A stretch of DNA of 64,000 nt. Origin: Spirulina subsalsa PCC 9445. GTDB lineage: Bacteria > Cyanobacteriota > Cyanobacteriia > Cyanobacteriales > Spirulinaceae. The stretch lies in assembly GCF_000314005.1 (NCBI RefSeq), contig NZ_JH980292.1, positions 4,790,598 to 4,854,597 on the forward strand, written 5' to 3'. The notes under the pieces are model-generated. The model had not been told where the DNA came from and did no database searches. It saw nothing but the letters and a program-made list of their open reading frames with translations. Position numbers and translations under genes: made by a program. This document shows positions 1 to 64,000 of the stretch, piece after piece (the stretch's first letter is position 1; each line of letters starts with the position of its first letter).

Positions 1-636
1 AATTTTGTAGTAACTTTGGGCTTCATAAAGTGCGGTGACGGTGCCAGGTTCTTCCGTTAAATTTTCCAATTTTGCCGATGCCCAAGCTTGATAATTATCA
101 TGTAAATGTCCATGATACATATCCATCAAGTTTTCAATTAAAAAGGAAAAGTGACCCGGACAGTCAATGACTGAAACTGTGGCAATGTAGTTAAGATGAT
201 CCCATTCAGGAACGCCCATTAATTCAACTTGGGTGGCATCTTGATCACCGGGAAACAGCCAGATAAAACCATCTTGTTCTTGGACAGGATAGGTTTTAAT
301 TTTGCACTGGGGGAGTTTTTGATTAGCGGCTAAATAGGGAACTTCGACACAATGGCCTTGCCCGTCAAATTGCCAGCCATGATAGACACACTCTAGATGA
401 TCTCCGGCTACTTTTCCGGTGCTTAATTGAACTTGACGGTGAGGACATCGGTCTTCGAGGGCTTGTACTTGCCCTTGGGTATCCCGATAAAGAACGATTT
501 TTTGTTTCCACAAGGTAACACCTAGGGGCCCGGTGGTGACTTCTGGGCTGCGGGCGACAACATACCAATGGTTAGGATTAATCGGACAAGTCCGAAGGTG
601 TGGAGTGGTTGCACTCGCGGGGGAGACTGAAATCAT
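1..636 (-). CDS. Rieske [2Fe-2S] non-haem iron oxygenase, partial
   Basis: Only the first 212 residues are inside the window; the gene runs off the left edge. Rieske cluster ligands are visible as C64-P-H66 and C83-V-Y-H86, the usual CxH...CxxH pattern. The mononuclear iron site starts at D172-M-Y-H175...H179. This is the layout of the alpha subunits of ring-hydroxylating oxygenases and of the chlorophyllide/pheophorbide oxygenase group. Such enzymes use O2 and electrons from a ferredoxin to hydroxylate or demethylate a substrate, which cannot be named here. The ATG at 634-636 is the first start in the open frame. Family assignment is secure; substrate is unknown. Confidence 0.85.
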   Translation of the reverse strand, partial: MISVSPASATTPHLRTCPINPNHWYVVARSPEVTTGPLGVTLWKQKIVLYRDTQGQVQALEDRCPHRQVQLSTGKVAGDHLECVYHGWQFDGQGHCVEVPYLAANQKLPQCKIKTYPVQEQDGFIWLFPGDQDATQVELMGVPEWDHLNYIATVSVIDCPGHFSFLIENLMDMYHGHLHDNYQAWASAKLENLTEEPGTVTALYEAQSYYKI

Positions 637-692
637 ATCGGGATAAAATCAGGGTACTCCGTCATTGTGCCATAGTCGTTGGGGGAAATGAT

Positions 693-1427
693 TCACCCTT
701 CGGTGGTGACTAGACCCAATTTGAGGGCTTTAACGATGGCTTGGGTGCGACTTTTTACGCCCAGTTTCTCGAAAATGCGGGTGAGATGAGCTTTTACGGT
801 GGCGACGGTGATGTAAAGTTGTTGAGCGATTTTATCGTTGGAAACCCCTTCCACAAGTAGGTTTAGCACTTCTTGTTCTCGCTCGGAAAGGTGAATGCTG
901 GGGGTTTGGGGTAAGGAGCGCCCTCCGTAAAAATGGAAGAGTCGGAAAAAGGAGGTGGCGACTTCGGGGCCGAGATAAATTTGTTGGTTGAGGATGGTTA
1001 AGAGGGCGGGTAAAAGTTGATCAGCGACTCGATCTTTTAGGACATATCCGGCGGCCCCGGTTTGCATGGCACGAAAGATGATCTGTTCTTCTCGATGACC
1101 GGATAAGACTAGCACTTTGCCTGTGTAGTGGTGATTGGCTAGGTCGCGTAAGGTGTTGATGCCGTCTTCTTGTCCGGGGGATAATTCCATGTCGAGGATG
1201 GTGATGGTGGGGTTTTGTTCAAGGGCGACATGAATGGCTTGTTGGGAGGTTCCGGCTTCTCCGACGACTAAAAACTGGGTTTTTCCAGAGTTATTATAAA
1301 AGTCTAAAAGGGTGCGTAGTCCTTGGCGAAAGGGCTGATTGTCGTCTACTAAGAGGAGGGAAATGGTTGGGGGTAGAGTGGGAGAATAATCGGCATGGGT
1401 TGGGGGAGGATTGAGTGTGGAAACCAT
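693..1427 (-). CDS. NarL/FixJ-type response regulator
   Basis: 244 residues with an N-terminal receiver and a C-terminal LuxR-type helix-turn-helix. The receiver has the acidic pair D-D-N near residue 28 and the phospho-acceptor D79 in ILDMEL, followed by a conserved lysine in the VLKDR segment. The output domain reads LSEREQEVLNLL then VSNDKIAQQL and VATVKAHL, a standard NarL DNA-binding helix set. It lies 80 bp downstream of the histidine kinase gene on the same strand, so the two very likely form a two-component system. The roughly 25 residues before the receiver are proline-rich and may be untranslated in part; a later start cannot be excluded. Target genes are not visible. Confidence 0.9.
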   Translation of the reverse strand: MVSTLNPPPTHADYSPTLPPTISLLLVDDNQPFRQGLRTLLDFYNNSGKTQFLVVGEAGTSQQAIHVALEQNPTITILDMELSPGQEDGINTLRDLANHHYTGKVLVLSGHREEQIIFRAMQTGAAGYVLKDRVADQLLPALLTILNQQIYLGPEVATSFFRLFHFYGGRSLPQTPSIHLSEREQEVLNLLVEGVSNDKIAQQLYITVATVKAHLTRIFEKLGVKSRTQAIVKALKLGLVTTEG

Positions 1428-1460
1428 CGATTTTAAAATCCTGAAATGTTAATTTTTTTG

Positions 1461-1483
1461 ACTTAAGTTTAAAAAACTTAAGT
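1461..1483. promoter_or_regulatory. Perfect AT-rich inverted repeat between kinase and regulator
   Basis: ACTTAAGTTT and its exact reverse complement are separated by AAA. It sits in the 80-bp gap between the histidine kinase stop and the regulator start. There is no GC-rich stem, so a strong intrinsic terminator is unlikely. An operator or a weak attenuator is more plausible. A related half site AAGTTAAG follows at about 1491. Confidence 0.45.
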
Positions 1484-1507
1484 TTTCTTAAAGTTAAGTT
1501 TCTTGAC

Positions 1508-2743
1508 TTAGTGGGTTGAGCGATGGTGTAGGGGTAAAACAAAGGAAAATTGCGCCCCTCCGTCGGCTAAATTGCTTGCCCACAGTCGCCCTTGGTGATC
1601 GAGAATGATTTTCTGTGCGATCGCCAATCCTAAACCTTGTCCTCCAGCACGACGAGAATAAAAGGGCTGAAACACACGGTTGACCTCATCTGGACTAAGA
1701 CCACAACCGCGATCTCGAATTTCAATTAAGACCTCATTTTGAAAAACCTGCCAGTTGCACGTGATAATTTCTTCAACGGGACTAAAATGAAGGGCATTGC
1801 TCAAGATATTATCAAAAACTTGTTTGATTTGCCACTGGTCAACGGGAATGATTACAGGTTGATCGGGGTAGTCTACCTCAATTTTTTTTTCTTCTAAAAG
1901 AAGATATAAACCTTGTAAACTATTGAGTAAAATGGTGCGTATATTATAAGGGGCAATTTGTAAATTAGCTTGTTGTCCACAATAGAGTAAATCGGTTAAG
2001 TGTTGGGTCAAATCTTGGACGGTATCCCGAATAACCATCGCTTGTTGACTCAAGCGAGACTCTTCAGTTAGTCCTAAGCGTAGGGTTTCGGCAGAAAGGG
2101 CAATTAATCCTAAAGGATTACGCAGTTGATGTTCTAGGCGCTGAATGACTTGTTCTAAAAGGTTAATTTTTGCTTTTTGTCTGGCTTCGGCTTGATAAAG
2201 GGCTAAGTAATAACTAATCAGTTTGCCCTGTTGTTGGAAGAGGGTAATTTGAGGAGGAGTTAAGGGGTTTTCTAATAACAACAGCAAGTATTCTAAATAG
2301 GGTTCTAAAGAGTTGAGGGGATAGACATAACCCCAGACTTCCTCACCGACTCCCTCAGTGGTGGGAATGGGGATAATATTCTCTGCAATTTGTCGCTTGG
2401 GCCAAGGATTTTCGGGACTATCGGGCAAGTCTAGGAATTCCTGAGTGAGGAGTTGCCGGGTGATGAATTCGCTTAACTCAGGATTGGGGGGGGTGGGATG
2501 GGTGACGGAAAGGCGATCGCCTGTTTGTGGGTCATGATAGACAAACAGACTACTAATAATGGGCAAGGAACGGGCTAATTGCTGCACCAAGAGGCAATAA
2601 ACCCCTTGTAAATCAAAACTCGATGGGATAGACGTGAACTCATCTGGAGAAGCTGGACAATGGGGCGCAAAAGATGGCGATCGCCTCCCGGAACCTTGAT
2701 TTGCATCAGAGGGATCCATGAATTCAAAGAGATTTTGTGTCAT
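1508..2743 (-). CDS. Soluble sensor histidine kinase
   Basis: 411 residues without a membrane segment. The first about 180 residues resemble a degenerate GAF-like sensory region. The H-box EHQLRNPLGLI puts the phospho-acceptor at H205. The ATP-binding domain has an N-box DNILSNALHFSP, a G1 box DRGCGLSP and a G2 box GQGLGLAIAQ. It therefore should autophosphorylate and pass phosphate to the NarL-type regulator encoded immediately downstream. The start at 2743 precedes the sensory region directly; no better start was seen. The input signal is not evident. Confidence 0.9.
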   Translation of the reverse strand: MTQNLFEFMDPSDANQGSGRRSPSFAPHCPASPDEFTSIPSSFDLQGVYCLLVQQLARSLPIISSLFVYHDPQTGDRLSVTHPTPPNPELSEFITRQLLTQEFLDLPDSPENPWPKRQIAENIIPIPTTEGVGEEVWGYVYPLNSLEPYLEYLLLLLENPLTPPQITLFQQQGKLISYYLALYQAEARQKAKINLLEQVIQRLEHQLRNPLGLIALSAETLRLGLTEESRLSQQAMVIRDTVQDLTQHLTDLLYCGQQANLQIAPYNIRTILLNSLQGLYLLLEEKKIEVDYPDQPVIIPVDQWQIKQVFDNILSNALHFSPVEEIITCNWQVFQNEVLIEIRDRGCGLSPDEVNRVFQPFYSRRAGGQGLGLAIAQKIILDHQGRLWASNLADGGAQFSFVLPLHHRSTH

Positions 2744-2862
2744 GTGCTACCAAGCTAAGTAATCATCCTAGAAGCATTTAGCTGAGAATGAATCGGCTTT
2801 CAGTATTTTTTTAGATTTTTGGCCAAATCATTTTTAGGCTACGGGCAGCATCATGACGTAAG

Positions 2863-3765
2863 TTAAAGATTCCGGATGTTTTTGACCAATGTTTCCACCC
2901 ACCACAGCCCAGCAATAGAATGCCCCTGTTCATTCAAGGGGGGGCTATAACAAGCCATAACTCCTGTTTGGGGAATCACCCCTAAAACAAGGCCACTCAC
3001 CCCAGATTTCAGGGGAATGCCCACTCGTTGAGCAAAATGGGGGGAGTCTTCATAAAGTCCACAGGTGAGCATAATCTCTAACACCTGCTCACAATCTTGA
3101 GGGGTTACAGTGGGGGGGGGTTGAAGTAACATCATCCCCAATTGACTGATATCTGCGATCGCACCAGAAAGACAACATACTTGTTGATAAGTGTCAAGAG
3201 CTAATTCTGGCTCTTGGAGATGCCCCGCTTGGGTTAGGATTTTGACTAACTTTAAATTGCGGAGATTGGGATGCGATCGCACCGAATCTAACACCCCCTC
3301 ATCTAACCTTAACCCACAACCGGCCCCCTCATTTAACCACAAGCGAAAACGCTCGGTTCGTTCTGTGGCAGTATTTCCGGGCATCAAATCACATAAGGCG
3401 ATCGCCCCACTATTCAACATCGGATTACGCGGAAACCCCCCATCCACCGCCAACTGTTCCCATGAATAGTAAGGTAGAGCCGATGGACTCATCCCCACCC
3501 GTCGCCCTAGAATTTCTTCCCCCACCTCCTGCAAAACATACAACAACACAAAAGGTTTAATGACACTCATCAACGGGAAACATAACGTTACATTACCAAC
3601 CCGATAAACTTCCCCCCCCATTCCTTGAACACAGACAGCCCCCCCACCAGGATCTACCGCCGCCAACTGAGGAATATAAGTCGGTAAATTTCCATTCTGA
3701 CTTAGTTTTAAGCCTTCATTGAGCCATTTTTGTAGTTGTTCAGTCGAGAGAAATAGAAAAGACAA
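2863..3765 (-). CDS. glsA: Glutaminase A
   Basis: 300 residues, normal for the bacterial glutaminase family, which converts glutamine to glutamate and ammonia. The serine-lysine catalytic pair of the beta-lactamase-like fold is visible as S67-V-I-K70. The family signature NPMLNSGAIAL follows, and KSGVSGLVLG near the C terminus is the conserved KSGVSGG-type segment. It is cytosolic, with no signal peptide. The gene stands alone between a two-component system and a small unknown gene. I looked for an NtcA-like GTA-N8-TAC site upstream and did not find a convincing one. Confidence 0.92.
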   Translation of the reverse strand: MSFLFLSTEQLQKWLNEGLKLSQNGNLPTYIPQLAAVDPGGGAVCVQGMGGEVYRVGNVTLCFPLMSVIKPFVLLYVLQEVGEEILGRRVGMSPSALPYYSWEQLAVDGGFPRNPMLNSGAIALCDLMPGNTATERTERFRLWLNEGAGCGLRLDEGVLDSVRSHPNLRNLKLVKILTQAGHLQEPELALDTYQQVCCLSGAIADISQLGMMLLQPPPTVTPQDCEQVLEIMLTCGLYEDSPHFAQRVGIPLKSGVSGLVLGVIPQTGVMACYSPPLNEQGHSIAGLWWVETLVKNIRNL

Positions 3766-3909
3766 GGGCTTTGAAAATTACAATCTTTGCAAAACGTTAC
3801 TTATTATTCAGTTTACATTTCCCCATTCAGAAAAAATTGTTTTTTATAATACATAAATCCGTTTCTGTATATTTAACAACAAAACTTTAAACTAATTGAA
3901 AAACAGACT

Positions 3910-4104
3910 ATGGACATCCCTCCTTTCGCATCTTGCCCTCTTATCCAAAGCTTTTGGCAGCGTCTCAAACCCGGAACATGGATTATATTAGAAGACCTAG
4001 CAAGTCCTTTTGCAGGAAATGAAGCCCTACTGCTCTGTCAAATATCTGAGCAAGAATGGTTAACTTGGGTACCCAATCATGGCGAATATCATTTAGTCTT
4101 TTGA
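3910..4104 (+). CDS. Small conserved-looking protein, function unknown
   Basis: 64 residues from an ATG preceded by an AT-rich region. I do not recognise a named domain. The protein is rich in Trp and Leu (FWQRL, GTWIILEDL, EWLTWVPNHGEY) and predicted soluble, with codon use like its neighbours. It looks like a small cyanobacterial hypothetical protein, not a fragment of the nuclease gene that follows. Directly behind its stop begins a relic of the Rpn-family gene tail, so rearrangement came close to this gene's 3' end. Confidence 0.6.
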   Translation: MDIPPFASCPLIQSFWQRLKPGTWIILEDLASPFAGNEALLLCQISEQEWLTWVPNHGEYHLVF

Positions 4105-4108
4105 TGGA

Positions 4109-4237
4109 GATGTCTCCCAATGACATCGCCGGAATTCTGGAACTTGACCCTGCTGTTGTGCAACAAATCCTCAAATCTCCAGAGAATTAAGTCTAATCAA
4201 CGATTCCTCTTGGGAAACAGTCTCTCCCCTTCTCATT
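4109..4237 (+). pseudogene. Relic 3' tail of an Rpn-family nuclease gene
   Basis: This stretch is a near copy of 4978-5106, which covers the last codons, stop and 3' flank of the nuclease gene downstream. The translated tail reads MSPNDIAGILELDP then AVVQQILKSPEN, versus MSPDDIAEILELDP in the longer copy, with the same stop and trailing sequence. It is best read as what remains of a first tandem copy whose body was deleted. Confidence 0.8.
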
Positions 4238-4251
4238 ATTCTCTCCCCCTC

Positions 4252-5058
4252 ATGAAAACAGACACCATCTTCTACCGTATCTTCAAAGAACTGCCCAGCA
4301 CCCTCTTTGACCTTCTAGGAGAATCCCCCACCCCCAATAATCCCTAACGTTTCGAGTCCATCGAAATCAAACAAACCGCCTTTCGCATTGATGGAGTCTT
4401 TCTCCCCCAAACCATCACCCCTCAAAGCCCCCTGTACTTCACCGAAGTCCAATTTCAAAAAGACCCCAACCTTTACGCCCGTTTATTTTCTGAACTCTTC
4501 CTTTATCTGCGCACCAATTACCCTCAAGCCCCGTGGCGTGCCGTTATCCTGTTTAGAAGTCCCAGCATAGAACCCACTCCAACAGAAAGATTGCCCTATG
4601 AACCTCTGCTCAATAGTCCTTGGGTGACTCGTCTTTACCTGAATAACTTGGGAGACGAGGAAACCCCACGGCTGAGTGTCAGAATTCTCCAGTTGCTGGT
4701 AGCCCAGAAAAAGCAAATCCGCCAACAAGTACAAAACTTAGTTAAACAAGTAGAACAGGAGATTACCAGTCAAGGGAATCGAGAACAAGTGTTAGATTTA
4801 ATAGAAACGATTGTTTTATATAAATTGCCCCAGATTAGCCGTCAGGAGTTAGGAGAAATGTTTAGTGTAGAGAATTTGAAAAAGACTCGTTTTGCTCAGG
4901 AGATGAAACAAGAAGGTCGGGAAGAAGGTCGGGAAGAGATGAAACGACAACTCATTAACCGTTTAGCTGCCCGAGCCATGTCTCCCGATGACATCGCCGA
5001 AATTCTGGAACTTGACCCTGCTGTTGTGCAACAAATCCTCAAATCTCCAGAGAATTAA
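4252..5058 (+). pseudogene. Rpn-family (PD-(D/E)XK) nuclease/putative transposase, interrupted by one stop
   Basis: Translation from the ATG at 4252 begins MKTDTIFYRIFKELPSTLF, the usual start of the cyanobacterial DUF2887/Rpn group, and continues in one frame to the stop at 5058. A single in-frame TAA at 4345-4347 breaks it after NNP. Beyond the stop the frame carries the nuclease core (SIEIKQTAFRIDGVF, then YFTEVQFQKD, with the E-x-Q of the PD-(D/E)XK site). It ends in a charged EGREEGREEMKRQ coiled coil with a C-terminal helix repeat. An internal ATG at 4591 would give only the C-terminal 155 residues, without the catalytic core. The family is linked to RecA-independent recombination. It may be a recent pseudogene or a sequencing error at one codon. 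Confidence 0.82.
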
Positions 5059-5241
5059 GTCTAATCAACGATTCCTCTCGGGAAACAGTCCCTCCCCTTC
5101 TCATTCTCTCCCCTGCCCCCCGTTCCCTGTTCCCTAGCCCAGTTATTCAGCAAGCCCGAACTAGCGGTTAAATTAAGCTCTCTTGTGAGATAAAACCCAT
5201 TTCTCTGATAATGAAAACCTGTTCCCTATCTGAAAAATGCT

Positions 5242-6768
5242 GTGTCTGCTATTCCTTTCCTGAAGTGCCGGATTCTAGCCTATAGTTTCCTGAGTCTCAC
5301 AACAGTCCTTTTAACCCGTTTACCCCTCAAGGCACAATCTAACGCTTCTGGGCTTAATCCTAGTTGGCAACGGATAGATTGTCCGTTTGTTGTCCCTCAA
5401 GGGGAAGCCGTTGATTGTGGGTGGTTAACGGTGCCGGAAAATCGACAAGTCCCTTCTAGTGCAGAGATTCAGGTTTTTTTTGCCCGGGTCTATAGCTATT
5501 CTAGCCGTCCGGCTCCGGATCCGGTGGTGATTTTAGGGGGAGGGCCCGGTCAGGGGATGAGTGATGGGATGAGTGCGGTCTGGCAGGGAATGCTAAGTTT
5601 AAGACGCGATCGCGATTTAATTATTATCGACCCGCGAGGTACAGGACAATCCCACCCTCCGTTAACGTGTGAGGAATTTAAACAGGATTATCCCCCAGAA
5701 GTGGAAGGGGGGAATGCCGCAGAATATCAATGGTTGGTGCAGCAAACCGTTGCTTGTCGCGATCGCCTTTTGCAGCAAAACATCGACTTGCAAGGATACA
5801 CCACCACCCAAACCGCCTTAGATTTGCGGGATTTACGCCAAGCTCTAAATATTCCCCAATGGAATCTAATCGGAACCTCCTACGGAACCAAATTAGCCTT
5901 AGAAACCCTGCGTCAAGACCCCACAGGCATTAGAACCATTGTTTTTAACTCCATGATGACCCTTGGGGATGCTTGGAGTGTAGACACCCTGAGCTATACC
6001 CTACAGGCTTTTGAACAACTGCTGCGAGATTGTGAACGCCAACCCACTTGTCAAACGGCCTACCCCAATTTACGCCAAGCCTTCAGGGAATTACAAAAAC
6101 GTTTGAACGAAACCCCCTTAACTCTCTCTTGGTATGACACCACCACCGGACAACTCCATCAAGAAAGCTTTACGTTTCAGGACATTGTTGATACCTTCAT
6201 CTTTCACCTCAGCTTTATTGATACCTTAGAAAATCTTCCCTACTATATTCATCGCTTACATCAATTAATTAACGGCAAACGCAACCTGCGGGATGATGAA
6301 ATTATGAGCATTTTTTCCTTCCCAGATTTTGGCATTAACGACGGGGTTTATTTCTCCGTCATGTGTCATGAAGTATATCCTTTATCAGCCTTTGATCAAA
6401 CCCAAGCGTTCAGTCGTCAACATTCCCAATGGTTTAGACCGGAAGGGTTTTATATTCGCGAAAAACGTCAATGTCAAGCTTGGAATGTTCCTCCGGTTTC
6501 TCCTCAATTTACAGACCCGATCACTTCAGACATTCCCGTTCTCTTTCTTTCGGGCAATTATGATGTTTTAACCCCTCCGTTATGGACAGAAGAAATACGG
6601 CAAAATTTTCCTAATGCCAGCGTTATTCAAATTCCCTTTATGGGTCATGATGTCTTAAATAGTTCCCTTTGTGTCCAGTCTTTTGTTGCCGACTATATCA
6701 AAGATCCTCGCCACCGTTTAGAAACCCACTGTATTGTTCAACACGCTCCCCGTTTTGTCACGGAATAA
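5242..6768 (+). CDS. Secreted alpha/beta hydrolase, TAP/proline-iminopeptidase-like
   Basis: 508 residues from a GTG start; the nearby ATG at 5237 is out of frame and closes at once. An N-terminal hydrophobic stretch (YSFLSLTTVLL) followed by LKAQS is a probable signal peptide, so the enzyme is likely exported. The oxyanion segment VVILGGGPGQG, the DPRGTGQS loop and the nucleophile elbow G-T-S213-Y-G match the peptidase S33/TAP family. A later SGNYDVLTPP supplies the Asp and FMGHDVLN the His. It probably cleaves N-terminal residues from peptides or hydrolyses an ester; the substrate is not known. Several cysteines in the C-terminal half could form disulfides. Confidence 0.85.
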   Translation: MSAIPFLKCRILAYSFLSLTTVLLTRLPLKAQSNASGLNPSWQRIDCPFVVPQGEAVDCGWLTVPENRQVPSSAEIQVFFARVYSYSSRPAPDPVVILGGGPGQGMSDGMSAVWQGMLSLRRDRDLIIIDPRGTGQSHPPLTCEEFKQDYPPEVEGGNAAEYQWLVQQTVACRDRLLQQNIDLQGYTTTQTALDLRDLRQALNIPQWNLIGTSYGTKLALETLRQDPTGIRTIVFNSMMTLGDAWSVDTLSYTLQAFEQLLRDCERQPTCQTAYPNLRQAFRELQKRLNETPLTLSWYDTTTGQLHQESFTFQDIVDTFIFHLSFIDTLENLPYYIHRLHQLINGKRNLRDDEIMSIFSFPDFGINDGVYFSVMCHEVYPLSAFDQTQAFSRQHSQWFRPEGFYIREKRQCQAWNVPPVSPQFTDPITSDIPVLFLSGNYDVLTPPLWTEEIRQNFPNASVIQIPFMGHDVLNSSLCVQSFVADYIKDPRHRLETHCIVQHAPRFVTE

Positions 6769-7020
6769 TCAACCCCCACTCACGGGAGGAATTAAAACCA
6801 CCTCATCCCCATCTTGTAACACCGTTTCCGGGTCAACAAATTTGTAGTTAATGCCAAAACGGGTAACATTGCGCCATTGTTCTAACTCAGGATGTTCTGC
6901 CAACATCTGAGTTAAAATCCCATAAACAGGGGTATTTTCTGGGAAATCTTGCTCAATTTCTGATTGATTATTATAGGCTTCTTGATAGGCAGCAAATAGT
7001 TTAATTTTAACCCGAATCAT
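6769..7020 (-). CDS. moaD: Molybdopterin synthase sulfur-carrier subunit MoaD
   Basis: 83 residues with a ubiquitin-like beta-grasp pattern and the obligatory C-terminal Gly-Gly (VVLIPPVSGG, then stop). The terminal glycine would be adenylated and thiocarboxylated to carry sulfur for molybdopterin synthesis. The internal NYKFVDPETVLQDGDEVVLIPP block is typical of MoaD rather than ThiS. It converges with the alpha/beta hydrolase gene, the two stops being adjacent. No moaE or other molybdenum-cofactor gene is in the window. Confidence 0.88.
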   Translation of the reverse strand: MIRVKIKLFAAYQEAYNNQSEIEQDFPENTPVYGILTQMLAEHPELEQWRNVTRFGINYKFVDPETVLQDGDEVVLIPPVSGG

Positions 7021-7073
7021 GATTCACTATTTCCTAAATGTATTTCACTTTTCTATTCCCCACCCCAACGGAT

Positions 7074-7961
7074 TTAATTTCCGGCTAAACGTTTGCCTTC
7101 CTCAGAAGTGCTGTAGCCTAAAAAGGCTTTGACCGCTTCACTGGGAGGGTTTTTATAGACATAAAACAGCGTCCGTTTATAGGGATAAGTGGCTGATTGG
7201 GGAGTAGTGCCGTCAATGGGTAAAACTTGGGCGGTTTGTTGGGTGGCAACTTGAGCATAGGTGGCATAACCAATGCCATTGTCACCGAGTTGACGAATTA
7301 ATCCGGTGGTTTCGTCATTAATCAGGGTGGTAATATTGGGGGTTTTACCGAAAGATTGACCCTGCAAAACCATCTCTTTAAAGGCCTGATGGGTGCCGCT
7401 ATGCTCGGGACGGTTAATGACTCGAATTTCGCTGTTTTGTCCCCCCACTTGGGACCAATTGGTGAGTTGTCCGGTGAAAATTTGCTGCACTTGTTGGGAG
7501 CTTAATCCAGTGCGCAGAGGGTTATTCACTCCAATAATAATGGCGATCGCATCTTCAGCCACCGGAACCGCCACCAAGTTCTGGGCTTGTTCTTGGGGGG
7601 TTAAAGGGCGGGACATGGCGGCGATGTCGATACTCCCCGCGAGAAGAGACGCTAGCCCCCGTTCGCTGCCCTTGGCCTGAACAGTGACAGACGTTCCCGC
7701 AAATTTTTCCTCAAAACCCTGTTTCAGGGCGACATTCACTTGAGCTAAACTGGTAGCCCCATCAAGGCGTAAAATGGTGCCACTGGGGACGGTGGTAGGT
7801 GCAGCAAAGGCCGGGGCTAGACTGGGGGATTGAGTGGGGTTAGAATCCCCCGCGAAGGGAGTATCTGAGGAACGGGTAAACCACCAGTACCCGCCCCCCA
7901 CAATACCTGCGGTAATGACGAAAGAGAGAATCAGGGGGAGGGTTTCATTTTTGGTACTCAT
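7074..7961 (-). CDS. Membrane-anchored PstS-like substrate-binding protein
   Basis: 295 residues. An N-terminal KNET motif and one transmembrane helix (residues about 9-28) are followed by a Pro/Ser-rich linker. A type 2 periplasmic-binding fold of the phosphate-binding PstS group begins near residue 65 (LRLDGATS, then GSERGLASLLAGSIDIAAMSR). The segment HSGTHQAFKEMVLQG is the usual phosphate-loop region. It is the last gene of a run with two other binding proteins and a kinase, 6 bp after the preceding gene. No PstA/B/C transporter genes are nearby, so a sensing role is as likely as transport. It lacks a lipobox. Confidence 0.85.
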   Translation of the reverse strand: MSTKNETLPLILSFVITAGIVGGGYWWFTRSSDTPFAGDSNPTQSPSLAPAFAAPTTVPSGTILRLDGATSLAQVNVALKQGFEEKFAGTSVTVQAKGSERGLASLLAGSIDIAAMSRPLTPQEQAQNLVAVPVAEDAIAIIIGVNNPLRTGLSSQQVQQIFTGQLTNWSQVGGQNSEIRVINRPEHSGTHQAFKEMVLQGQSFGKTPNITTLINDETTGLIRQLGDNGIGYATYAQVATQQTAQVLPIDGTTPQSATYPYKRTLFYVYKNPPSEAVKAFLGYSTSEEGKRLAGN

Positions 7962-7967
7962 AAAACC

Positions 7968-9338
7968 TCATGGTAGGGGAACAAAATCATAACCAAATCC
8001 AGACCGAGAACCTGCCTCTACTTTAACCAATTGTACGGCTTGATTGCGATCGCCCGACGGTAAAAACCGAATATCCGCCGCCGCCCCAGAGGCTTGGAAA
8101 TTGGCATTGCCCAGCGTTTGTTGTACCCCTTGGGGGGTGGGATTTTGTCGCAAGGCTCCAATCAAGGCAACCGTCGCATCGTAGGCCATCGCCGTGCGCC
8201 AGTTCACATCCGCCCGCCACAGTTGACGGGAACGAGTCACAAACCCCGCGTTCGGATCTGCGTCAATATGCCACGGCACAGCCAACACCATCCCCAGAGC
8301 ATTATTTCCCCCTAACTGCAACAAACGGGGCGCATAGAGGCTATCTCCCGCCAATACAGGCAGATTGCGGCCATTTTCTTGGATCAGTTGCACCGCTTGA
8401 TCCAACGTATTAAAGTTCGTGGCTAAAACCAACACCTGCGCCCCTTTACTGCGGGCATCTTGCAGGGCATTACGAGCATTAAAATTACTTGATACATCAT
8501 ATTCCCCGACTACATTTCCCCCACTGGAAAATAATTCTTTCGTGAACTCATTTTTGAGGGACTGACTGTAATCACTTTGACTATTAAAAAACACCGCCGC
8601 CTGTTGTTGGTTTAACTCACTGAGTTGATAACGCACCATTGCCTTAGCGGTAAAAGCATCACTGGGAACTGTGCGAAAAATATACTCACCCTTTTGGGCA
8701 AGAGTAACCGATGTGCTAGTGGGAGAGATCATCACCAGACCCGACTCCTGATAAATCCCCGCCGCCGCCTCGCTATTTTCGCTGCTGAAGTGACCCACCA
8801 CCCCTAAAAGGCGTTCACGAGTAAAAGCTTGGGCGAGGTTACTTGCTCCTTGGGGGGTATTTTGATCATCACCAATGACCACCTTTAAGGGGGTGCCATT
8901 AATGCCGCCTTGGTCGTTGATTTCCTTTTGGGCTTGAGCGACTCCCCGGAGAATTTCCTGGGCGGCATCGAGGTTTCCGGTGATGGGAACCGCCACCCCA
9001 ATGGTGGGAACATTTTGGTTGCCGATGCGGGCATTATTCAAATAAATCAGGGCTTCCGGGTCGTTAGGATTGTTTTGGAGATAGGCTTCCAAGCGACTCA
9101 CAGCCGTTGAAAAATCATTTTGAGCGATCGCCTCCACCGCCGCCCGTTTCTCCGGTGCATCACGGGTCAAGAGTTTCCCCCCAGCACTGAGAGTCCCATC
9201 AGACCCCCGACCTCCCGTGAGGCTTGTATTTCCTCCCAAAAACCCCGCTTGATAGACCCACCATCCACCCCCTGCTAACAGCGCTCCGGTCACAACGAGG
9301 GAGATTAATAAGATTTTAGTTTCGTTTTTTTGAGTCAT
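7968..9338 (-). CDS. Membrane-anchored LivK-type (PBP1) binding protein with TPR-like stalk
   Basis: 456 residues. The start MTQKNETK and a transmembrane helix (about residues 9-30) match the anchors of its two neighbours. Residues about 65-105 resemble a single TPR hairpin (AIAQNDFSTAVSRLEAYLQ, then NPNDPEALIYLNNARI). From residue about 112 there is a type 1 periplasmic binding fold like branched-chain amino-acid receptors (GVAVPITG, then GGINGTPLKVVIGDDQN, VVGHFSSENSEAAAGIY). It is a clear paralogue of the gene upstream, 24 bp away. No permease or ATPase gene is present, so it may be a receptor rather than a transporter part. Confidence 0.87.
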   Translation of the reverse strand: MTQKNETKILLISLVVTGALLAGGGWWVYQAGFLGGNTSLTGGRGSDGTLSAGGKLLTRDAPEKRAAVEAIAQNDFSTAVSRLEAYLQNNPNDPEALIYLNNARIGNQNVPTIGVAVPITGNLDAAQEILRGVAQAQKEINDQGGINGTPLKVVIGDDQNTPQGASNLAQAFTRERLLGVVGHFSSENSEAAAGIYQESGLVMISPTSTSVTLAQKGEYIFRTVPSDAFTAKAMVRYQLSELNQQQAAVFFNSQSDYSQSLKNEFTKELFSSGGNVVGEYDVSSNFNARNALQDARSKGAQVLVLATNFNTLDQAVQLIQENGRNLPVLAGDSLYAPRLLQLGGNNALGMVLAVPWHIDADPNAGFVTRSRQLWRADVNWRTAMAYDATVALIGALRQNPTPQGVQQTLGNANFQASGAAADIRFLPSGDRNQAVQLVKVEAGSRSGFGYDFVPLP

Positions 9339-9362
9339 AATGGTTGCTCTTTATAAAATTAA

Positions 9363-10763
9363 CTAGGGAATGGGGTTGAAATCTTGACCAAAGCCAGAAC
9401 GAGTTCCGGGGACGACTTCCACCAATTGAACGGCTTGATTGCGATCGCCCGACGGCAAAAACCGAATCACCTCCGAAGCCCCCTCTGTCGTGAACCCCGA
9501 ACGGCCTAAAGCTTCTTGTACCCCCGAGCGAGTAGGCGTTTCCCCTAATGCCGCCATCAAGGCAACAGTCGCATCATAGGCCATCGCCGTCCGCCAGTTC
9601 ACCTCCGCCCGCCAGAGTTGCGCCGAAGTCCGAGTAAAAGGAGCATCGGGATGGGCTAAAATATGCCACGGCACCGCCACCACCATCCCCTGAGCATCCT
9701 GCGCCCCCACTTGTAGCAGTCGGGGATTATAGAGACTATCCCCCCCCAACAAAGGCAACTCTTGACGATTAAGTTGAACCACCCGTAACGCTTGGTCGAG
9801 CGTTGGGGTATTAGTCAGTAAAACCAGCACCTCGGCGCCCTGTTCTTTCGCCCCTCTCACCGCCTGACTGGGGTTAAAATCAGGGCGAGACACATCAAAC
9901 TCCTGTAGAACACTGCCCCCACTGGTGAACAATTCCGTTGTAAACTGCCCCTTCAACGACAAACTATAATCACTCTGGCCGTTATAAAAAATCGCCGCCT
10001 GATTGAGATTTAAGGTCGTCAGTTGGTACTGAGCCAAGGCCTTAGCCGTAAACGCATCACTCGGGGCCGTGCGGAAGATATAATTCCCCGCTTGAGATAA
10101 CGTAACAGAGGTGCTAGAGGGGGAAATCATCACTAAACCCTCCTGTTGATAAATCGCCGCCGCCGCTTGGCTCACATCACTACTAAAATGACCCACTACT
10201 CCTAAAATTTCCGGCCTTCTCACCAACGCATCAGCCACCCGTTGCGCCATCTCCGGGTTATTTTGATCATCGGCAATAATTACCTTGAGCGGTACCCCAT
10301 TAATACCCCCCCGTTGGTTAATTTCCTGTTGCGCTTGAGCCACCCCCCGTAAAATTTCCTTCGCGGAATTCTCACTGCCTGTAATCGGCACAGCAACGGC
10401 GATAGGATAGGAACGACCTTGAGCAATGCGGGCATTATTGAGATAAATCAAGGCTTCCGGCTCATTGGGATTTTGTTGTAGAAAGGCTTCTAGAACTTGA
10501 ACCGCTTGGCTATATTGACGATTAGCGATCAGTTCCACGGCCGACTGAAGCTCTACACTCCCGCCGAGTAATAATTGCTCCCCCCCACTCAACGCAACCA
10601 TAGAACCAGAAGACCCAAGGGGTAACGTTCCGATGCCGTTGGGAGAAGCAAAGAAACCGCTCAAAACCCCCGACTCTCGCACCCACCAAACCCCCCCCAC
10701 TAATACGGCACTGGTGAGCAGGAAGGCAATTAAAAGGGTTTTGGTTTCATTTTGTTTAGACAT
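9363..10763 (-). CDS. Membrane-anchored LivK-type (PBP1) binding protein with TPR-like stalk, paralogue
   Basis: 466 residues with the same order as its neighbour: KQNETK anchor motif, one transmembrane helix, a linker, a TPR-like hairpin (LIANRQYSQAVQVLEAFLQ, then NPNEPEALIYLNNARI) and a type 1 periplasmic binding domain (VAVPITGSENSAKEILRG, VVGHFSSDVSQAAAAIYQ, VMISPSSTSVTLSQAG). The paralogues differ most in the linker and in the ligand-pocket loops, which suggests different ligands. It is the first binding protein after the Ser/Thr kinase gene, 64 bp downstream, and the three binding-protein genes are closely spaced. Confidence 0.87.
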   Translation of the reverse strand: MSKQNETKTLLIAFLLTSAVLVGGVWWVRESGVLSGFFASPNGIGTLPLGSSGSMVALSGGEQLLLGGSVELQSAVELIANRQYSQAVQVLEAFLQQNPNEPEALIYLNNARIAQGRSYPIAVAVPITGSENSAKEILRGVAQAQQEINQRGGINGVPLKVIIADDQNNPEMAQRVADALVRRPEILGVVGHFSSDVSQAAAAIYQQEGLVMISPSSTSVTLSQAGNYIFRTAPSDAFTAKALAQYQLTTLNLNQAAIFYNGQSDYSLSLKGQFTTELFTSGGSVLQEFDVSRPDFNPSQAVRGAKEQGAEVLVLLTNTPTLDQALRVVQLNRQELPLLGGDSLYNPRLLQVGAQDAQGMVVAVPWHILAHPDAPFTRTSAQLWRAEVNWRTAMAYDATVALMAALGETPTRSGVQEALGRSGFTTEGASEVIRFLPSGDRNQAVQLVEVVPGTRSGFGQDFNPIP

Positions 10764-10827
10764 GATGCGCCGTGTTAGGGGTTCAGCCTCATTCTAAAAG
10801 ATGTCTATTCCTTTTTGGTTTCTCCCG

Positions 10828-12279
10828 TTACAACACATTGGATAATAACTGATAAATCAGCCTAAAAATGGTGGTGATTAACACAATAACCGCCGCCATT
10901 AAAATCCCAAGCATCAACAGGGCAATCGGTACAGGCATCACGGCAAAAATTTCCGGGAAGCCAAAACCCTGCCAAGCAACCATCCCCCAAGTGATTAAGA
11001 AACTCAGCCCCCCTAAAATGGCCAGATCCCATTTTTCAATCAAGCGACGAATTTGGGCATAAATCAGCCCCCCCAAGGTGGCTCCCCATAGCCCCATACT
11101 AATGGCCGGATTGCCGAAAAACGTTAGCAGGGTGATATAAAGCAAGACCCCACTAAATCCGGTAAAGGCAGCACTGCCGAGAATTTCCAGAAGGGAAAAG
11201 GAGGACTTGGCAGGGGAGGGGGTGGGAGGGGGTGGGGGGGCAGGGGAAGGGGCCGGAGAACGGGTGGTAGGCGGCTGTACAACGTTGGGGGGAGGTGGGA
11301 CAGGTTTGGGCGGGGGAGGGGCGGCTACAGGCTCTTGTAGGGCGTTTAGGACTTCTTGGGCGGATTGAAAGCGGGACTTAGGGCTAGCGAGTAACATCCG
11401 GTCGAGAACGTCGGCGAGGCGATCGCTCACTTGGGGGGCATGGGGTCGCCAATTCCAATCATTACTATAGGAATCATACAAGTCTTCGGGGGGTTTGCCT
11501 GTTAATAAGGTTAACGCCGTACAGGCCAGGGCATATAAATCCGTTGAGGGATAAACTTGCGCCCCCTGCATCTGTTCTGGGGGGGCAAAGCCCATAGAAT
11601 AAATGCCTGTTGAGCGGCCTTGGGGTGTTGCTGCGCTGGCCGTCACCTGTTTCACCGCTCCAAAATCCAGTAAATAGAACTTACCCGCTTTACTGCGCAT
11701 GATATTGGAGGGTTTAATATCCCGATGGATGGAATGGTGTTCATGGACAAACTTGAGAATGTGCAGAATGGCTTGCAGGATCTCGATGACTTCCGCTTCT
11801 GAATAGATGCTTTTCTGGGCTTGTTCTCGTTCTAGGTCTTCCCCGTCGATGTATTCTTGCACCAAATAGAAAAACTGTTCTTCCTTGTTTTGTCCTATAC
11901 TCGGCACCATTAAGGGGAAAAAGGCGTAGGAGTCGGGAATTTGGGGATGAACGCCCAATTCTTCCAACACTTCGGCCTCCCGCTGAAATAAACCGAGGGC
12001 AATTTCTAATTGTTTGGGACTAGGATCTCCGGCGGGTTGGAATAACTTGACTACACATAACCGTAAACTGGTAGTGTAGCGATCGCGGGCGAGAAAGGCC
12101 GCCCCAAATCCCCCGCGCCCCAACAGACGGAAAGGAAGATAGCGCCCCCCTAAAATCAAGGGCATCCCACAGGTCATACAAAACTTTTGCTGGGTGGTTT
12201 TTAATGTGTTCTGATCATCAAGGTCTGGGAAAACATTGTTAGGTTTCGGGCAGCCGGGACGAGTACAGAGGATTTCCAT
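10828..12279 (-). CDS. Membrane Ser/Thr protein kinase with N-terminal four-Cys motif
   Basis: 483 residues from the ATG at 12277-12279 (MEILCTRPGC). This start is preferred because the family begins exactly there; an upstream ATG at 12339 adds 20 unrelated residues. C5, C10, C34 and C37 form a probable zinc ribbon. The kinase domain has the glycine loop LLGRGGFGAAFLA, an ion-pair lysine in CVVKLFQP, the catalytic loop HRDIKPSNIM and LDFGAVKQ. A Pro-rich linker and four or so C-terminal hydrophobic helices follow, so the kinase faces the cytosol. It heads the run with three membrane-anchored binding proteins, which suggests a shared signalling role. Confidence 0.9.
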   Translation of the reverse strand: MEILCTRPGCPKPNNVFPDLDDQNTLKTTQQKFCMTCGMPLILGGRYLPFRLLGRGGFGAAFLARDRYTTSLRLCVVKLFQPAGDPSPKQLEIALGLFQREAEVLEELGVHPQIPDSYAFFPLMVPSIGQNKEEQFFYLVQEYIDGEDLEREQAQKSIYSEAEVIEILQAILHILKFVHEHHSIHRDIKPSNIMRSKAGKFYLLDFGAVKQVTASAATPQGRSTGIYSMGFAPPEQMQGAQVYPSTDLYALACTALTLLTGKPPEDLYDSYSNDWNWRPHAPQVSDRLADVLDRMLLASPKSRFQSAQEVLNALQEPVAAPPPPKPVPPPPNVVQPPTTRSPAPSPAPPPPPTPSPAKSSFSLLEILGSAAFTGFSGVLLYITLLTFFGNPAISMGLWGATLGGLIYAQIRRLIEKWDLAILGGLSFLITWGMVAWQGFGFPEIFAVMPVPIALLMLGILMAAVIVLITTIFRLIYQLLSNVL

Positions 12280-12395
12280 AATATCTATGCAGAAGTGCCA
12301 GAGTGGGGACTTTTCAGCAAAATCACTACTGTCCCTCATCTTAGTCTATGGCAAGACTGGAAAGATGTTGTATTACCCAATCTTGACAAGTTAAG

Positions 12396-12606
12396 GGAAC
12401 GGGGAACGGGGAATAGGGAGTCAGGAATCGGTGTAGGGGCGCAATGCTTGCGCCCTAGGGAGTCGGGAATCGGGAGTCCGGGAACTCTCCCCCCCTGTTC
12501 CCTGTTTCCTGTTCCCTGTTCCCTAAAATAAAAGAGTTTTGGCTATTCACTACCCACTATTCCCCTGCTCCCCTGCTCCCCTGCTCCCCGTTCCCTAGCC
12601 CAGTTA
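12396..12606. repeat. Heptamer-rich repeat block with GGCGCAA hairpin, copy 1
   Basis: This intergenic block holds G-rich heptamers (GGGAACG, GGGAATA), then a hairpin GGGCGCAA-TGC-TTGCGCCC, then C-rich heptamers. The block ATAAAAGAGTTTTGGCTATT and runs of CCCCTGCT close it. The same order recurs at about 14745-14957 on the other side of the next kinase gene. No gene is seen in it. Confidence 0.85.
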
Positions 12607-12616
12607 AAGGATTGTG

Positions 12617-14644
12617 CTACTGCAAACCCGGTTGTTCAACAAAAGACGAGTTGGGACTCTCAGGTTCTGCGACGGGACGAGAAGGGGTTAACTCCTCAAT
12701 CGGTTCGGGGGAGATAAAGGTTGGGGTTGTGACCTCGGAGGGAGTAGGTTTAGGAGGATTCAGAATCCAGCCTCCGTTTTCTTCCTCGGGCTTTTGGGGT
12801 TTTTCCACCACGGGGGAGGTTAGAGAATCTTCTGTGATGATGGGGGGAGAGGGACGAGTGCTGGGGGTGCTTTGGCGTTCTTGTTCCACTTTGCGATCGC
12901 GGGCTTCCTTGGCAATCTGGAGAAAACGGGTTTTCCAATACTCATACTCACTGGGGTTAGTATTGGCGTGGGCGATCGCATCATCCCAACGACGTTCCGC
13001 TAAAGCCCGTCGTGCTGCCTCATAACGCCGTTCTAAAACCTGCCATTCCTGTTGCCATTGAGCCATCGTATTCTGGGCTTGACGGTAGGCCTCACTGCGA
13101 CGAGAAATAGAACGCGCCAACTCAATCGCCCCCGATAAATCCCCATTTTGAAACCGTTCCTGCGCCCGACTTAAAATATCCCCTCCTGAGTCTGAAGCAG
13201 GTCTTTCTGGGGTAGGAGAAGCCACAGGAGGACTGGATGGCTCAGGAGAGGATTCCCGCGCCACAGGGGACGTAAAATCCTGATCACAGGTCACATATTG
13301 AGGCTGACTGGAAACCCACCCCTCCACCGGGTCATTAATTTGTACCCAATCATCCGCCTTGCGACCCGTGAGACTCAAGACCGTTCCCCGTTCCACCCCG
13401 CCGACGATTTGGCCATTGGGGCGATCGCGCACATTTAACCCATTCTCCACCAACACCGTACAAGTCGGCCGTCGTTCAAAAGACACCTCACGCCCCCCAA
13501 ACCAATCCAACACCGGATTAGAACGCCGGGGTGCATTATTCGCCGTCCCCGATTGGGGCTGTAACCGATTGAGCGCAAAGGTTGCCCCAAACGCCACCGA
13601 AAACATCACCGCAAACACCGAACAAAACAGCAACAACAGAGGATTCGGCCCCTTTTTCCCCTTGGGAGTTGGAGTATATCCCCCTCGCGCCGTCTTAGGA
13701 GGAGACACCCGATGAACCGACATCTCCAACGGAGCCACAGCCAGCGTCGCCTGTTCCGACAACGGCGGCACCGTGGGAGGTGGAAGGGGAGCAAGAGCAG
13801 GCAATTGGGCGGTGGGAGCCGCCGTCACATGAAGATTAGAAACCACCGTCAGCACCTCAGCCGCCGACTGATAACGCTCCCGAAAATGATAGGCCACCAA
13901 ACGCTCTAAAATCGCCCCCAAACCCGGACTACAACAATCCCGTTGCCAGACAATCTCCCCAGTTTGAGAATCATAATCAAACTGTTGAGGACTCACCCCC
14001 GTTAACGCCTGAATGGCAATCACCCCCACCGAATACAAATCACTGGCAAAACAAGGCTGGCCCCTGGCCTGTTCACTGGCCATATAGCCCGGCGTTCCTA
14101 CAGAAACCGTATTCGCTGCCCCGTAAGGATTAAAAGCCACTTGAGAGCGAATCTGCTTCACCGCCCCAAAATCCACCAACACCAAACGCCTATCCCCATC
14201 CCGGCGCAAAATATTATCCGGTTTAACATCCCGGTGAATCACATTTTGACCATGAACAAAAGTCAACACCTCCAACAGTTCGCGCAACAGTTGGATCACT
14301 TTTCCCTCTTCCCAGCGTTGACCTTTCACCAACTCCTGAGTTAAAGGATGTCCTTCCACATAATCCTGAACTAAATAAAATTCTGCTTCTTGTTCAAAAT
14401 AAGCCAATAATCGGGGAATTTGACTGTGCATCCCCAAACGTTCTAAAGTTTCTGCCTCTGTTGTGAAGAGTCGGCGCGCTGTGGTCAAAAATTGGGGATC
14501 TTGACTCACAGGATGTAACTGTTTCACCACACAAATGGGATGCCCGGGACGACGGGTATCGTGAGCGAGATAAGTTTGACCAAATCCACCCGCCGCTAGT
14601 GTTTGAATAATTTTATAACGCCCATCTAGTAGTTTTCCAATCAT
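12617..14644 (-). CDS. Ser/Thr protein kinase with transmembrane helix and SH3b domain
   Basis: 675 residues. The kinase domain occupies about residues 1-270, with glycine loop LAAGGFGQTYLA, lysine in CVVKQLHP, catalytic loop HRDVKPDNIL and VDFGAVKQ. A basic segment precedes one transmembrane helix (about 335-357, LLLLFCSVFAVMFSVAFGA). Outside is a bacterial SH3 domain (CTVLVENGLNVRDRPNGQIV, then DDWVQINDPVEGWV) that usually contacts peptidoglycan or another wall ligand. A Ser/Pro-rich linker, an alpha-helical Arg/Glu-rich region and another Pro-rich tail follow. The architecture suggests a wall- or envelope-sensing kinase. It is separated from the other kinase by the repeat block, so a common transcript is uncertain. 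Confidence 0.9.
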   Translation of the reverse strand: MIGKLLDGRYKIIQTLAAGGFGQTYLAHDTRRPGHPICVVKQLHPVSQDPQFLTTARRLFTTEAETLERLGMHSQIPRLLAYFEQEAEFYLVQDYVEGHPLTQELVKGQRWEEGKVIQLLRELLEVLTFVHGQNVIHRDVKPDNILRRDGDRRLVLVDFGAVKQIRSQVAFNPYGAANTVSVGTPGYMASEQARGQPCFASDLYSVGVIAIQALTGVSPQQFDYDSQTGEIVWQRDCCSPGLGAILERLVAYHFRERYQSAAEVLTVVSNLHVTAAPTAQLPALAPLPPPTVPPLSEQATLAVAPLEMSVHRVSPPKTARGGYTPTPKGKKGPNPLLLLFCSVFAVMFSVAFGATFALNRLQPQSGTANNAPRRSNPVLDWFGGREVSFERRPTCTVLVENGLNVRDRPNGQIVGGVERGTVLSLTGRKADDWVQINDPVEGWVSSQPQYVTCDQDFTSPVARESSPEPSSPPVASPTPERPASDSGGDILSRAQERFQNGDLSGAIELARSISRRSEAYRQAQNTMAQWQQEWQVLERRYEAARRALAERRWDDAIAHANTNPSEYEYWKTRFLQIAKEARDRKVEQERQSTPSTRPSPPIITEDSLTSPVVEKPQKPEEENGGWILNPPKPTPSEVTTPTFISPEPIEELTPSRPVAEPESPNSSFVEQPGLQ

Positions 14645-14744
14645 AAACCGATTGATTTAAGCTATTTTGACTTTATCTTGACATATCACCATCCGATTTT
14701 AAGGGGTATCGGTTAGGCAATTTACCCCTATTGCTTAATAAGTC

Positions 14745-14957
14745 CGAGAGTCGGGAGTCGGGAATCGGTGTAGGGGCGCAATGCTTGCGCCCTAGGGAAT
14801 CGGGGGGAGGGGGAGAGAGGGAGACAAGGAATTAAGACTTATTAACTATTACCTCCCCCTTCCCGTTCCCTGTTCCCTAAAATAAAAGAGTTTTGGCTAT
14901 TCACTAGCTACTATTCCCCTGCCCCCCTGCTCCCCTGCCCCCCTACTCCCAGCGACT
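14745..14957. repeat. Heptamer-rich repeat block with GGCGCAA hairpin, copy 2
   Basis: This repeats the order of the block at 12396-12606: GGGAGTC heptamers, the GGGCGCAA...TTGCGCCC hairpin at about 14772-14793, then TTCCCTGTTCCCT, ATAAAAGAGTTTTGGCTATT and CCCCTGC runs. The wider gap 14645-15034 otherwise holds only the likely promoter regions of the flanking divergent genes. Confidence 0.85.
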
Positions 14958-15034
14958 AGCTCAAATTGTGGTCTTGTTCTTTTGCCCATTCCCTTCTACC
15001 CTAGACATTTCCCCTGAGTTTTAACCTTCACACC

Positions 15035-15412
15035 ATGAAACCCAAATTCCGCACAACTCAAGACTGGGAACAAGCTCAACTGCTCATGCAGCCCATCTTA
15101 ATCCGCGTGGTGGACAACCTCCGCAAGCAACTGGACAGCTTTCCGGGCAAAAGTCATTATGAAGAGGTCGAAACCCCCTATCCCGGCCATCAACTCTGTC
15201 TGACCCATGAGAATAAAATAGTACGAGTAAACCTATGGGAACTCTGCTTTCAGGTTTGTTTTATTCAGTACGAGGTTACTGATTCAACAGAAGAAAAGCT
15301 AGTGGAAATTGATACCCGTTTATTAGACGAAAACGGAGAGGTAGATTGGGAGATTTTGGATGATAAAGTGCAGCAGGTGATCGGCAATTTTTTTAGAAAT
15401 TTGCTATGGTGA
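15035..15412 (+). CDS. Hypothetical protein, acidic, 125 residues
   Basis: Not recognised as a named family. The ATG at 15035 opens MKPKFRTTQDWEQAQLLMQP. The protein is soluble and acidic, with alternating beta-type segments (LCFQVCFIQYEV, KLVEIDTRLLDENGEVDWE) and a C-terminal aromatic/Leu end. Its codon use is like its neighbours. It precedes another small unknown gene by 32 bp in the same direction, so they may be co-transcribed. Confidence 0.65.
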   Translation: MKPKFRTTQDWEQAQLLMQPILIRVVDNLRKQLDSFPGKSHYEEVETPYPGHQLCLTHENKIVRVNLWELCFQVCFIQYEVTDSTEEKLVEIDTRLLDENGEVDWEILDDKVQQVIGNFFRNLLW

Positions 15413-15444
15413 TCTGCTGATGTAGCGATTTAACTACGCCGCCT

Positions 15445-15708
15445 GTGAGTTCTAAGCATTTGCCTGAAACCATTGCTCATGTCCGGATTACGGGGCAGTC
15501 TTGGCAACAAGGAAAAATTGAGGGGGAAGTGAGCGCCGCTTCCTATGAGTGGGAGTTTCAATGGCATTTTCGTCAGGGTATCTTAATCATTCAACCTTCT
15601 CTCGGACGGGCTTTAATTCTAGAACCCCTCAGTCGTTTTCTGGAGCGTTCAGATTATCAATTGGAGCCAGGGAGTGATTATGAGTTTACGGTGCGAGCCT
15701 TGTTTTGA
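15445..15708 (+). CDS. Hypothetical protein, 87 residues, GTG start
   Basis: 87 residues from a GTG. It is rich in beta-type and aromatic residues (ASYEWEFQWHFRQGILIIQP, YELEPGSDYEF-like end) and predicted soluble. I do not recognise the family. Its proximity to the preceding small gene suggests one short operon. A start further downstream would remove the first beta strand, so the GTG is preferred. Confidence 0.55.
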   Translation: MSSKHLPETIAHVRITGQSWQQGKIEGEVSAASYEWEFQWHFRQGILIIQPSLGRALILEPLSRFLERSDYQLEPGSDYEFTVRALF

Positions 15709-15914
15709 TAGCTGGGAATTCCCCATGCCCCAACCTTAACAAGTTGGGCTTGTGTGCATTTTGTCAAGTCCCAAGGGATAGGAGGTTGTAAAGAAGGGGG
15801 AACTCAGAGCAAGCCCTGAGTTAAACTAAAGGGAGAACCTTCCGGGGTCGTAACCCTACGGTTTGGTTGTTCTTGGCAGTCTATCCTTCCTTAGCGATTC
15901 ACTGGGAATTCCCT
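15709..15914. other. Gap with a short hairpin, upstream of the HD gene
   Basis: About 200 bp without a gene. AACTCAG at 15801-15807 pairs with CTGAGTT at 15816-15822. GGGAATTCCC-type sequence occurs at both ends of the gap (about 15716 and 15904). Nothing else identifiable was seen. Confidence 0.4.
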
Positions 15915-16778
15915 ATGTTTTTGTCCACAAATTTATTGATTGATCATCTTGTTACGCAACTGAACCGGGGTTATCATCGGACTTACGGGGGCTGGAAGTC
16001 GGAGTATTCTGAGATTATTTCTTGGGCGGCGGGAATGGCTTTAGAAAATATTGCCAATAGTGACGCGCTGTATCATAACGTGGAACATACTATTTTTGTC
16101 ACGTTGGTGGGTCAAGAAATCTTACGGGGAAAGCATATTAAGGAGGGGGGGGCGACTCCGGAGGATTGGCTGCATTTTCATATTTCCCTGTTGTGCCATG
16201 ATATTGGGTATGTGAAGGGAGTTTGTCGGCGCGATCGCCCTAAGTCCAATCTCTACGCGACTGGGGTAGACGAACAAATGATTGAACTGCCCCCGGGGGC
16301 GAGTGATGCGGCGTTAGCCCCCTATCATGTAGATCGGGGCAAATCTTTTGTCATGGAGCGTTTTCGCGGTCATAAGTTAATTGATGCGGAAATTCTCAAG
16401 GAAAATATTGAGTTAACTCGGTTTCCGGTGCCGGCGGATGAAGATCATAAAAATACGGAGAATTACCCCGGTTTAGTGCGGGCGGCGGATTTAATCGGCC
16501 AGTTAAGTGATCCTCGGTATTTACAAAAAATTCCGGCTTTGTTTTATGAGTTCGAGGAAATTGGGACAAACAAGTTTTTAGGCTATCAGTCGCCGGGGGA
16601 TTTGCGGGCGAATTATCCTAGTTTTTATTGGAAAGCGGTTTATCCTTATATTCAAACGGGGTTAAAGTATCTGAATTTAACCCAAGCCGGAAAACAGGTG
16701 ATTGCCAATCTATACGCGACGGTGTTCCAAGTTGAACATGAGGAAGATCCGAGAGTGGAGAGGGTTTTAGCCTCCTAA
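15915..16778 (+). CDS. HD-domain metal-dependent phosphohydrolase
   Basis: 287 residues from the ATG at 15915 (MFLSTNLLIDHL). A TTG start at 15867 would add 16 residues that look untranslated. The HD signature is visible: HNVEHT supplies the first histidines and LLCHDIGYVKG the HD pair, with a later LVRAADLIGQLSD segment that fits the last Asp. Such proteins hydrolyse nucleotides or cyclic nucleotides. It lies 36 bp upstream of a PAS histidine kinase, itself followed after 36 bp by a LOV hybrid kinase, so the three genes likely form one operon. Confidence 0.85.
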   Translation: MFLSTNLLIDHLVTQLNRGYHRTYGGWKSEYSEIISWAAGMALENIANSDALYHNVEHTIFVTLVGQEILRGKHIKEGGATPEDWLHFHISLLCHDIGYVKGVCRRDRPKSNLYATGVDEQMIELPPGASDAALAPYHVDRGKSFVMERFRGHKLIDAEILKENIELTRFPVPADEDHKNTENYPGLVRAADLIGQLSDPRYLQKIPALFYEFEEIGTNKFLGYQSPGDLRANYPSFYWKAVYPYIQTGLKYLNLTQAGKQVIANLYATVFQVEHEEDPRVERVLAS

Positions 16779-16814
16779 AAGTGTTTCGTTTTCTCGTTTT
16801 TATCCAGGTTGATC

Positions 16815-19800
16815 ATGAGTTCTTCATCCCCCTTCTCGTTTGACTATTCCCGGTTGTTGGCTGAACTCCAAGAGGGGGTTTGGTCAATGAGTTATAAGGC
16901 TCGTCGATTTTTGTATTTTAATCCGGCACTAGAGAACATTTTTGGGGGGGCGATTTGCGATGAAAACCACTGTCCAACGGGCTGGTGGGAGGCTATATAT
17001 CCTCCAGAGCGCGATCGCCTAATCCAAGCCCTCAATACCCTCAAACTGGGGGAAGTTAAGGAACTCCACTATCCCATTATTCGCCCCGATGGAGCCATGC
17101 GCTTCTTGCGGAATAAATTCTGGCGAGTCCGAGGAACCCCAGCCCGTTTTGAAGGGGTGATTACAGACGTAACCCCACAAACCCTAAACCAGCCATCAGA
17201 CCCCCCAAATAGCCCACTAGAAGCCTTTTTTCTCACCATCCCGACCGGAATAGCTTTCCTAGATTTTGACCTGCGATTTCGCTTTATTAATGAATATTTA
17301 GCCCAATTAAACGGTAAGAGGTTAGCAGACCATTTAAACCGTACCCTAGCAGAAGTTTTACCCGAGCAGGTGGCCTTTTTAGCCCCTCTATGTGAACAGG
17401 TTATCAACACAGGAGAGGCGATTTTAGAACAAGAAGTGACGACGGTAGATCCCCATGATCCCACCCGAGAATCTACTTGGTCAGTGTCTCTATTTTTGGC
17501 GCAGGTGGAGAAGGGCGAAGCGTTGGGGGTGGGGGTGTTGGTCAATGATATTAGCCAACAAAAAGCCGCCTTTCGGGAACGGCAAGCGGCCACCCAAGCC
17601 CTATTATTAAGTGAGCAACAATTGCAAAAAGCGCAACGGATTGCCCATATTGGTAACTGGGAATTTGATGTCTTGACGGGGAAAATAAGTTGGTCTGAGG
17701 AGATGTTTCGCATCTATGGCTGGGATCCGGAGGGAGAAACACCGACTCTGGAACAGTTTACCCAGAACATTCATCCTGATGATCAACCCATTCATAATGA
17801 AATTGTCAGTCAAACGTTGGCCACTGGCGCTCCTTTTTGTATGGATTACCGAATTTATCAGGTCAATAGTGGAGAATTGCGCCATTTAGATGTACGAGGG
17901 GAAGCGATTAGGAATGAGCAAGGGGAGGTGATTCAACTTTTTGGCACTGTTTTAGATATTACTGAACGTCGTCAAGCGGAATTAGCATTACAACAACGGG
18001 AGGAGTTTTTACGCAGCATTTATGAAGGAATTTCTCAAGCTATTTTCATGCTTGATGTTCAACCGGATGGAGAGTTTTATTATGTGGGGTGGAATCCTTT
18101 TGCAGATCAGTTAATGAAGATTCCCTCTAGTTATGTTTTTGGCAAAAAACCTCGGGACTTGTTTGGTGAAGAGGTTGGCGCAATACTGACGGCTCATTAC
18201 ACAAGTTGTGTAAAAAGAGGGGAATCTATCACCTATGAAGAGTCTTTGACGGTGGAGGGAGAAAACATCTGGTTTTTGACAACCTTAAATCCTTTGCGCA
18301 ATGAACAGGGGAAAATTTATCGTATTGTCGGAACGGCTCAAACTATTAATGAGCAGAAACTTACAGAAATGGCACTGAAAGAGTCTCAGGAACAACTGCA
18401 AGCTAGCGCAAAAACTCGGGATGCTCTACAACAGTTATTAGCCAGTCAAATTCGCCAATCTTTGGATTTACAAACGGTATTAGAAGCCACCGTAGCGGAA
18501 ATTTATAATTTGTTACCTGTCAGTGCTTGTACGTTTGCTTGGTATCATCCCCCGGATGAAACAATGCCCGATGATCCAATCTTTGCTTTAGGGTATTGGG
18601 AGGTTATTACTGAGGCAAAAGTTCCGGAATCTTTATCCTATTTGGGACAATTTCCCTCGGCAGCAAATCCTATGATGTTGGAACAACTCAAACAGGGAAA
18701 AAGCTTCCAAATTGAGGATACCCAAACTGTAACAGATCCTACGATGAGGGCATTTTTTATAGAGAGGTCTGTTACTTCAGCTTTGTTTTTACCCATCCCA
18801 ACTAATAACGGTTTAGGGGTGTTAAACTGTATGCGAAGTGTGGAGATAGAACCTTGGGATGAGGTGGCTTTACAGCTTTTGCAGATGGCAACGGATCAAA
18901 TTGCTATTGCTATTAATCAATCGGAACTTTATCAAAAAGCCCAAAGTAAAACGCGGGAGTTAGAACAAACTCTGGAAGAATTACAAAAGGCACAAACAAA
19001 TCTGGTGCAAGCAGAAAAAATGTCCTCGTTGGGTCAATTGGTGGCTGGAATTGCCCATGAGATTAATAATCCGATTAATTTTATCTATGGCAATTTAGAA
19101 CCCGCCAGAACCTATGCTGAATCTTTACTGGGTTTAATTAAGCTTTATCAGGAAACCTATCCTGAGCCAACGCCAGAGATTGCGGAAGCTATCGAAGAGA
19201 TGGATTTAGAGTTCATCACGGAAGATATTACAAAGTTGTTGGATTCTATGTGGCTGGGTTCAATTCGTATCCGGGATATTGTGCAGTCTTTGCGGACGTT
19301 TGCCCGATTAGATGAATCGGGCTTTAAGAGTGTCAATATACACGAAAATCTGGATAGTACCTTAATGGTGTTACGCAATGAACTGAAAACGGAACGCCAT
19401 GAGATGCCCAACATTATGATCTCTCGTAACTATGAAGAACTGCCGTCTATTTATTGTGATATCGGTCAACTTAATCAGGTTTTCTTTAATTTAATTACCA
19501 ATGGAATTGATGCCATTAAACAGAGGAATAGGCAGTGGGACAATGCCGCTATTTTAGAAGATCCGGGCTGTATTTTAATTAATACAACATTATTGAATAA
19601 GCACTGGATTAAAATTACAATCTCTGATAATGGTGTAGGAATTGATCCCAATAAAATATCTCAAATTTTTGATCCTTTCTATACAACGAAAGGAGTAGGG
19701 AATGGGACTGGATTGGGTCTTTCTGTGAGTTATCAGATTATCGTGAATAATCATCAAGGCCGATTATATTGTGAGTCTGAATTAGGTAAGGGAACAAAAT

Positions 19801-19835
19801 TTATAATTGAGTTACCAATTCAAGGCAAGGGGTGA
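16815..19835 (+). CDS. Multi-PAS/GAF sensor histidine kinase
   Basis: 1006 residues from the ATG at 16815; an upstream TTG adds two residues. PAS domains occur at about 10-110, 130-245, 260-380 (HIGNWEFDVLTGKISWSEEM then the PAC end DITERRQAEL) and 385-515. A GAF domain at about 550-700 and a coiled coil precede the kinase core. The phospho-acceptor is H748 in GIAHEINNPINFIYGNL, a form common in cyanobacteria. The ATPase part has DNGVGIDPNKISQIFDPFYT and GTGLGLSVSYQII. There is no transmembrane segment and no C-terminal receiver. It probably partners with the hybrid kinase encoded 36 bp downstream. Ligands of the PAS/GAF domains are unknown. Confidence 0.9.
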   Translation: MSSSSPFSFDYSRLLAELQEGVWSMSYKARRFLYFNPALENIFGGAICDENHCPTGWWEAIYPPERDRLIQALNTLKLGEVKELHYPIIRPDGAMRFLRNKFWRVRGTPARFEGVITDVTPQTLNQPSDPPNSPLEAFFLTIPTGIAFLDFDLRFRFINEYLAQLNGKRLADHLNRTLAEVLPEQVAFLAPLCEQVINTGEAILEQEVTTVDPHDPTRESTWSVSLFLAQVEKGEALGVGVLVNDISQQKAAFRERQAATQALLLSEQQLQKAQRIAHIGNWEFDVLTGKISWSEEMFRIYGWDPEGETPTLEQFTQNIHPDDQPIHNEIVSQTLATGAPFCMDYRIYQVNSGELRHLDVRGEAIRNEQGEVIQLFGTVLDITERRQAELALQQREEFLRSIYEGISQAIFMLDVQPDGEFYYVGWNPFADQLMKIPSSYVFGKKPRDLFGEEVGAILTAHYTSCVKRGESITYEESLTVEGENIWFLTTLNPLRNEQGKIYRIVGTAQTINEQKLTEMALKESQEQLQASAKTRDALQQLLASQIRQSLDLQTVLEATVAEIYNLLPVSACTFAWYHPPDETMPDDPIFALGYWEVITEAKVPESLSYLGQFPSAANPMMLEQLKQGKSFQIEDTQTVTDPTMRAFFIERSVTSALFLPIPTNNGLGVLNCMRSVEIEPWDEVALQLLQMATDQIAIAINQSELYQKAQSKTRELEQTLEELQKAQTNLVQAEKMSSLGQLVAGIAHEINNPINFIYGNLEPARTYAESLLGLIKLYQETYPEPTPEIAEAIEEMDLEFITEDITKLLDSMWLGSIRIRDIVQSLRTFARLDESGFKSVNIHENLDSTLMVLRNELKTERHEMPNIMISRNYEELPSIYCDIGQLNQVFFNLITNGIDAIKQRNRQWDNAAILEDPGCILINTTLLNKHWIKITISDNGVGIDPNKISQIFDPFYTTKGVGNGTGLGLSVSYQIIVNNHQGRLYCESELGKGTKFIIELPIQGKG

Positions 19836-19871
19836 GTTTTGAAAGACTGTTAATTTTTAATCTATAAGACT

Positions 19872-22800
19872 ATGAATAATGCTGCTGAACCTATTCACAT
19901 TCTGATTATTGAGAAAAATCCTAGGGATCTTTGCTTATTGTTGGAGCAATTAAAGCCCTATGATTATCGAATTACAGTGACTAAAACTTCAGACAATAGT
20001 ATAAATTTGGTAAAATCTTTACAGCCAGATTTAATTTTATTAGGGGTTCAGTTGGCTATCTGTGAAGATTATAAGATTTGTAAGAATATTCTTAAAGAGC
20101 TACAAAAATGTGATAAGCCGATTATTTTATTAGGGGCTTTATTCACGGAGGAACAAAGACGAAAGGTCTATGAAATGGGAGGATGTGATTATATTTTAAA
20201 GCCATTTTGTGGGGAAGAAGTCCGGCGACGGATTGATAGTCAAGTGGCGCAAAAACGCTTTAGCCAACAGATTAACCGACAACAGAAACAGTTAAAACAG
20301 GAAACGGCGACTCGGAAAGCGAGTGAGGAGCGATTGCGTTTGTTGGAGCGTGCGATCGCCAACTCAACCAATGGGATTACAATTGTGGATGCTCAAGACC
20401 GAGACTATCCCTTAGTGTATGTGAATTCCGGCTTTGAGCGGATTACGGGCTATAAGTCTGAGGAAGTGTTAGGCAAAAACTGCCGCTTTCTTCAGGGGGG
20501 AGATTGGCAACAAGCGGAACGAAAAAAACTGCGGGAGGCGATCGCCCAAGGAACATCCACCCAAGTCCTACTACGCAATTATCGCAAAGATGGGACATTA
20601 TTTTGGAATGAATTAAGTATCTCCCCCATCCATGACGAAACGGGAAAAGTGACCCACTTTATTGGGGTACAAACCGATATTAGCGAACATATCGAGATGG
20701 AAGAGTGCCTCAAAACCTTACTTCAGACTCAGCGCGCTATGTTGAAAGCCATTCCTGATCTTTTAATCCGGATTAGACGGGATGGTACCCGTTTAAGCCT
20801 TTTCAATGAGGAGCAAGTGCATTTAATCCCCTCCCATCTTGATGATCCCATTGGTGGAAATATTGCCGATGCACTCCCTGCCGATTTAACCCAGACTCGC
20901 TTGCAGTACATTAACCAAGCTTTGGATACCGGAGAATTACAACTCTATCAACAAACGGTAGAACTCAACGGCAAAATCTACTATGAGGAATGTCGGGTGA
21001 TGCCCTGTGGGGAGAATGAAACGTTAGTCATGGTGCGAGATATCACAGAACAGTTCAATACAGAACAGCGTCTGAAAGACCTCCTCCAGACCCATGAAGC
21101 CACCTTAGCCGCCATTCCTGACCTTTTACTCCATTTGAGGAGAGATGGCACCCGTTTAGCCGTATATAACCCCGATCATATTCGTTTAATCGATCCCGAC
21201 TGCTACAAAACATTGGGGAACAGTGTCTGGGATATCCTGCCTCCGGATTTGGCAGAAAAACGTTTAGCAGCTACGGAGCAGGCGTTAATGACTGGGAAGT
21301 TACAAATTTATGAGCAAGAGTTAATCATTGACGGGGAAATAGTCTATGAAGAATGTCGGGTGGTGCCTTGTCGGGAGGACGATGTGTTAATTATTGTGCG
21401 GGATATCACGAAACAAAAGATGGCCTTACAGGAACGGGAACGAATCGCATTGGCTCTCCAAGAAAGTGAACGGAAAAAACAGGCGATTTTGAGTGCTATT
21501 CCTGACTTAATGTTTTGTCTTAATGATCAGGGCATCTATACCGATTTTGTCAATTCTCCTTACACCCAAAGTTTAAACCCCACAGAACAATGGGTGGGTA
21601 AATGCTTAGATGATTTGCCGGATCCTCCCGTTGCTCAACGTCAGTGGGAGGCTCTCCAAAAGGTATTACCTACGGGGAAGCGAGAGGTGTATGAGCAGCG
21701 TGTCTGGGTGCAGGGGAAATGGCAGGATGAAGAAGTGCAAATGGTCAAGTTAAATGACCATGAAGTTCTCTTAACGATTCGGGATATCACGGAACGGAAA
21801 CGGGTGGCGGCTCGTTTACAGGAGAGTGAGGCGCGTTTTCGCAGTGCCTTTGATGATGCGGCTATTGGGATGGCTTTAGTGTCTACGGAGGGGCGTTTTA
21901 TTCGAGTCAATCAAAGTTTTTGCCAGTTATTTGGCTACAGTAAAACTGAGCTTTTGCAAATGCACTGTAAGGATTTAACTCACCCGGATGATTTACCTAA
22001 AACTCAAGAAGCGTTAGAGCGTTTGTTGCAGAACCAGATGAGGGTTTATCAGGAAGAAAAGCGTTATCTCCATAAACAGGGACAGATTATTTGGGCGGTG
22101 TCTAATATTTCTTTAGTGCGGAATGATCGGGGAGAAGCACTCTATTTTACGGCTCAAATTCAAGATATTAGCGATCTCAAACAGGCTGAGTTAGAAGCGC
22201 AAGAACGAGAAACTCAATTGAGGATTTTGGGGGATAATCTGCCCAAAGGTTGTATTTATCGCATGGTTCGAGATCCTGACGGGAGATATTACTTTTCTTA
22301 CATCACGGCGGGGATTGAACAATTGGTGGGAGTTACCCCGGAACAGGTGGTGGCGGATGGGTCGGTTTTATATAACTTAATTGTGGAAGAAGATCGCCCT
22401 CTGCATCAGCGACTGACTCAAGAATCTTTGGATAATTTGTCGGTTTTTGGGATGCAAATGCGCAAGTATGCCCCCGATGGGAGTATTCAGTGGTCGCAAA
22501 TTCGCTCTACTCCTCGCCGTTTGGAGGATGGTCGGGTGGTTTGGGATGGCATTGAGGTAGATATTACAGATTTAAAACAAACGGAAGAACAACTCAGGGA
22601 AAGTGAGGAGCGTTTTCGTCGTGCTTTTGATGATGCGGGAACGGGAATGGCTTTAGTTTCTCCCGATGGTAGATGGTTGAAGGTGAATCGGACGTTGTGC
22701 GCAATGTTGGGTTACAGTGAGGCGGAGTTACTGGCGTTTACTGTGGAGGAGATCACCCATCCCGATGATTGGCTGGTGGACTGGAACTTGGCGACACAGG

Positions 22801-24830
22801 TATTAAATGGCGTGCTGCGCACCTATAACCTAGAAAAACGCTATTTGAGCAAGACAGGGGAGGTGATTTGGATTCTGTTAACGGTTTCTTTGGTGCGAGA
22901 TCCAGAAGGGAATCCCCTGTATTTTGTCTCCCAAATTCAGGATATCCGGGATCGGAAACAAGCGGAGGACAAACTGCGGGAAAATGAGGAACGCTTACGT
23001 TCGATTGCCAGTAATATCCCCGGAATGCTCTATACCATCGTGGATTATGGCAATACCGCGAGGTTTGAATATGTCAGTGAGGGGGTGGAGGAACTCTGTC
23101 AAGTGCCTTTAGAGGCGGTCTATGAGGATGCTAATTTGTTGCTGAACCAAATGCACCCGGAGGATCAAGAGGGGTATCGTTGTGTGTCGGAACGCAGTAT
23201 TCAGGAATTCTCCAGTTTTTCCCATGAATGGCGGCATATTTTGCCTTCTGGGGAAACGATTTGGTTAATGGGGAAATCCCGTCCGGTGCGACGGTCTGAT
23301 GGGGCGATTGCTTGGAATGGGATTCTGTTAAATATTACGACCCTTAAGGAGATTCAGGGGGAATTGGAGAAGGCGAAGGAAGCGGCAGAGGCGGCAAACC
23401 GGGCGAAAAGTACGTTTTTGGCGAATATGAGTCATGAGTTGCGATCGCCCTTAAACGCCATTTTAGGCTTTGCTCAAGTCCTCGACGGGGCAGAAAACCT
23501 CACCCCACCCCAACAGGAAAACCTACACATTATCCGCCAAAGTGGGGAACACTTACTGAGTTTAATTAATGATATTCTCGACATTTCCAAAATTGAAGCG
23601 GGGCAAATAACCGTTCATGCCGAAGATTGTCACTTGTCCCGGATTGTGGATGAACTCTATAATCTGTTCCGGTTAAAAGCCCAACAAAAACAACTGCAAT
23701 TCACCATCAGCCAAGGGGAAGGGGTGCCGGAGTGGATTTATGGCGATCGCATCAAACTTCGCCAAATCCTGATCAATCTTCTCAGTAACGCCCTCAAATT
23801 CACCCAAAAAGGCACCGTTCACCTCCACATTGAACAAACCCCCCTCCCCGCCGAAACCTTGCCCCCCCACAGCCCCGAATCCGGTCAATCTTTAATACAA
23901 CTGGCCTTTACCATCCAAGATACAGGCATTGGCATCCGGTCGGAAGAAATCCCCCAACTCTTTAATCCCTTCGTGCAATCAGAATCCGGCCTTCAATCCC
24001 AACAAGGCACAGGTTTAGGATTAGCCATCAGTCAACGCTACGCCAAACTAATGGGCGGAGAAATCACCCTAGAATCCCAATGGAAACAAGGCTCTAAATT
24101 CACCTTAACTCTCCCCATTCTCACCTCCTTTACTCAAACCCCCGCCCCCGCATCCTCCCTCAAACAGATTATTGGTTTAGCCCCCAACCAACCCGAATAT
24201 CGAATTTTAATCGTCGATGATCACCTCCCAAATCGTCAACTGATGCAGCAAATTTTAACCCCATTAGGCTTTATTGTCCGAGAAGCCCATAATGGACAAG
24301 AAGCTATTGAACAATGGCAACAATTTAACCCCCATTTGATTTGGATGGATTTACGAATGCCTATTTTAGATGGATACGAAGCAACCAAAAAAATTCGACA
24401 AATCGAAGCCGAAAATAAGATTAAAAATCCGGTTTATATTATTGCCTTAACCGCCAATGCTTTTGATGAACAGAAACAACAAGCCTTAGACCTAGGCTGC
24501 AATGATTTTATTCACAAACCCCTAGAAATTTCTAGTATATTAGAAACAACAGCCGAGTATTTAGGGCTTAATTATACTTATGCTGAAGAAGACACCGTAA
24601 CCTCTATAAATCAAGACACAGAATTTTATATTAAACAATGCTCACATCTACCGGAAGATTGGAAAAATCGAATACTGGAGGCTATTTTCAGCTTAGACCT
24701 AAGCCAAATTCAGGAATTAACTCAGGAAATTAGTGAGCAAGAACCCGAACTTACTGCATTACTAAAAACCTACATTAATAACTACGATTACAATAGTATT
24801 TTAACCTTATTGGGAAATAGTGATGATTGA
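19872..24830 (+). CDS. LOV-domain multi-PAS hybrid histidine kinase
   Basis: 1652 residues. It opens with a receiver-like domain (about 6-125) in which G58 stands where the phospho-Asp belongs (PDLILLGVQL). A LOV domain at about 155-285 has the flavin-adduct cysteine C204 in GKNCRFLQG, the NYRKDGTLFWN segment and the FIGVQTDIS strand with its glutamine. Seven or so further PAS repeats fill about 290-1165. The kinase core has H1188 in SHELRSPLNAIL and boxes DTGIGI and GTGLGLAIS. A second, complete receiver has D1493 in IWMDLRMPILDG. The C terminus is alpha-helical but shows no clear Hpt histidine motif. It is likely a soluble blue-light sensor kinase. Confidence 0.92.
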   Translation: MNNAAEPIHILIIEKNPRDLCLLLEQLKPYDYRITVTKTSDNSINLVKSLQPDLILLGVQLAICEDYKICKNILKELQKCDKPIILLGALFTEEQRRKVYEMGGCDYILKPFCGEEVRRRIDSQVAQKRFSQQINRQQKQLKQETATRKASEERLRLLERAIANSTNGITIVDAQDRDYPLVYVNSGFERITGYKSEEVLGKNCRFLQGGDWQQAERKKLREAIAQGTSTQVLLRNYRKDGTLFWNELSISPIHDETGKVTHFIGVQTDISEHIEMEECLKTLLQTQRAMLKAIPDLLIRIRRDGTRLSLFNEEQVHLIPSHLDDPIGGNIADALPADLTQTRLQYINQALDTGELQLYQQTVELNGKIYYEECRVMPCGENETLVMVRDITEQFNTEQRLKDLLQTHEATLAAIPDLLLHLRRDGTRLAVYNPDHIRLIDPDCYKTLGNSVWDILPPDLAEKRLAATEQALMTGKLQIYEQELIIDGEIVYEECRVVPCREDDVLIIVRDITKQKMALQERERIALALQESERKKQAILSAIPDLMFCLNDQGIYTDFVNSPYTQSLNPTEQWVGKCLDDLPDPPVAQRQWEALQKVLPTGKREVYEQRVWVQGKWQDEEVQMVKLNDHEVLLTIRDITERKRVAARLQESEARFRSAFDDAAIGMALVSTEGRFIRVNQSFCQLFGYSKTELLQMHCKDLTHPDDLPKTQEALERLLQNQMRVYQEEKRYLHKQGQIIWAVSNISLVRNDRGEALYFTAQIQDISDLKQAELEAQERETQLRILGDNLPKGCIYRMVRDPDGRYYFSYITAGIEQLVGVTPEQVVADGSVLYNLIVEEDRPLHQRLTQESLDNLSVFGMQMRKYAPDGSIQWSQIRSTPRRLEDGRVVWDGIEVDITDLKQTEEQLRESEERFRRAFDDAGTGMALVSPDGRWLKVNRTLCAMLGYSEAELLAFTVEEITHPDDWLVDWNLATQVLNGVLRTYNLEKRYLSKTGEVIWILLTVSLVRDPEGNPLYFVSQIQDIRDRKQAEDKLRENEERLRSIASNIPGMLYTIVDYGNTARFEYVSEGVEELCQVPLEAVYEDANLLLNQMHPEDQEGYRCVSERSIQEFSSFSHEWRHILPSGETIWLMGKSRPVRRSDGAIAWNGILLNITTLKEIQGELEKAKEAAEAANRAKSTFLANMSHELRSPLNAILGFAQVLDGAENLTPPQQENLHIIRQSGEHLLSLINDILDISKIEAGQITVHAEDCHLSRIVDELYNLFRLKAQQKQLQFTISQGEGVPEWIYGDRIKLRQILINLLSNALKFTQKGTVHLHIEQTPLPAETLPPHSPESGQSLIQLAFTIQDTGIGIRSEEIPQLFNPFVQSESGLQSQQGTGLGLAISQRYAKLMGGEITLESQWKQGSKFTLTLPILTSFTQTPAPASSLKQIIGLAPNQPEYRILIVDDHLPNRQLMQQILTPLGFIVREAHNGQEAIEQWQQFNPHLIWMDLRMPILDGYEATKKIRQIEAENKIKNPVYIIALTANAFDEQKQQALDLGCNDFIHKPLEISSILETTAEYLGLNYTYAEEDTVTSINQDTEFYIKQCSHLPEDWKNRILEAIFSLDLSQIQELTQEISEQEPELTALLKTYINNYDYNSILTLLGNSDD

Positions 24831-24833
24831 CAC

Positions 24834-24917
24834 ACTCACCGAGCCGAACGGGAATTAGAACAACTGCGCAATCTCCTAAGAGAACGAGGCATTAACCCCG
24901 ATAATGAACCCACCTAG
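24834..24917 (+). pseudogene. Relic 3' tail of a Uma2-family gene
   Basis: Starting 4 bp after the hybrid kinase stop, this short stretch matches the last codons of the Uma2 gene downstream (AERELEQLRNLLRERGINPDN, split over the same frame), followed by the same stop and 3' flank (to about 24958). It is what remains of a first tandem Uma2 copy. Confidence 0.82.
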
Positions 24918-24973
24918 CCAATTCACTTTTCCCCAGCTACATTAAAATAAATGTACTGTTGTTGGACTCGCCT

Positions 24974-25723
24974 ATGAACCCTTCCTCCCTCAAAAGTCCC
25001 CTCATCTACCCCGAACCAGACGGAGCGCCTATGGCTGAAAGTGATCCCGCTCGTGATTATCTCATCTATGGGGTAGAAGCCCTGAAACACTACTTTAATC
25101 CCCGTTCCGATGTCTATATCTCCGGCAATCTGTGGTTATCCTATGAGCAAGGTGTCCCTGATGCCGTAGTTTGCCCAGATGTCTTTGTCGTGTTTGGAGT
25201 AGAAAATCGCCCCCGTCGTAGTTATCGAGTGTGGGAAGAAAACAACCGGATACCCGATTGGATCTTAGAAGTCACCTCTCGCAGCACCCACCGCACCGAT
25301 GAACGAGACAAACCCCTGTTGTATGCTCAGATGGGAGTGAGGGAGTATTTCCAATATGACCCCAGTGGGGATTATTTAAACCCACCCCTACGAGGACGGC
25401 GTTTAGTCGAGGCAGAGTATGAGATTCTGACCCCAGAGGAGTTAGAAGGAGGAATGTTGAGTATTCCCTCACAGGTGTTAGGTTTAGAGTTGCGGGTATT
25501 AACCGATGGTCGTTTGCGGTTTTTCGACTCGGTATCAGGGGAGTATTTGCGGAGTCCAGAGGAGTCGGAACAGGAACGGATACAAGAACGAATCCGGGCT
25601 GAACAAGAACGAATCCGGGCTGAACGGGAACGAATCCGGGCTGAACGGGCCGAACGCGAATTAGAACAACTGCGCAATCTCCTCAGAGAACGAGGCATTA
25701 ACCCCGATAACGAACCCACCTAG
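24974..25723 (+). CDS. Uma2-family (DUF820) PD-(D/E)XK protein, copy 1
   Basis: 249 residues from the ATG at 24974 (MNPSSLKSPLIYPEPDGAPM); an upstream TTG adds five residues. The endonuclease-like core shows PDAVVCPDVFVVFG and PDWILEVTS, the two acidic sites of the Uma2 group. The C terminus is a coiled coil of seven-residue repeats (E-R-I-R-A-E-Q/R, three units) and ends ERGINPDNEPT. It is almost identical to the next gene apart from the repeat number. Uma2 proteins are abundant in cyanobacteria and of uncertain function. The short upstream region is duplicated with each copy, so both are probably expressed. Confidence 0.88.
   Translation: MNPSSLKSPLIYPEPDGAPMAESDPARDYLIYGVEALKHYFNPRSDVYISGNLWLSYEQGVPDAVVCPDVFVVFGVENRPRRSYRVWEENNRIPDWILEVTSRSTHRTDERDKPLLYAQMGVREYFQYDPSGDYLNPPLRGRRLVEAEYEILTPEELEGGMLSIPSQVLGLELRVLTDGRLRFFDSVSGEYLRSPEESEQERIQERIRAEQERIRAERERIRAERAERELEQLRNLLRERGINPDNEPT
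25563..25655 (+). repeat. 21-bp coding repeats (heptad coiled coil), copy 1
   Basis: In-frame 21-bp repeats GAACGAATCCGGGCTGAACA or close variants encode E-R-I-R-A-E-Q/R. There are three units here against five in the next gene. The difference is a whole number of units, so unit gain or loss keeps the frame. Confidence 0.85.
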
Positions 25724-25779
25724 CCAATTCACTTTTCCCCAGCTACATTAAAATAAATGTACTGTTGTTGTCATCGCCT

Positions 25780-26583
25780 ATGAACCCTTCCTCCCTCAAA
25801 AGTCCCCTCATCTACCCCGAACCAGACGGAGCGCCTATGGCTGAAAGTGATCCCGCTCGCGATTATCTCATCTATGGGGTAGAAGCCCTGAAACACTACT
25901 TTAATCCCCGTTCCGATGTCTATATCTCCGGCAATCTGTGGTTATCCTATGAGCAAGGTGTCCCTGATGCCGTAGTTTGCCCAGATGTCTTTGTCGTGTT
26001 TGGAGTAGAAAATCGCCCCCGTCGTAGTTATCGAGTGTGGGAAGAAAACAACCGGATACCCGATTGGATCTTAGAAGTCACCTCTCGCAGCACCCACCGC
26101 ACCGATGAACGAGACAAACCCCTGTTGTATGCTCAGATGGGAGTGAGGGAGTATTTCCAATATGACCCCAGTGGGGATTATTTAAACCCACCCCTACGAG
26201 GACGGCGTTTAGTCGAGACAGAATATGAGATTCTAACCCCAGAGGAGTTAGAAGGAGGAATGTTGAGTATTCCCTCACAGGTGTTAGGTTTAGAGTTGCG
26301 GGTATTAACCGATGGTCGTTTGCGGTTTTTCGACTCGGTATCAGGGGAGTATTTGCGGAGTCCAGAGGAGTCGGAACAGGAACGGATACAAGAACGAATC
26401 CGGGCTGAACAAGAACGAATCCGGGCTGAACAGGAACGAATCCGGGCTGAACAGGAACGAATCCGGGCTGAACAGGAACGAATCCGGGCTGAACGGGAGC
26501 AGTTACGGGCTGAAGACGCCGAACGGGAATTAGAGCAACTCCGTAATCTCTTGCGAGAACGGGGAATTAACCCCGATGATTGA
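25780..26583 (+). CDS. Uma2-family (DUF820) PD-(D/E)XK protein, copy 2
   Basis: 267 residues from the ATG at 25780. The first about 190 residues match copy 1 except for a few changes (for example E to T in RRLVETEYE), with the same PDAVVCPDVF and PDWILEVTS motifs. The C-terminal coiled coil is longer, with five E-R-I-R-A-E units plus one E-Q-L-R-A-E-D unit, and ends RGINPDD. The shared 40-bp upstream segment with ACATTAAAATAAATGTACTG may hold the promoter. Copies this similar may undergo gene conversion or recombination. Confidence 0.88.
   Translation: MNPSSLKSPLIYPEPDGAPMAESDPARDYLIYGVEALKHYFNPRSDVYISGNLWLSYEQGVPDAVVCPDVFVVFGVENRPRRSYRVWEENNRIPDWILEVTSRSTHRTDERDKPLLYAQMGVREYFQYDPSGDYLNPPLRGRRLVETEYEILTPEELEGGMLSIPSQVLGLELRVLTDGRLRFFDSVSGEYLRSPEESEQERIQERIRAEQERIRAEQERIRAEQERIRAEQERIRAEREQLRAEDAERELEQLRNLLRERGINPDD
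26369..26515 (+). repeat. 21-bp coding repeats (heptad coiled coil), copy 2
   Basis: Five near-identical 21-bp units encode E-R-I-R-A-E-Q/R, followed by a diverged unit encoding E-Q-L-R-A-E-D. The internal units are identical to one another over most bases, consistent with recent expansion. Confidence 0.85.
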
Positions 26584-26594
26584 CGAAAATAACA

Positions 26595-26810
26595 ACGGGA
26601 TGCCCGTAAGCCCTCGTCTTTCAAGCGAGGGTTAGACTGTACAAAAACAATCCCGTAATTGTCGCCAAGCTAGACGACGATATACCAAAAAGCATTGAAG
26701 AGTAAGCAGACAGCGACAAGGCTTCTTCTTGAAGTGATTTGTGAACTCACGAGTGTCAGGGATTAGCAGAAGATGCCCCCACCTCGCCCTAGGCAGGTGG
26801 GGAGAGCTTG
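26595..26810. mobile_element. Palindrome-bounded IS200/IS605-like remnant (MITE-like)
   Basis: Two hairpins bound about 200 bp with no open frame: CCCTCG...CGAGGG at 26611-26631 and a longer stem CCCCACCT...AGGTGGGG at 26777-26802 with an inner GCC/GGC step. The CCC(N)...GGG form matches the end hairpins of the tnpB elements elsewhere in this window. It is probably a non-autonomous derivative or a decayed element. The rest of 26584-26862 shows nothing recognisable. Confidence 0.55.
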
Positions 26811-26862
26811 ATTAAGAATTGATAGTTGATAATTCGTTTCCCTACGGATCACGATAAAAGCG

Positions 26863-27297
26863 TTAAACCTCAGTTGGCTTAACCTCCGGTAAACTGGTTT
26901 CCAACTTCAAACAATTGCGACCATTCACTTGTAGGCGGTATTCCACCTTATCCATTAAACGGTTCATAATGAGCCAGCCATACCCCCCCTCCTGCTTATC
27001 ATCAGGATTCGGTGGTAAATAAGTGGACAGGTCAAAACCATTGCCATGATCCCAAATTTCCAGGGCCACATCTCGCTCATCTAGCTCTAAGCGTAGTAAT
27101 ACCGGGAGATCCGGCTTGTCTCGATGGGCATGACGCACGACGTTGGAATAAGCCTCCACCAAGGCTAATCGTAAACGATTAGACTGGCGTGGCCACTCCA
27201 CGGAGTCGCCGAGTTCAATTTGTAGACAGTCAAGCAACCAACGCTCAACTACGGCTAAAAACTTGAGATCACTTGGTACATTTAGCTCTGTTTTCAT
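26863..27297 (-). CDS. RsbW-like anti-sigma/serine kinase (HATPase_c_2)
   Basis: 144 residues with the GHKL ATP-binding fold of RsbW/SpoIIAB proteins. The N-box is ALVEAYSNVVRHAH, the G1 region WDHGNGFDLSTY and the lid end GGYGWLIMNRLMDKVEY. It starts 4 bp after the stop of a REC-GAF-PP2C phosphatase gene, so the two are co-transcribed and translationally linked. In partner-switching systems this kinase phosphorylates an STAS antagonist that the phosphatase dephosphorylates. No STAS protein is encoded next to them here. Confidence 0.88.
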   Translation of the reverse strand: MKTELNVPSDLKFLAVVERWLLDCLQIELGDSVEWPRQSNRLRLALVEAYSNVVRHAHRDKPDLPVLLRLELDERDVALEIWDHGNGFDLSTYLPPNPDDKQEGGYGWLIMNRLMDKVEYRLQVNGRNCLKLETSLPEVKPTEV

Positions 27298-27301
27298 GCA
27301 G

Positions 27302-29017
27302 CTACAGAACCTCCAGAAATAGAATCGTTTGGTCGTCTTCTTGAACTTGATTGGTACATTCGCGAAAACGATTAAGTAAACTATCGAGATTAAATGTCTG
27401 AGGTTCTTGGAGAATTAACTGCCAAAGTCCCTCCTGACCCAGCATTGGATTGTGTGAACTATTCGAGTTCCCAGAATCAGTCCCCTGACTTGAGGGGGGA
27501 ATTATAGTCGCTTCTGTAATTCCATCACTGGTGAGCAGAAAAATATCGCCTGAATTTAATGTCATTTCTCCCGCTTTTGCTTTCCAAATCGGTAAGATGC
27601 CCACTGGAACCCCCCGCACGGTCAGATACTCCGGTTGGACGGTTTCGTTGACCGTTACCTGATCTATCGTACTCTGGTGATGCCACAACATGGGGTAAAT
27701 ATGACCCGCGTTGGCGTAAACCAGATGGCGAGTTTCTGGGTTATAGCGGGCGAGAACCATGGTAATGAAGCAATTCGTACTGAATAAGTCCTCATTCATG
27801 GTCTGATTGAGATTCCGCATCACCACATCGGGTTCTGGTGAACCTTCTTGGGAGAGTTCCCGTCGCAAAATCGAGATGGCACTAGCCATAAAGAGGGCGG
27901 CGGGAACTCCTTTCCCGGATACATCTCCCACGGCAAGCCATACATCTCCTTGGGGGTGAACATAGACTTCAAAGAAATCCCCCCCAACTTCCCGGGCCGG
28001 ATAGCAACTGGCCTGTACTTTGACATTTTTGGTTTCGCCCCAACTCTGACGGAGCAGGTTATGCTGAATTTGCCGGGCGACGGCCAGTTCAGCGCGCATT
28101 TTTTCGGCTTGTTCTTGCGTCCGTTGATAGAGTTTGGCTTGGGAGATGGCTAAGGCGGCTTGTTCGGCTACGGATTGGATGAGGCTAATATCTTCCTCGC
28201 TCCAAGGAATCAAGGCGTTTTGTTGGTTGAGATATAAAACGGCTAGAATCTGCTGTTGTACGGTGAGGGGAATGGCTAGGTGCAAGCCTCCCTCTCGATT
28301 AGCTCGCCCTTCAGTTTGGGTTTCTTGGGTGGCTAGAACGGTCTTGAGCAGGGTTTCTACTTCCGGGGAGAGGGGAGGAGGAGCAGCTTCTTCTGTGTCG
28401 TTTTCAGGAGGTGGGAGGGCTGGATAGAGAAAGCATTCACTCCCGAGTTGATTGTCTTCAACGGGTTTGAGAATGCCCTGATCGGCTTGAAATTTTTCCC
28501 CGATGGTCTTGACGATGGTTTTAAGCATATTCTGGTAGTCGAGGGACTCCCGAATGGTGCTGGTCACCACGTTGAGGATTTCTTCCCGCCGCAGAGCGCG
28601 ACTGAGTTCGTTGGTTCGTTGTTTGAGAACTAAGTAGGTTTCTGAGGCTTGTTGAACGGTTTCTTTTAGTTTTTCGGGATTCCAGGGCTTGGTAATGTAT
28701 TTGAAGACTTTCCCTGAGTTGATGGCATCTACTAGGTCTTCTACATCGGTGTATCCGGTTAACAGAATCCGAATGGTGTCTGGAAAGCGATCAACGGTTT
28801 TACTGAGGAATTCGGTTCCGTTCATGACGGGCATCCGTTGATCGGAGATGATCACGGCCATTTCGCCTTCTTGTTCTAGGGTGTCGAGGGCGCTTAAAGC
28901 TCCGTCAGCCCGAAATACATTAAAGTCCCGCCGAAAGGTACGGTAAAGCAGATCTAAGTTATCAGGTTCATCATCCACCACCATTAATTTTAGTTTTTTG
29001 GGGCTTACCTGACTCAT
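27302..29017 (-). CDS. Response-regulator PP2C phosphatase (REC-GAF-SpoIIE)
   Basis: 571 residues. The receiver (about 10-130) has the acidic pair D-D-E, phospho-acceptor D59 in ISDQRMPVM and the lysine of KYITKPWNP. A GAF domain covers about 155-300. A SpoIIE/RsbU-type PP2C domain follows, with metal-binding residues visible in VGGDFFEV, GDVSGKGVPAALFMA, TSDGITEA and EDDQTILFLEV. Phosphorylation of the receiver would control phosphatase activity on an STAS-type partner. The downstream RsbW-like gene supports a partner-switching module. The sensor kinase that feeds D59 is not adjacent. Confidence 0.93.
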   Translation of the reverse strand: MSQVSPKKLKLMVVDDEPDNLDLLYRTFRRDFNVFRADGALSALDTLEQEGEMAVIISDQRMPVMNGTEFLSKTVDRFPDTIRILLTGYTDVEDLVDAINSGKVFKYITKPWNPEKLKETVQQASETYLVLKQRTNELSRALRREEILNVVTSTIRESLDYQNMLKTIVKTIGEKFQADQGILKPVEDNQLGSECFLYPALPPPENDTEEAAPPPLSPEVETLLKTVLATQETQTEGRANREGGLHLAIPLTVQQQILAVLYLNQQNALIPWSEEDISLIQSVAEQAALAISQAKLYQRTQEQAEKMRAELAVARQIQHNLLRQSWGETKNVKVQASCYPAREVGGDFFEVYVHPQGDVWLAVGDVSGKGVPAALFMASAISILRRELSQEGSPEPDVVMRNLNQTMNEDLFSTNCFITMVLARYNPETRHLVYANAGHIYPMLWHHQSTIDQVTVNETVQPEYLTVRGVPVGILPIWKAKAGEMTLNSGDIFLLTSDGITEATIIPPSSQGTDSGNSNSSHNPMLGQEGLWQLILQEPQTFNLDSLLNRFRECTNQVQEDDQTILFLEVL

Positions 29018-29388
29018 TCACTCACTCCGGTTTGTGGTTTTAGACTCAACTGTTTGAGGACTCAACAAGAATCAAGGGGTGAACAAGAGAACATCCCGAA
29101 TCGATGAATCCGGATTCATTTGATTGTTGTCTAAGCCAAGCCCCTGACAGACTATCTCGGAATCGGATACAACGGTTTCAAGTTGGATCAATGTTCGGTT
29201 CGAGTTTTAACGGGATTTTTAGGGGTTTTTATTGTCCGTTATGTCTATCAGTGGCTCTAGAGCAATGGGTTCAGTGGACTGACTGAGGATCTAGAGCGGT
29301 TGCTGAGACTCTCTTATTTTACCAAAAAGCTGGCGAGAGTTACGCTGGAATCGGAAAAGGTGGACTCTGAGAAGGTTTGAGGGGGGTA
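29018..29388. promoter_or_regulatory. Intergenic region upstream of the phosphatase gene
   Basis: 371 bp without a convincing gene. It contains a perfect 16-bp palindrome ATGAATCCGGATTCAT at 29104-29119 and two GACTCAAC boxes near 29043 and 29058. All lie within about 100 bp upstream of the phosphatase gene and could be control sites. The 60-codon plus-strand frame here has no family resemblance. Confidence 0.4.
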
Positions 29389-30054
29389 TTAGCAAACTAG
29401 ACCGGAACGAAGGGCGCGGACGGCGGCTTGGGTTCGGTCGTCGGCGCAGAGTTTGTTTAAGATGTTGCGCACATGGGTTTTTACGGTGCCAACGGTGATG
29501 TAAAGGTCTTGGGCGATGTCGGCGTTGCTGTAGCCGTTGACGATGAGTTGTAGAACTTCGAGTTCTCGTTCTGTTAGGCCGTAGTTGGGGGGATCGTTAC
29601 TGGGGGGGGTGGTGCTGGCTTTGGCTTGACTGAGGACTATTTGCGCGATCGCCGGATCAATCCAAGCGTTCCCTTGATGAGTTGCCCGAATCGCCTCCAT
29701 CAGCAGGTCAAATTTAATGTCTTTCATACAGTAAGAATCTGCCCCAGCCCCAAAAGCCGCCATGACGGCCTCTTCTTGGTCTTGTAGGGTCAAAATGAGG
29801 ATTTTGGTGGCGGTTTTATCCACCGCTAAAGACTTGAAGCGACGAGTCAATTCAATCCCATCAATACCCGGCAGACCAATATCTACAATACCCACATCCG
29901 GCCGTTGAGTTTGCAGCAACTTCAAGCCATCTGTCCCGTTGGTTGCTTCTCCGACATATTCAATCCCACTCTCACGGAGAAAGGCGGTTTTCAGTCCGAC
30001 CCGAGTTAAATCATGGTCTTCGACAAGGGCAACCCGAATACGACTCATTGGCAA
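29389..30054 (-). CDS. NarL/FixJ-type response regulator
   Basis: 221 residues. The receiver has the acidic E-D-H cluster at the N terminus and phospho-acceptor D58 in VGIVDIGLPGIDG, with the lysine in CMKDIKFD. The LuxR-type output reads LTERELEVLQLIVNGYSN then VGTVKTHVRNILNKL. A second in-frame ATG two codons later (MSRIRVALVEDH) may be the true start. It is closely related in layout to the regulator at 693-1427 but lacks an adjacent kinase gene. It may work with the REC-phosphatase system upstream in the same region. Confidence 0.9.
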   Translation of the reverse strand: MPMSRIRVALVEDHDLTRVGLKTAFLRESGIEYVGEATNGTDGLKLLQTQRPDVGIVDIGLPGIDGIELTRRFKSLAVDKTATKILILTLQDQEEAVMAAFGAGADSYCMKDIKFDLLMEAIRATHQGNAWIDPAIAQIVLSQAKASTTPPSNDPPNYGLTERELEVLQLIVNGYSNADIAQDLYITVGTVKTHVRNILNKLCADDRTQAAVRALRSGLVC

Positions 30055-30129
30055 TTTTCTAAATTTCGCTTGGTGAACTGTTCCTCATTCTAACAGATTG
30101 GCGGAGTATCTCTGGGGAGAAGATTGATT

Positions 30130-30165
30130 TTTCCGGTTGTGGTAGGGGAATCCCACAAGCGGAAA
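30130..30165. promoter_or_regulatory. Long inverted repeat upstream of the NarL-type regulator
   Basis: TTTCCGGTTGTGG pairs with CCACAAGCGGAAA with one mismatch and a 10-base loop. It lies 76-111 bp upstream of the regulator start and next to a mobile element. It could be an operator, or a terminator for transcription from the element. Confidence 0.45.
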
Positions 30166-30180
30166 GGAATAGTCGATTTG

Positions 30181-30983
30181 TTGAACCTCCCATCGCTGAA
30201 AGCGAGGGATTCCCATATAGACTCTTATCTAGACCGAAGTCCCCGACAGAACGCCATTACTGGGCTGTTTGACCACGGGCGCACCGACCGCAGTTAATCC
30301 ACGCTGTTTTACTACTGACTCCATCACAGAGTTGATGGGCTAACTTGAAATAGTAATCCTTTCTTCTGTTGGCTACGGCTTCATGTAATAGAGCGATCCG
30401 ATGCTGTAGTTTCTGCCATTTATTAGACCCTTTGTCTTTATTTTTAAGCCTTCTTTGTAGTAATTTAATCTTACGCCGTGCTTTATCTAAAAACTTCATG
30501 TTCCTCTTGAAGCGAGGAAAACCTAGTCCCTTGCTTTTCATGTCGTTAAACGCCCGCTCCAATTTCCGCAATGTTTGCTGCATCGCTTGGGCATTACCAG
30601 ACTTCAGGAAATCGTTAGTCTTTTTAGCTTGGGTTAGATTGGCAGATTGAGTAGGGTAGTTAGGATATTCAAAGGGAGCAACAATATATTCAGAACGAAT
30701 AGAGCAAGCGTTAACCTGACAACTACGACTGTTATACCAAAGCTTTCTTTGGGCCAAAGCATAGTTCCAAACAGATTGGCAGACAGTTAAATTTAATTCG
30801 ATCTTCTCTGTCTGCTCTTTGGTTGGAATTATCTTATAGTTGTAAGTAAGGTTAAGCATTCAATTCTTGCTCATTGTTAGTAAGATTATAGCACAATTTT
30901 ACAATTTGGGGTATGCTGTTGTAATATGTCGTAATTCATCCCGTCGATAAAATCGAGGGTCTTCTTCCGACGATCAAGATAAT
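30181..30983 (-). mobile_element. Internally deleted IS200/IS605-type element
   Basis: Both ends match the intact element at 61748-63104, but the copy is 803 bp against 1357 bp. Hairpins occur at both ends: CCCATCGCTGAAAGCGAGGG near 30188 and CCCGTCGATAAAATCGAGGG near 30938. Two internal deletions account for the size difference. It should be non-autonomous for the RNA-guided nuclease but could still move if a transposase acts on its ends. Confidence 0.85.
30257..30859 (-). pseudogene. tnpB: tnpB with two internal deletions
   Basis: 200 codons remain of the 394-codon gene at 61796-62980. One deletion removes 282 bp (94 codons) in frame between two ACTTC pentamers and takes out the wedge and part of the RuvC-I region, including the catalytic Asp. 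A second removes about 272 bp including the RuvC-II Glu and the zinc finger and shifts the frame, so the protein ends SSKTAWINCGRCARGQTAQ. No nuclease activity is expected. Confidence 0.9.
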
Positions 30984-31002
30984 TGATAATTAAACGTTGA
31001 GC

Positions 31003-31542
31003 TTAGGCCTTCAATTTCTCGCTATGTTCGACTAAACTCTGGGCAAATTGATCAAAACGTTGAGCCAATTTCTCGTCTAATAGTTTGCCTTCGGGACTGA
31101 AGACTTGCCAAGCTTGACCGATGGCAATTTGTTCAGGAATCACCCAAGCATGAACCCAGCGCATGATCACCCGCACATCGTTTAAGGCGTTACTGTTCGC
31201 TTGTCCGCCTAAAACACTAATCACTCCGGTTACTTTCCCGGCTAAATGCTCAAAACTCATCAAATCTAAGACGTTTTTGAGGACACCACTCACGCTGCCA
31301 TGATATTCCGGGGTGGCTAAAATTATCCCATCGGCTTCCTCAAAGGCTTGTCTTAAGCGGGTGACATCGGGATAGTCGGGATAGTCTTCTCCGCCATTAC
31401 AAAAGGGGAGATTTAACTGGCGGATGTCTAAAAGGTTCATCTCGGCACCGAGTGCCTCAATTCGCTGTGCAGCTTGCTTTAAGGCTAAGGCACTATAGGA
31501 GTCTGGGCGTAAACTGCCACTAATACCAACAATTTTGACCAT
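31003..31542 (-). CDS. NADPH-dependent FMN reductase family protein
   Basis: 179 residues with the flavodoxin-like fold of the NADPH:FMN/quinone/chromate reductases. The phosphate-binding loop GISGSLRPDSYS opens the protein and LATPEYHGSVSGVLKNVLDL is the family flavin-contact signature. It is cytosolic and probably reduces FMN, quinones or metal oxyanions. It stands alone, divergent from the pilin gene. The exact substrate is not predictable. Confidence 0.88.
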   Translation of the reverse strand: MVKIVGISGSLRPDSYSALALKQAAQRIEALGAEMNLLDIRQLNLPFCNGGEDYPDYPDVTRLRQAFEEADGIILATPEYHGSVSGVLKNVLDLMSFEHLAGKVTGVISVLGGQANSNALNDVRVIMRWVHAWVIPEQIAIGQAWQVFSPEGKLLDEKLAQRFDQFAQSLVEHSEKLKA

Positions 31543-31756
31543 GTTTGTGTTTTCAGTGTTTGCTTATATAAAGTCGTAATGAGTACGCTTAAGTTAACAC
31601 AAAAAGGGGGAAGGGGTCAAATCAAGGGCAGAACTCATTTTTTGCTGTTTGTATGACTGTTTACTTGTTAAATGATTAAGTTTTGTCACAACGCTCTAAA
31701 AATTGGGAATCGGGCGTTGTAGTTAATCTAAAAACGACAAGGGGAGGGTAGAGGTG

Positions 31757-32326
31757 ATGAATAGGAATTGGAAAACCCGCTTTCTCGGTCAGTGTGCGCA
31801 CCAAGGACAAGGTTCAGCCGGATTTACGCTGATTGAATTATTGGTGGTGGTGATTATTATTGGTATTTTGGCATCGATTGCTTATCCTTCGATGTTGGGA
31901 CAGGCGAATAAGGCGAAACAGGCTGAGGCGAAAATGAATATTGGGGCGATTAATCGGGGGCAACAGATGTATTTTGTGGCGTCTGGGATTTATGCGAGTC
32001 GCTTAAGTGAATTGGGGATGGGGATTCAAGCGCAGACGGAGAATTATCGTTATGCGATCGCCTCTAAAGATGGGGGCGAAAGTGTCGCCAACTGGGCAGC
32101 CCCTAGAAAGCCCACATTACGGGCTTATATTGGTCTAGCAGGCACGGGTTTAATTGATGCGGACTGGGGGGAAGTTCTCACCATTACGACGGTTTGTGAG
32201 TCCAATAAACCTATCATTCCCACAGATGCGGAATTGCAAAATACAGCCCCTAATGGCGGTGGGGTCAATATTGGCTGCAATCAACCCCCGTTTAATAATT
32301 ATCGTGGAGGGTTTAGTTCTTTGTAG
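31757..32326 (+). CDS. Type IV pilin-like protein
   Basis: 189 residues from the ATG at 31757, behind a strong purine-rich ribosome-binding site (GGGGAGGGTAGAGG). The prepilin site is GSAG-FTLIELLVVVIIIGI, with E at +5 of the mature protein, so it should be cleaved by PilD. The globular part has two pairs of cysteine-like positions near the C terminus (TVCESNKP and IGCNQPP) that could form a disulfide. A 22-residue basic leader precedes the site. It may serve as a pilus subunit or minor pilin for motility, adhesion or DNA uptake; a comEC gene is elsewhere in the window. Confidence 0.88.
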   Translation: MNRNWKTRFLGQCAHQGQGSAGFTLIELLVVVIIIGILASIAYPSMLGQANKAKQAEAKMNIGAINRGQQMYFVASGIYASRLSELGMGIQAQTENYRYAIASKDGGESVANWAAPRKPTLRAYIGLAGTGLIDADWGEVLTITTVCESNKPIIPTDAELQNTAPNGGGVNIGCNQPPFNNYRGGFSSL

Positions 32327-32460
32327 GGAGTCGGGAACGGGGAATAGGGAATAGGGAGTAGGGAATAAGTCTGAATTCCTCGTCTCCCCTGCTCCTCTGC
32401 TCCCCTGCTCCCCTGCCCCCCTGCTCCCCCTCTCCCCTTCCCCCCGTTCCCCACTCGTTG
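32327..32460. repeat. Heptamer repeats, G-rich then C-rich
   Basis: GGGAATA/GGGAGTA/GGGAACG units are followed by CCCCTGCT-type units. This is the same kind of degenerate heptanucleotide repeat as at 12396, 14745, 38771 and 41536. No gene is seen. Confidence 0.8.
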
Positions 32461-32484
32461 ATTCAGTGTGGGAGGATGTCATGG

Positions 32485-33486
32485 ATGACTGTTTACGTTG
32501 ACAATATGAACGAGCAACAAAGACTAACTCTTCCCGTAATGGGGTGTGGAACTTGGGCTTGGGGGAATCGTCTCCTCTGGGACTATGATCCGAGTATGGA
32601 TGAAGAACTGCAACGGGTGTTTAACTTGTGTGTGAGTCGGGGTGTCACCTTGTTTGACACGGGGGACTCTTACGGCACAGGGAAACTCAAGGGACAGAGT
32701 GAGAAACTCCTCGGACGCTTTGCCCAAGCCTATCAAGGGGTGAATCAGGAGAAAATCCGTATTGCGACCAAATTGGCGGCCTATCCTTGGCGTTGGACAC
32801 GGGGGGCAATGGTGGGCGCTGGGAAGGCTTCGGCGCAACGTTTGGGTCGTCCGGTGGATTTGGTGCAGATGCACTGGTCTACGGCCAATTATGCCCCGTG
32901 GCAGGAGTGGGCGTTATTGGACGGTTTGGGGGACTTGTACGAACAGGGAGTCGTGCAGGGGGTGGGATTGTCTAATTATGGTCCCAAACGCCTGGGCAAG
33001 GTGCATAAACGCTTTCAGGAGCGGGGTATTCCCATCACGAGTTTACAGGTGCAGTATTCTCTACTCTCAACTTATCCGGTGACGACGTTGGATTTAAAGG
33101 CGGTGTGTGATGAGTTGGGGATTCAATTGATTGCCTATAGTCCTTTGGGGTTGGGTTTGTTGACGGGGAAATATAAACTGGGGGGACAGTTGCCGTCGGG
33201 TTTACGGGGGTTTCTCTGTCGGCAATTATTACCGGGGATTCAACCCTTGTTAGATACATTAGGAGCGATCGCACAACAGCGAGAGAAAACGATGGCACAA
33301 GTCGCCCTCAATTGGTGCATCTGCCAAGGGACTATCCCCATTCCGGGGGCTAAAACCGTCCAACAAGCGGAGGAAAATTTAGGGGCGCTAGGATGGTTTT
33401 TAGATGGGGGGGAACAGGAGGAATTAAATCGCACGGTAGCCCGTTTAGATAAACAAATGGTGCAGAATATTTTCCAGACTCGGTGA
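32485..33486 (+). CDS. Aldo/keto reductase
   Basis: 333 residues from the ATG at 32485, which has GGAGG nine bases upstream; an ATG at 32506 is also possible and a TTG at 32458 is unlikely. The fold is a TIM barrel: MGCGTWAWGN starts it, TLFDTGDSYGTGK carries the Asp/Tyr of the catalytic site, ATKLAAYPW the Lys, and LVQMHWS the His. The C-terminal IPGAKTVQQAEENLGALGW segment binds NADP(H). It probably reduces aldehydes or ketones. The gene is followed closely by a solo insertion-end hairpin and rdgB. Confidence 0.88.
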   Translation: MTVYVDNMNEQQRLTLPVMGCGTWAWGNRLLWDYDPSMDEELQRVFNLCVSRGVTLFDTGDSYGTGKLKGQSEKLLGRFAQAYQGVNQEKIRIATKLAAYPWRWTRGAMVGAGKASAQRLGRPVDLVQMHWSTANYAPWQEWALLDGLGDLYEQGVVQGVGLSNYGPKRLGKVHKRFQERGIPITSLQVQYSLLSTYPVTTLDLKAVCDELGIQLIAYSPLGLGLLTGKYKLGGQLPSGLRGFLCRQLLPGIQPLLDTLGAIAQQREKTMAQVALNWCICQGTIPIPGAKTVQQAEENLGALGWFLDGGEQEELNRTVARLDKQMVQNIFQTR

Positions 33487-33530
33487 ACTCCCCCACTCTA
33501 CTTAGGGGAGGGGGAGTTCCCGGCAATTTC
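33482..33530. repeat. Solo IS200/IS605-type end hairpin
   Basis: GTGAACT, then a CTCCCCC...GGGGGAG stem, then AGTTCCCGGCAAT. The flanks match those of the end hairpins of the tnpB element at 44980-46350 (GTGAACT at one end, AGTTCCCGGCAAT at the other). It begins inside the last codon of the aldo/keto reductase gene and may also act as that gene's terminator. Confidence 0.65.
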
Positions 33531-33546
33531 ATTGAAACAATATCCC

Positions 33547-34131
33547 ATGAAAAAATTAATTGTCGCCACCAGTAACCCCGGCAAACTGCGGGAACTGCAA
33601 AAATACTTACAAGGGGAGGAGTGGGAATTAGCCCTGAAACCGGAGGAGTTAGACATTGAGGAAACCGGAACTACCTTTGCGGAGAATGCCGCGTTAAAGG
33701 CTTCCCAAGTTGCCCAGGCCTTGGGGGAATGGGCGATCGCGGATGATTCAGGATTAGCCGTAGATGCCCTTGATGGCGCGCCCGGGGTCTATTCTGCTCG
33801 TTATGGTCAAACGGACTCAGAACGGATAGAACGGCTGTTAAATGCCCTAGAAAATAACCCTCAGCGCAAGGCTCAATTTATTTGCGCGATCGCCCTTGCT
33901 CGTCCCAATGGTGCGATCGCCCTCACCGTCGAGGCCAGTTGTGCGGGGGAAATTGCCCTCACTGCGAGAGGAGAAAACGGCTTTGGCTATGATCCCATTT
34001 TCTATGTTCCCGCCCTCGGTCTAACTTTTGCCGAAATGTCCCCAGAGACAAAACAAAGTATTAGTCATCGTGGCAAGGCTATTCAGTTATTTTTGCAGAA
34101 ACTGGGAGATTCAGGAATCAGGAATAGATAG
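33547..34131 (+). CDS. rdgB: Non-canonical purine NTP pyrophosphatase RdgB
   Basis: 194 residues from the ATG at 33547; an upstream TTG adds five residues. The Ham1 signature is clear: ATSNPGKLRELQKYL near the N terminus, TFAENAALKA, and the metal site ADDSGLAVDALDGAPGVYSARY. ENGFGYDPIFYVP and SHRGKAIQLF close the active site. The enzyme hydrolyses dITP, XTP and ITP to monophosphates and so protects DNA and RNA from deaminated purines. It is cytosolic. Confidence 0.95.
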   Translation: MKKLIVATSNPGKLRELQKYLQGEEWELALKPEELDIEETGTTFAENAALKASQVAQALGEWAIADDSGLAVDALDGAPGVYSARYGQTDSERIERLLNALENNPQRKAQFICAIALARPNGAIALTVEASCAGEIALTARGENGFGYDPIFYVPALGLTFAEMSPETKQSISHRGKAIQLFLQKLGDSGIRNR

Positions 34132-34291
34132 GATCTGCTGAATATCCCTCTAAGCAGTGTTACTAGGACTTTTAGCCGTTTATACCCAATTAAATAGACT
34201 TGAGGGCAAAAACCTGAATTTCCCCCGTTCCCCGTTCCCCAAATCTTCCCCTACTAGGGAGACTTTAATCGGTATGATTGTCTATTAATGT

Positions 34292-35080
34292 TTACTGCTT
34301 CAGGGTGGCTAGGATGATTAAAATTAGACCTAGTATGGCCTCAATACTATACCGTAAACTGGGGGAATATCGGCGCTGGTGTAGAACCCGAAATTCCCCG
34401 TTAAATCCTCGGGATTGTAAGCCTAATACGGAGGCGCGATAGTTTTCTAAGGTGCGGTGTAACAGTTGAGTTATTAATAATCCTAAACTGCGTAAACTGG
34501 TGTTAAAAGAACGGTAGCCAAAGCGGGCATTTTGTGCTAAAAATAGCGCATTGGCTGTGTCCATTAAAAGAAAAATAAAGCGATACATTAACAGCAATAA
34601 GTCAAGGATTAAGGGAGGACATTTTAGGTTTTGTAAAAGGCGGAGAAGTTCAATCAGGGGGATGGTGAGGAGGATAAAGTATAAACAGGAGGTGAGGGCG
34701 ATCGCACGACTGAGAATTTCCCCGGCCTGTTGGACTCCCTGTTGGCTGATGTAGAGGTAAAATCCCCCCAAAGCAAACCCTTGCCAGATGTCCTCCTGTA
34801 TCTCCCCGATTTGGGAGAGAGACACCCCACTGAGGACTAAGGGGGGTAAACTCAACAGCGCGAATCCTAGGGGAAGACTTAATAATTTTCCGTAGAGGGG
34901 CAGGGGCATTCCCCCATAAACCACAATCCACACCCCCACCCAAAGGGTAATCAACCACTGGAGGGGGGGCGGTGCCATGTAGCCTAGGATAAAAAGGGCG
35001 ATCGCAAACCCTAACTTATGTTCTGGGGGTAAACGTCGTAAACGGTTGGTATAGGCGAATTGCGCTAAATGCAAAGACAT
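34292..35080 (-). CDS. cbiQ: ECF transporter transmembrane component, CbiQ family
   Basis: 262 residues from the ATG at 35078-35080 ([20 protein letters not shown]); an upstream start adds six residues within the preceding gene. Five or six hydrophobic helices are visible, and the coupling motifs are present as ENYRASVLGLQSRGF, equivalent to the Ala-Arg-Gly segments that contact the ATPases. Its start overlaps the stop of mmsA by one base (TAATG), so translation is coupled. In cyanobacteria such lone T components pair with unlinked ATPase and substrate proteins for cobalt, nickel, biotin or other vitamins; the substrate here is unknown. Confidence 0.85.
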   Translation of the reverse strand: MSLHLAQFAYTNRLRRLPPEHKLGFAIALFILGYMAPPPLQWLITLWVGVWIVVYGGMPLPLYGKLLSLPLGFALLSLPPLVLSGVSLSQIGEIQEDIWQGFALGGFYLYISQQGVQQAGEILSRAIALTSCLYFILLTIPLIELLRLLQNLKCPPLILDLLLLMYRFIFLLMDTANALFLAQNARFGYRSFNTSLRSLGLLITQLLHRTLENYRASVLGLQSRGFNGEFRVLHQRRYSPSLRYSIEAILGLILIILATLKQ

Positions 35081-36558
35081 TAAAACAACCGACTCCAATC
35101 CTCAAACCAACGTTCAACGACAACCTTGGTTTGAGTAAAAAACTCAACCGCGTGTTTTCCCTGACCATGTAAATCCCCAAAAAAGCTCTCTTTCTGGCCA
35201 CTAAAGGGGAAAAAGGCCATCGGTGCGGCGACTCCAATATTAATCCCAATATTCCCCGCTTCGGCTTCATAGCGAAATTGACGGGCGATCGCACCACTTT
35301 GGGTAAAAATACAAGCCATATTGCCCCATTGTCCGCGATTGACCCATTCTAGGGCGGTTTCCAAGCGATCTACTTGTACAATCCCTAACACCGGACCGAA
35401 AATCTCTGTTTGCGCTAAAGTGCTATCCGGTGGCAGATGATTTAAGAGAGTCGGCCGGATAAAATTCCCCTGTTCATACCCGGCAATGGTAGTCCCCCGA
35501 CCATCAACTAAGGGAGTCGCCCCCTCTGAGATCCCCTGTTCTATCAATTGTTCAATTCTGGCTTGACTTTGGGGGGTAATGACTGGCCCCATCTGGACTT
35601 CTGGATTTAACCCATCCCCCACAATGCGCGTCTGGGCGACTTCTGTCATGGCCTCAATAAACCAGTCCCGCGCTTCCCCCACCGTCACCGCGAGAGAGGC
35701 CGCTAAACAGCGCTGTCCGGCACAACCAAAGGCACTATCGGCGGCAATTTTGGGCGTTAAGTTGGGGTCGGCATCGGGGAAAATAATAATCGGGTTTTTC
35801 GCCCCCCCTTGACACTGGACGCGCTTCCCGTGAGTGGCCGCTTTCCCATAGACATATTTAGCCACCGGAGACGATCCCACAAAACTAATCGCCCGGATGG
35901 TGGGGTGTTCTAAAATAGCATCGACTACGGTTTTGGCCCCATTGACCAAATTCACCACCCCGGCCGGAAGTCCTGTCTGGGCGATAAGTTCTAGAGTCCT
36001 CTGCATGGTGAGGGGGACTTTTTCCGAAGGTTTGATGACAACAGTATTGCCACAGGCGATCGCATAGGGTAAAAACCAAAAAGGGATCATCCCCGGAAAG
36101 TTAAACGGGGCAATAATCGCCGTCACTCCCAACGGTTGACGAATCATGATCTCATCAATCCCCCGGGCAATATCTTCGGAATTGTATCCTTGCATTAACA
36201 ACGGAATCCCACAGGCCACCTCCACATTTTCAATCGCCCGTTGCCACTCTCCCCGGGATTCTGCCAAGGTTTTGCCACATTCTAGGGTAATTAAACGGCA
36301 TAACTCATCGAGATGGGTTTCTAGCAGGATTTTCAGCTTAAATAAATACTGAATGCGTTCCGTGGCTGGCACTCGTCGCCAAGTAACAAAGGCACTCGCG
36401 GCCGCTTCTGTCGCCCGGTGAACATCTCCCACGGTGCCGAGGGGAACATAATTCAATAACTCTGTCGTCGCAGGATTCCGAACCTCTAGGATGTCGTTAC
36501 TCTCGGAGGGGTACCACTGACCATTGATGTAGTTTAGGAGGGGAGTCGCTGTAGCCAT
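35080..36558 (-). CDS. mmsA: Methylmalonate-semialdehyde/aldehyde dehydrogenase
   Basis: 492 residues. NAD-binding and active-site segments are seen: [50 protein letters not shown] and the catalytic Cys in [19 protein letters not shown] and [16 protein letters not shown] are typical of the CoA-acylating MmsA/IolA group, which turns methylmalonate semialdehyde into propionyl-CoA. The N-terminal motif [12 protein letters not shown] supports the start at 36558. It overlaps cbiQ by one base. A beta-hydroxyacid dehydrogenase that might act before it is encoded at 41713-42600. Confidence 0.92.
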
Positions 36559-36672
36559 GATGCTTGTTCACATTAGAGGCAAGATGATCCTAGCTTAGGG
36601 CATTCTGCCGCGCTACGTCCCCCAAGTAGTATGTCACAATGAGAAAAGCTAGAGAATTATCCAAATTCTATT

Positions 36673-37587
36673 ATGTTTCGTATTCGCTCCTTGCTGTTGC
36701 CCTTCATTCTTGCTCTTGTTACCTTCTGGATTGCGATCGCCTGCAATAGTCTCCCAGGCAGCGGAGAGATGGTGATTCGAGTAGGATCTAAGAATGTTGC
36801 CGAACAGTGGATTTTAGGAGAAATGTATGCTTTAGCGTTAGAAGATCATGGTTTCACCGTAGAACGCAAATTAAATTTACCTGGCACCACCGCCGCTCAC
36901 AATAGTTTAACCCGAGGGGAAGTGGATTTATACCCAGAATATACAGGGACAGCTTTATTAAGTGTGTTGAAATTGCCCGGAAATAGCGATCGCCAAGTAG
37001 TCTATGAAACGGTGAAAGAAAGTTATCAAGAGCAGTTTAATTTAATCTGGTTAGCGCCCTCCCCTATGAGCAATACCCAGGCACTCGTTATGACTCCCCA
37101 AAAGTCTCAAGAGTATAGGATAAACACCCTTTCTGATGTGGTCGCCCAAGCGGAGCGTTTAGTTATGGTGGGGCCGCCTGAATTTCAAGAAAAGGAGGAC
37201 GGTTTACCGGGTATTGAGGAAGTCTATGGTCCTTTTACTCTCAAAAATTATATTGCGGTTTCCCCTGAATTTCGCTACAGTACCTTAATGTCAGGGGAAG
37301 CGCATATTGCGGTGGGGTCTAGTACCGATGGCGAAATTAGTGCCTTTAAGTTGGTGATGTTACAGGATGATAAGAACTTTTTCCCCCCCTATCAAGTCGC
37401 TCCAGTGGTGCGGGCAAATGTGTTAAAAAAACACCCAGAAGTTGCAGATATTTTGGATAATATTACCACCCAAATTACTGATTCTATTATGCAGGATCTG
37501 AATTATGAAGTGACAGGAAAGCAACAAGATCCCGCCATGGTTGCCCATGATTTTTTACAAAAAATTCAGGTTTTGGGGAAAAATTAG
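36673..37587 (+). CDS. osmF: Glycine betaine/osmoprotectant-binding lipoprotein
   Basis: 304 residues. The N-terminal hydrophobic segment ends FWIAIAC-NS, a probable lipobox with the lipidated Cys near residue 24. The mature part has VGSKNVAEQWILGEMYALAL, LNLPGTTAAHNSLTRGEVDLYPEYTGTAL and VAPVVRANVLKKHPEVADIL, the OpuAC/ProX/OsmF group that binds quaternary ammonium compounds. It is alone: no permease or ATPase gene is next to it, so its transporter is probably elsewhere. A short hairpin downstream may end its transcript before the CRISPR array. Confidence 0.9.
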   Translation: MFRIRSLLLPFILALVTFWIAIACNSLPGSGEMVIRVGSKNVAEQWILGEMYALALEDHGFTVERKLNLPGTTAAHNSLTRGEVDLYPEYTGTALLSVLKLPGNSDRQVVYETVKESYQEQFNLIWLAPSPMSNTQALVMTPQKSQEYRINTLSDVVAQAERLVMVGPPEFQEKEDGLPGIEEVYGPFTLKNYIAVSPEFRYSTLMSGEAHIAVGSSTDGEISAFKLVMLQDDKNFFPPYQVAPVVRANVLKKHPEVADILDNITTQITDSIMQDLNYEVTGKQQDPAMVAHDFLQKIQVLGKN

Positions 37588-37643
37588 GGGAGGAGTGACT
37601 GGTAATTTGTCCTCGTGATTGGGCGCGGCTCAGTAACACTTTG

Positions 37644-37662
37644 TTGGAGGCTTTGTCTCCAA
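37644..37662 (+). terminator. Short hairpin after the osmoprotectant-binding gene
   Basis: TTGGAG and CTCCAA enclose GCTTTGT, 57 bp after the stop. The stem is short and the T-run after it is poor (AATAAATTCC), so this is at best a weak terminator. Confidence 0.35.
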
Positions 37663-37755
37663 TAAATTCCCTCTTTATTACAGGAGATGGGAATTTTTTG
37701 GGGATGGGTCAGGTTGGTAGCAATTTGTTGTTTTATCTAACTTGTTTAGTCTGAA

Positions 37756-38509
37756 GTTTCCATTCAACTTAGTCCCCCATTAAAGAGGAACAATTTGCTG
37801 TTAACTTCATTTGTCGTAAACATTTGTTTCCATTCAACTTAGTCCCCCATTAAAGAGGAACTTAGTGGAAACTCAAAAGGCTTTCTTAGCTACTTTAGTT
37901 TCCATTCAACTTAGTCCCCCATTAAAGAGGAACTATACTTCGACAATTACGACGACGCTGTTGAATTCTGGTTTCCATTCAACTTAGTCCCCCATTAAAG
38001 AGGAACCAAACATATTTCGGCCTAAAAATAGATGTTGGAGAGTTTCCATTCAACTTAGTCCCCCATTAAAGAGGAACGCATACTCACTGAGTATGTTGAC
38101 CATATCGAATATAAGTTTCCATTCAACTTAGTCCCCCATTAAAGAGGAACCGCTCGGATCGTGTCGAAAACAATCTTGTGTGGTAGTTTCCATTCAACTT
38201 AGTCCCCCATTAAAGAGGAACTTTTGGGAAGTTATGCAAAACAACTTCTCCAGAACAGTTTCCATTCAACTTAGTCCCCCATTAAAGAGGAACACAGAGA
38301 GCTAAGTCCTCAAACCAAATCCGAGAAAAAAGTTTCCATTCAACTTAGTCCCCCATTAAAGAGGAACGATAGCCGGAAAATCCTAGAGAATCTAATCTTG
38401 ATGTTTCCATTCAACTTAGTCCCCCATTAAAGAGGAACATATTGTACACAACATTAATAACTCTGATTGTTCTGTTTCCATTCAACTTAGTCCCCCATTA
38501 AAGAGGAAC
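37756..38509. CRISPR. CRISPR array, 11 repeats and 10 spacers, no cas genes
   Basis: Eleven 36-bp repeats start at 37756, 37826, 37898, 37971, 38042, 38115, 38186, 38258, 38332, 38403 and 38474. All copies look identical; each begins GTTTCCATTCAACTTAG and ends CCATTAAAGAGGAAC. The ten spacers are 34, 36, 37, 35, 37, 35, 36, 38, 35 and 35 bp and all differ. Reversed, the repeat ends in GAATGGAAAC, close to the GAAAC end of many cyanobacterial type I-D/III repeats, so transcription is more likely on the minus strand with the leader to the right. Subtype cannot be fixed by eye. Confidence 0.98.
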
Positions 38510-38700
38510 CCCCCCATTTTAACCCCTTGCCCCGCCTAATGTCTAGACCCCATTTCCGAGGCTCCCCTAAAATCACCCCTCTGTAACCCGTTGAATTTCC
38601 CATCAACACACCTCAAACCCTTACAGGACAAGAAACCGAGGCTCCCGACGAAAAATCAACGTTTCAGCCATTTTCCGGGAGCCTCGGAAAAGTTTGCTGA
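38510..38700 (-). promoter_or_regulatory. Probable CRISPR leader with GAGGCTCCC boxes
   Basis: CCGAGGCTCCC occurs at 38556-38566 and 38636-38646. The reverse form CGGGAGCCTCGG at 38676-38687 pairs with CCGAGGCTCCCG at 38636-38647 as a 12-bp inverted repeat. GGGGTTAAAATGGGG lies next to the first repeat on the minus strand and could include a -10 element. No gene is seen. The leader role is inferred from position and repeat orientation. Confidence 0.5.
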
Positions 38701-38770
38701 ATCTTGACAAATTAACTCCTCTATGGTAAGGAATGCGCAATAAAACGGAATGGTAGGGGGAGCGGGGGAG

Positions 38771-38803
38771 ATGTCTATTCCCTATTCCCTATTCCCTATT
38801 CCC
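38771..38803. repeat. Heptamer tandem repeat TTCCCTA
   Basis: Four to five units of TTCCCTA in tandem, followed by a copy of the dispersed TTATTCAGCAAGCCC element at 38821-38835, which runs into the end of purM. Confidence 0.85.
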
Positions 38804-38834
38804 TAGCCCCACGAGTAGAGTTATTCAGCAAGCC

Positions 38835-39857
38835 CTAATTTATAACAAGATTCTGCTTTCCGGGAATGACTTCCCCGAGAACAAAAGCAGAAAGATCATG
38901 AGATTGAAAATAGGCGATCGCAGATTCCACTTCACCCGGCGGCACAATGACCACAAAACCCACCCCCATATTGAAAGTTTCAAACATTGCCGCTTCAGCA
39001 ACATCCCCCATTTGAGCTAACCATTCAAACAGAGGAGGAATCAACCAAGCTTTTCGATTAACTTTCACCCCTTGATTCTCCTGCACACAACGGGGGAGAT
39101 TTTCCGGCAAGCCTCCCCCAGTAATATGAGCCATGCCGTGAATCTCCAGCCCAGACTTTAAAGCACTGAGGATGGGCTTCACATAGATACGAGTGGGAGT
39201 GAGGAAGATTTCCCCTAAACTAGCACCCCCCAAAGCCGGGGGACAATCAGACCAGCTTAACCCCTTGGTGTCAATGATTTTGCGCACCAAAGAAAAGCCA
39301 TTACTGTGGACTCCGTGACTCGGAAGTGCGATCGCAATATCCCCCAACTCAACCAGAGAACCATCTAAAATCCGCTCCCGTTCCACAATCCCCACACAAA
39401 ACCCCGCTAAATCATACTCCCCCACCGGATAAAACCCCGGCATTTCCGCCGTTTCTCCCCCCAAAATCGCGCAGCCACTTTGACGACAACCTTCCGCAAT
39501 GCCAGCCACCACCTCCGCCAACTGCTCCGGATTCAACTTCCCCGTCGCCAAATAATCCAAAAAAAACAAAGGTTCAGCCCCCAGAGTGAGAATATCATTC
39601 ACACACATCGCCACCAAATCAATCCCCACCGTGTGATGAACATTCACCGCTTGGGCAATTTTCAGCTTCGTTCCCACCCCATCGGTTCCCGACACCAAAA
39701 CCGGATTCTGATACCCCGTTGGCAAGGCAAAACACCCCGCAAACCCCCCCAACTTTCCCAAAACCTCCGGCCGTTGGGTACTCTCCACCGATTGACGAAT
39801 ACGCTGGACAAAAGAGCGTCCCGCCTCCACATCAACCCCTGCTGCTCGATAATCCAT
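38835..39857 (-). CDS. purM: Phosphoribosylformylglycinamidine cyclo-ligase (AIR synthetase)
   Basis: 340 residues, normal for PurM. It makes aminoimidazole ribonucleotide from FGAM with ATP in purine synthesis. [13 protein letters not shown] is the family start; [15 protein letters not shown] is the ATP/Mg segment, [31 protein letters not shown] the core, and [11 protein letters not shown] a further active-site loop. [13 protein letters not shown] lies in the C-terminal domain. The last codon and stop overlap a dispersed repeat. No other pur genes are adjacent, as is usual in cyanobacteria. Confidence 0.96.
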
Positions 39858-40295
39858 AATCCTCTTTTACCTTACTAATGATTCTTCTCGCCTGTTCATC
39901 TTGCGATTTAACGCCAACTTTCCCGCCATTGATTTAAAAAATATCAAATCTGAAAGAAAAGCTTTAGTTTTTTAAATATAACTCAAAAGCTATTAAGCCG
40001 TTCAACCCTTGACCTGACTAGGAGTTTACCCCACCCATGACCCAAGCTAGGCGGGGTGAGGACTCACGATCCCCCCTCCCTTACGGATGTTCATTACAAA
40101 ACTTCATGCTAATCTGTGTCAGTTCTCGCACATAGAAATACCTTTCATCAGTCAACAGGTTGTTGCTTGTCTTTCCCCCCTCGCCCAGTGTCGCGTCGGT
40201 CAGGACAACACAGCAGCGTAAACGTTAGCACAGCCCCCGTCAGAGCGTCCAACTTTACCCCCTGTGAGTCAACAGCCTAGTCCCTGAAAAAGCCT
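39858..40295. other. Long gene-free region upstream of rlpA
   Basis: 438 bp between divergent purM and rlpA. The half near purM is AT-rich (TTTAAAAAATATCAAAT, TTTTTTAAATATAAC). The half near rlpA is C-rich and may be a long 5' leader. ACCCC...GGGGT around 40030-40060 could pair imperfectly. I looked for c-di-AMP riboswitch motifs, which precede some rlpA genes, and did not find them. Confidence 0.4.
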
Positions 40296-41324
40296 ATGAA
40301 TCACAAACTCTGGTCTAGCCTAACTGCCACCGTCCTCAGCACCGCGCTTAGTACGGCTGTCACCTATAACGCCAATGCCTCCGAGCCAGTCATCCCCACC
40401 GGGATTGAAGGCACAGAAGCCGCCTTGGAAGAATTGTATGGGGATTCTGTCTACCTCGCTCAGACAGAGGAGGAGATTGCTGCTAGTGATCCCCAAACCT
40501 CGGGTAACAGAGGCAGCTTGACCACAATTTTCCCCCATGCGGTAGGAGAATACCAAGGCGCAACCTTGTATGTACGTCGTATTCCTCTTCTGACCTTCGT
40601 GGGAACCGACTCGGCCAACATTGCCGCCAAGAGTTTAACTCCCAGTTTCTTGACTCCTGAACAAATCCGTCAAGGTCAAGGAGTACAGGTTAATCAATCC
40701 AATGATGACCCCGTTTGGCGCGCTACAGTGGTCGCAGACCGCATTAACCAAATGTCTCAGGAAGAAGCCTCTTCTATTACTTTAGCGTGGAATGCCGAAC
40801 AGGAAGCCTATATTATCAAAGCAGGTGAGACAGAATTAGTCCGAGTAGACCCTAAAACCCAGTTACCCGATAGTACCAATAACTGGGATCAAGACGCACT
40901 ACAAGCGGCGAATCGCTTGCGTCGTCTGTTAGGGGGAGCAGAGCCTTTAAGTGCGGGAGACGTGCAGATGCGTCCCACTCGTGCCGCTCGTTCCGTCCGT
41001 CCCTCTCAACGGGTCGCGGTAGGGCGAATTAATGGACAATATCAGGGGATGGCTTCTTGGTACGGCCCAGGATTCCATGGTCGCCGGAGTGCAAGCGGGG
41101 AGCGTTTTAATCAAAACGCTTTAACGGCTGCTCACCGGACGTTACCCTTTGGAACACAAGTTCGGGTGACAAACTTAAATAATGGTCGCTCTGTGGTCGT
41201 CCGCATCAATGACCGGGGGCCCTTTATTCGCGGTCGAATTATTGATTTATCTCGGGGTGCAGCGAGTGCTATTGGAATGTTAGGGAGCGGTGTTGCTCCG
41301 GTTCAAGTGGAAGTGATTGAGTGA
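40296..41324 (+). CDS. rlpA: RlpA-like double-psi beta-barrel protein
   Basis: 342 residues with a signal peptide ([21 protein letters not shown]). The C-terminal domain has the RlpA signature [20 protein letters not shown], then [20 protein letters not shown] and [20 protein letters not shown], with the Asp of the barrel. RlpA proteins cleave denuded peptidoglycan glycan strands or bind septal wall. The middle 200 residues are specific to cyanobacteria and not assignable. It has no SPOR domain. The long gene-free 5' region may carry its control. Confidence 0.9.
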
Positions 41325-41477
41325 ACGACCGCACCCACAAGGGGATAGGGAATTTCTGGCCGATTTTTGAACCAAAAGATTTGTTGCGAAATTCCCCTTC
41401 CTCGTTTTAGCCCGGAAGGGATGGGAACAGGCAATCTTGACAAGTTCAGATTGCCTGTTCCCCGTTTCCTCGCCCAG

Positions 41478-41513
41478 TTATTCAGCAGACCCTAAATAGG
41501 GTCTGCTGAATAA
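41478..41513. repeat. Near-perfect 36-bp palindrome of the TTATTCAGCA family
   Basis: Seventeen-base arms starting TTATTCAGCAGACCC pair exactly around a central AA. It is two head-to-head copies of the dispersed TTATTCAGCAAGCCC element seen at 5143, 38821, 41713 and 52687 (reverse). It could act as a bidirectional transcription end for rlpA and the dehydrogenase gene. Confidence 0.85.
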
Positions 41514-41535
41514 CACCAGATGCTAGGCTCAACAA

Positions 41536-41699
41536 GGGAACAGGGAACGGGGAACAGGGAACAGGGAATAGGGGGAGCAGGGGAGAATTGATAATTATTC
41601 CCTATCACCTATTCTCTATTCCCGACTCCCGACTCCCGATTCCCGACTCCCGACTCCCGATTCCCGACTCCCGACTCCCGACTCCCGACTCCCGATTCC
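41536..41699. repeat. Heptamer arrays, GGGAACA units then CCCGACT units
   Basis: Six or so GGGAACA/GGGAACG/GGGAATA units at 41536-41583 give closely spaced GGG runs. From about 41622 there are about eleven tandem CCCGACT/CCCGATT units. The two halves have opposite base bias. Nothing coding was found in 41325-41712. Confidence 0.9.
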
Positions 41700-41712
41700 C
41701 CAACTCTCGGAC

Positions 41713-42600
41713 TTATTCAGCAAGCCCTAAATAAGCCCGCATCATGGCTTGAGTGCCTTGTTCCTGCGCCAACTCATCCAAAGCTTCTACTCGTTTAAAC
41801 AAATCCTCCGCCAAGGCCACCCCCGGTAACTCCTGCCGCGCTGTTTCGGCAATCTCCCGCACTAGACGCAAATCCTTGAGGATATGTTTAATCATAAAGC
41901 CCGGTGCAAAGTCCCCGGTCGCCACCTTTAGCCCCAAATTGGACAGCGCCCAAGATCCAGCCGCCCCGGTGCCACAAACTTCTACAACAATTTGGGGGTC
42001 AAGGCCTTGTTTTTGGGCCAATAACATCGCCTCACAAATCCCGACCAAATTCAAGGCGCAGAGGATTTGATTACACATTTTAACCGCTTGTCCACTGCCA
42101 ACCGGACCACAAAGGCGGATATTTTGACCCATTGCCTCAAAATAGGGCAAAGCGGCCTGAAAATCTGACTCACTGCCCCCCACCATAATGGTTAAGGTGC
42201 CGTTTTTTGCTCCCACATCTCCCCCAGAAATGGGGGCATCAAGAAAGCGTAGATTGTGGTGGGCTAGGGCGTGAGCAATGGTTTTTGCCCCTTGACTGCC
42301 AATGGTACTAAAATCCACCAGCAAGGTCTGGGGGGCGGCATAATGGGCGGCTCCCGATGCTCCTAATAATACGGCTTCTACATCAGGAACATCCCCCACA
42401 CAGGAGAAGACCACATCGGCTTCTCTGACGGCCGCTTCAATCGTCGGTACAATTTGAACGCCTGCGCTGGCGGCAATCTCTACCCCGGATTTTTGGGGGG
42501 TACGATTCCATCCTTGCACGGTGTAGCCTTGACGGGCTAAATTAGCGGCCATATAGCCTCCCATGACCCCTAATCCTAGAAATGCTACGGTTTGACTCAT
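41713..42600 (-). CDS. NAD(P)-dependent beta-hydroxyacid dehydrogenase
   Basis: 295 residues. The Rossmann start FLGLGVMGGYMAANLARQGY and NRT after the second strand favour NADP. FLDAPISGGDVGAKNGTLTIMVGG is the substrate signature and K in GSGQAVKMCNQI is the catalytic lysine. The family includes 3-hydroxyisobutyrate dehydrogenase (MmsB), tartronate semialdehyde reductase and glyoxylate/succinate semialdehyde reductase. With mmsA in the same window a valine-degradation role is possible, but the genes are 5 kb apart. Its last codons (YLGLAE, stop) come from a dispersed repeat. Confidence 0.9.
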   Translation of the reverse strand: MSQTVAFLGLGVMGGYMAANLARQGYTVQGWNRTPQKSGVEIAASAGVQIVPTIEAAVREADVVFSCVGDVPDVEAVLLGASGAAHYAAPQTLLVDFSTIGSQGAKTIAHALAHHNLRFLDAPISGGDVGAKNGTLTIMVGGSESDFQAALPYFEAMGQNIRLCGPVGSGQAVKMCNQILCALNLVGICEAMLLAQKQGLDPQIVVEVCGTGAAGSWALSNLGLKVATGDFAPGFMIKHILKDLRLVREIAETARQELPGVALAEDLFKRVEALDELAQEQGTQAMMRAYLGLAE

Positions 42601-42690
42601 GATCTTTTCTCAATACCATCCAATCTTGACTATAACGACATCAAAGAGTTTAGGATTATCCCTAGAAATGAATGGGGACAAACTGGAAAT

Positions 42691-42720
42691 CCCCGCGCCT
42701 TGAGGCCGGGGAGGATGTCA
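42691..42720. repeat. GC-rich hairpin with GGAGGATGTCA tail
   Basis: CCCCG, GCC-TTGA-GGC and CGGGG form a stem-loop followed by AGGATGTCA. This form is typical of solo IS200/IS605-type ends in cyanobacteria. It touches the comEC stop (42718-42720) and may end its transcription. Confidence 0.6.
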
Positions 42721-44967
42721 GTGTAACCCGATCTCCTGCACAAAGGACTCTAAACCCCGTCGGGGAGTCCACTGTACCGCCCCGACTTCTCCGGTGAGGT
42801 AAACGGGAATCTGGAGTTGTTCGAGTTGGGCGCGCATTTGCGGGTCTACGAACCTCTGAGATAAAATAACGGCCTTGGGTTTGACCTGCGCTAAAATCCT
42901 TGAGGAAAGTTGGCGTTGGTGCAGCCTTCCGTAGGAGGCTCCCCAAATCAACACATCACTTTCGGGGAGTTGCTCTACCTCATCGGTTGCCCCCATCATC
43001 AACAACCAACGCAGAGAACCTACTTGAAACTGTAACCCAGTGGGGTCAAGGGATAACACCTCTAAGGTCAGGGAGTCGAGTTTTAACTGTTGTCCGGTTT
43101 GGAGGGGGGTAAAGCGACCTAATTTAAGTTGCTCTAAGAGGGTTTCCTTGTCCGGTGAGCTATGAAAAAGGTGGCGCACCTTTAAACTATCGGAAATCTC
43201 TGTCCAGCCGGATTCTAGGGCATTCTCAAAGGGGAGGGCAAGGGCAAGGTTGATGTGATTGAGGCCTTGTTCTCGGAAAAAGGGCAGGATGGCATAGTTG
43301 GCGGTGTTGTTATTGCCACCGTGGAGGAGGGTGACTTTATCCTGTTGTTGAATGACTACCACAGGTTGAGGGGCAGCAGCTAAAACACTGACTTGTAGGA
43401 GGGTGGCGTGATTGTACCAGAGGGGCAAGACGAGGAGAGCGAAGGCACTCCCCCCGACCATCCCCCACCTGCGCCGCCCAAGGGAAGAACACCAGATAAA
43501 CACCCAGGCCCCATAACACAGTAGCAGTTGCCAGAGGGCGATTTTCCCAATGTTCCAAGTGCTGAGGGGTAAATTTAACACCCCTTGGACTAGCTGAATC
43601 AGGAAGGCGAGGAAGGGGCTTAAAAGCCAAGCGGTGGCACTGCCTAAGAGGGGGAAAATTAAACTCAAAGCACCGCTAATCATGCCGCCCAAACTGATTA
43701 AGGAAATCAGGGGGGTGGTGGTGAGGTTGACCAATAAACTGTATAGGGGGAGGGTTTTAAACTGGTAGATTAAGAGGGGAAATGTCCAAAGGGAGGCGGC
43801 AATGGGAACAGCGAGGAGGGTGGCTATTTTGAGGGGGAGAATGTCTAAACGGCGGGTAATGGCGGGTGTTGTGACCAGTAGCCCTAGGGTGGCTAAAAAA
43901 CTGAGTTGAAAGCCTAAGTCCCAAATCCAAAGGGGATTAAAGATTAATAGTCCGGTGGCGGTTACGAGTAATAAGCCTAGGGGTTTAACTTGGCGATCGC
44001 TCACTAACCCCAATAATACCCCCAAACCCATCACCACCGCCCGCATAGCCGACGGTTGCAGCCCCGTTAACCCCAGATAAAACAACAACACCCCACCCCC
44101 TACATAAAACCGCATTTTCGCCCCCCAAGACCGGGTAAACACCAAGACTAACCCTAATAAAAGGGAAACATGAAACCCCGAGGCCGCTAAGGTATGGGCT
44201 AATCCTACGGGTAAAAAACTATCTCGCACGGCTGGGGATAAATCCACCGCCCGACGACCCAGTACCATTGAACTCAGCAACGACCCCGACTCACTGCCTA
44301 ACCAACGGACTTGGGAACGGATGATGCGCTGTCGCAGTTGCCACCACCCCCAAGGCTGTTCCCCCGGTTCAGCCGCTAGACGGCCTGTAAACCCGGTAAA
44401 GATGCCTTGACGGGCTAAATAGGCTTGAAAATCAAAACCCCCCGGATTTTGGGCGGGGGGCGGTGCATAGATGCGTCCGGTGAGGGTGACAGTTTGTTGG
44501 GGGACTAAACCTGTTCCCTCTAATAGGGGCAAGGTGGCATAGACTTTTCCCCGTAAGTCGGGATATCCTGCCACCTCTTGGACTTGAAGGTTAAAGCGAA
44601 TGCGGTTGTTGCGATTGGGCTGGGGTGGATTGATAATCTGACCTGTGAGTTCAATCCCGTTGGGAGGATTGTCCAGTAGGGTGCTGATATCTTGGGGGGA
44701 AGGCTGGGGGGTGCGCAGTTGGAGATAAAAAACGGCGATCGCACCTATCCCCCCCGCCAGTAACCAAGCCCCCCAAGATGGGCCAGAACGCCAAACACGG
44801 GGCAAGAGGAACGCCCCCACTCCCCCCAACAGCAACCAAATCAGGGCTAGGCTTCCCCAGAGTAGGCTAAGCTGAGAACTGGTGAGCAACAGAGGGCGCA
44901 AGAAGCCTGTAGAAACTAACCCCAGCCCATAGGCAAAACAGATAATCGCCCAACTCTGTTGATTCAT
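42718..44967 (-). CDS. comEC: ComEC/Rec2 DNA-uptake channel protein
   Basis: 749 residues. The N terminus has two to three transmembrane helices and a beta-rich domain (LTGRIYAPPPAQNPGGFDFQ, then YLARQGIF), both typical of ComEC. The competence domain has many helices and the signature GLAHTLAASGFHVSLLLG and QPSAMRAVVM. The C-terminal metallo-beta-lactamase-like domain is degenerate: where HxHxDH is expected it reads ALALPFENALESG, so nuclease activity is unlikely. The protein would carry single-stranded DNA across the inner membrane during transformation. A type IV pilin is also present in the window. Confidence 0.93.
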   Translation of the reverse strand: MNQQSWAIICFAYGLGLVSTGFLRPLLLTSSQLSLLWGSLALIWLLLGGVGAFLLPRVWRSGPSWGAWLLAGGIGAIAVFYLQLRTPQPSPQDISTLLDNPPNGIELTGQIINPPQPNRNNRIRFNLQVQEVAGYPDLRGKVYATLPLLEGTGLVPQQTVTLTGRIYAPPPAQNPGGFDFQAYLARQGIFTGFTGRLAAEPGEQPWGWWQLRQRIIRSQVRWLGSESGSLLSSMVLGRRAVDLSPAVRDSFLPVGLAHTLAASGFHVSLLLGLVLVFTRSWGAKMRFYVGGGVLLFYLGLTGLQPSAMRAVVMGLGVLLGLVSDRQVKPLGLLLVTATGLLIFNPLWIWDLGFQLSFLATLGLLVTTPAITRRLDILPLKIATLLAVPIAASLWTFPLLIYQFKTLPLYSLLVNLTTTPLISLISLGGMISGALSLIFPLLGSATAWLLSPFLAFLIQLVQGVLNLPLSTWNIGKIALWQLLLCYGAWVFIWCSSLGRRRWGMVGGSAFALLVLPLWYNHATLLQVSVLAAAPQPVVVIQQQDKVTLLHGGNNNTANYAILPFFREQGLNHINLALALPFENALESGWTEISDSLKVRHLFHSSPDKETLLEQLKLGRFTPLQTGQQLKLDSLTLEVLSLDPTGLQFQVGSLRWLLMMGATDEVEQLPESDVLIWGASYGRLHQRQLSSRILAQVKPKAVILSQRFVDPQMRAQLEQLQIPVYLTGEVGAVQWTPRRGLESFVQEIGLH

Positions 44968-44979
44968 GATCCTTCTCCG

Positions 44980-46350
44980 AGAAACCCCATCCCCTTATGG
45001 GTGGGGTTATTGACGACCCGCGTGAACTACCCCGCCCACAAGGGGACGGGGCTTCCCAACTCAACAGCAACCGCCTCTACGGATGACTTACGCCCCCGCT
45101 TTGGTCTTACATTGCCTCCTTGGGCAGTATCGCTGGTTCCCAACGATAATATTCGTAAGCCTTCATCTCGAATATTGATAGCTGCATTTACGTCTCTGTC
45201 CTGTTGGGTTTGGCAATTGGGGCATTCCCAACTACGAACATCAAGAGGCAGACTATCAATCTGATTGAGGCATACATGACAAGTCTTACTGGACGGGAAA
45301 AACCGACCAATTTCTAGATAGGTTTTCCCGTCTTTTTCAGCCTTGTACTTTAACTGTCTGGTGAATTCTGACCATCCACAATCTGAAATCGCTTTGGCTA
45401 GATTGTGGTTTTTCACCATGTTTTTGACTGCCAGGTCTTCCACAACGATGACTTGGTTTTCGTTCACTAATTTGCGGGAGAGTTTGTGCTGGAAGTCTTT
45501 GCGAGTGTTAGCAATCCGCTCATGCACTCGCGCTACGATACGTTTTGCTTTAGCCCGACGCTTTGAACCCTTCTGTTTACGAGATAACTTTTGCTGCTTG
45601 CGTTTGAGGTTTTTCTCTCTCTTCTTGAGCGGTTTGGGATTATCAAATTTAGAACCATCAGACGTAATGGCAAAATGGGCTAACCCTAGGTCAATCCCAA
45701 CCGCTTTACCTTGGCTGCTTATTTCAGGTTTAGGTAGTCCATCGTCAAAAAGCAAAGAGGCGGAGTATTTGCCCGTCCTACTCATGCTGACGGTAACGGT
45801 CTTCAGCTTACCATCAAAAACACGATGAAATTTTGCTTTGACATCACCGATTTTAGGCAATTTAATCGCTTTATCCAACAACTTGACGTGCTGCGGATAC
45901 TGGATTGATTGCTTACCATGCTTGCTCTTGAAGTTGGGATATTGAGCTCTTCCCTCAAAGAAGCTGATAAACGCCCGAGAAAGATTCAGGGATACAGACT
46001 GGAGAACTTGGGAATAACATTGGGCCAACCAAGGAAACTCCTTTTTGAGTGCTGGTAAGCGGTCGTTATACCCCTGTCTTGACAGTCCCTTCCCGGTTGC
46101 TTTGTAGGTTTCATTGTTCAGGTTTAGAGCGTAGTTCCACCACCACCTAGCACAGCCAAACGCCTTCGATAAGGCTACTTGCTGCTCAGTGGTTGGATAG
46201 ATTCTGACCTTAACAACATTTCTCATTTTCCAAGTTTAACACAAAAAGGATTAATGGCAAGACCGATAGATTATTGTCAATCTGCGCGGCATTGAACCGC
46301 TTGATTGACTGGCCTTTCATCCCCACCCACGAGGGGATGGGGAGTTCCCG
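44980..46350 (-). mobile_element. IS200/IS605-type tnpB element, family 2
   Basis: The element surrounds tnpB at 45027-46226. End hairpins of one form lie at 45030-45051 (CCCCGCCC...GGGGACGGGG) and 46321-46342 (CCCCACCC...GGGGATGGGG), differing by a paired G-C to A-T change. A reversed third copy lies at 44985-45008 next to comEC. No tnpA is present. The exact ends are estimates. Confidence 0.75.
45027..46226 (-). CDS. tnpB: TnpB, RNA-guided nuclease of IS200/IS605 type
   Basis: 399 residues. The N-terminal domain begins MRNVVKVRIYPTTEQQVAL and includes the ARWWWNYAL helix. The RuvC site is complete: D in AVGIDLGLAHFA, E in VIVVEDLAVKNM and D in QQDRDVNAAINI. The zinc finger is CHVCLNQ...CPNCQTQ. 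It should cut DNA guided by an omega-RNA made from the 3' end of the element; the last codons (GSPVPLWAG) overlap the end hairpin as expected. No tnpA gene accompanies it, so movement would need a transposase in trans. Confidence 0.95.
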   Translation of the reverse strand: MRNVVKVRIYPTTEQQVALSKAFGCARWWWNYALNLNNETYKATGKGLSRQGYNDRLPALKKEFPWLAQCYSQVLQSVSLNLSRAFISFFEGRAQYPNFKSKHGKQSIQYPQHVKLLDKAIKLPKIGDVKAKFHRVFDGKLKTVTVSMSRTGKYSASLLFDDGLPKPEISSQGKAVGIDLGLAHFAITSDGSKFDNPKPLKKREKNLKRKQQKLSRKQKGSKRRAKAKRIVARVHERIANTRKDFQHKLSRKLVNENQVIVVEDLAVKNMVKNHNLAKAISDCGWSEFTRQLKYKAEKDGKTYLEIGRFFPSSKTCHVCLNQIDSLPLDVRSWECPNCQTQQDRDVNAAINIRDEGLRILSLGTSDTAQGGNVRPKRGRKSSVEAVAVELGSPVPLWAG

Positions 46351-46359
46351 GCAATCTTT

Positions 46360-46842
46360 TTAAATTGATAAACCCAACTTTAACCCTAAAAAGGCATGAA
46401 CTAACAAAATCAGTAAGGCGAAACTGCCTAAATAGGCGTGAGTGGTGCGTAAAACGGCTTTATTGCCCCCGAATTTCGTGGCAGAAATAAAACCATTAAA
46501 GCCTAATAATCCCACGGCCAGCGTCCCCGTCCAAAAGTGGGCGCTGGCGAAAATGGGCTGTCCTTGCATGACCAAAGACAACACCCCTCCCGTATAGCCC
46601 AAACTAATAAATAGGAATAACCAGGGGGCAATTTTGCGGTGATTTTTGCGGTTTTCCACTGCCACACCGGAATCCGTCGCCAGTCGTCCTTGCCAGCCCG
46701 CCCAAGCGGCAAAACTGCCCATGACAAACACCACAATCCCCATCATTAAAGGGTGTCCCCAGTGAACAATCGGTTCAGGGGTGCCAAAGTTGCGAAACCA
46801 AGCGGCAATCGGTTCAAGGTAAGGACGGATCAGGGTTTCCAT
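46360..46842 (-). CDS. DUF4079 membrane protein
   Basis: 160 residues with four hydrophobic segments (LMMGIVVFVMGSFAAWAGW; WLFLFISLGYTGGVLSLVM; TGTLAVGLLGFNGFISA; YLGSFALLILLVHAFLGLKL) and conserved His (VHWGHPLMMG, ASAHFWTG, RTTHAYLG). This is the cytochrome-b561-like DUF4079 family of cyanobacteria and plastids; haem binding is plausible from the histidines but not proven. The tnpB element's end is immediately downstream. Confidence 0.85.
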   Translation of the reverse strand: METLIRPYLEPIAAWFRNFGTPEPIVHWGHPLMMGIVVFVMGSFAAWAGWQGRLATDSGVAVENRKNHRKIAPWLFLFISLGYTGGVLSLVMQGQPIFASAHFWTGTLAVGLLGFNGFISATKFGGNKAVLRTTHAYLGSFALLILLVHAFLGLKLGLSI

Positions 46843-47152
46843 TGCTTTTAATATTTTCTTTATATTTTGCGACAGTCTTTATTGTACCGTACCTCGGAAA
46901 CATAGCATTATCTCTTCTGTCAGATCAGGTTCAGACCCTAATTCTCTAAAAAATACCCGTATTTTTACTGACAAAATATCAGAATCTTTATAAAACAAAT
47001 CAACCATTTAAAGATTAGTTAAAGATTGCCAATTGGACTGGAAAAATAACTGATACCTGTTACATAATGGGGTCATAAGCTAAAAAGTAATGAATCTTCT
47101 AAGACCTGCATCTTACTGAACTGCTACATTAAAACTTACGGAAACAACCCCC
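46843..47152. promoter_or_regulatory. AT-rich divergent intergenic region
   Basis: 310 bp between the DUF4079 gene and the PEP-CTERM gene. It is clearly richer in A and T than its surroundings. ACATTAAAACTTACGGAAAC lies just before the PEP-CTERM start, and a short AAATACCCGTATTTTT inverted repeat lies near 46949-46964. No gene was found. Confidence 0.4.
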
Positions 47153-47938
47153 ATGAAATCCACAATAAAATCCACAATTATTGCAGCATTTACAGCCGTC
47201 ACAACTACCCTAGCCGTTGCTGGTTCTGCTGCTGCATTCACTATTCAACGAGCAGATGACCACTTTCAAGGGCTGATTAACTCCGGTGTTTTTAATGACT
47301 ATATCCACACCGAATATCAAGCCCTAGACCCCTCATTTGTTTCTAGTCGTCAGCTAGATTTGAGTAAACTAACATTAGATTTCAGCCATGAAGTGAAAGT
47401 GCATTTCCTCAGTGAGGGTGCATGGTATCGCAACCAGTTAGGTGTTTCTGCTACAGGCGCTACCACCATATCAGATACTATTATATTTGATGATATTGTC
47501 TGCCTAACTAGCAGTTGCTCAACTCATACTGGTTATCGAAATTCTCACAACGACCCAACCGCTAATCCTTTACAAGCGGGTGATTTTGTCAGCTTGGGTA
47601 AAGTCCTAGGAGGAACTACCCTAGACTTTTTCCTAAATTCAGATGGTTATGGACGCAGCAACCCCACTCGTTTATATGTTGACTCCAGCCGGAACAGAAA
47701 TGGATTCCAACAAGTGATGGCCTATGAACAATCTGGCTATCTGGTGTTAGCTTTTGAAGATATCGTCGGTGGTGGTGACAGGGATTATAATGACGTTGTG
47801 TTTGCCCTTGATATCGGCAAGAAAAATATGAATGCCATCAGAGGCGTGCAAGTGCCTGAACCTACTATGGTGTTCGGACTCCTAGCCGTTGGGGCGGCTG
47901 TCTCCCTTGTCAGTCGCAAAGGTGAACAAAAGTCTTAG
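47153..47938 (+). CDS. PEP-CTERM protein with DUF4114 domain
   Basis: 261 residues. A signal peptide (IIAAFTAVTTTLAVAGSAAA) precedes a secreted domain that ends in the DUF4114 signature LAFEDIVGGGDRDYNDVVFAL, with acidic residues that may bind calcium. The C terminus has VPEP, a hydrophobic helix and a basic tail (SRKGEQKS), the sorting signal read by exosortase/archaeosortase-type enzymes. It probably ends up in the outer envelope or extracellular matrix. A strong terminator follows. The exosortase gene is not in the window. Confidence 0.9.
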   Translation: MKSTIKSTIIAAFTAVTTTLAVAGSAAAFTIQRADDHFQGLINSGVFNDYIHTEYQALDPSFVSSRQLDLSKLTLDFSHEVKVHFLSEGAWYRNQLGVSATGATTISDTIIFDDIVCLTSSCSTHTGYRNSHNDPTANPLQAGDFVSLGKVLGGTTLDFFLNSDGYGRSNPTRLYVDSSRNRNGFQQVMAYEQSGYLVLAFEDIVGGGDRDYNDVVFALDIGKKNMNAIRGVQVPEPTMVFGLLAVGAAVSLVSRKGEQKS

Positions 47939-47969
47939 GCGAGAATTTCACTCCGAAATATTGTCCATA

Positions 47970-48003
47970 TCTCCTGTTAGATCCAATTCTAGCGGGAGAT
48001 TTT
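47970..48003 (+). terminator. Intrinsic terminator of the PEP-CTERM gene
   Basis: TCTCCTGTTAGA pairs with TCTAGCGGGAGA over all 12 positions (two G-U pairs in RNA), with loop TCCAAT, followed by TTTTGGTTT. It lies 32 bp after the stop. Confidence 0.8.
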
Positions 48004-48201
48004 GGTTTGATCCTTCATAATTCAGAAAAACCCATCAAGGACGAAGTATCGCCTTAAATTGTTCCCAACGTCCAAAGAAAGCCAAGAGTAACTAAGATGA
48101 GGAAAATTTGTCAACTGATTCCTTAGCGGAAACTTATCGGGGGGAATTGCGGTCAGGAGATCAAACCATTGACGTTTCCCTAAACCGAGAGATTTATAGT
48201 T

Positions 48202-50025
48202 ATGCGCTACTCACTCATTGCTCTTTCTACGTTAACCCTTTTTAATATCGGGATAGTTGCCCCCCTTGCGGCTCAAACTTCTCCCACCTCTGCTCCCAGT
48301 CTGATGGCTAGTAATGATCTAGCTGTTTTAACAACAGATGTAAAAGTGGTGGGAGTTGATACACAACTGAGCAATATTGCCCTACAAACCGTTAGAACTC
48401 GTATGGGTGGGAATACCTCCGCCACGCAACTCCAAGGAGATATTCAAGCGCTCTTAAGTACGGGGTTATTTAGTAGTGCGCGCTATGGAACGAGAGAGAA
48501 TGCTAATGGGGTTGATGTGGTGTTTGAAGTGCAACCTGTCATTGTGCGATCGCTTGTTTTAAATAATGCCCAAATTCTGCCGCAGTCTGTAGTCCATGAA
48601 GCCTTTGCGACTCAGTTAGGTCAACCCATTAGCCCCGCCCTAATTGATCAGGGGATTGCCAACCTGCAAAAATGGTATGAAGAAAATGGTTATGCGATCG
48701 CCCAAGTCGCCGATGTTCGTTCCGTCGGCGATGGAGTCCTCAATGTAGACGTTGCCGAGGGGGTCATTCGTTCCGTCCAAGTCCGTTTTATTGATGACAT
48801 GGGACAAGTCACCGACGGCCGCACCAATGAGCAATTTATTAAACAACAGCTAGCCCTCCAGCCCGGTGGAGTCTTCACCACAGAACAAGCACGCCAAGAC
48901 CTGACCCAACTTTATCGCCTCGGTTTGTTCAAAACCGCCAACATTGACCTAGCCGGGGATGCGCGCCAATTAGATGTCATCTATCAACTCAGCGAACAAT
49001 CCACCCGAGGAGTCAACGCCGGGGGCGGTTATAGTGAATCCAGCGGCCTGTTTGGCACCGTGAGTTACAACGACCGCAATATTGGCGGCATCGGTCAAAA
49101 CTTGGATCTTATGGTGCAACTAGGACAACGGGATCTACAATTTGATGCCACCTTCGGCAGTCCTTACCGACTCAGTGATCCTAACGTCCCCGGTTATAGT
49201 ATCAATGCCTTCCGCAACCGCACCATTTCCAATAGCTTTGGGGAAGACGTTGCCCTAGCTAATGGCGATCGCCCCCGAGAAGGTCGCCTAGGGGGAGGTG
49301 TCACCTTCACCCGACCCATTGACGACTGGAATGCCAACGTCGGCATCAACTTCAACCAAGTCACCATCCGCGACAGTAGCGGCAACCTCTCCCCTACCGA
49401 CCAATTCGGCAACGCCTTATCCGTCAGTGACCGAGGGATGGATGATTTAGTCACCCTGCGGGCGGGACTCTCCCAAGATCGACGAGATAACCCCATAAAC
49501 CCCACCTCCGGCTCCATCTTAGGATTTAGCAGTGAGCAATCCCTCCCCGTAGGCAACGGCAGCATTTTAATGAACCGTCTGCAAGCCAACTTCTCCAACT
49601 ACACCCCCGTTTCTCTGTTTGGCGGAGAAAACCCCGAAGTTCTCGCCTTCAACGTTCAAGCCGGTACCACCATCGGGGATCTCCCCCCCTACGAAGCCTT
49701 CCGTTTAGGCGGCACCAACTCCGTGCGGGGCTATAATACCGGGGAATTAGGGGGGAGTCGGAGTTTTGTCCTCGCTTCGGCTGAATACCGCATCCCCTTG
49801 GGGACTTTACCCGCCACAGGTGTAGTCTTTGCCGATTTTGGCAGTGATTTAGGTTCAACGAGTCCCACCGTGGGCGCTGATGGTGTCACCACTAACCGAG
49901 GCGTTGGTTTCGGCTACGGGGCTGGCCTCCGCGTCAACTCCCCCGTCGGCATCTTGCGGGCAGACTTCGGCCTCAATGATCAAGGCGAGAGTCGTTTCCA
50001 CTTCGGCGTAGGTCATCGCTTCTAA
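48202..50025 (+). CDS. Omp85/BamA-TamA family outer-membrane protein
   Basis: 607 residues with a signal peptide (LIALSTLTLFNIGIVAPLAA). Three POTRA-like repeats are visible at about 45-260 (for example LQGDIQALLSTGLFSSARYG; QGIANLQKWYEENGYAIAQV; ARQDLTQLYRLGLFKTANID). A beta-barrel follows with repeated aromatic strands, and the family segment SVRGYNTGELGGSR lies near residue 515, ending in RFHFGVGHRF. It should sit in the outer membrane and help insert proteins there. It is related to chloroplast Toc75. It is shorter than the main cyanobacterial Omp85, so a second, specialised homologue is likely. Confidence 0.88.
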   Translation: MRYSLIALSTLTLFNIGIVAPLAAQTSPTSAPSLMASNDLAVLTTDVKVVGVDTQLSNIALQTVRTRMGGNTSATQLQGDIQALLSTGLFSSARYGTRENANGVDVVFEVQPVIVRSLVLNNAQILPQSVVHEAFATQLGQPISPALIDQGIANLQKWYEENGYAIAQVADVRSVGDGVLNVDVAEGVIRSVQVRFIDDMGQVTDGRTNEQFIKQQLALQPGGVFTTEQARQDLTQLYRLGLFKTANIDLAGDARQLDVIYQLSEQSTRGVNAGGGYSESSGLFGTVSYNDRNIGGIGQNLDLMVQLGQRDLQFDATFGSPYRLSDPNVPGYSINAFRNRTISNSFGEDVALANGDRPREGRLGGGVTFTRPIDDWNANVGINFNQVTIRDSSGNLSPTDQFGNALSVSDRGMDDLVTLRAGLSQDRRDNPINPTSGSILGFSSEQSLPVGNGSILMNRLQANFSNYTPVSLFGGENPEVLAFNVQAGTTIGDLPPYEAFRLGGTNSVRGYNTGELGGSRSFVLASAEYRIPLGTLPATGVVFADFGSDLGSTSPTVGADGVTTNRGVGFGYGAGLRVNSPVGILRADFGLNDQGESRFHFGVGHRF

Positions 50026-50026
50026 T

Positions 50027-50143
50027 CCCCCGTTTGTAGTTTGTAGTTGGGCTTTAGCCCCCGTTTGTAGTTTGTAATTGGGCTTTAGCCCCCGTTTGTA
50101 GTTTGTAGTTGGGCTTTAGCCCCCGTTTGTAGTTGGGCTTTAG
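50027..50143. repeat. 31-bp tandem repeat, 3.8 units
   Basis: Units at 50027, 50058 and 50089 have the form CCCCCGTTTGTAG, TTTGTAGTTG, GGCTTTAG; the fourth (50120-50143) lacks one TTTGTAG. Each junction makes GGGCTTTAGCCC, a small hairpin. The array lies between the convergent Omp85 and oppF genes, where it may serve as a two-way transcription end. Confidence 0.92.
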
Positions 50144-50149
50144 CCCCAA

Positions 50150-51160
50150 TTAAACCAAATGACAAGCGACAAAATGCCCCGGTGCAATCTCCCGAAATTC
50201 CGGCTCCGGGGCTTGACGACAGCGTTCTGTCGCGTAGGGGCAACGGGTTTGAAAATTACAACCGGGGGGTGGATTAAGGGGACTCGGAACATCTCCCGTC
50301 AGAATAATCCGTTGTCGTTGGGCTTCCAAATCCGGATCAGGAATCGGAACCGCCGAGAGTAAAGCTTGAGTATAGGGATGTTGGGGCGTTTCGTAGAGAG
50401 TGCGGTGATCCGCCAATTCTACGATTTTGCCCAGATACATCACAGCCACACGGTCTGAAATATGGCGAACCACACTGAGATCATGGGCGATAAATAAGTA
50501 GGTCAGGTTAAATTCCCGTTGGAGTTTCTGCATGAGGTTGACGATTTGCGCTTGAATCGACACATCTAGGGCGGCAATGGGTTCATCACAGACAATGAAC
50601 GCTGGGTTTAAGGTCAAGGCACGGGCGATCGCAATCCGTTGCCGTTGACCCCCAGAAAACTCATGAGGATAGCGGTGAATAAAACTAGGATTTAACCCCA
50701 CAATATCCAGCAATTCCTGCACCCTCGCCACCTTGCCCTGACCCCCTGCCAAACCATAGATCCTCAAAGGTTCTCCCACAATATCCCCAACCGTCATCCG
50801 AGGATTTAACGACCCATAGGGATCTTGGAAAATCATCTGCATCTGACGACGCATCTGGCGCAGCTTTTCCCCCGAGAGTTGGGTTAACTCCTGCTCCTCA
50901 AAGTACACTTGACCCCCTGTAGGCGGCTGGAGTTGTAGAATAGCGCGTCCGGTGGTACTTTTCCCACAGCCAGACTCTCCCACTAAGCCCAACGTTTCCC
51001 CTTGGTCAATTGTGAAGTTAACGTTATCAACCGCCTTCAGAACCCCCATCTGTCGGCGAAAGATTCCCCCTTGAGACAGGGGAAAATGAACTTGTAGATT
51101 TTCAACTTTAATCAAAGTTTTGGCTATTTTAGGGATAGGGGCAAGGGGCGCTAATTCCAT
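50150..51160 (-). CDS. oppF: Oligopeptide/dipeptide ABC transporter ATP-binding protein
   Basis: 336 residues. Walker [20 protein letters not shown]-loop [18 protein letters not shown], signature [15 protein letters not shown], Walker [13 protein letters not shown] and the H-loop [15 protein letters not shown] are all present. The C-terminal extension with [19 protein letters not shown] is the four-Cys iron-sulfur-like region of the Opp/Dpp ATPases. It would power peptide or nickel uptake. A DppC-type permease is encoded at 57247-58149 but not in one operon. Confidence 0.93.
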
Positions 51161-51209
51161 GCAATGTCAACTCAAGGCTCTCCACGGACTATTGTAGTTT
51201 AGCTTAATC

Positions 51210-52656
51210 GGCGGGAAGCCCCGCACTCTACGCGAAGCGTGAGTGTCGGGATGAAAGCCGAGGCGATGGAGCTAAAGCGGAGTCGCCAATTACTCATGCC
51301 TGTTGCTGCTCGATGTAGTGTTTCAGCACAGAGATGGTGAATATTAAAGTTTATCATGCGAATCGCCTACCAGTACCGAATTAAGCCAACCTATGAGCAG
51401 CGATGCCAGATGGAACGCTGGCTTGATATGCTGCGCTGTCAGTACAACTGGATGCTGGCTGACCGATTCGACTGGTGGGAAATGAATCGCACTCCGGTTA
51501 ACGTCTGTCCTTTGGTGTGTAGCATCGCTGAACCCAGAGAGCAACCCGACTACTACAACCAAAAACGGTCATTGGTATCGTTAAAAGATGAACGCCCCTG
51601 GTACAAAGAGATTCACTCTCAGGTACTTCAGGACATGGTGAAGCGTGCTGGGAAAGCGTTTGACCGATTTGTCAAAGGCGACAAAAACGGCAAGCGAAGC
51701 GGCAAGCCTCGATTCAAAGGGAAGAACCGCTACCGGACGTTTACCTACCCACAGGCCAAGCCTGATTGGATTGACGGAAACCGTATTAAACTCCCTAAGA
51801 TTGGGGCGGTGAAGTTCATTCAGCATCGTTCTTTACCTGATGGCTTTGCGTTGAAAACCGTTTCAATTACTCTTAAGGCTGATGGGTGGTATGTGACTTT
51901 CTCGCTGGAAGACAAGTCTGTGCCAAGCCAGCTAGTAGAAACCATTGTGCCGACGGTCGCCAACAGTATTGGGGTTGATGCTGGACTGGAATACTTTATG
52001 GCTTGCTCGGATGGCACTATGAAGCCGCCGCCAAAGTTTTATCGGCAAGCTGAAGATAAACTGGCTAAACTCCAGTCCAAGCGAGATGAGAGGGGATTAG
52101 GCTCAAAATCACGCCGTAAGCTCAATGAGCGTATTGCTAAGTTGCATCAACGCATTGCCAGACAACGGAAGCAGTGGCATTTTGAAACCGCTCAAGAGTT
52201 ACTCGACAAAGCGGAAGTCATCTTTGTCGAGGAGATAAAAGTTTCCAATATGTCCCGACGCAATAAGCCGAAACAGGGAGAAGACGGAGTGTTTCTCCCT
52301 AACGGTCAATCGGCTAAATCGGGGCTGAACAAAAGTTTTGCTGATGCTGGGATAGCTGGGTTTTTGAACGAAATCCTACCTTTCAAAGCTGCGAAAGCTG
52401 GAAAGATGGTTGTGAAGATTAACCCTGCTGGCACATCCCAACATTGTGCAATTTGCCTGAATAGAGTCCCCAAAAAGCTATCTGACCGATGGCATGATTG
52501 CCCCCATTGTGGAGCGTCTATGCCGCGAGATGTGAACTCTGGGGTGCTTATCAAAAAAGTGGGGCTGGGGCATCGACTCACTATAAAACGCGAATCTGGG
52601 GCAACCCGGAGGAGAAGCCCTCGCTGTACCGCGAAGCGGTCAGCGTAGGGAGTATG
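51210..52656 (+). mobile_element. IS200/IS605-type tnpB element, family 3
   Basis: End hairpins lie at 51219-51250 (CCCCGCACTC...GAGTGTCGGG) and 52618-52650 (CCCTCGCTG...CAGCGTAGGG), upstream and at the 3' end of tnpB. They have the same form with paired base changes. A dispersed TTATTCAGCAAGCCC repeat (reverse) is next to the right end. No tnpA is present. Confidence 0.8.
51356..52648 (+). CDS. tnpB: TnpB, RNA-guided nuclease of IS200/IS605 type
   Basis: 430 residues. MRIAYQYRIKPTYEQRCQME opens the N-terminal domain, with RCQYNWMLADR as the first helix. RuvC residues: D in IGVDAGLEYFM, E in VIFVEEIKVSNM, D in MPRDVNSGVLI. The zinc finger is CAICLNR...CPHCGAS. It belongs to a different TnpB branch from those at 45027 and 61796 (longer N-terminal region with PLVCSIAEPREQPDYY). 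The C-terminal basic tail RRRSPRCTAKRSA is encoded in the end hairpin, from which an omega-RNA would be made. It lies between oppF and phoX. Confidence 0.95.
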   Translation: MRIAYQYRIKPTYEQRCQMERWLDMLRCQYNWMLADRFDWWEMNRTPVNVCPLVCSIAEPREQPDYYNQKRSLVSLKDERPWYKEIHSQVLQDMVKRAGKAFDRFVKGDKNGKRSGKPRFKGKNRYRTFTYPQAKPDWIDGNRIKLPKIGAVKFIQHRSLPDGFALKTVSITLKADGWYVTFSLEDKSVPSQLVETIVPTVANSIGVDAGLEYFMACSDGTMKPPPKFYRQAEDKLAKLQSKRDERGLGSKSRRKLNERIAKLHQRIARQRKQWHFETAQELLDKAEVIFVEEIKVSNMSRRNKPKQGEDGVFLPNGQSAKSGLNKSFADAGIAGFLNEILPFKAAKAGKMVVKINPAGTSQHCAICLNRVPKKLSDRWHDCPHCGASMPRDVNSGVLIKKVGLGHRLTIKRESGATRRRSPRCTAKRSA

Positions 52657-52747
52657 TCACAGGCGAGACAAGTCAGGAGCTATTTGGGGCTTGCTGAATA
52701 AGAAAGAGGCCCGAAGCCAAAGTGCGACAACTTTGGCGTTCCAGACT

Positions 52748-54922
52748 TCAGGTGATGGGCTGGTTATTGACCCGACGAATGGCCACGACGGCCGGTTTTG
52801 GGGGGTCATTGGGACGTTTACCCGGCCAATTAGAACCAAGGGGAACAGTGCGTTGCTGCATAAATTCCGTTCCGTCCGGTGTGGTCATAGCAAAGGGACG
52901 GGTTTCCGATTGCCCATTCAGCCGCACCCCATGAATTTCCCCCGGATGTTGTACTGCGAGGAAAAGGGTTTGCTGGTCTGGGGAGAAAAAGGGGCCGGTG
53001 CATTCACATTCCATCGGCCCGACTCCAAAGGGATAGGCTTCCCCGGCATGGCTGCCAGAGGTGGGAATGTACCAGATGGAATTATTGCCAAATAGCCCAA
53101 CTAAATCCTTGGTGGGTAAGGGCTGACCGTCTTTGACCCGACTGGGGACGGCTTTATTTTGGCTAGTGGTGGACATATCGCTCACCATCCACACATGACC
53201 CGCTTGGTCGAGTTCAATGTTGTCAGGATTGGAAAAACCCGCGCCTCCGGTGGCAGGTTCACCCCCTAAAGAGAGGATTTCCCAGCGAAAGGTCATAGCG
53301 GCGGGATCGTTGCCGCTTTCTTGCAGTTTGACAATCCAGCCATGTTCATATTGGCTGTCGCCGTTGGGGCCTTGGAAAACGGCTTTATCCGGGCTGCCAT
53401 CACTGCCGGGGACTCCGGAGGTGAAGGCAATATAAAGGGTGCCTTGGGAGTCTACGATGGTGTCTTCTGGGCGCGCTGTACAGGTGATTCCGGCGGCATT
53501 GGCGGCAAAGTGAGCGTCAATGAGGATGGCTCCCTGTTTCTCGGTGGCGTTGCCTGTGTAGAGGTCGCCTAGGGTTTTGAATTGTTGTTTAAAGGCGATC
53601 GCCTCTTGGTCTGCCGTCACCCGGATAATATCCCCCGCTGGGCGGTTGGGGTTGGGTAGAGGAACCATCCCCCCACTCACTTGACTGGGTAAAACGGGAT
53701 TCACAGGGGTATCAGGATTTAAGGCAATCCAGCGCCCGGTTCCATCGGGGTTAAATTTGGCTCCGTATAACATCCCATCATTCAGGAGGCGGGAATTGGC
53801 TTTGTCCTTGACGTTGCGGACAGTTTCCTGTGAGACAAATTTATATAAGTGACCACCCCGGCGATCGCACCCAGAATAAATCCCCAACTTTTTCCCCGCT
53901 TGAACCAAGAATCCAACCGCTTCGTGGCGGTAGCGCCCTAACCAAGTGTGTTTGGTGCCGTAATCATTGGGATTGGCGGGATCGATTTCCACCATCCAAC
54001 CGTACTTATTCCCTGCCAGTCCCAAGGGATTCCCGCAGCCATGATCATCATCCTCGTGGATTTGAAAGGTTTTTTGACTGGGGGGGAAGGAGGAACCATC
54101 GGCCATCACAGGTTCATAGACTTGGTTTTGGAAATTTTCCTCGGCAGAAAATACGGTTCCCCAAGGAGAGGTTCCCCCGGCACAGTTGGCAAAGGTGCCA
54201 ATAATTTTGTCCTTTAAACCGTCCTCATAGCCCAATTTATTGGTCTTATTAAACACGGCAACCGCCGGGCCAGTGGATTGGAGATAATGGCCATCTTTAA
54301 GGCCAGAAATCCCCGTAATTCGCCGATCCGTGGAACTATAGGTGCGGCTCCATGTCCCGTCCCCATTGCGACGGAGGCTGATCACCCCTAACCCCATATC
54401 GATCATCATTTCTTCGGCAATGGCGGTCACTTTGCCTTTTAAATCATCGCCTTGGGGTAAGGAAAAGGCATCCATTGAACCCTGCTGGTGAACTTCTGTT
54501 AAGGCTAGATTATCCCCAATGACCATCGGGTAGGTTTGCCGCCATGTATTGCCACTAATGTATTCAAAACTGACGGTTAAATATCCCTCATTGGGGCTAG
54601 TCTCCAGAAAGGAGATATAGTCATTGTTGTAGCCGAAACGGGAATTTCCGACGCGATCGCCCCAAGCCGCAATCACATCATAAGTAAACCCTTGAGGCAA
54701 CACCAAATCATCCGCCAAGGCAACCGTTTTATAGGCCTCGATACTGCCCGTTTCCAAGGGCATGGGGAGCTTGACGGGATTAAAGCCAATCCCTCCCGGA
54801 CTAGCCGCCATTTCCATGTTAAAGGGCATGGTCACGCCCTTTTGAGTCCCCATAGACCCCAAGGCAACGGTTCCCGCACTAGCCCCTAAAAATGCTAAAA
54901 AGTCACGACGTTTAATACCCAT
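52748..54922 (-). CDS. phoX: PhoX-family alkaline phosphatase
   Basis: 724 residues. A twin-arginine signal KRRDFLAFLGASAG opens the protein, so it is exported folded by Tat. Family segments include GTSPWGTVFSAEENFQNQ, VEIDPANPNDYGTKHTWLGR, RHEAVGFLVQAGKKLGIYSGCDRRGGHLYKF and FSNPDNIELDQAGHVWMVSDM, which fit the DUF839/PhoX beta-propeller with calcium-iron centres. It would release phosphate from organic esters in the periplasm. A Pho box of three 8-bp repeats lies 163-192 bp upstream. Earlier start codons were not seen. Confidence 0.93.
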   Translation of the reverse strand: MGIKRRDFLAFLGASAGTVALGSMGTQKGVTMPFNMEMAASPGGIGFNPVKLPMPLETGSIEAYKTVALADDLVLPQGFTYDVIAAWGDRVGNSRFGYNNDYISFLETSPNEGYLTVSFEYISGNTWRQTYPMVIGDNLALTEVHQQGSMDAFSLPQGDDLKGKVTAIAEEMMIDMGLGVISLRRNGDGTWSRTYSSTDRRITGISGLKDGHYLQSTGPAVAVFNKTNKLGYEDGLKDKIIGTFANCAGGTSPWGTVFSAEENFQNQVYEPVMADGSSFPPSQKTFQIHEDDDHGCGNPLGLAGNKYGWMVEIDPANPNDYGTKHTWLGRYRHEAVGFLVQAGKKLGIYSGCDRRGGHLYKFVSQETVRNVKDKANSRLLNDGMLYGAKFNPDGTGRWIALNPDTPVNPVLPSQVSGGMVPLPNPNRPAGDIIRVTADQEAIAFKQQFKTLGDLYTGNATEKQGAILIDAHFAANAAGITCTARPEDTIVDSQGTLYIAFTSGVPGSDGSPDKAVFQGPNGDSQYEHGWIVKLQESGNDPAAMTFRWEILSLGGEPATGGAGFSNPDNIELDQAGHVWMVSDMSTTSQNKAVPSRVKDGQPLPTKDLVGLFGNNSIWYIPTSGSHAGEAYPFGVGPMECECTGPFFSPDQQTLFLAVQHPGEIHGVRLNGQSETRPFAMTTPDGTEFMQQRTVPLGSNWPGKRPNDPPKPAVVAIRRVNNQPIT

Positions 54923-55084
54923 TTGGTCTAAGATAAATCTTCAATGTTGGTTCTAGCGACCCATGCAGCAGGAGAAACATCGCCAAAGAGAAACACAGCC
55001 CTAGTGCGAAACTAGACCTGTGCAGCAGGCTATGCCATTCACTAGACCCACAGTCCAAGAATCTAAGGGTTATGGATTATCAAT

Positions 55085-55114
55085 GTGTAACCGTAAGGTA
55101 ATATTTTGGTTAAG
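55085..55114 (-). promoter_or_regulatory. Pho box upstream of phoX
   Basis: Read on the minus strand: CTTAACCA, then AAA, TATTACCT, then TAC, GGTTACAC. Three octamers are spaced at exactly 11 bp. The first two match the cyanobacterial SphR/PhoB pattern (CTTAACCT with 3-bp spacers) well, the third weakly. Confidence 0.7.
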
Positions 55115-55163
55115 GCTTCGTGACGTTCTCTCTTGACCGAATCTTTGATTGACCGAGAGCGTC

Positions 55164-55246
55164 AGTATAAAACGCGAATCTGGGACAACCCGGAGGAGAA
55201 GCCCGCACCGTACCGCCTAAGCAGTCGGTGTCGGGAGTATGTCACA
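55164..55246 (+). mobile_element. Solo right end of a family-3 tnpB element
   Basis: About 80 bp match the 3' end of tnpB at 52577-52655 (from AGTATAAAACGCGAATCTGG to AGTATGTCACA). Its hairpin 55202-55235 reads CCCGCACCG...CGGTGTCGGG, changed on both arms relative to the copy at 52618. No tnpB reading frame is left. The remaining gap 54923-55265 holds the phoX control region and an inverted repeat (TGACG/CGTCA, CTCTC/GAGAG) at 55121-55164. Confidence 0.85.
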
Positions 55247-55265
55247 AGAGATTGATTGGAATCCG

Positions 55266-57068
55266 TTAACCCGCCCGATACTGGGCTAATAAGTCCCCCA
55301 AAGCATCATAACCCTCTACGCCAATCAAGGCGATTAACTGAGGACGGCCTTCACGAAGGGCTTGTTGCCAAATTTCCTCTCCCCACTGGGCTAATAATGC
55401 GGTAATTAAACCAGCCGCTTGTCGCCATTCCTGCGCCTCAATTTGGGCTAATAAATACATCCCTAAACACCCGTGAATCAGGGCTTGGGTGAGAATGTTG
55501 GCGCTGTAATAGGCCTCAGCAATGGCAGTGTAGAGTAGGCCTTGCAGGTACAAGTCCCCTAATTTTTGGGCGCAGTCTAACCCTTTGGCTAACACAGCGA
55601 GGGCCTCTTGAGGCTGTTGTAAGACGGCGTAGGCGACCCCTAAACTATGGTAGGCGAGGGCTTGACTTTGGCGATCGCCGACTTGTTCGGCTAGAGTCAC
55701 ACCCTGCCGCAGATAATACACCGCAGACTCGTAAATATCGGGATTATATTGTTCCACAGCTTGGGCGGCAAACACTTCCCCGTAGCCTAAATTAATCAAA
55801 GCATTGGTTTCCCCTAAGCGATCGCCCAGTTGGCGGGCTAAAATTAAGGCTCGTTGGCTGGCCTCCACCATCTCCTGATACTGTTTCCGACTGCCATAAG
55901 TACGGGCAATATGGTTTAAGTTAGCAATCTCACAGCGTTGATCTTGACAACGGCGTGCAATGGTAATGGCTTGTTCATGGAACGCCAAAGCCCGATCATA
56001 ATGGCCGAGGGTACGCTGAGAATAGCCCAACAGGGTCAAAATTTTAGCCTTTTCTGAGGTGGCTTCCAAGCGTCCTAATGGCTCATCAAAATAGGTCAGA
56101 GTGTAGCGTAAATATTCCCCCCCCAAGGCCGCAAACATCCCACCATAGAGGGGAAAATCCTCCCGTTGAGCAAAGGCGCGTAACAGTTGTAAGGTGACTT
56201 GAAAACTGGCGTTGACTAACTCGGTTTGACCCAACTGTTGCAGGAGGTGGGAGACTTGGGACCAAATGACGGCAAAGGTTAAAAAGGTACGGGTGGCTAA
56301 CTGTTTGCCCACTTTTAAATCATAGGGCTGTTGATCAAACCATGCCACTAAGCCCCGTTGAATGGCCTGTAGGAGTAGGGCTAAACTGAGCCAATTTCGC
56401 CGCGTTGCTTGGGTGAGGACGGTTTGTAAGGAAACCGCTTCTGGGAAGGCTAAGGCTTGGAAAAACTGCCCTAAAAACAAAGGTTCGACTTGTTGCGCCC
56501 AAACGGGCCAGGGACTTATTTTTTCCACGACTCCCCCAAAGCCTAAATTACGCCCTGACCGTTCATACATCCAACTGATTAATTGAGGTTCTACGGCAGC
56601 AAAGGCTTTTAGACCGCCTTGCAGACCTTGGGCCAGTTCCAACAGTTCTCCGTCTCCCCCTTGTTCTAGTTTCTTGGCCAGTTCTTGGATTTGGTTGAGG
56701 GTGAATCGCTGGTTTTGATTGGGGTCAATAAGGCGCAATAAGACGGCTAATCGGTCGGCTAAATCCACGGCTACAATCTGGTCAAAGGCACTATTCAGGG
56801 CATCGGCGACTTGATGCTCTTGGCTGTAACGTTCCCATTCCCCTTGGATGGTTTGCAGGGCGCGTAAAATACGAGTGGCTTTCAGTTTTTTATCTAGTTG
56901 GGCTTCGGTGGCTCTGAGTTTTTCCTGTAAACAACGCTCAAAAATCTCCCCGGTACCGGGTTTAATTTCTTGCTCTAAGAGACGATAGACCTGATTTTTG
57001 GAGCGGATTTTCCCCTGTAAGGTGAGGTCTACAATTTGATCAATGATTTCTAAATAGCGATCGCACAT
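55266..57068 (-). CDS. TPR-repeat protein
   Basis: 600 residues. The first 300 are alpha-helical without a recognised domain. From about 330 there are tetratricopeptide-like repeats (ILTLLGYSQRTLGHYDRALAF; CEIANLNHIARTYGSRKQY; TNALINLGYGEVFAAQ; ALAYHSLGVAYAVLQQPQEAL). It has no signal peptide or membrane helix and is probably a cytosolic scaffold. The N-terminal helical part (EIIDQIVDLTLQGKI, then LLEQEIKPGTGEIFERCL) recurs in cyanobacterial TPR proteins of unknown role. Partners are not evident. Confidence 0.82.
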   Translation of the reverse strand: MCDRYLEIIDQIVDLTLQGKIRSKNQVYRLLEQEIKPGTGEIFERCLQEKLRATEAQLDKKLKATRILRALQTIQGEWERYSQEHQVADALNSAFDQIVAVDLADRLAVLLRLIDPNQNQRFTLNQIQELAKKLEQGGDGELLELAQGLQGGLKAFAAVEPQLISWMYERSGRNLGFGGVVEKISPWPVWAQQVEPLFLGQFFQALAFPEAVSLQTVLTQATRRNWLSLALLLQAIQRGLVAWFDQQPYDLKVGKQLATRTFLTFAVIWSQVSHLLQQLGQTELVNASFQVTLQLLRAFAQREDFPLYGGMFAALGGEYLRYTLTYFDEPLGRLEATSEKAKILTLLGYSQRTLGHYDRALAFHEQAITIARRCQDQRCEIANLNHIARTYGSRKQYQEMVEASQRALILARQLGDRLGETNALINLGYGEVFAAQAVEQYNPDIYESAVYYLRQGVTLAEQVGDRQSQALAYHSLGVAYAVLQQPQEALAVLAKGLDCAQKLGDLYLQGLLYTAIAEAYYSANILTQALIHGCLGMYLLAQIEAQEWRQAAGLITALLAQWGEEIWQQALREGRPQLIALIGVEGYDALGDLLAQYRAG

Positions 57069-57135
57069 AAAACAATAATCAATAAAAATGGATTGAGTTC
57101 TCCCCGTGCTAAAGCAATGGGGATTCTAAGCGGAT

Positions 57136-57208
57136 GTGCCTACCCCCGATAAATCGAGGCTTCGGCACGCTTACGATAGGATTTAGATAACTGATCTAGA
57201 TCCTATCG
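57136..57208. repeat. Two adjacent inverted repeats after the permease gene
   Basis: GTGCC and GGCAC (57136-57168) enclose a CCCCGATAAATCGAGG-like core, similar to the tnpB-element ends. Next to it, CGATAGGATTTAGAT at 57174 pairs with ATCTAGATCCTATCG (to 57208) over 14 of 15 bases. The second lies downstream of the permease gene and upstream of the TPR gene and may be a terminator or operator. Confidence 0.5.
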
Positions 57209-57246
57209 TTTCATTGTGGGAAACTCATTCTCTATCTTGACGCATC

Positions 57247-58149
57247 TCAGCGTCCAGTTTTGGGATCTAGGGCATCCCTTAGACCGTCCCCAATGTAGTT
57301 AATACTCAACACCGTGAGGAAAATGGCTAGACCGGGGAATAAGGCCATGTGGGGGGCTTGCATTAGGTAACTTTGGGCATCGTAGAGCATCCGCCCCCAA
57401 GTGGGAACATCGGGAGGGAATCCTAAACCTAAGAAACTTAGGGTGGATTCGGTAATAATCGCCGTGCCGACGGCTAAGGTAGCGGCGACAATCATCACGC
57501 TGACGACATTGGGGAGAATATGCACCCAAATGAGGCGACGGGGACGAGCGCCCACAGCGCGGGCGGCCAGCACAAAATCCATTTCTCGCAGTTGGAGGAA
57601 GTTGGCGCGGACTAAACGGGCAACGGACATCCAATTGAGGCCACCAATCACGACAATCACGAGGATAAAGATTCCCGCTTCAGGTCCGGCGATCGCTCTC
57701 ATGGTATCCCGAAACAGATAAACCACCAATAACAACAGGGGGAGTTGAGGTAAGGATAAGAACAAATCCGTTAAACGCATCAATCCCCCCCCAATAATGC
57801 CCCCATAAAAGCCCGACAGCGCCCCAATCAGGGTTCCTAAGCTAATGGCCACCATCATGGCAGCAACGCCCACAGAAAGGGAAATGCGGCCACCTTGGAG
57901 GAGGCGCGCCAGTTGATCCTGTCCGAGATCATTGGTGCCGAAAGGGTGTTTTAAACTGGGGGGATTCAAGGAATGGCCAAAATCAATATCTGTGGGGGAG
58001 ATGGGATAAAGCCCTGGCCCCACAAGGATGGCGAGGATAATTAGGGATAAGGCGATCGCACCCAAAACCGCCATTCTATCCCGTCGGAAGCGTTGCCAAG
58101 CATCCCCCCACAAGCTGCTAGAAGGACGTTGAGATGATGAAACAGTCAT
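57247..58149 (-). CDS. dppC: Peptide/nickel ABC transporter permease, DppC/OppC type
   Basis: 300 residues with six hydrophobic helices. HPFGTNDLGQDQLARLLQG is the conserved N-terminal loop of DppC/OppC, LVRANFLQLREMDFVLAARAVGARPRRL is the EAA loop that contacts the ATPase, and NYIGDGLRDALDPK is the usual end. It would form the channel with a DppB-type partner, which is not in the window. OppF at 50150-51160 may be its ATPase. It is followed 38 bp upstream by an MBL-fold gene on the same strand. Confidence 0.92.
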   Translation of the reverse strand: MTVSSSQRPSSSLWGDAWQRFRRDRMAVLGAIALSLIILAILVGPGLYPISPTDIDFGHSLNPPSLKHPFGTNDLGQDQLARLLQGGRISLSVGVAAMMVAISLGTLIGALSGFYGGIIGGGLMRLTDLFLSLPQLPLLLLVVYLFRDTMRAIAGPEAGIFILVIVVIGGLNWMSVARLVRANFLQLREMDFVLAARAVGARPRRLIWVHILPNVVSVMIVAATLAVGTAIITESTLSFLGLGFPPDVPTWGRMLYDAQSYLMQAPHMALFPGLAIFLTVLSINYIGDGLRDALDPKTGR

Positions 58150-58187
58150 AGATTCACAAAGGCAGAAAATCAGGTTTTAGGCAGGAA

Positions 58188-58982
58188 TTAAGACCGAGAA
58201 ACAGACCGAGGCTGAAGATCAACAGAGACAGTCTCCCCCGGAATTAAAGGCATAATGCGACTGTTCAGCTTCGATTGTTCTAACGCCCTGCGTAATTTCT
58301 CAATCGTTCCCTCCACTTGGACCAAAGACCCTAAAACCCCACTATATTCTGTTGTGGGTGCCTGTTCTCCGGCAGTAGTCGGGATGACCACTTGCGGCCG
58401 TAACTGCTTAATAATCTCTAAAGCCACCTCTTGCCCCCGCACAAAAGCCCCCACCACAGGCAACGTTAAAGAGAGCAAGGGAATGATTAAAATATCGATA
58501 GGTGCAAACTGTTGTAACTGGGGAGAATGATAACCGTGGGGTTCATAATATAAACCCGTTCCGGTGCTTAAATCTTGGAGAACATAGCCATTTTCCGTTA
58601 ACAGAGGGCCAATCGGCGCACCCGGAAGGGCTGTAATTTTTAGGCGATCGCCCAGTGGGATAGAATCACCATGTCCCAAAACCGTCACCGTTTCATACCC
58701 TAATCCCTCCACCACCTTCGCCCCATTGGGTGAAGCCGCCACGGGAATGGAACGATTTAGTTGTTGTAAGGTGGGGAGATGCGCGTGATCGTCTAATCCT
58801 TGGGACAGTAGAATCAAATCAATTTTCTCAGGAATCGGCAGTAGAGTAGAGCGTTCCCCTTTAAAAAACCACGGTGCATTACCAAAAACTAGAGATCCCA
58901 CCAACCAAGGATCCACTAAAACACGCTTTCCCCCCAATTCAATTAACCATGAGTTATTGTCAAACCAAGTCAGTTGCACCAT
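58188..58982 (-). CDS. MBL-fold protein with altered metal motif
   Basis: 264 residues. LTWFDNNSWLIELGGKRVLVDPWLV is the family start, and the metal motif reads ILLSQGLDDHAH where HxHxDH is typical, so the first two His are replaced while the D-H pair is kept. This form is known in a cyanobacterial/plant branch of the superfamily. LYYEPHGYHSP supplies a later His. The remaining site may bind one metal or none. It may be a hydrolase for an unidentified substrate. It is upstream of dppC in the same direction, 38 bp apart. Confidence 0.8.
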   Translation of the reverse strand: MVQLTWFDNNSWLIELGGKRVLVDPWLVGSLVFGNAPWFFKGERSTLLPIPEKIDLILLSQGLDDHAHLPTLQQLNRSIPVAASPNGAKVVEGLGYETVTVLGHGDSIPLGDRLKITALPGAPIGPLLTENGYVLQDLSTGTGLYYEPHGYHSPQLQQFAPIDILIIPLLSLTLPVVGAFVRGQEVALEIIKQLRPQVVIPTTAGEQAPTTEYSGVLGSLVQVEGTIEKLRRALEQSKLNSRIMPLIPGETVSVDLQPRSVSRS

Positions 58983-59075
58983 AACGCACCTTTACACAAG
59001 ATCCCTTTTATTGTGCCACTGGTGAGGACTGAACTGGTGAGAACAAGACAATCTCTGATGCTGGTCTACAAAATA

Positions 59076-59243
59076 TTACGAGGCTTCTAGATTATCTTCC
59101 ACTTCGGCGAGAATCTCCAACATAATCGTTGCGGCATTGGAGAAATAGGTTCTAAATTGACTCACGTTGTCAGTGAGTCCGTCTACTTTTCGGGCGATGT
59201 TCTGAGTTAGTAAAAACATGAAGGATTCTTGGTTACTCAACAT
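59076..59243 (-). CDS. Small protein of 55 residues, function unknown
   Basis: A short frame from ATG 59243 reads MLSNQESFMFLLTQNIARKV, then DGLTDNVSQFRTYFSN and a helical AATIMLEILAEVEDNLEAS end. The helical, acidic character and the regular stop argue for a real small gene. I do not recognise the family. It fills part of the otherwise empty stretch 58983-59656. Confidence 0.45.
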   Translation of the reverse strand: MLSNQESFMFLLTQNIARKVDGLTDNVSQFRTYFSNAATIMLEILAEVEDNLEAS

Positions 59244-59587
59244 AGTGTTAGCTTGTAAAACAGTAGGTTTTCTACATTGTACTTACATCTTCCTTACATA
59301 TTGTAACACATTGTTCAGCAATCAATCGCCAATCCGACCTTTTTAAGCAGGTTTTACCTCACTACAAAGAGCTAAACGGGTCGATGTACTTCATATTCCG
59401 CAACAACTTCAGGGATTGTTAAGATTTCTTGACAAAATGCTCAACCTAGACGAAATAGCTGCATTCTCCCTCCGCCTTAATCCACAATCAATTATCAAAA
59501 CTCAACAAAAACAATTATTCGTAGCTTGGTGCAGCGACAGCGAAACCCAACAACTCACCGCCCAACTGTAGCCAACATTTCAGGATT

Positions 59588-59640
59588 TCATCGCGGGATT
59601 ATATTTGATTTTCATGAGTTGCTTCAATGTTTTTTAGCAT
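59588..59640 (-). pseudogene. Relic start of a DUF2283 gene
   Basis: GATTTTCATGAGTTGCTTCA, then ATGTTTTTT, resembles 59851-59882 around the start of the DUF2283 gene. Read on the minus strand it would begin MKIKYNPAMKS, then is lost. A 44-codon plus-strand frame at 59437-59571 lies beside it without family resemblance. Confidence 0.55.
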
Positions 59641-59656
59641 ACAAGAAATCGGGTTT

Positions 59657-59863
59657 CTAAGGTTCTCTCTGAGCAATCATATATTCGATAGCCTGTGGGT
59701 TATCAATCCGTTGGGAGGCTTGAAGAATTTCGATTCCTACAACGTTTTGGTTAGAGTCGAGGTCTAAAATAATCCCGGGGGTTTCTTCGTCGCTTTCTTC
59801 AATATCTACATCTTTCAGGGTAATCCGCAGAACATCCACTTCGGGATCATATTTTATTTTCAT
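59657..59863 (-). CDS. DUF2283 protein, possible antitoxin-like partner
   Basis: 68 residues from the ATG at 59861-59863 (MKIKYDPEVDVLRITLKDVD), the usual DUF2283 start; a start four codons earlier is less likely. The body is acidic with the strand GIILDLDSNQNVVGIEILQAS. Its ATG overlaps the stop of the DUF4258 gene (ATGA), so translation is coupled. DUF4258/DUF2283 pairs recur in cyanobacteria and are suspected, not proven, toxin-antitoxin systems. Confidence 0.85.
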   Translation of the reverse strand: MKIKYDPEVDVLRITLKDVDIEESDEETPGIILDLDSNQNVVGIEILQASQRIDNPQAIEYMIAQREP

Positions 59864-60120
59864 GAGTTCCTCCAATGTTTTTTGATTTGACTGGTTCGAT
59901 AAACGGTTACAATAACAGCAGGGTCAACAGTAGTATTGATAAAAACGCGCAGTAAATACAATTTACCCGTACTAAAATCTAGTTGAGATTGATAAATGGT
60001 GATTTCTTCATCTTGCCCAATAATTTGTTCTGGTTCTTGCAAAACTTTTTCTACAAGAGACAGTGGAATGTTTCGTTTCTGGATTTCGTTTAAGGCATGA
60101 CCTGAAAACCGAAAATTCAT
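59860..60120 (-). CDS. DUF4258 protein, possible RelE/BrnT-like partner
   Basis: 86 residues: MNFRFSGHALNEIQKRNIPL is the DUF4258 start with its conserved His, followed by VLQEPEQIIGQDEEITIYQS and the basic C-terminal VIVTVYRTSQIKKHW. The fold is thought to resemble small RNA-cleaving toxins. It overlaps the DUF2283 gene by four bases. The substrate and any toxic effect are unproven. Confidence 0.85.
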   Translation of the reverse strand: MNFRFSGHALNEIQKRNIPLSLVEKVLQEPEQIIGQDEEITIYQSQLDFSTGKLYLLRVFINTTVDPAVIVTVYRTSQIKKHWRNS

Positions 60121-60305
60121 CTGGAAAAGTAGTTGGGAGGATAGGTATTGTCTTGTTGATCACTCGCGAAAATGGCATATTAGCAAATACAGCCTTTACC
60201 TTAATTACTAAGGACAGTGAGGGGTTGTGGTGCGGACTGTAGTCCGCTCCTTCAGCAGCAGATTGTACTCAATGTTATCGGTAAAAGCTGGATACAAAGC
60301 GAGTT

Positions 60306-60333
60306 GTTGGGTTTCGCTGGCGCTCCACCCAAC
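60306..60333. repeat. GTTGGGT...ACCCAAC hairpin repeat
   Basis: GTTGGGT pairs with ACCCAAC around TTCGCTGGCGCTCC. This GTTGGGTTTCG...CCACCCAACC form is a common dispersed repeat in cyanobacteria. A second hairpin GGACTGTAGTCC lies near 60235. No gene is seen in 60121-60368. Confidence 0.7.
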
Positions 60334-60368
60334 CTACGGGGTTTTGATGACGGATTTTTTACCCCAAA

Positions 60369-61715
60369 CTATAAGGCTCCGGCGGCGGTTTTATCTAGAA
60401 TGCCTGAACCTAAATAAGTTGTGAGGTTAATAGTTTGTAAAACAGGTAAACCTCCCGCACCTTTGGGATAATCAATCACACTCACCGCACCATTCCCTTG
60501 TTTAATATTCCAGAAATTCTTGGGTTCTAATCCCAATAAATAACACAAAATCACTTTGTTAATGGCATCATGCGCTACCACTAAACCCACTTGAGGTTCA
60601 GGAGATTGACAAGCTTTTTCAATAATTTCTTGCCAAGCGACAATCGCCCGATCCCACACTTGTTGCAAGTTTTCCCCTTCTGGCATCTGTACGGTTTCTG
60701 GGCTAGTTTTCCACTCGTTGAGCAGTCCGGGAAATTCTGCCTCAATTTCAGACTCATATTTTCCTTCCCATAAACCATGTCCGATTTCTTCCAGTTGGGG
60801 ATGGGTTTCTAGGGGAATGTTGGGATGATATTGTAGGATGATCTCGGCCGTTTCTTTGGGGCGCAACATGGGACTACTCACGGCAAAATCTAAATGAACC
60901 TCTTTGAGATAATCTGCCGCTTGTTGGGCTTGTGATTTGCCTTTTTCATTCAGGGGAATGTCCCGAGTGCCTTGGAAACGAGAAACGCGATTCCATTCGG
61001 TTTCTCCGTGACGGACGAGGAGCAGACGGAGTTTATTGTGGGGAGGACGCGGGGAGGGTAAGGTAATCCCCATGTGGGAGACTTGATTTAAGGATTCCAG
61101 TTGTACAGTATCCCCCCAGTTACCTGTGAAGTTGAGGACGTTAATGGCACAGTTGGATTGCTGGATGGTGTGATAACGAGCGGGGGGGATACCAATGGCA
61201 CTCATGAGTAAACAGCGATTAATCCCGTTATGCGCCACGATTAGCAGGGTTTGCCCTTGGTGTTGGGAGAGGAGGGTTTGCCAGAAGGTTTGCGCTTGTT
61301 CGTAGAGGGAGAGAACGGGGTAGTGTTTCTGTTCTCCTTCGGGGGTGGAGAGGGTCATAAAAAATTCGTGGGGGCGCTCTTTCCAACAACGGTATCCGTC
61401 GGGGTCTTTTTGTCCCATTTCGCTTTTATGGAGGCCTTCCCAGTGGGGGAGGTCAATCTCTAATAAATGGGGGGAGGTTTGCAGCGCGGGGGGATTTTCG
61501 AGAGCAGAGGCGATGGTTTGCGCGGTTTGTGCGGCTCGTTGCAAGGGACTATGATAGATAGTATCGAGTTGGACTCCCTGGAGTGCTTGTGCAACTTTCA
61601 GCGCGTCTTGACGACCTTGTTCGGTTAAAACGGATTCATCACAACGCCCTTGAATGCGTTGTTGAGCGTTATAGGTACTTTGTCCATGACGGACAATAAT
61701 GACACGGGTAGCCAA
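60369..61715 (-). CDS. Double histidine-phosphatase (phosphoglycerate-mutase fold) protein
   Basis: 448 residues from the TTG at 61713-61715 (MATRVIIVRHGQST if read as Met). Two branched phosphatase domains are visible: VRHGQSTYNAQQRIQGR with TLLIVAHNGINRCLL, and VRHGETEWNRVSRFQGTRD with LVVAHDAINKVIL. Each has the catalytic RHG His and a second His. The frame stays open further upstream only because it reads into the insertion element, so that extension is not real. It probably dephosphorylates small phosphoesters; the physiological substrate is not known. Confidence 0.9.
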   Translation of the reverse strand: MATRVIIVRHGQSTYNAQQRIQGRCDESVLTEQGRQDALKVAQALQGVQLDTIYHSPLQRAAQTAQTIASALENPPALQTSPHLLEIDLPHWEGLHKSEMGQKDPDGYRCWKERPHEFFMTLSTPEGEQKHYPVLSLYEQAQTFWQTLLSQHQGQTLLIVAHNGINRCLLMSAIGIPPARYHTIQQSNCAINVLNFTGNWGDTVQLESLNQVSHMGITLPSPRPPHNKLRLLLVRHGETEWNRVSRFQGTRDIPLNEKGKSQAQQAADYLKEVHLDFAVSSPMLRPKETAEIILQYHPNIPLETHPQLEEIGHGLWEGKYESEIEAEFPGLLNEWKTSPETVQMPEGENLQQVWDRAIVAWQEIIEKACQSPEPQVGLVVAHDAINKVILCYLLGLEPKNFWNIKQGNGAVSVIDYPKGAGGLPVLQTINLTTYLGSGILDKTAAGAL

Positions 61716-61747
61716 CCTTTCTATCCTCCAATTGTATGGTTGCGGAA

Positions 61748-63104
61748 TTGAACCTCCCATCGCTGAAAGCGAGGGATTCCCATATAGACTCTTATCTAGA
61801 CCGAAGTCCCCGACAGAACGCCATGACTGGGCTGTTTGACCACGGGCGCACCGACCGCAGTTAATCCACGCTGTTTTACTATCATTGAAGCAGCAACATC
61901 CCGATCCACGGTGTAGCCACATTCAGAGCAAGAGTGAACCCTTTGAGAGAGTTCTTTCTTGCCAGTATGCGTTCCACATTCAGGACAAACTTGAGAGGTA
62001 TAGTCTTTATTTACCTTGGCAAAATATGTATCCGTTTGAGAACAAACATATTCCAAAATAGTAAAGAATTGACCTAAACCCATGTCCAAGGATTGCTTAC
62101 AGAATAGTCCCCTACTCCAAGCTGTGAAGTTAATATCTTCAACAAATACCATCCCGACTCCATCACAGAGTTGATGGGCTAACTTGAAATAGTAATCCTT
62201 TCTTCTGTTGGCTACGGCTTCATGTAATAGAGCGATCCGATGCTGTAGTTTCTGCCATTTATTAGACCCTTTGTTTTTATTCCTAAGCCTTCTTTGTAGT
62301 AATTTAATCTTACGCCGTGCTTTATCTAAAAACTTCGGTCTAGGAAGAATCAAACCATCGGAAGTTGCCAGCATACTTTGAATCCCAACATCAATCCCCA
62401 AAGCGTGACCGTGAGGTATTGGGGTTGGGATATTAACATCAAGCTCAATTGCTACGTTGACATAGTAACCCGATGCTTTCTTGATTACTTGAACTTGTTT
62501 GATCTTAAAACCCTCTGGAATATCCCTTGATTTGACAAATTTAACTTCCCCCAATAGAGGCATCTTTAGCTTGTTCCCATTGACTTCAATTCTGCTACTA
62601 ACTAAATTAAAAGACTTCATGTTCCTCTTGAAGCGAGGAAAACCTAGTCCCTTGCTTTTCATGTCGTTAAACGCCCGCTCCAATTTCCGCAATGTTTGCT
62701 GCATCGCTTGGGCATTACCAGACTTAAGGAAATCGTTAGTCTTTTTAGCTTGGGTTAGATTGGCAGATTGAGTAGGGTAGTTAGGATATTCAAAGGGAGC
62801 AACAATATATTCAGAACGAATAGAGCAAGCGTTAACCTGACAACTACGACTGTTATACCAAAGCTTTCTTTGGGCCAAAGCATAGTTCCAAACAGATTGG
62901 CAGACAGTTAAATTTAATTCGATCTTCTCTGTCTGCTCTTTGGTTGGAATTATCTTATAGTTGTAAGTAAGGTTAAGCATTCAATTCTTGCTCATTGTGA
63001 CTAAGATTATAGCAGGATTTTACAGTTCGGGGTATGCTGTTGTAACATATCGTAATTCATCCCGTCGATAAAATCGAGGGTCTTCTTCCGACGATCAAGA
63101 TAAT
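61748..63104 (-). mobile_element. IS200/IS605-type tnpB element, family 1, intact copy
   Basis: 1357 bp including tnpB. The ends match those of the deleted copy at 30181-30983 (TTGAACCTCCCATCG at one end, CGACGATCAAGATAAT at the other). Hairpins CCCATCGCTGAAAGCGAGGG (about 61755) and CCCGTCGATAAAATCGAGGG (about 63060) mark both ends. It sits 33 bp upstream of the phosphatase gene, between it and petD. Confidence 0.88.
61796..62980 (-). CDS. tnpB: TnpB, RNA-guided nuclease of IS200/IS605 type
   Basis: 394 residues. MLNLTYNYKIIPTKEQTEKI opens the protein. RuvC residues are complete: D in ALGIDVGIQSML, E in MVFVEDINFTAW and D in VDRDVAASMIV. The zinc finger is CPECGTH...CSECGYT. It differs from the other two TnpB proteins in the window and is the parent form of the deleted gene at 30257-30859. 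It probably provides RNA-guided cutting to keep the element in place after excision. No tnpA gene is nearby. Confidence 0.95.
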   Translation of the reverse strand: MLNLTYNYKIIPTKEQTEKIELNLTVCQSVWNYALAQRKLWYNSRSCQVNACSIRSEYIVAPFEYPNYPTQSANLTQAKKTNDFLKSGNAQAMQQTLRKLERAFNDMKSKGLGFPRFKRNMKSFNLVSSRIEVNGNKLKMPLLGEVKFVKSRDIPEGFKIKQVQVIKKASGYYVNVAIELDVNIPTPIPHGHALGIDVGIQSMLATSDGLILPRPKFLDKARRKIKLLQRRLRNKNKGSNKWQKLQHRIALLHEAVANRRKDYYFKLAHQLCDGVGMVFVEDINFTAWSRGLFCKQSLDMGLGQFFTILEYVCSQTDTYFAKVNKDYTSQVCPECGTHTGKKELSQRVHSCSECGYTVDRDVAASMIVKQRGLTAVGAPVVKQPSHGVLSGTSV

Positions 63105-63284
63105 CCCAAGGGATGGGCGTTGATGGGTTTAGGATCAATGCACATTGATCTATTTTAGCTCAGGTGACGTTTTCTCCTGACCAATCAAAGATTCTGCCGG
63201 GAGATTCAAAAGAGACTGATTAGGTCAACTGGTTATTTTTTTTAAAAAAGTTTTTACTCTAAGCTCACAAGCCCCCCTAAAAAA

Positions 63285-63319
63285 TGCCTAGAATTGCATT
63301 TGAACACCAATTCTAGGCA
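63285..63319 (-). terminator. Intrinsic terminator of petD
   Basis: TGCCTAGAATTG and CAATTCTAGGCA form a perfect 12-bp stem with an 11-base loop. On the minus strand the stem is followed by TTTTTT. It lies 23 bp after the petD stop. Confidence 0.92.
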
Positions 63320-63342
63320 CTTAACGTTAATGGGGATAAACC

Positions 63343-63825
63343 TTAGAACAAACCCAAGGTTAAAGATTCAGCAATGGGGAATGTCGCACCCGCACCTAAC
63401 CAGAGGGTGATAGCTGTCCCGGCTAAGAAAATCACCATCGCCACAGGACGACGGAAGGGGTTTTGGAACTTGTTCACATTTTCAATAAAGGGAACCAGAA
63501 TCAACCCTAAAGGAATGCTGGACATCGCCGCAATCCCTAGTAATTTGTTGGGGACAATGCGCAAAATTTGGAAGGTGGGGTATAAATACCACTCCGGCAG
63601 AATTTCCAAAGGAGTCGCAAAAGGATTAGCAGGTTCACCCACCATAGCGGGATCTAAAACAGCTAACCCAATACACAAGGCAATAGTGGCCATGATGCAG
63701 ATGGGGAACACATACAGCAAATCATTAGGCCAAGCCAGTTCGCCGTAGGTGTTGTGACCCATCCCTTTGGCAATTTTGGCGCGGACAACCGGATTATTTA
63801 AGTCCGGCTTTTTTAAGTTGGACAT
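63343..63825 (-). CDS. petD: Cytochrome b6-f complex subunit IV
   Basis: 160 residues, the normal PetD length. It is a thylakoid membrane protein with three helices that with PetB (cytochrome b6) forms the quinol-oxidising core between the photosystems. [39 protein letters not shown] and the PEWY motif in [17 protein letters not shown] are diagnostic. petB would be expected just upstream, beyond the right edge, since petBD is usually one operon. A clear terminator follows. Confidence 0.97.
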
Positions 63826-64000
63826 GGTGAAAAATTGCTCCTTAAACCGTATCGTTATTGAGAACTAGCCCATTGAGACTATGAATCAGGACGAAGCTAT
63901 AAGAATTGATTTGATTTTACTCAATCTCCCAGTGAATCAATCGTCCTTGTTATAGGATTTAACAAGATTTCTGGATTTAGAGGGGGCCAGAAATGCCTTG
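63826..64000. other. Region upstream of petD to the window edge
   Basis: 175 bp with no open frame. GAATCAATCGTCC and similar AT-rich sequence suggest the petB-petD spacer. No petB coding sequence is visible before the edge. Confidence 0.4.

Follow-up and report, generated by a model that had tools for sequence, protein, structure and literature searches.

A conserved cyanobacterial Ser/Thr kinase locus in which binding proteins of two folds share one membrane anchor: a candidate split receptor kinase

The DNA analysed here, referred to as the window, is a stretch of 64,000 nucleotides from Spirulina subsalsa PCC 9445 (contig NZ_JH980292.1, positions 4,790,598 to 4,854,597), and all genes considered below lie on its minus strand. 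An SH3-containing Ser/Thr kinase (12617-14644; ORF call, PF00069 and Pfam SH3_3) is followed after 277 bp by K4C, a 4-Cys Ser/Thr kinase that ends in a membrane domain (10828-12339; ORF call, Pfam, NCBIfam). Downstream of K4C are located two anchored TPR-PBP1 binding proteins, PBP1a with 466 amino acids (9363-10763; ORF call, PF13458) and PBP1b with 456 amino acids (7968-9338; ORF call, PF13458), and an anchored PstS-like protein of 295 amino acids (7074-7961; ORF call, PF12849). In line with the initial annotation, ORF calls and Pfam agree on three adjacent binding-protein genes of two fold types, two PBP1-type and one PstS-like, behind a kinase, and the ORF calls reproduce the reported spacings of 64 bp (K4C/PBP1a), 24 bp (PBP1a/PBP1b) and 6 bp (PBP1b/PstS-like). 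The ORF list likewise contains no ABC permease or ATPase beside these genes, as had been stated. The operon is deduced from spacing, because promoter-like sites (11 versus 7.9 in shuffles) and terminator-like sites (11 versus 13.1) show no excess. A MoaD-like neighbour was discarded as a member, since a homologue occurs in only two of the retrieved loci, both of one genus, and its position is probably due to chance.

The 4-Cys prefix of K4C (40.7 bits with NF045510, NCBIfam cut-off 24) together with its kinase domain (118.7 bits with PF00069) places the protein among the 4-Cys prefix kinases as defined by NF045510. The prefix (CTRPGC...CMTCG; 12157-12270, minus strand, residues 24-61 by NF045510) is a putative metal or redox site, and its pattern is found in 87 of 90 K4C orthologues. 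The kinase domain (11344-12129, minus strand, residues 71-332 by PF00069) contains the motifs HRDIKPSN and DFG; HRDxKPxN is kept in 80 of the 90 orthologues and DFG in all of them. Hydropathy, orthologue consensus and model helices predict a membrane domain of four TM segments with short loops (10834-11193, minus strand). By hydropathy, orthologues have three to five hydrophobic stretches, and in the structure model m2d2bca6b448e, whose confidence is modest (mean pLDDT 65.4), short loops likewise join the helices. AAFTGFEG and FRLIY are among the conserved positions of K4C. K4C thus seems to be a membrane-bound Ser/Thr kinase in which no periplasmic domain can be recognised. Its true start is more likely the ATG at 12279, because orthologue alignments begin there. 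The kinase is present in 92 of 386 genomes of the phylum, usually as a single copy, and tblastn (E 1e-60) revealed no plasmid-borne copies.

The three binding proteins share one type of N-terminus, which consists of a KNET anchor and a TM helix: MSKQNETKTLLIAFLLTSAVLVGGVWWVRES in PBP1a (10671-10763, minus strand), and the corresponding stretches in PBP1b (9246-9338, minus strand) and in the PstS-like protein (7869-7961, minus strand). The consensus reads K-N-E-T-xx-L-x-L-[AS]-L-L-[IV]-T-x-G-L-x-G-G-G-x-W-W-F. When PBP1a was compared with the PstS-like protein by BLASTP, the match comprised residues 1-31, that is, the anchor (E 4e-7), and nothing else notable; the anchor residues agree between the two folds, the TM threonine and the GGGxWW stretch among them. 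Comparison across the two folds thus bears out the K-N-E-T motif and single TM helix ascribed earlier to all three N-termini, and the reported lack of a lipobox holds as well, with zero cysteines in all three proteins. The exact anchor DNA pattern occurs at 8 sites in the 5.3-Mb genome, among which the three window genes are the only ones encoding anchored proteins. With the anchor profile A2, built from the anchors of retrieved loci, many of them K4C-linked, the strong matches listed are ORFs of the two binding-protein sizes except for a few short ones, domains having been checked in the retrieved loci. Among 30 ORFs of these loci with no recognised domain, one reaches 20 bits, and this one is itself a PstS-like fragment.

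PBP1b is 60% identical to PBP1a. Both contain a feature absent from the earlier description: anchor and binding domain are separated by a TPR-like helical hairpin, which in PBP1a covers residues 70-113 (10425-10556, minus strand; model helices 70-80, 84-97 and 102-113), the TPR matches being weak and below cut-off. The ligand-binding domain of PBP1a (9366-10415, minus strand; PF13458), residues 117-466, aligns with leucine-binding-type proteins and has the same fold as the leucine/amino-acid binding proteins 3td9, 4n0q and 4mlc/4q6b (Z 38-40). The latter were solved as soluble transporter-type proteins, whereas the anchor and the TPR hairpin of PBP1a fall outside the aligned range. At positions corresponding to the pocket of leucine-binding protein, S195, T218, Y266 and D342 are kept in 88, 76, 74 and 71 of 88 KNET members, respectively. 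Tyr202, a ligand contact in leucine-binding protein, corresponds to Asn318 here. The closest solved structure to the PstS-like domain is Sll0540 of Synechocystis (PDB 9l8j; 271 bits), an orphan PstS homologue described in the accessible part of its literature as a phosphate-binding protein. The accessible portions of the work on Sll0540 and SphX/PstS mention no link to a kinase. The PBP1 proteins are predicted to bind an amino-acid-like compound, and the PstS-like protein phosphate or a related oxyanion.

Across the 386 genomes, the anchor and K4C occur together in 83, the anchor alone in 8, K4C alone in 9 and neither in 286 (phi 0.88; Fisher p ~6e-64, a value that ignores relatedness), at thresholds of E 1e-80 for K4C, 1e-60 for PBP1 and 1e-5 for the anchor and with the best 3-4 candidates for K4C and PBP1 and the best 19 for the anchor scored per genome. 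A binding protein is encoded on the same strand at most 5 kb downstream of K4C in 49 of 91 K4C genomes, and at most 100 bp downstream in 35, the count comprising all but one (G085) of the 92. These 49 genomes represent 36 genera and 14 families, with a median first gap of 34 bp, and at least one anchored protein (20 bits or more) is present in 48 of them (47 of 48 plus the window); the exception, G286, has a PPPI-type anchor scoring 9 bits with the KNET profile. In the retrieved loci, all 80 binding-protein ORFs co-located with K4C, fragments included, lie downstream on the same strand. The partner of K4C in linked genomes is a PBP1 protein, a PstS-like protein or both, a variety that the model of one kinase with many sensors predicts. 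In the other 42 of the 91 genomes no binding protein is found within 5 kb; 5 of these have less than 4 kb of contig downstream, and 7 also lack the anchor. The search of other genomes for kinases beside KNET-anchored binding proteins hence reveals a conserved neighbourhood, and the grouping of kinase and anchored proteins is not due to chance.

The second, SH3-bearing kinase had been counted as a member of the group, which did not hold. No same-strand kinase was found within 3 kb upstream of K4C in any of 90 other genomes, 85 of which show at least 2.5 kb. The SH3 kinase also tracks the anchor more weakly (phi 0.55 over 386 genomes), and within the 122 tabulated genomes its phi with the anchor is 0.00, compared with 0.63 for anchor and K4C. 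Since the SH3 kinase also tracks K4C (phi 0.61 overall), shared ancestry inflates such phi values. With no conserved position and weaker co-occurrence, we regard it as a local neighbour only.

In other cyanobacteria, 23 ORFs join the TPR-PBP1 module to a Ser/Thr kinase, and the module is also found with CHAT, caspase or STAND/AAA domains (29 other fusions, scanned over at most 700 residues before PBP1). The kinase-PBP1 fusions support a functional tie of PBP1 sensors to kinases. The fused kinases differ from K4C, only 3 of 23 having a 4-Cys-like start, and none of the 23 contains the anchor helix at 20 bits; this absence is no proof of docking, because 48 of 147 standalone PBP1 ORFs also lack the anchor. 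The sole kinase-PBP1 ORF that did score (L047) was rejected as an anchored fusion: K4C runs on into the following gene's anchor and ends within PBP1, and the sequence stems from a metagenome assembly, making an assembly error possible.

Taken together, these results favour, with a probability of roughly 0.6, a split receptor kinase in which three docking sensors would serve K4C, their ligands being of amino-acid-like and phosphate-like type. The binding proteins would act as detachable sensors, each residing in the cytoplasmic membrane with its N-terminus inside, and the sequence-specific TM helix would dock on the K4C membrane domain. When ligand binding closes the periplasmic part, the helix would transmit this change and alter kinase activity, allowing one kinase to read several nutrients. 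The evidence from sequence consists of the anchor common to two folds, the gene order, the co-occurrence, the lack of permease neighbours in the visible range and the fusions of kinases with the sensor module. Against the model stand the 42 K4C genomes with no binding protein within 5 kb, the 8 genomes with an anchor and no K4C, and the tail of only ~7 residues, with which signalling would have to depend on helix contacts. Of the initial proposal, tethered receptors rather than transporter parts, the core is retained on the basis of the conserved neighbourhood, the absence of same-strand Pst/Urt-type permeases from the visible 5 kb and the kinase-PBP1 fusions, but not the membership of the SH3 kinase.

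Alternatively, the anchored proteins could be substrates, K4C phosphorylating, at the membrane surface, the Thr of the short K-N-E-T tail and thereby controlling their placement or use. A kinase-substrate operon would yield the same linkage and co-occurrence, and the tail Thr, which would face the kinase side, is conserved in 94% of 31 PstS-like and 77% of 53 PBP1 anchors, although the selection pattern permitted several residues at this position. However, Ile, Ser, Val, Pro or Asn replaces it in some members, and phosphorylation leaves both the conservation deep in the TM helix and the kinase-PBP1 fusions unexplained, so that we consider this alternative unlikely.

Slightly less probable still is that the anchored proteins supply distant ABC permeases, the tether providing membrane proximity and the kinase gene being a co-regulated neighbour. 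Their domains match transporter binding proteins, PF12849 and PF13458 scoring above cut-off, and orphan PstS homologues, Sll0540 for instance, are presented in the text accessible to us as phosphate-binding. However, the window proteins do not reach the curated cut-offs for PstS and Liv (TIGR02136, 142.6 of 206.6; NF011933, 97.0 and 91.1 of 477), and the genome possesses PstS-PstC-PstA (L219) and UrtA-E (L214) clusters, named above NCBIfam cut-offs, with binding proteins of their own. Moreover, searches with PstC, PstA, UrtB and UrtC of the same genome detected no same-strand Pst/Urt-type permease in the visible 5 kb around any of 143 anchored proteins (66 with 5 kb on both sides, 77 with less on one side), and none thus lies inside a complete Pst/Urt-type operon in this range. 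The fusion of the module to kinase, CHAT, caspase and STAND/AAA domains also argues against a supply role, and the assignment of the window proteins to a transporter operon is without support, as no such permease was detected in the visible range and the Pst/Urt clusters are located elsewhere. Least probable is that the anchor serves membrane sorting in general (plasma versus thylakoid membrane, for instance) and that the kinase link reflects a shared nutrient regulon with no contact to the kinase. This reading would accommodate the lack of linkage in 35 of the 83 genomes having both and the 8 genomes with an anchor and no K4C, but should place the anchor on other proteins, contrary to the strong matches listed and the domain-less ORFs, and does not fit the persistence of co-occurrence where the genes are unlinked.

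The split receptor resembles the PknG-GlnX-GlnH system of Actinobacteria, where a conserved operon combines a binding protein with a Ser/Thr kinase and, in the accessible sections, the former is suggested to inform the kinase about amino acids instead of serving transport (PMC6069109, PMC9769921); the corresponding gene cluster is conserved here in 49 of 91 K4C genomes. According to the same sections, the kinase of that system has no TM segments and is reached by way of a lipoprotein and of GlnX, a distinct four-TM protein with periplasmic domains, whereas here the binding proteins, of two unrelated folds and with zero cysteines, unlike the lipoprotein GlnH, share a TM anchor, and the membrane domain belongs to the kinase itself. 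The operon gaps of 64, 24 and 6 bp leave no room for a GlnX-like relay gene between kinase and binding proteins. The cyanobacterial STK-ANF fusion kinases alr0344, Ava_2791 and CwatDRAFT_0902, as described in the available part of Zhang 2007 (PMC2176072), likewise tie a PBP1/ANF-type domain to a Ser/Thr kinase and probably use the same sensor module as the window PBP1 proteins. They are single polypeptides, whereas kinase and PBP1 are separate ORFs in the window, and the kinase-PBP1 fusions found here lack the KNET helix and involve other kinases. The split KNET/K4C arrangement does not appear in the accessible part of Zhang 2007 (PMC2176072), nor in the accessible text of open-licence PMC articles on cyanobacterial kinases tied to binding proteins.

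What activates bacterial Ser/Thr kinases is termed an outstanding question in the accessible part of PMC6069109. For a kinase present in 92 of 386 phylum genomes, sequence alone suggests which proteins may be the sensors, which element may dock and which classes of ligand are probable, and this makes the activation question directly testable. The data suggest that many cyanobacteria possess the receptor of one kinase with interchangeable sensors rather than parts of nutrient pumps; if so, the anchor would be a transferable address tag through which a kinase is coupled to a binding domain in the periplasm. More tentatively, subunits of unrelated folds might be interchangeable through a common TM plug helix, with one K4C integrating phosphate and amino-acid signals, and the TPR-PBP1 module might have been traded across cyanobacteria onto kinases, CHAT/caspase proteases and STAND NTPases. 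In the PBP1 tree (FastTree, with several long branches and classes assigned by simple patterns), well-supported branches force at least 3 changes of the kinase-PBP1 fusion label.

The cluster, encoded on the minus strand, comprises a Ser/Thr kinase with an SH3 domain (12617-14644), the second Ser/Thr kinase K4C (10828-12339), the PBP1-type binding proteins PBP1a (9363-10763) and PBP1b (7968-9338) and a PstS-like protein (7074-7961), separated in this order by 277, 64, 24 and 6 bp. The genes were assigned by ORF calls and domain matches, and Pfam and NCBIfam agreed with the identities given in the initial annotation. PBP1a and PBP1b are paralogues with 60% identity; the nearest named relative is a Spirulina subsalsa locus (92% identity for PBP1a). 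On either side of the SH3 kinase, the gaps (12340-12616 and 14645-14946) contain short, GC-rich repeats that resemble one another in type. In addition, the PstS-like gene is followed after 53 bp by a gene for a small protein that we term MoaD/ThiS-like (6769-7020, minus strand). A homologue likewise lies downstream of STAND-PBP1 fusions in two fetched loci (L200, L209), and this proximity is probably due to chance.

Residues 1-31, comprising the KNET anchor, are the sole part shared by PBP1a and the PstS-like protein (E 4e-7). When 31 PstS-like and 53 PBP1 anchors were compared position by position, positions 1-4 being part of the selection pattern, both families showed identical residues along the helix, including Leu at position 7 (100% and 96%, respectively), Thr at position 14 (84% and 91%) and Trp at position 23 (84% and 77%). 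The exact DNA pattern of the motif matched eight times in the 5.3 Mb genome, and the three window genes were the only anchored proteins among these matches. An anchor-only profile yielded matches in 125 of 386 phylum genomes at E 0.01; among those listed, the strong matches fell in ORFs whose lengths correspond to the two types of binding protein (about 300-400 or 445-560 residues), apart from a few short ones. Of the ORFs matched by the profile in the fetched loci, 47 of 48 PstS-like and 99 of 105 PBP1 ORFs reached at least 20 bits. Anchors other than KNET were present on 48 of 147 standalone PBP1 ORFs. We observed a second PBP1 anchor class with a P-P-P-I-(V/F)-(F/Y) motif (L096, L136, L143, L148 and L154, among others) and a further class whose N-terminus resembles a zinc ribbon (L195, L198, L202 and L208). 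As noted initially, the window binding proteins lack a lipobox: cysteine is absent from all three, which excludes a lipid anchor at this residue.

K4C is present in 92 of the 386 genomes, as a single copy in 87 of them (best three candidates scored per genome), and the anchor in 91 at E 1e-5. Both occur together in 83 genomes, the anchor alone in 8, K4C alone in 9 and neither in 286. A hand count from the genome tables, scoring a genus as positive when at least one of its genomes was, gave 50, 2, 6 and 85 of 143 genera, respectively. Phi with the anchor was 0.88 for K4C versus 0.55 for the SH3 kinase as control, and 0.63 versus 0.00 in the 122 genomes that feature in the hit tables used, a set that is biased because it is defined by hits. 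Moreover, the grouping proposed initially recurs in other genomes: a binding protein follows K4C on the same strand within 5 kb in 49 of 91 K4C genomes, at a distance of at most 100 bp in 35 and 300 bp in 43, and none was found within 5 kb downstream in 42. The cluster after K4C consists of one PstS-like protein (12 genomes), one PBP1 protein (10 genomes) or up to three proteins, with at least one linked binding protein anchored in 47 of 48 genomes and in the window. Where K4C and binding-protein ORFs occur in one fetched locus, the latter (80 in total) lie downstream on the same strand without exception. Among 40 named loci, K4C was adjacent in 12, 7 held a kinase-PBP1 fusion, 7 contigs were too short and 14 showed neither. 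In a metagenome assembly (L047:7893-8547), the K4C reading frame runs on into the KNET anchor of the following gene with no intervening stop, either by error or as a true fusion.

The SH3 kinase, initially counted as a group member, has to be removed: no same-strand kinase was found within 3 kb upstream of K4C in 90 other genomes, and its position is thus incidental. The kinase domain of a Moorena kinase-PBP1 fusion (L041:6690-9188) is unusually close to it (325 bits).

PstS-PstC-PstA and UrtA-E clusters lie elsewhere in the genome, each with its own binding protein; PstB was not observed in the stretch examined there. None of the 143 distinct anchored proteins in the fetched loci had a same-strand Pst/Urt-type permease within 5 kb, 5 kb on both sides being visible for 66 of them, in line with the earlier suggestion that they are not transporter parts. 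An ABC-like ATPase was found within 5 kb of 6 of the 143.

Of 90 K4C orthologues, 87 carry the four-cysteine prefix and 80 the HRDxKPxN motif, and all have DFG. According to a model of modest confidence, the C-terminus forms a helical membrane domain whose loops are short, and K4C itself therefore appears to lack a recognisable external ligand-binding domain. The anchored proteins possess a ligand-binding domain and no output domain. The simplest joint reading is that K4C and the anchored proteins would form a split receptor, with the conserved KNET helix as a putative docking element. We infer the topology, contact, ligands, signal direction and targets of such a receptor; anatomy, conservation and fusions are observed.

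Among 193 distinct PBP1 domains compared, 23 reside in kinase fusions, whose carriers include Prochloron, Hyella, Moorena and Xenococcaceae. A further 29 belong to long fusions of other kinds, which match CHAT (10), AAA_16 (11), AAA_22 (11), AAA_35 (8), nSTAND1 (7) and caspase (2) domains at E 1e-4 in overlapping counts. These fusions provide Rosetta-stone evidence that the PBP1 module serves as an input domain. The KNET helix was detected at 20 bits in none of the 23 kinase fusions, which fits docking and is not proof, since other standalone PBP1 proteins also lack it. In the genome that contains the window, a 1559-residue protein (L217:2806-7482, C2 near 3.67 Mb) combines an adenylate/guanylate cyclase domain and multiple PAS domains with a domain of the periplasmic-binding type. 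The ANF domain on a few cyanobacterial kinases appears in a 2007 tabulation (PMC2176072). Among systems known to us, PknG-GlnX-GlnH is nearest in function, and its parts differ (PMC6069109, PMC9769921). The system in the window shows part of the features that define PknG-GlnX-GlnH and fusion receptors, and we class it as a variant form of Ser/Thr kinase signalling coupled to binding proteins.

In the PBP1a model (mean pLDDT 88.9), a single low-confidence N-terminal helix is followed by a disordered linker, then by three helices forming a TPR-like hairpin, and finally by a domain with the leucine-binding-protein fold. The pocket was mapped by sequence alignment to leucine-binding protein. Ser195, Thr218, Tyr266 and Asp342, which we take to correspond to its amino-acid contacts, are conserved in 88, 76, 74 and 71 of 88 KNET members, in 23, 18, 22 and 20 of 23 kinase fusions and in 28, 13, 13 and 9 of 29 other long fusions, respectively; the presumed contact Tyr202 is Asn318 in PBP1a. 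The PstS-like family retains GxT, SR, D and R...GT positions, presumably typical for phosphate binding, and the closest solved structure is Sll0540. These residues suggest an amino acid as ligand of the PBP1 pocket and a phosphate-type ligand for the PstS-like protein. In a further protein of the genome that contains the window (L221:4370-6670, 767 residues), the C-terminal half holds a PstS-like domain, which is the sole Pfam match of this protein at E 0.001.
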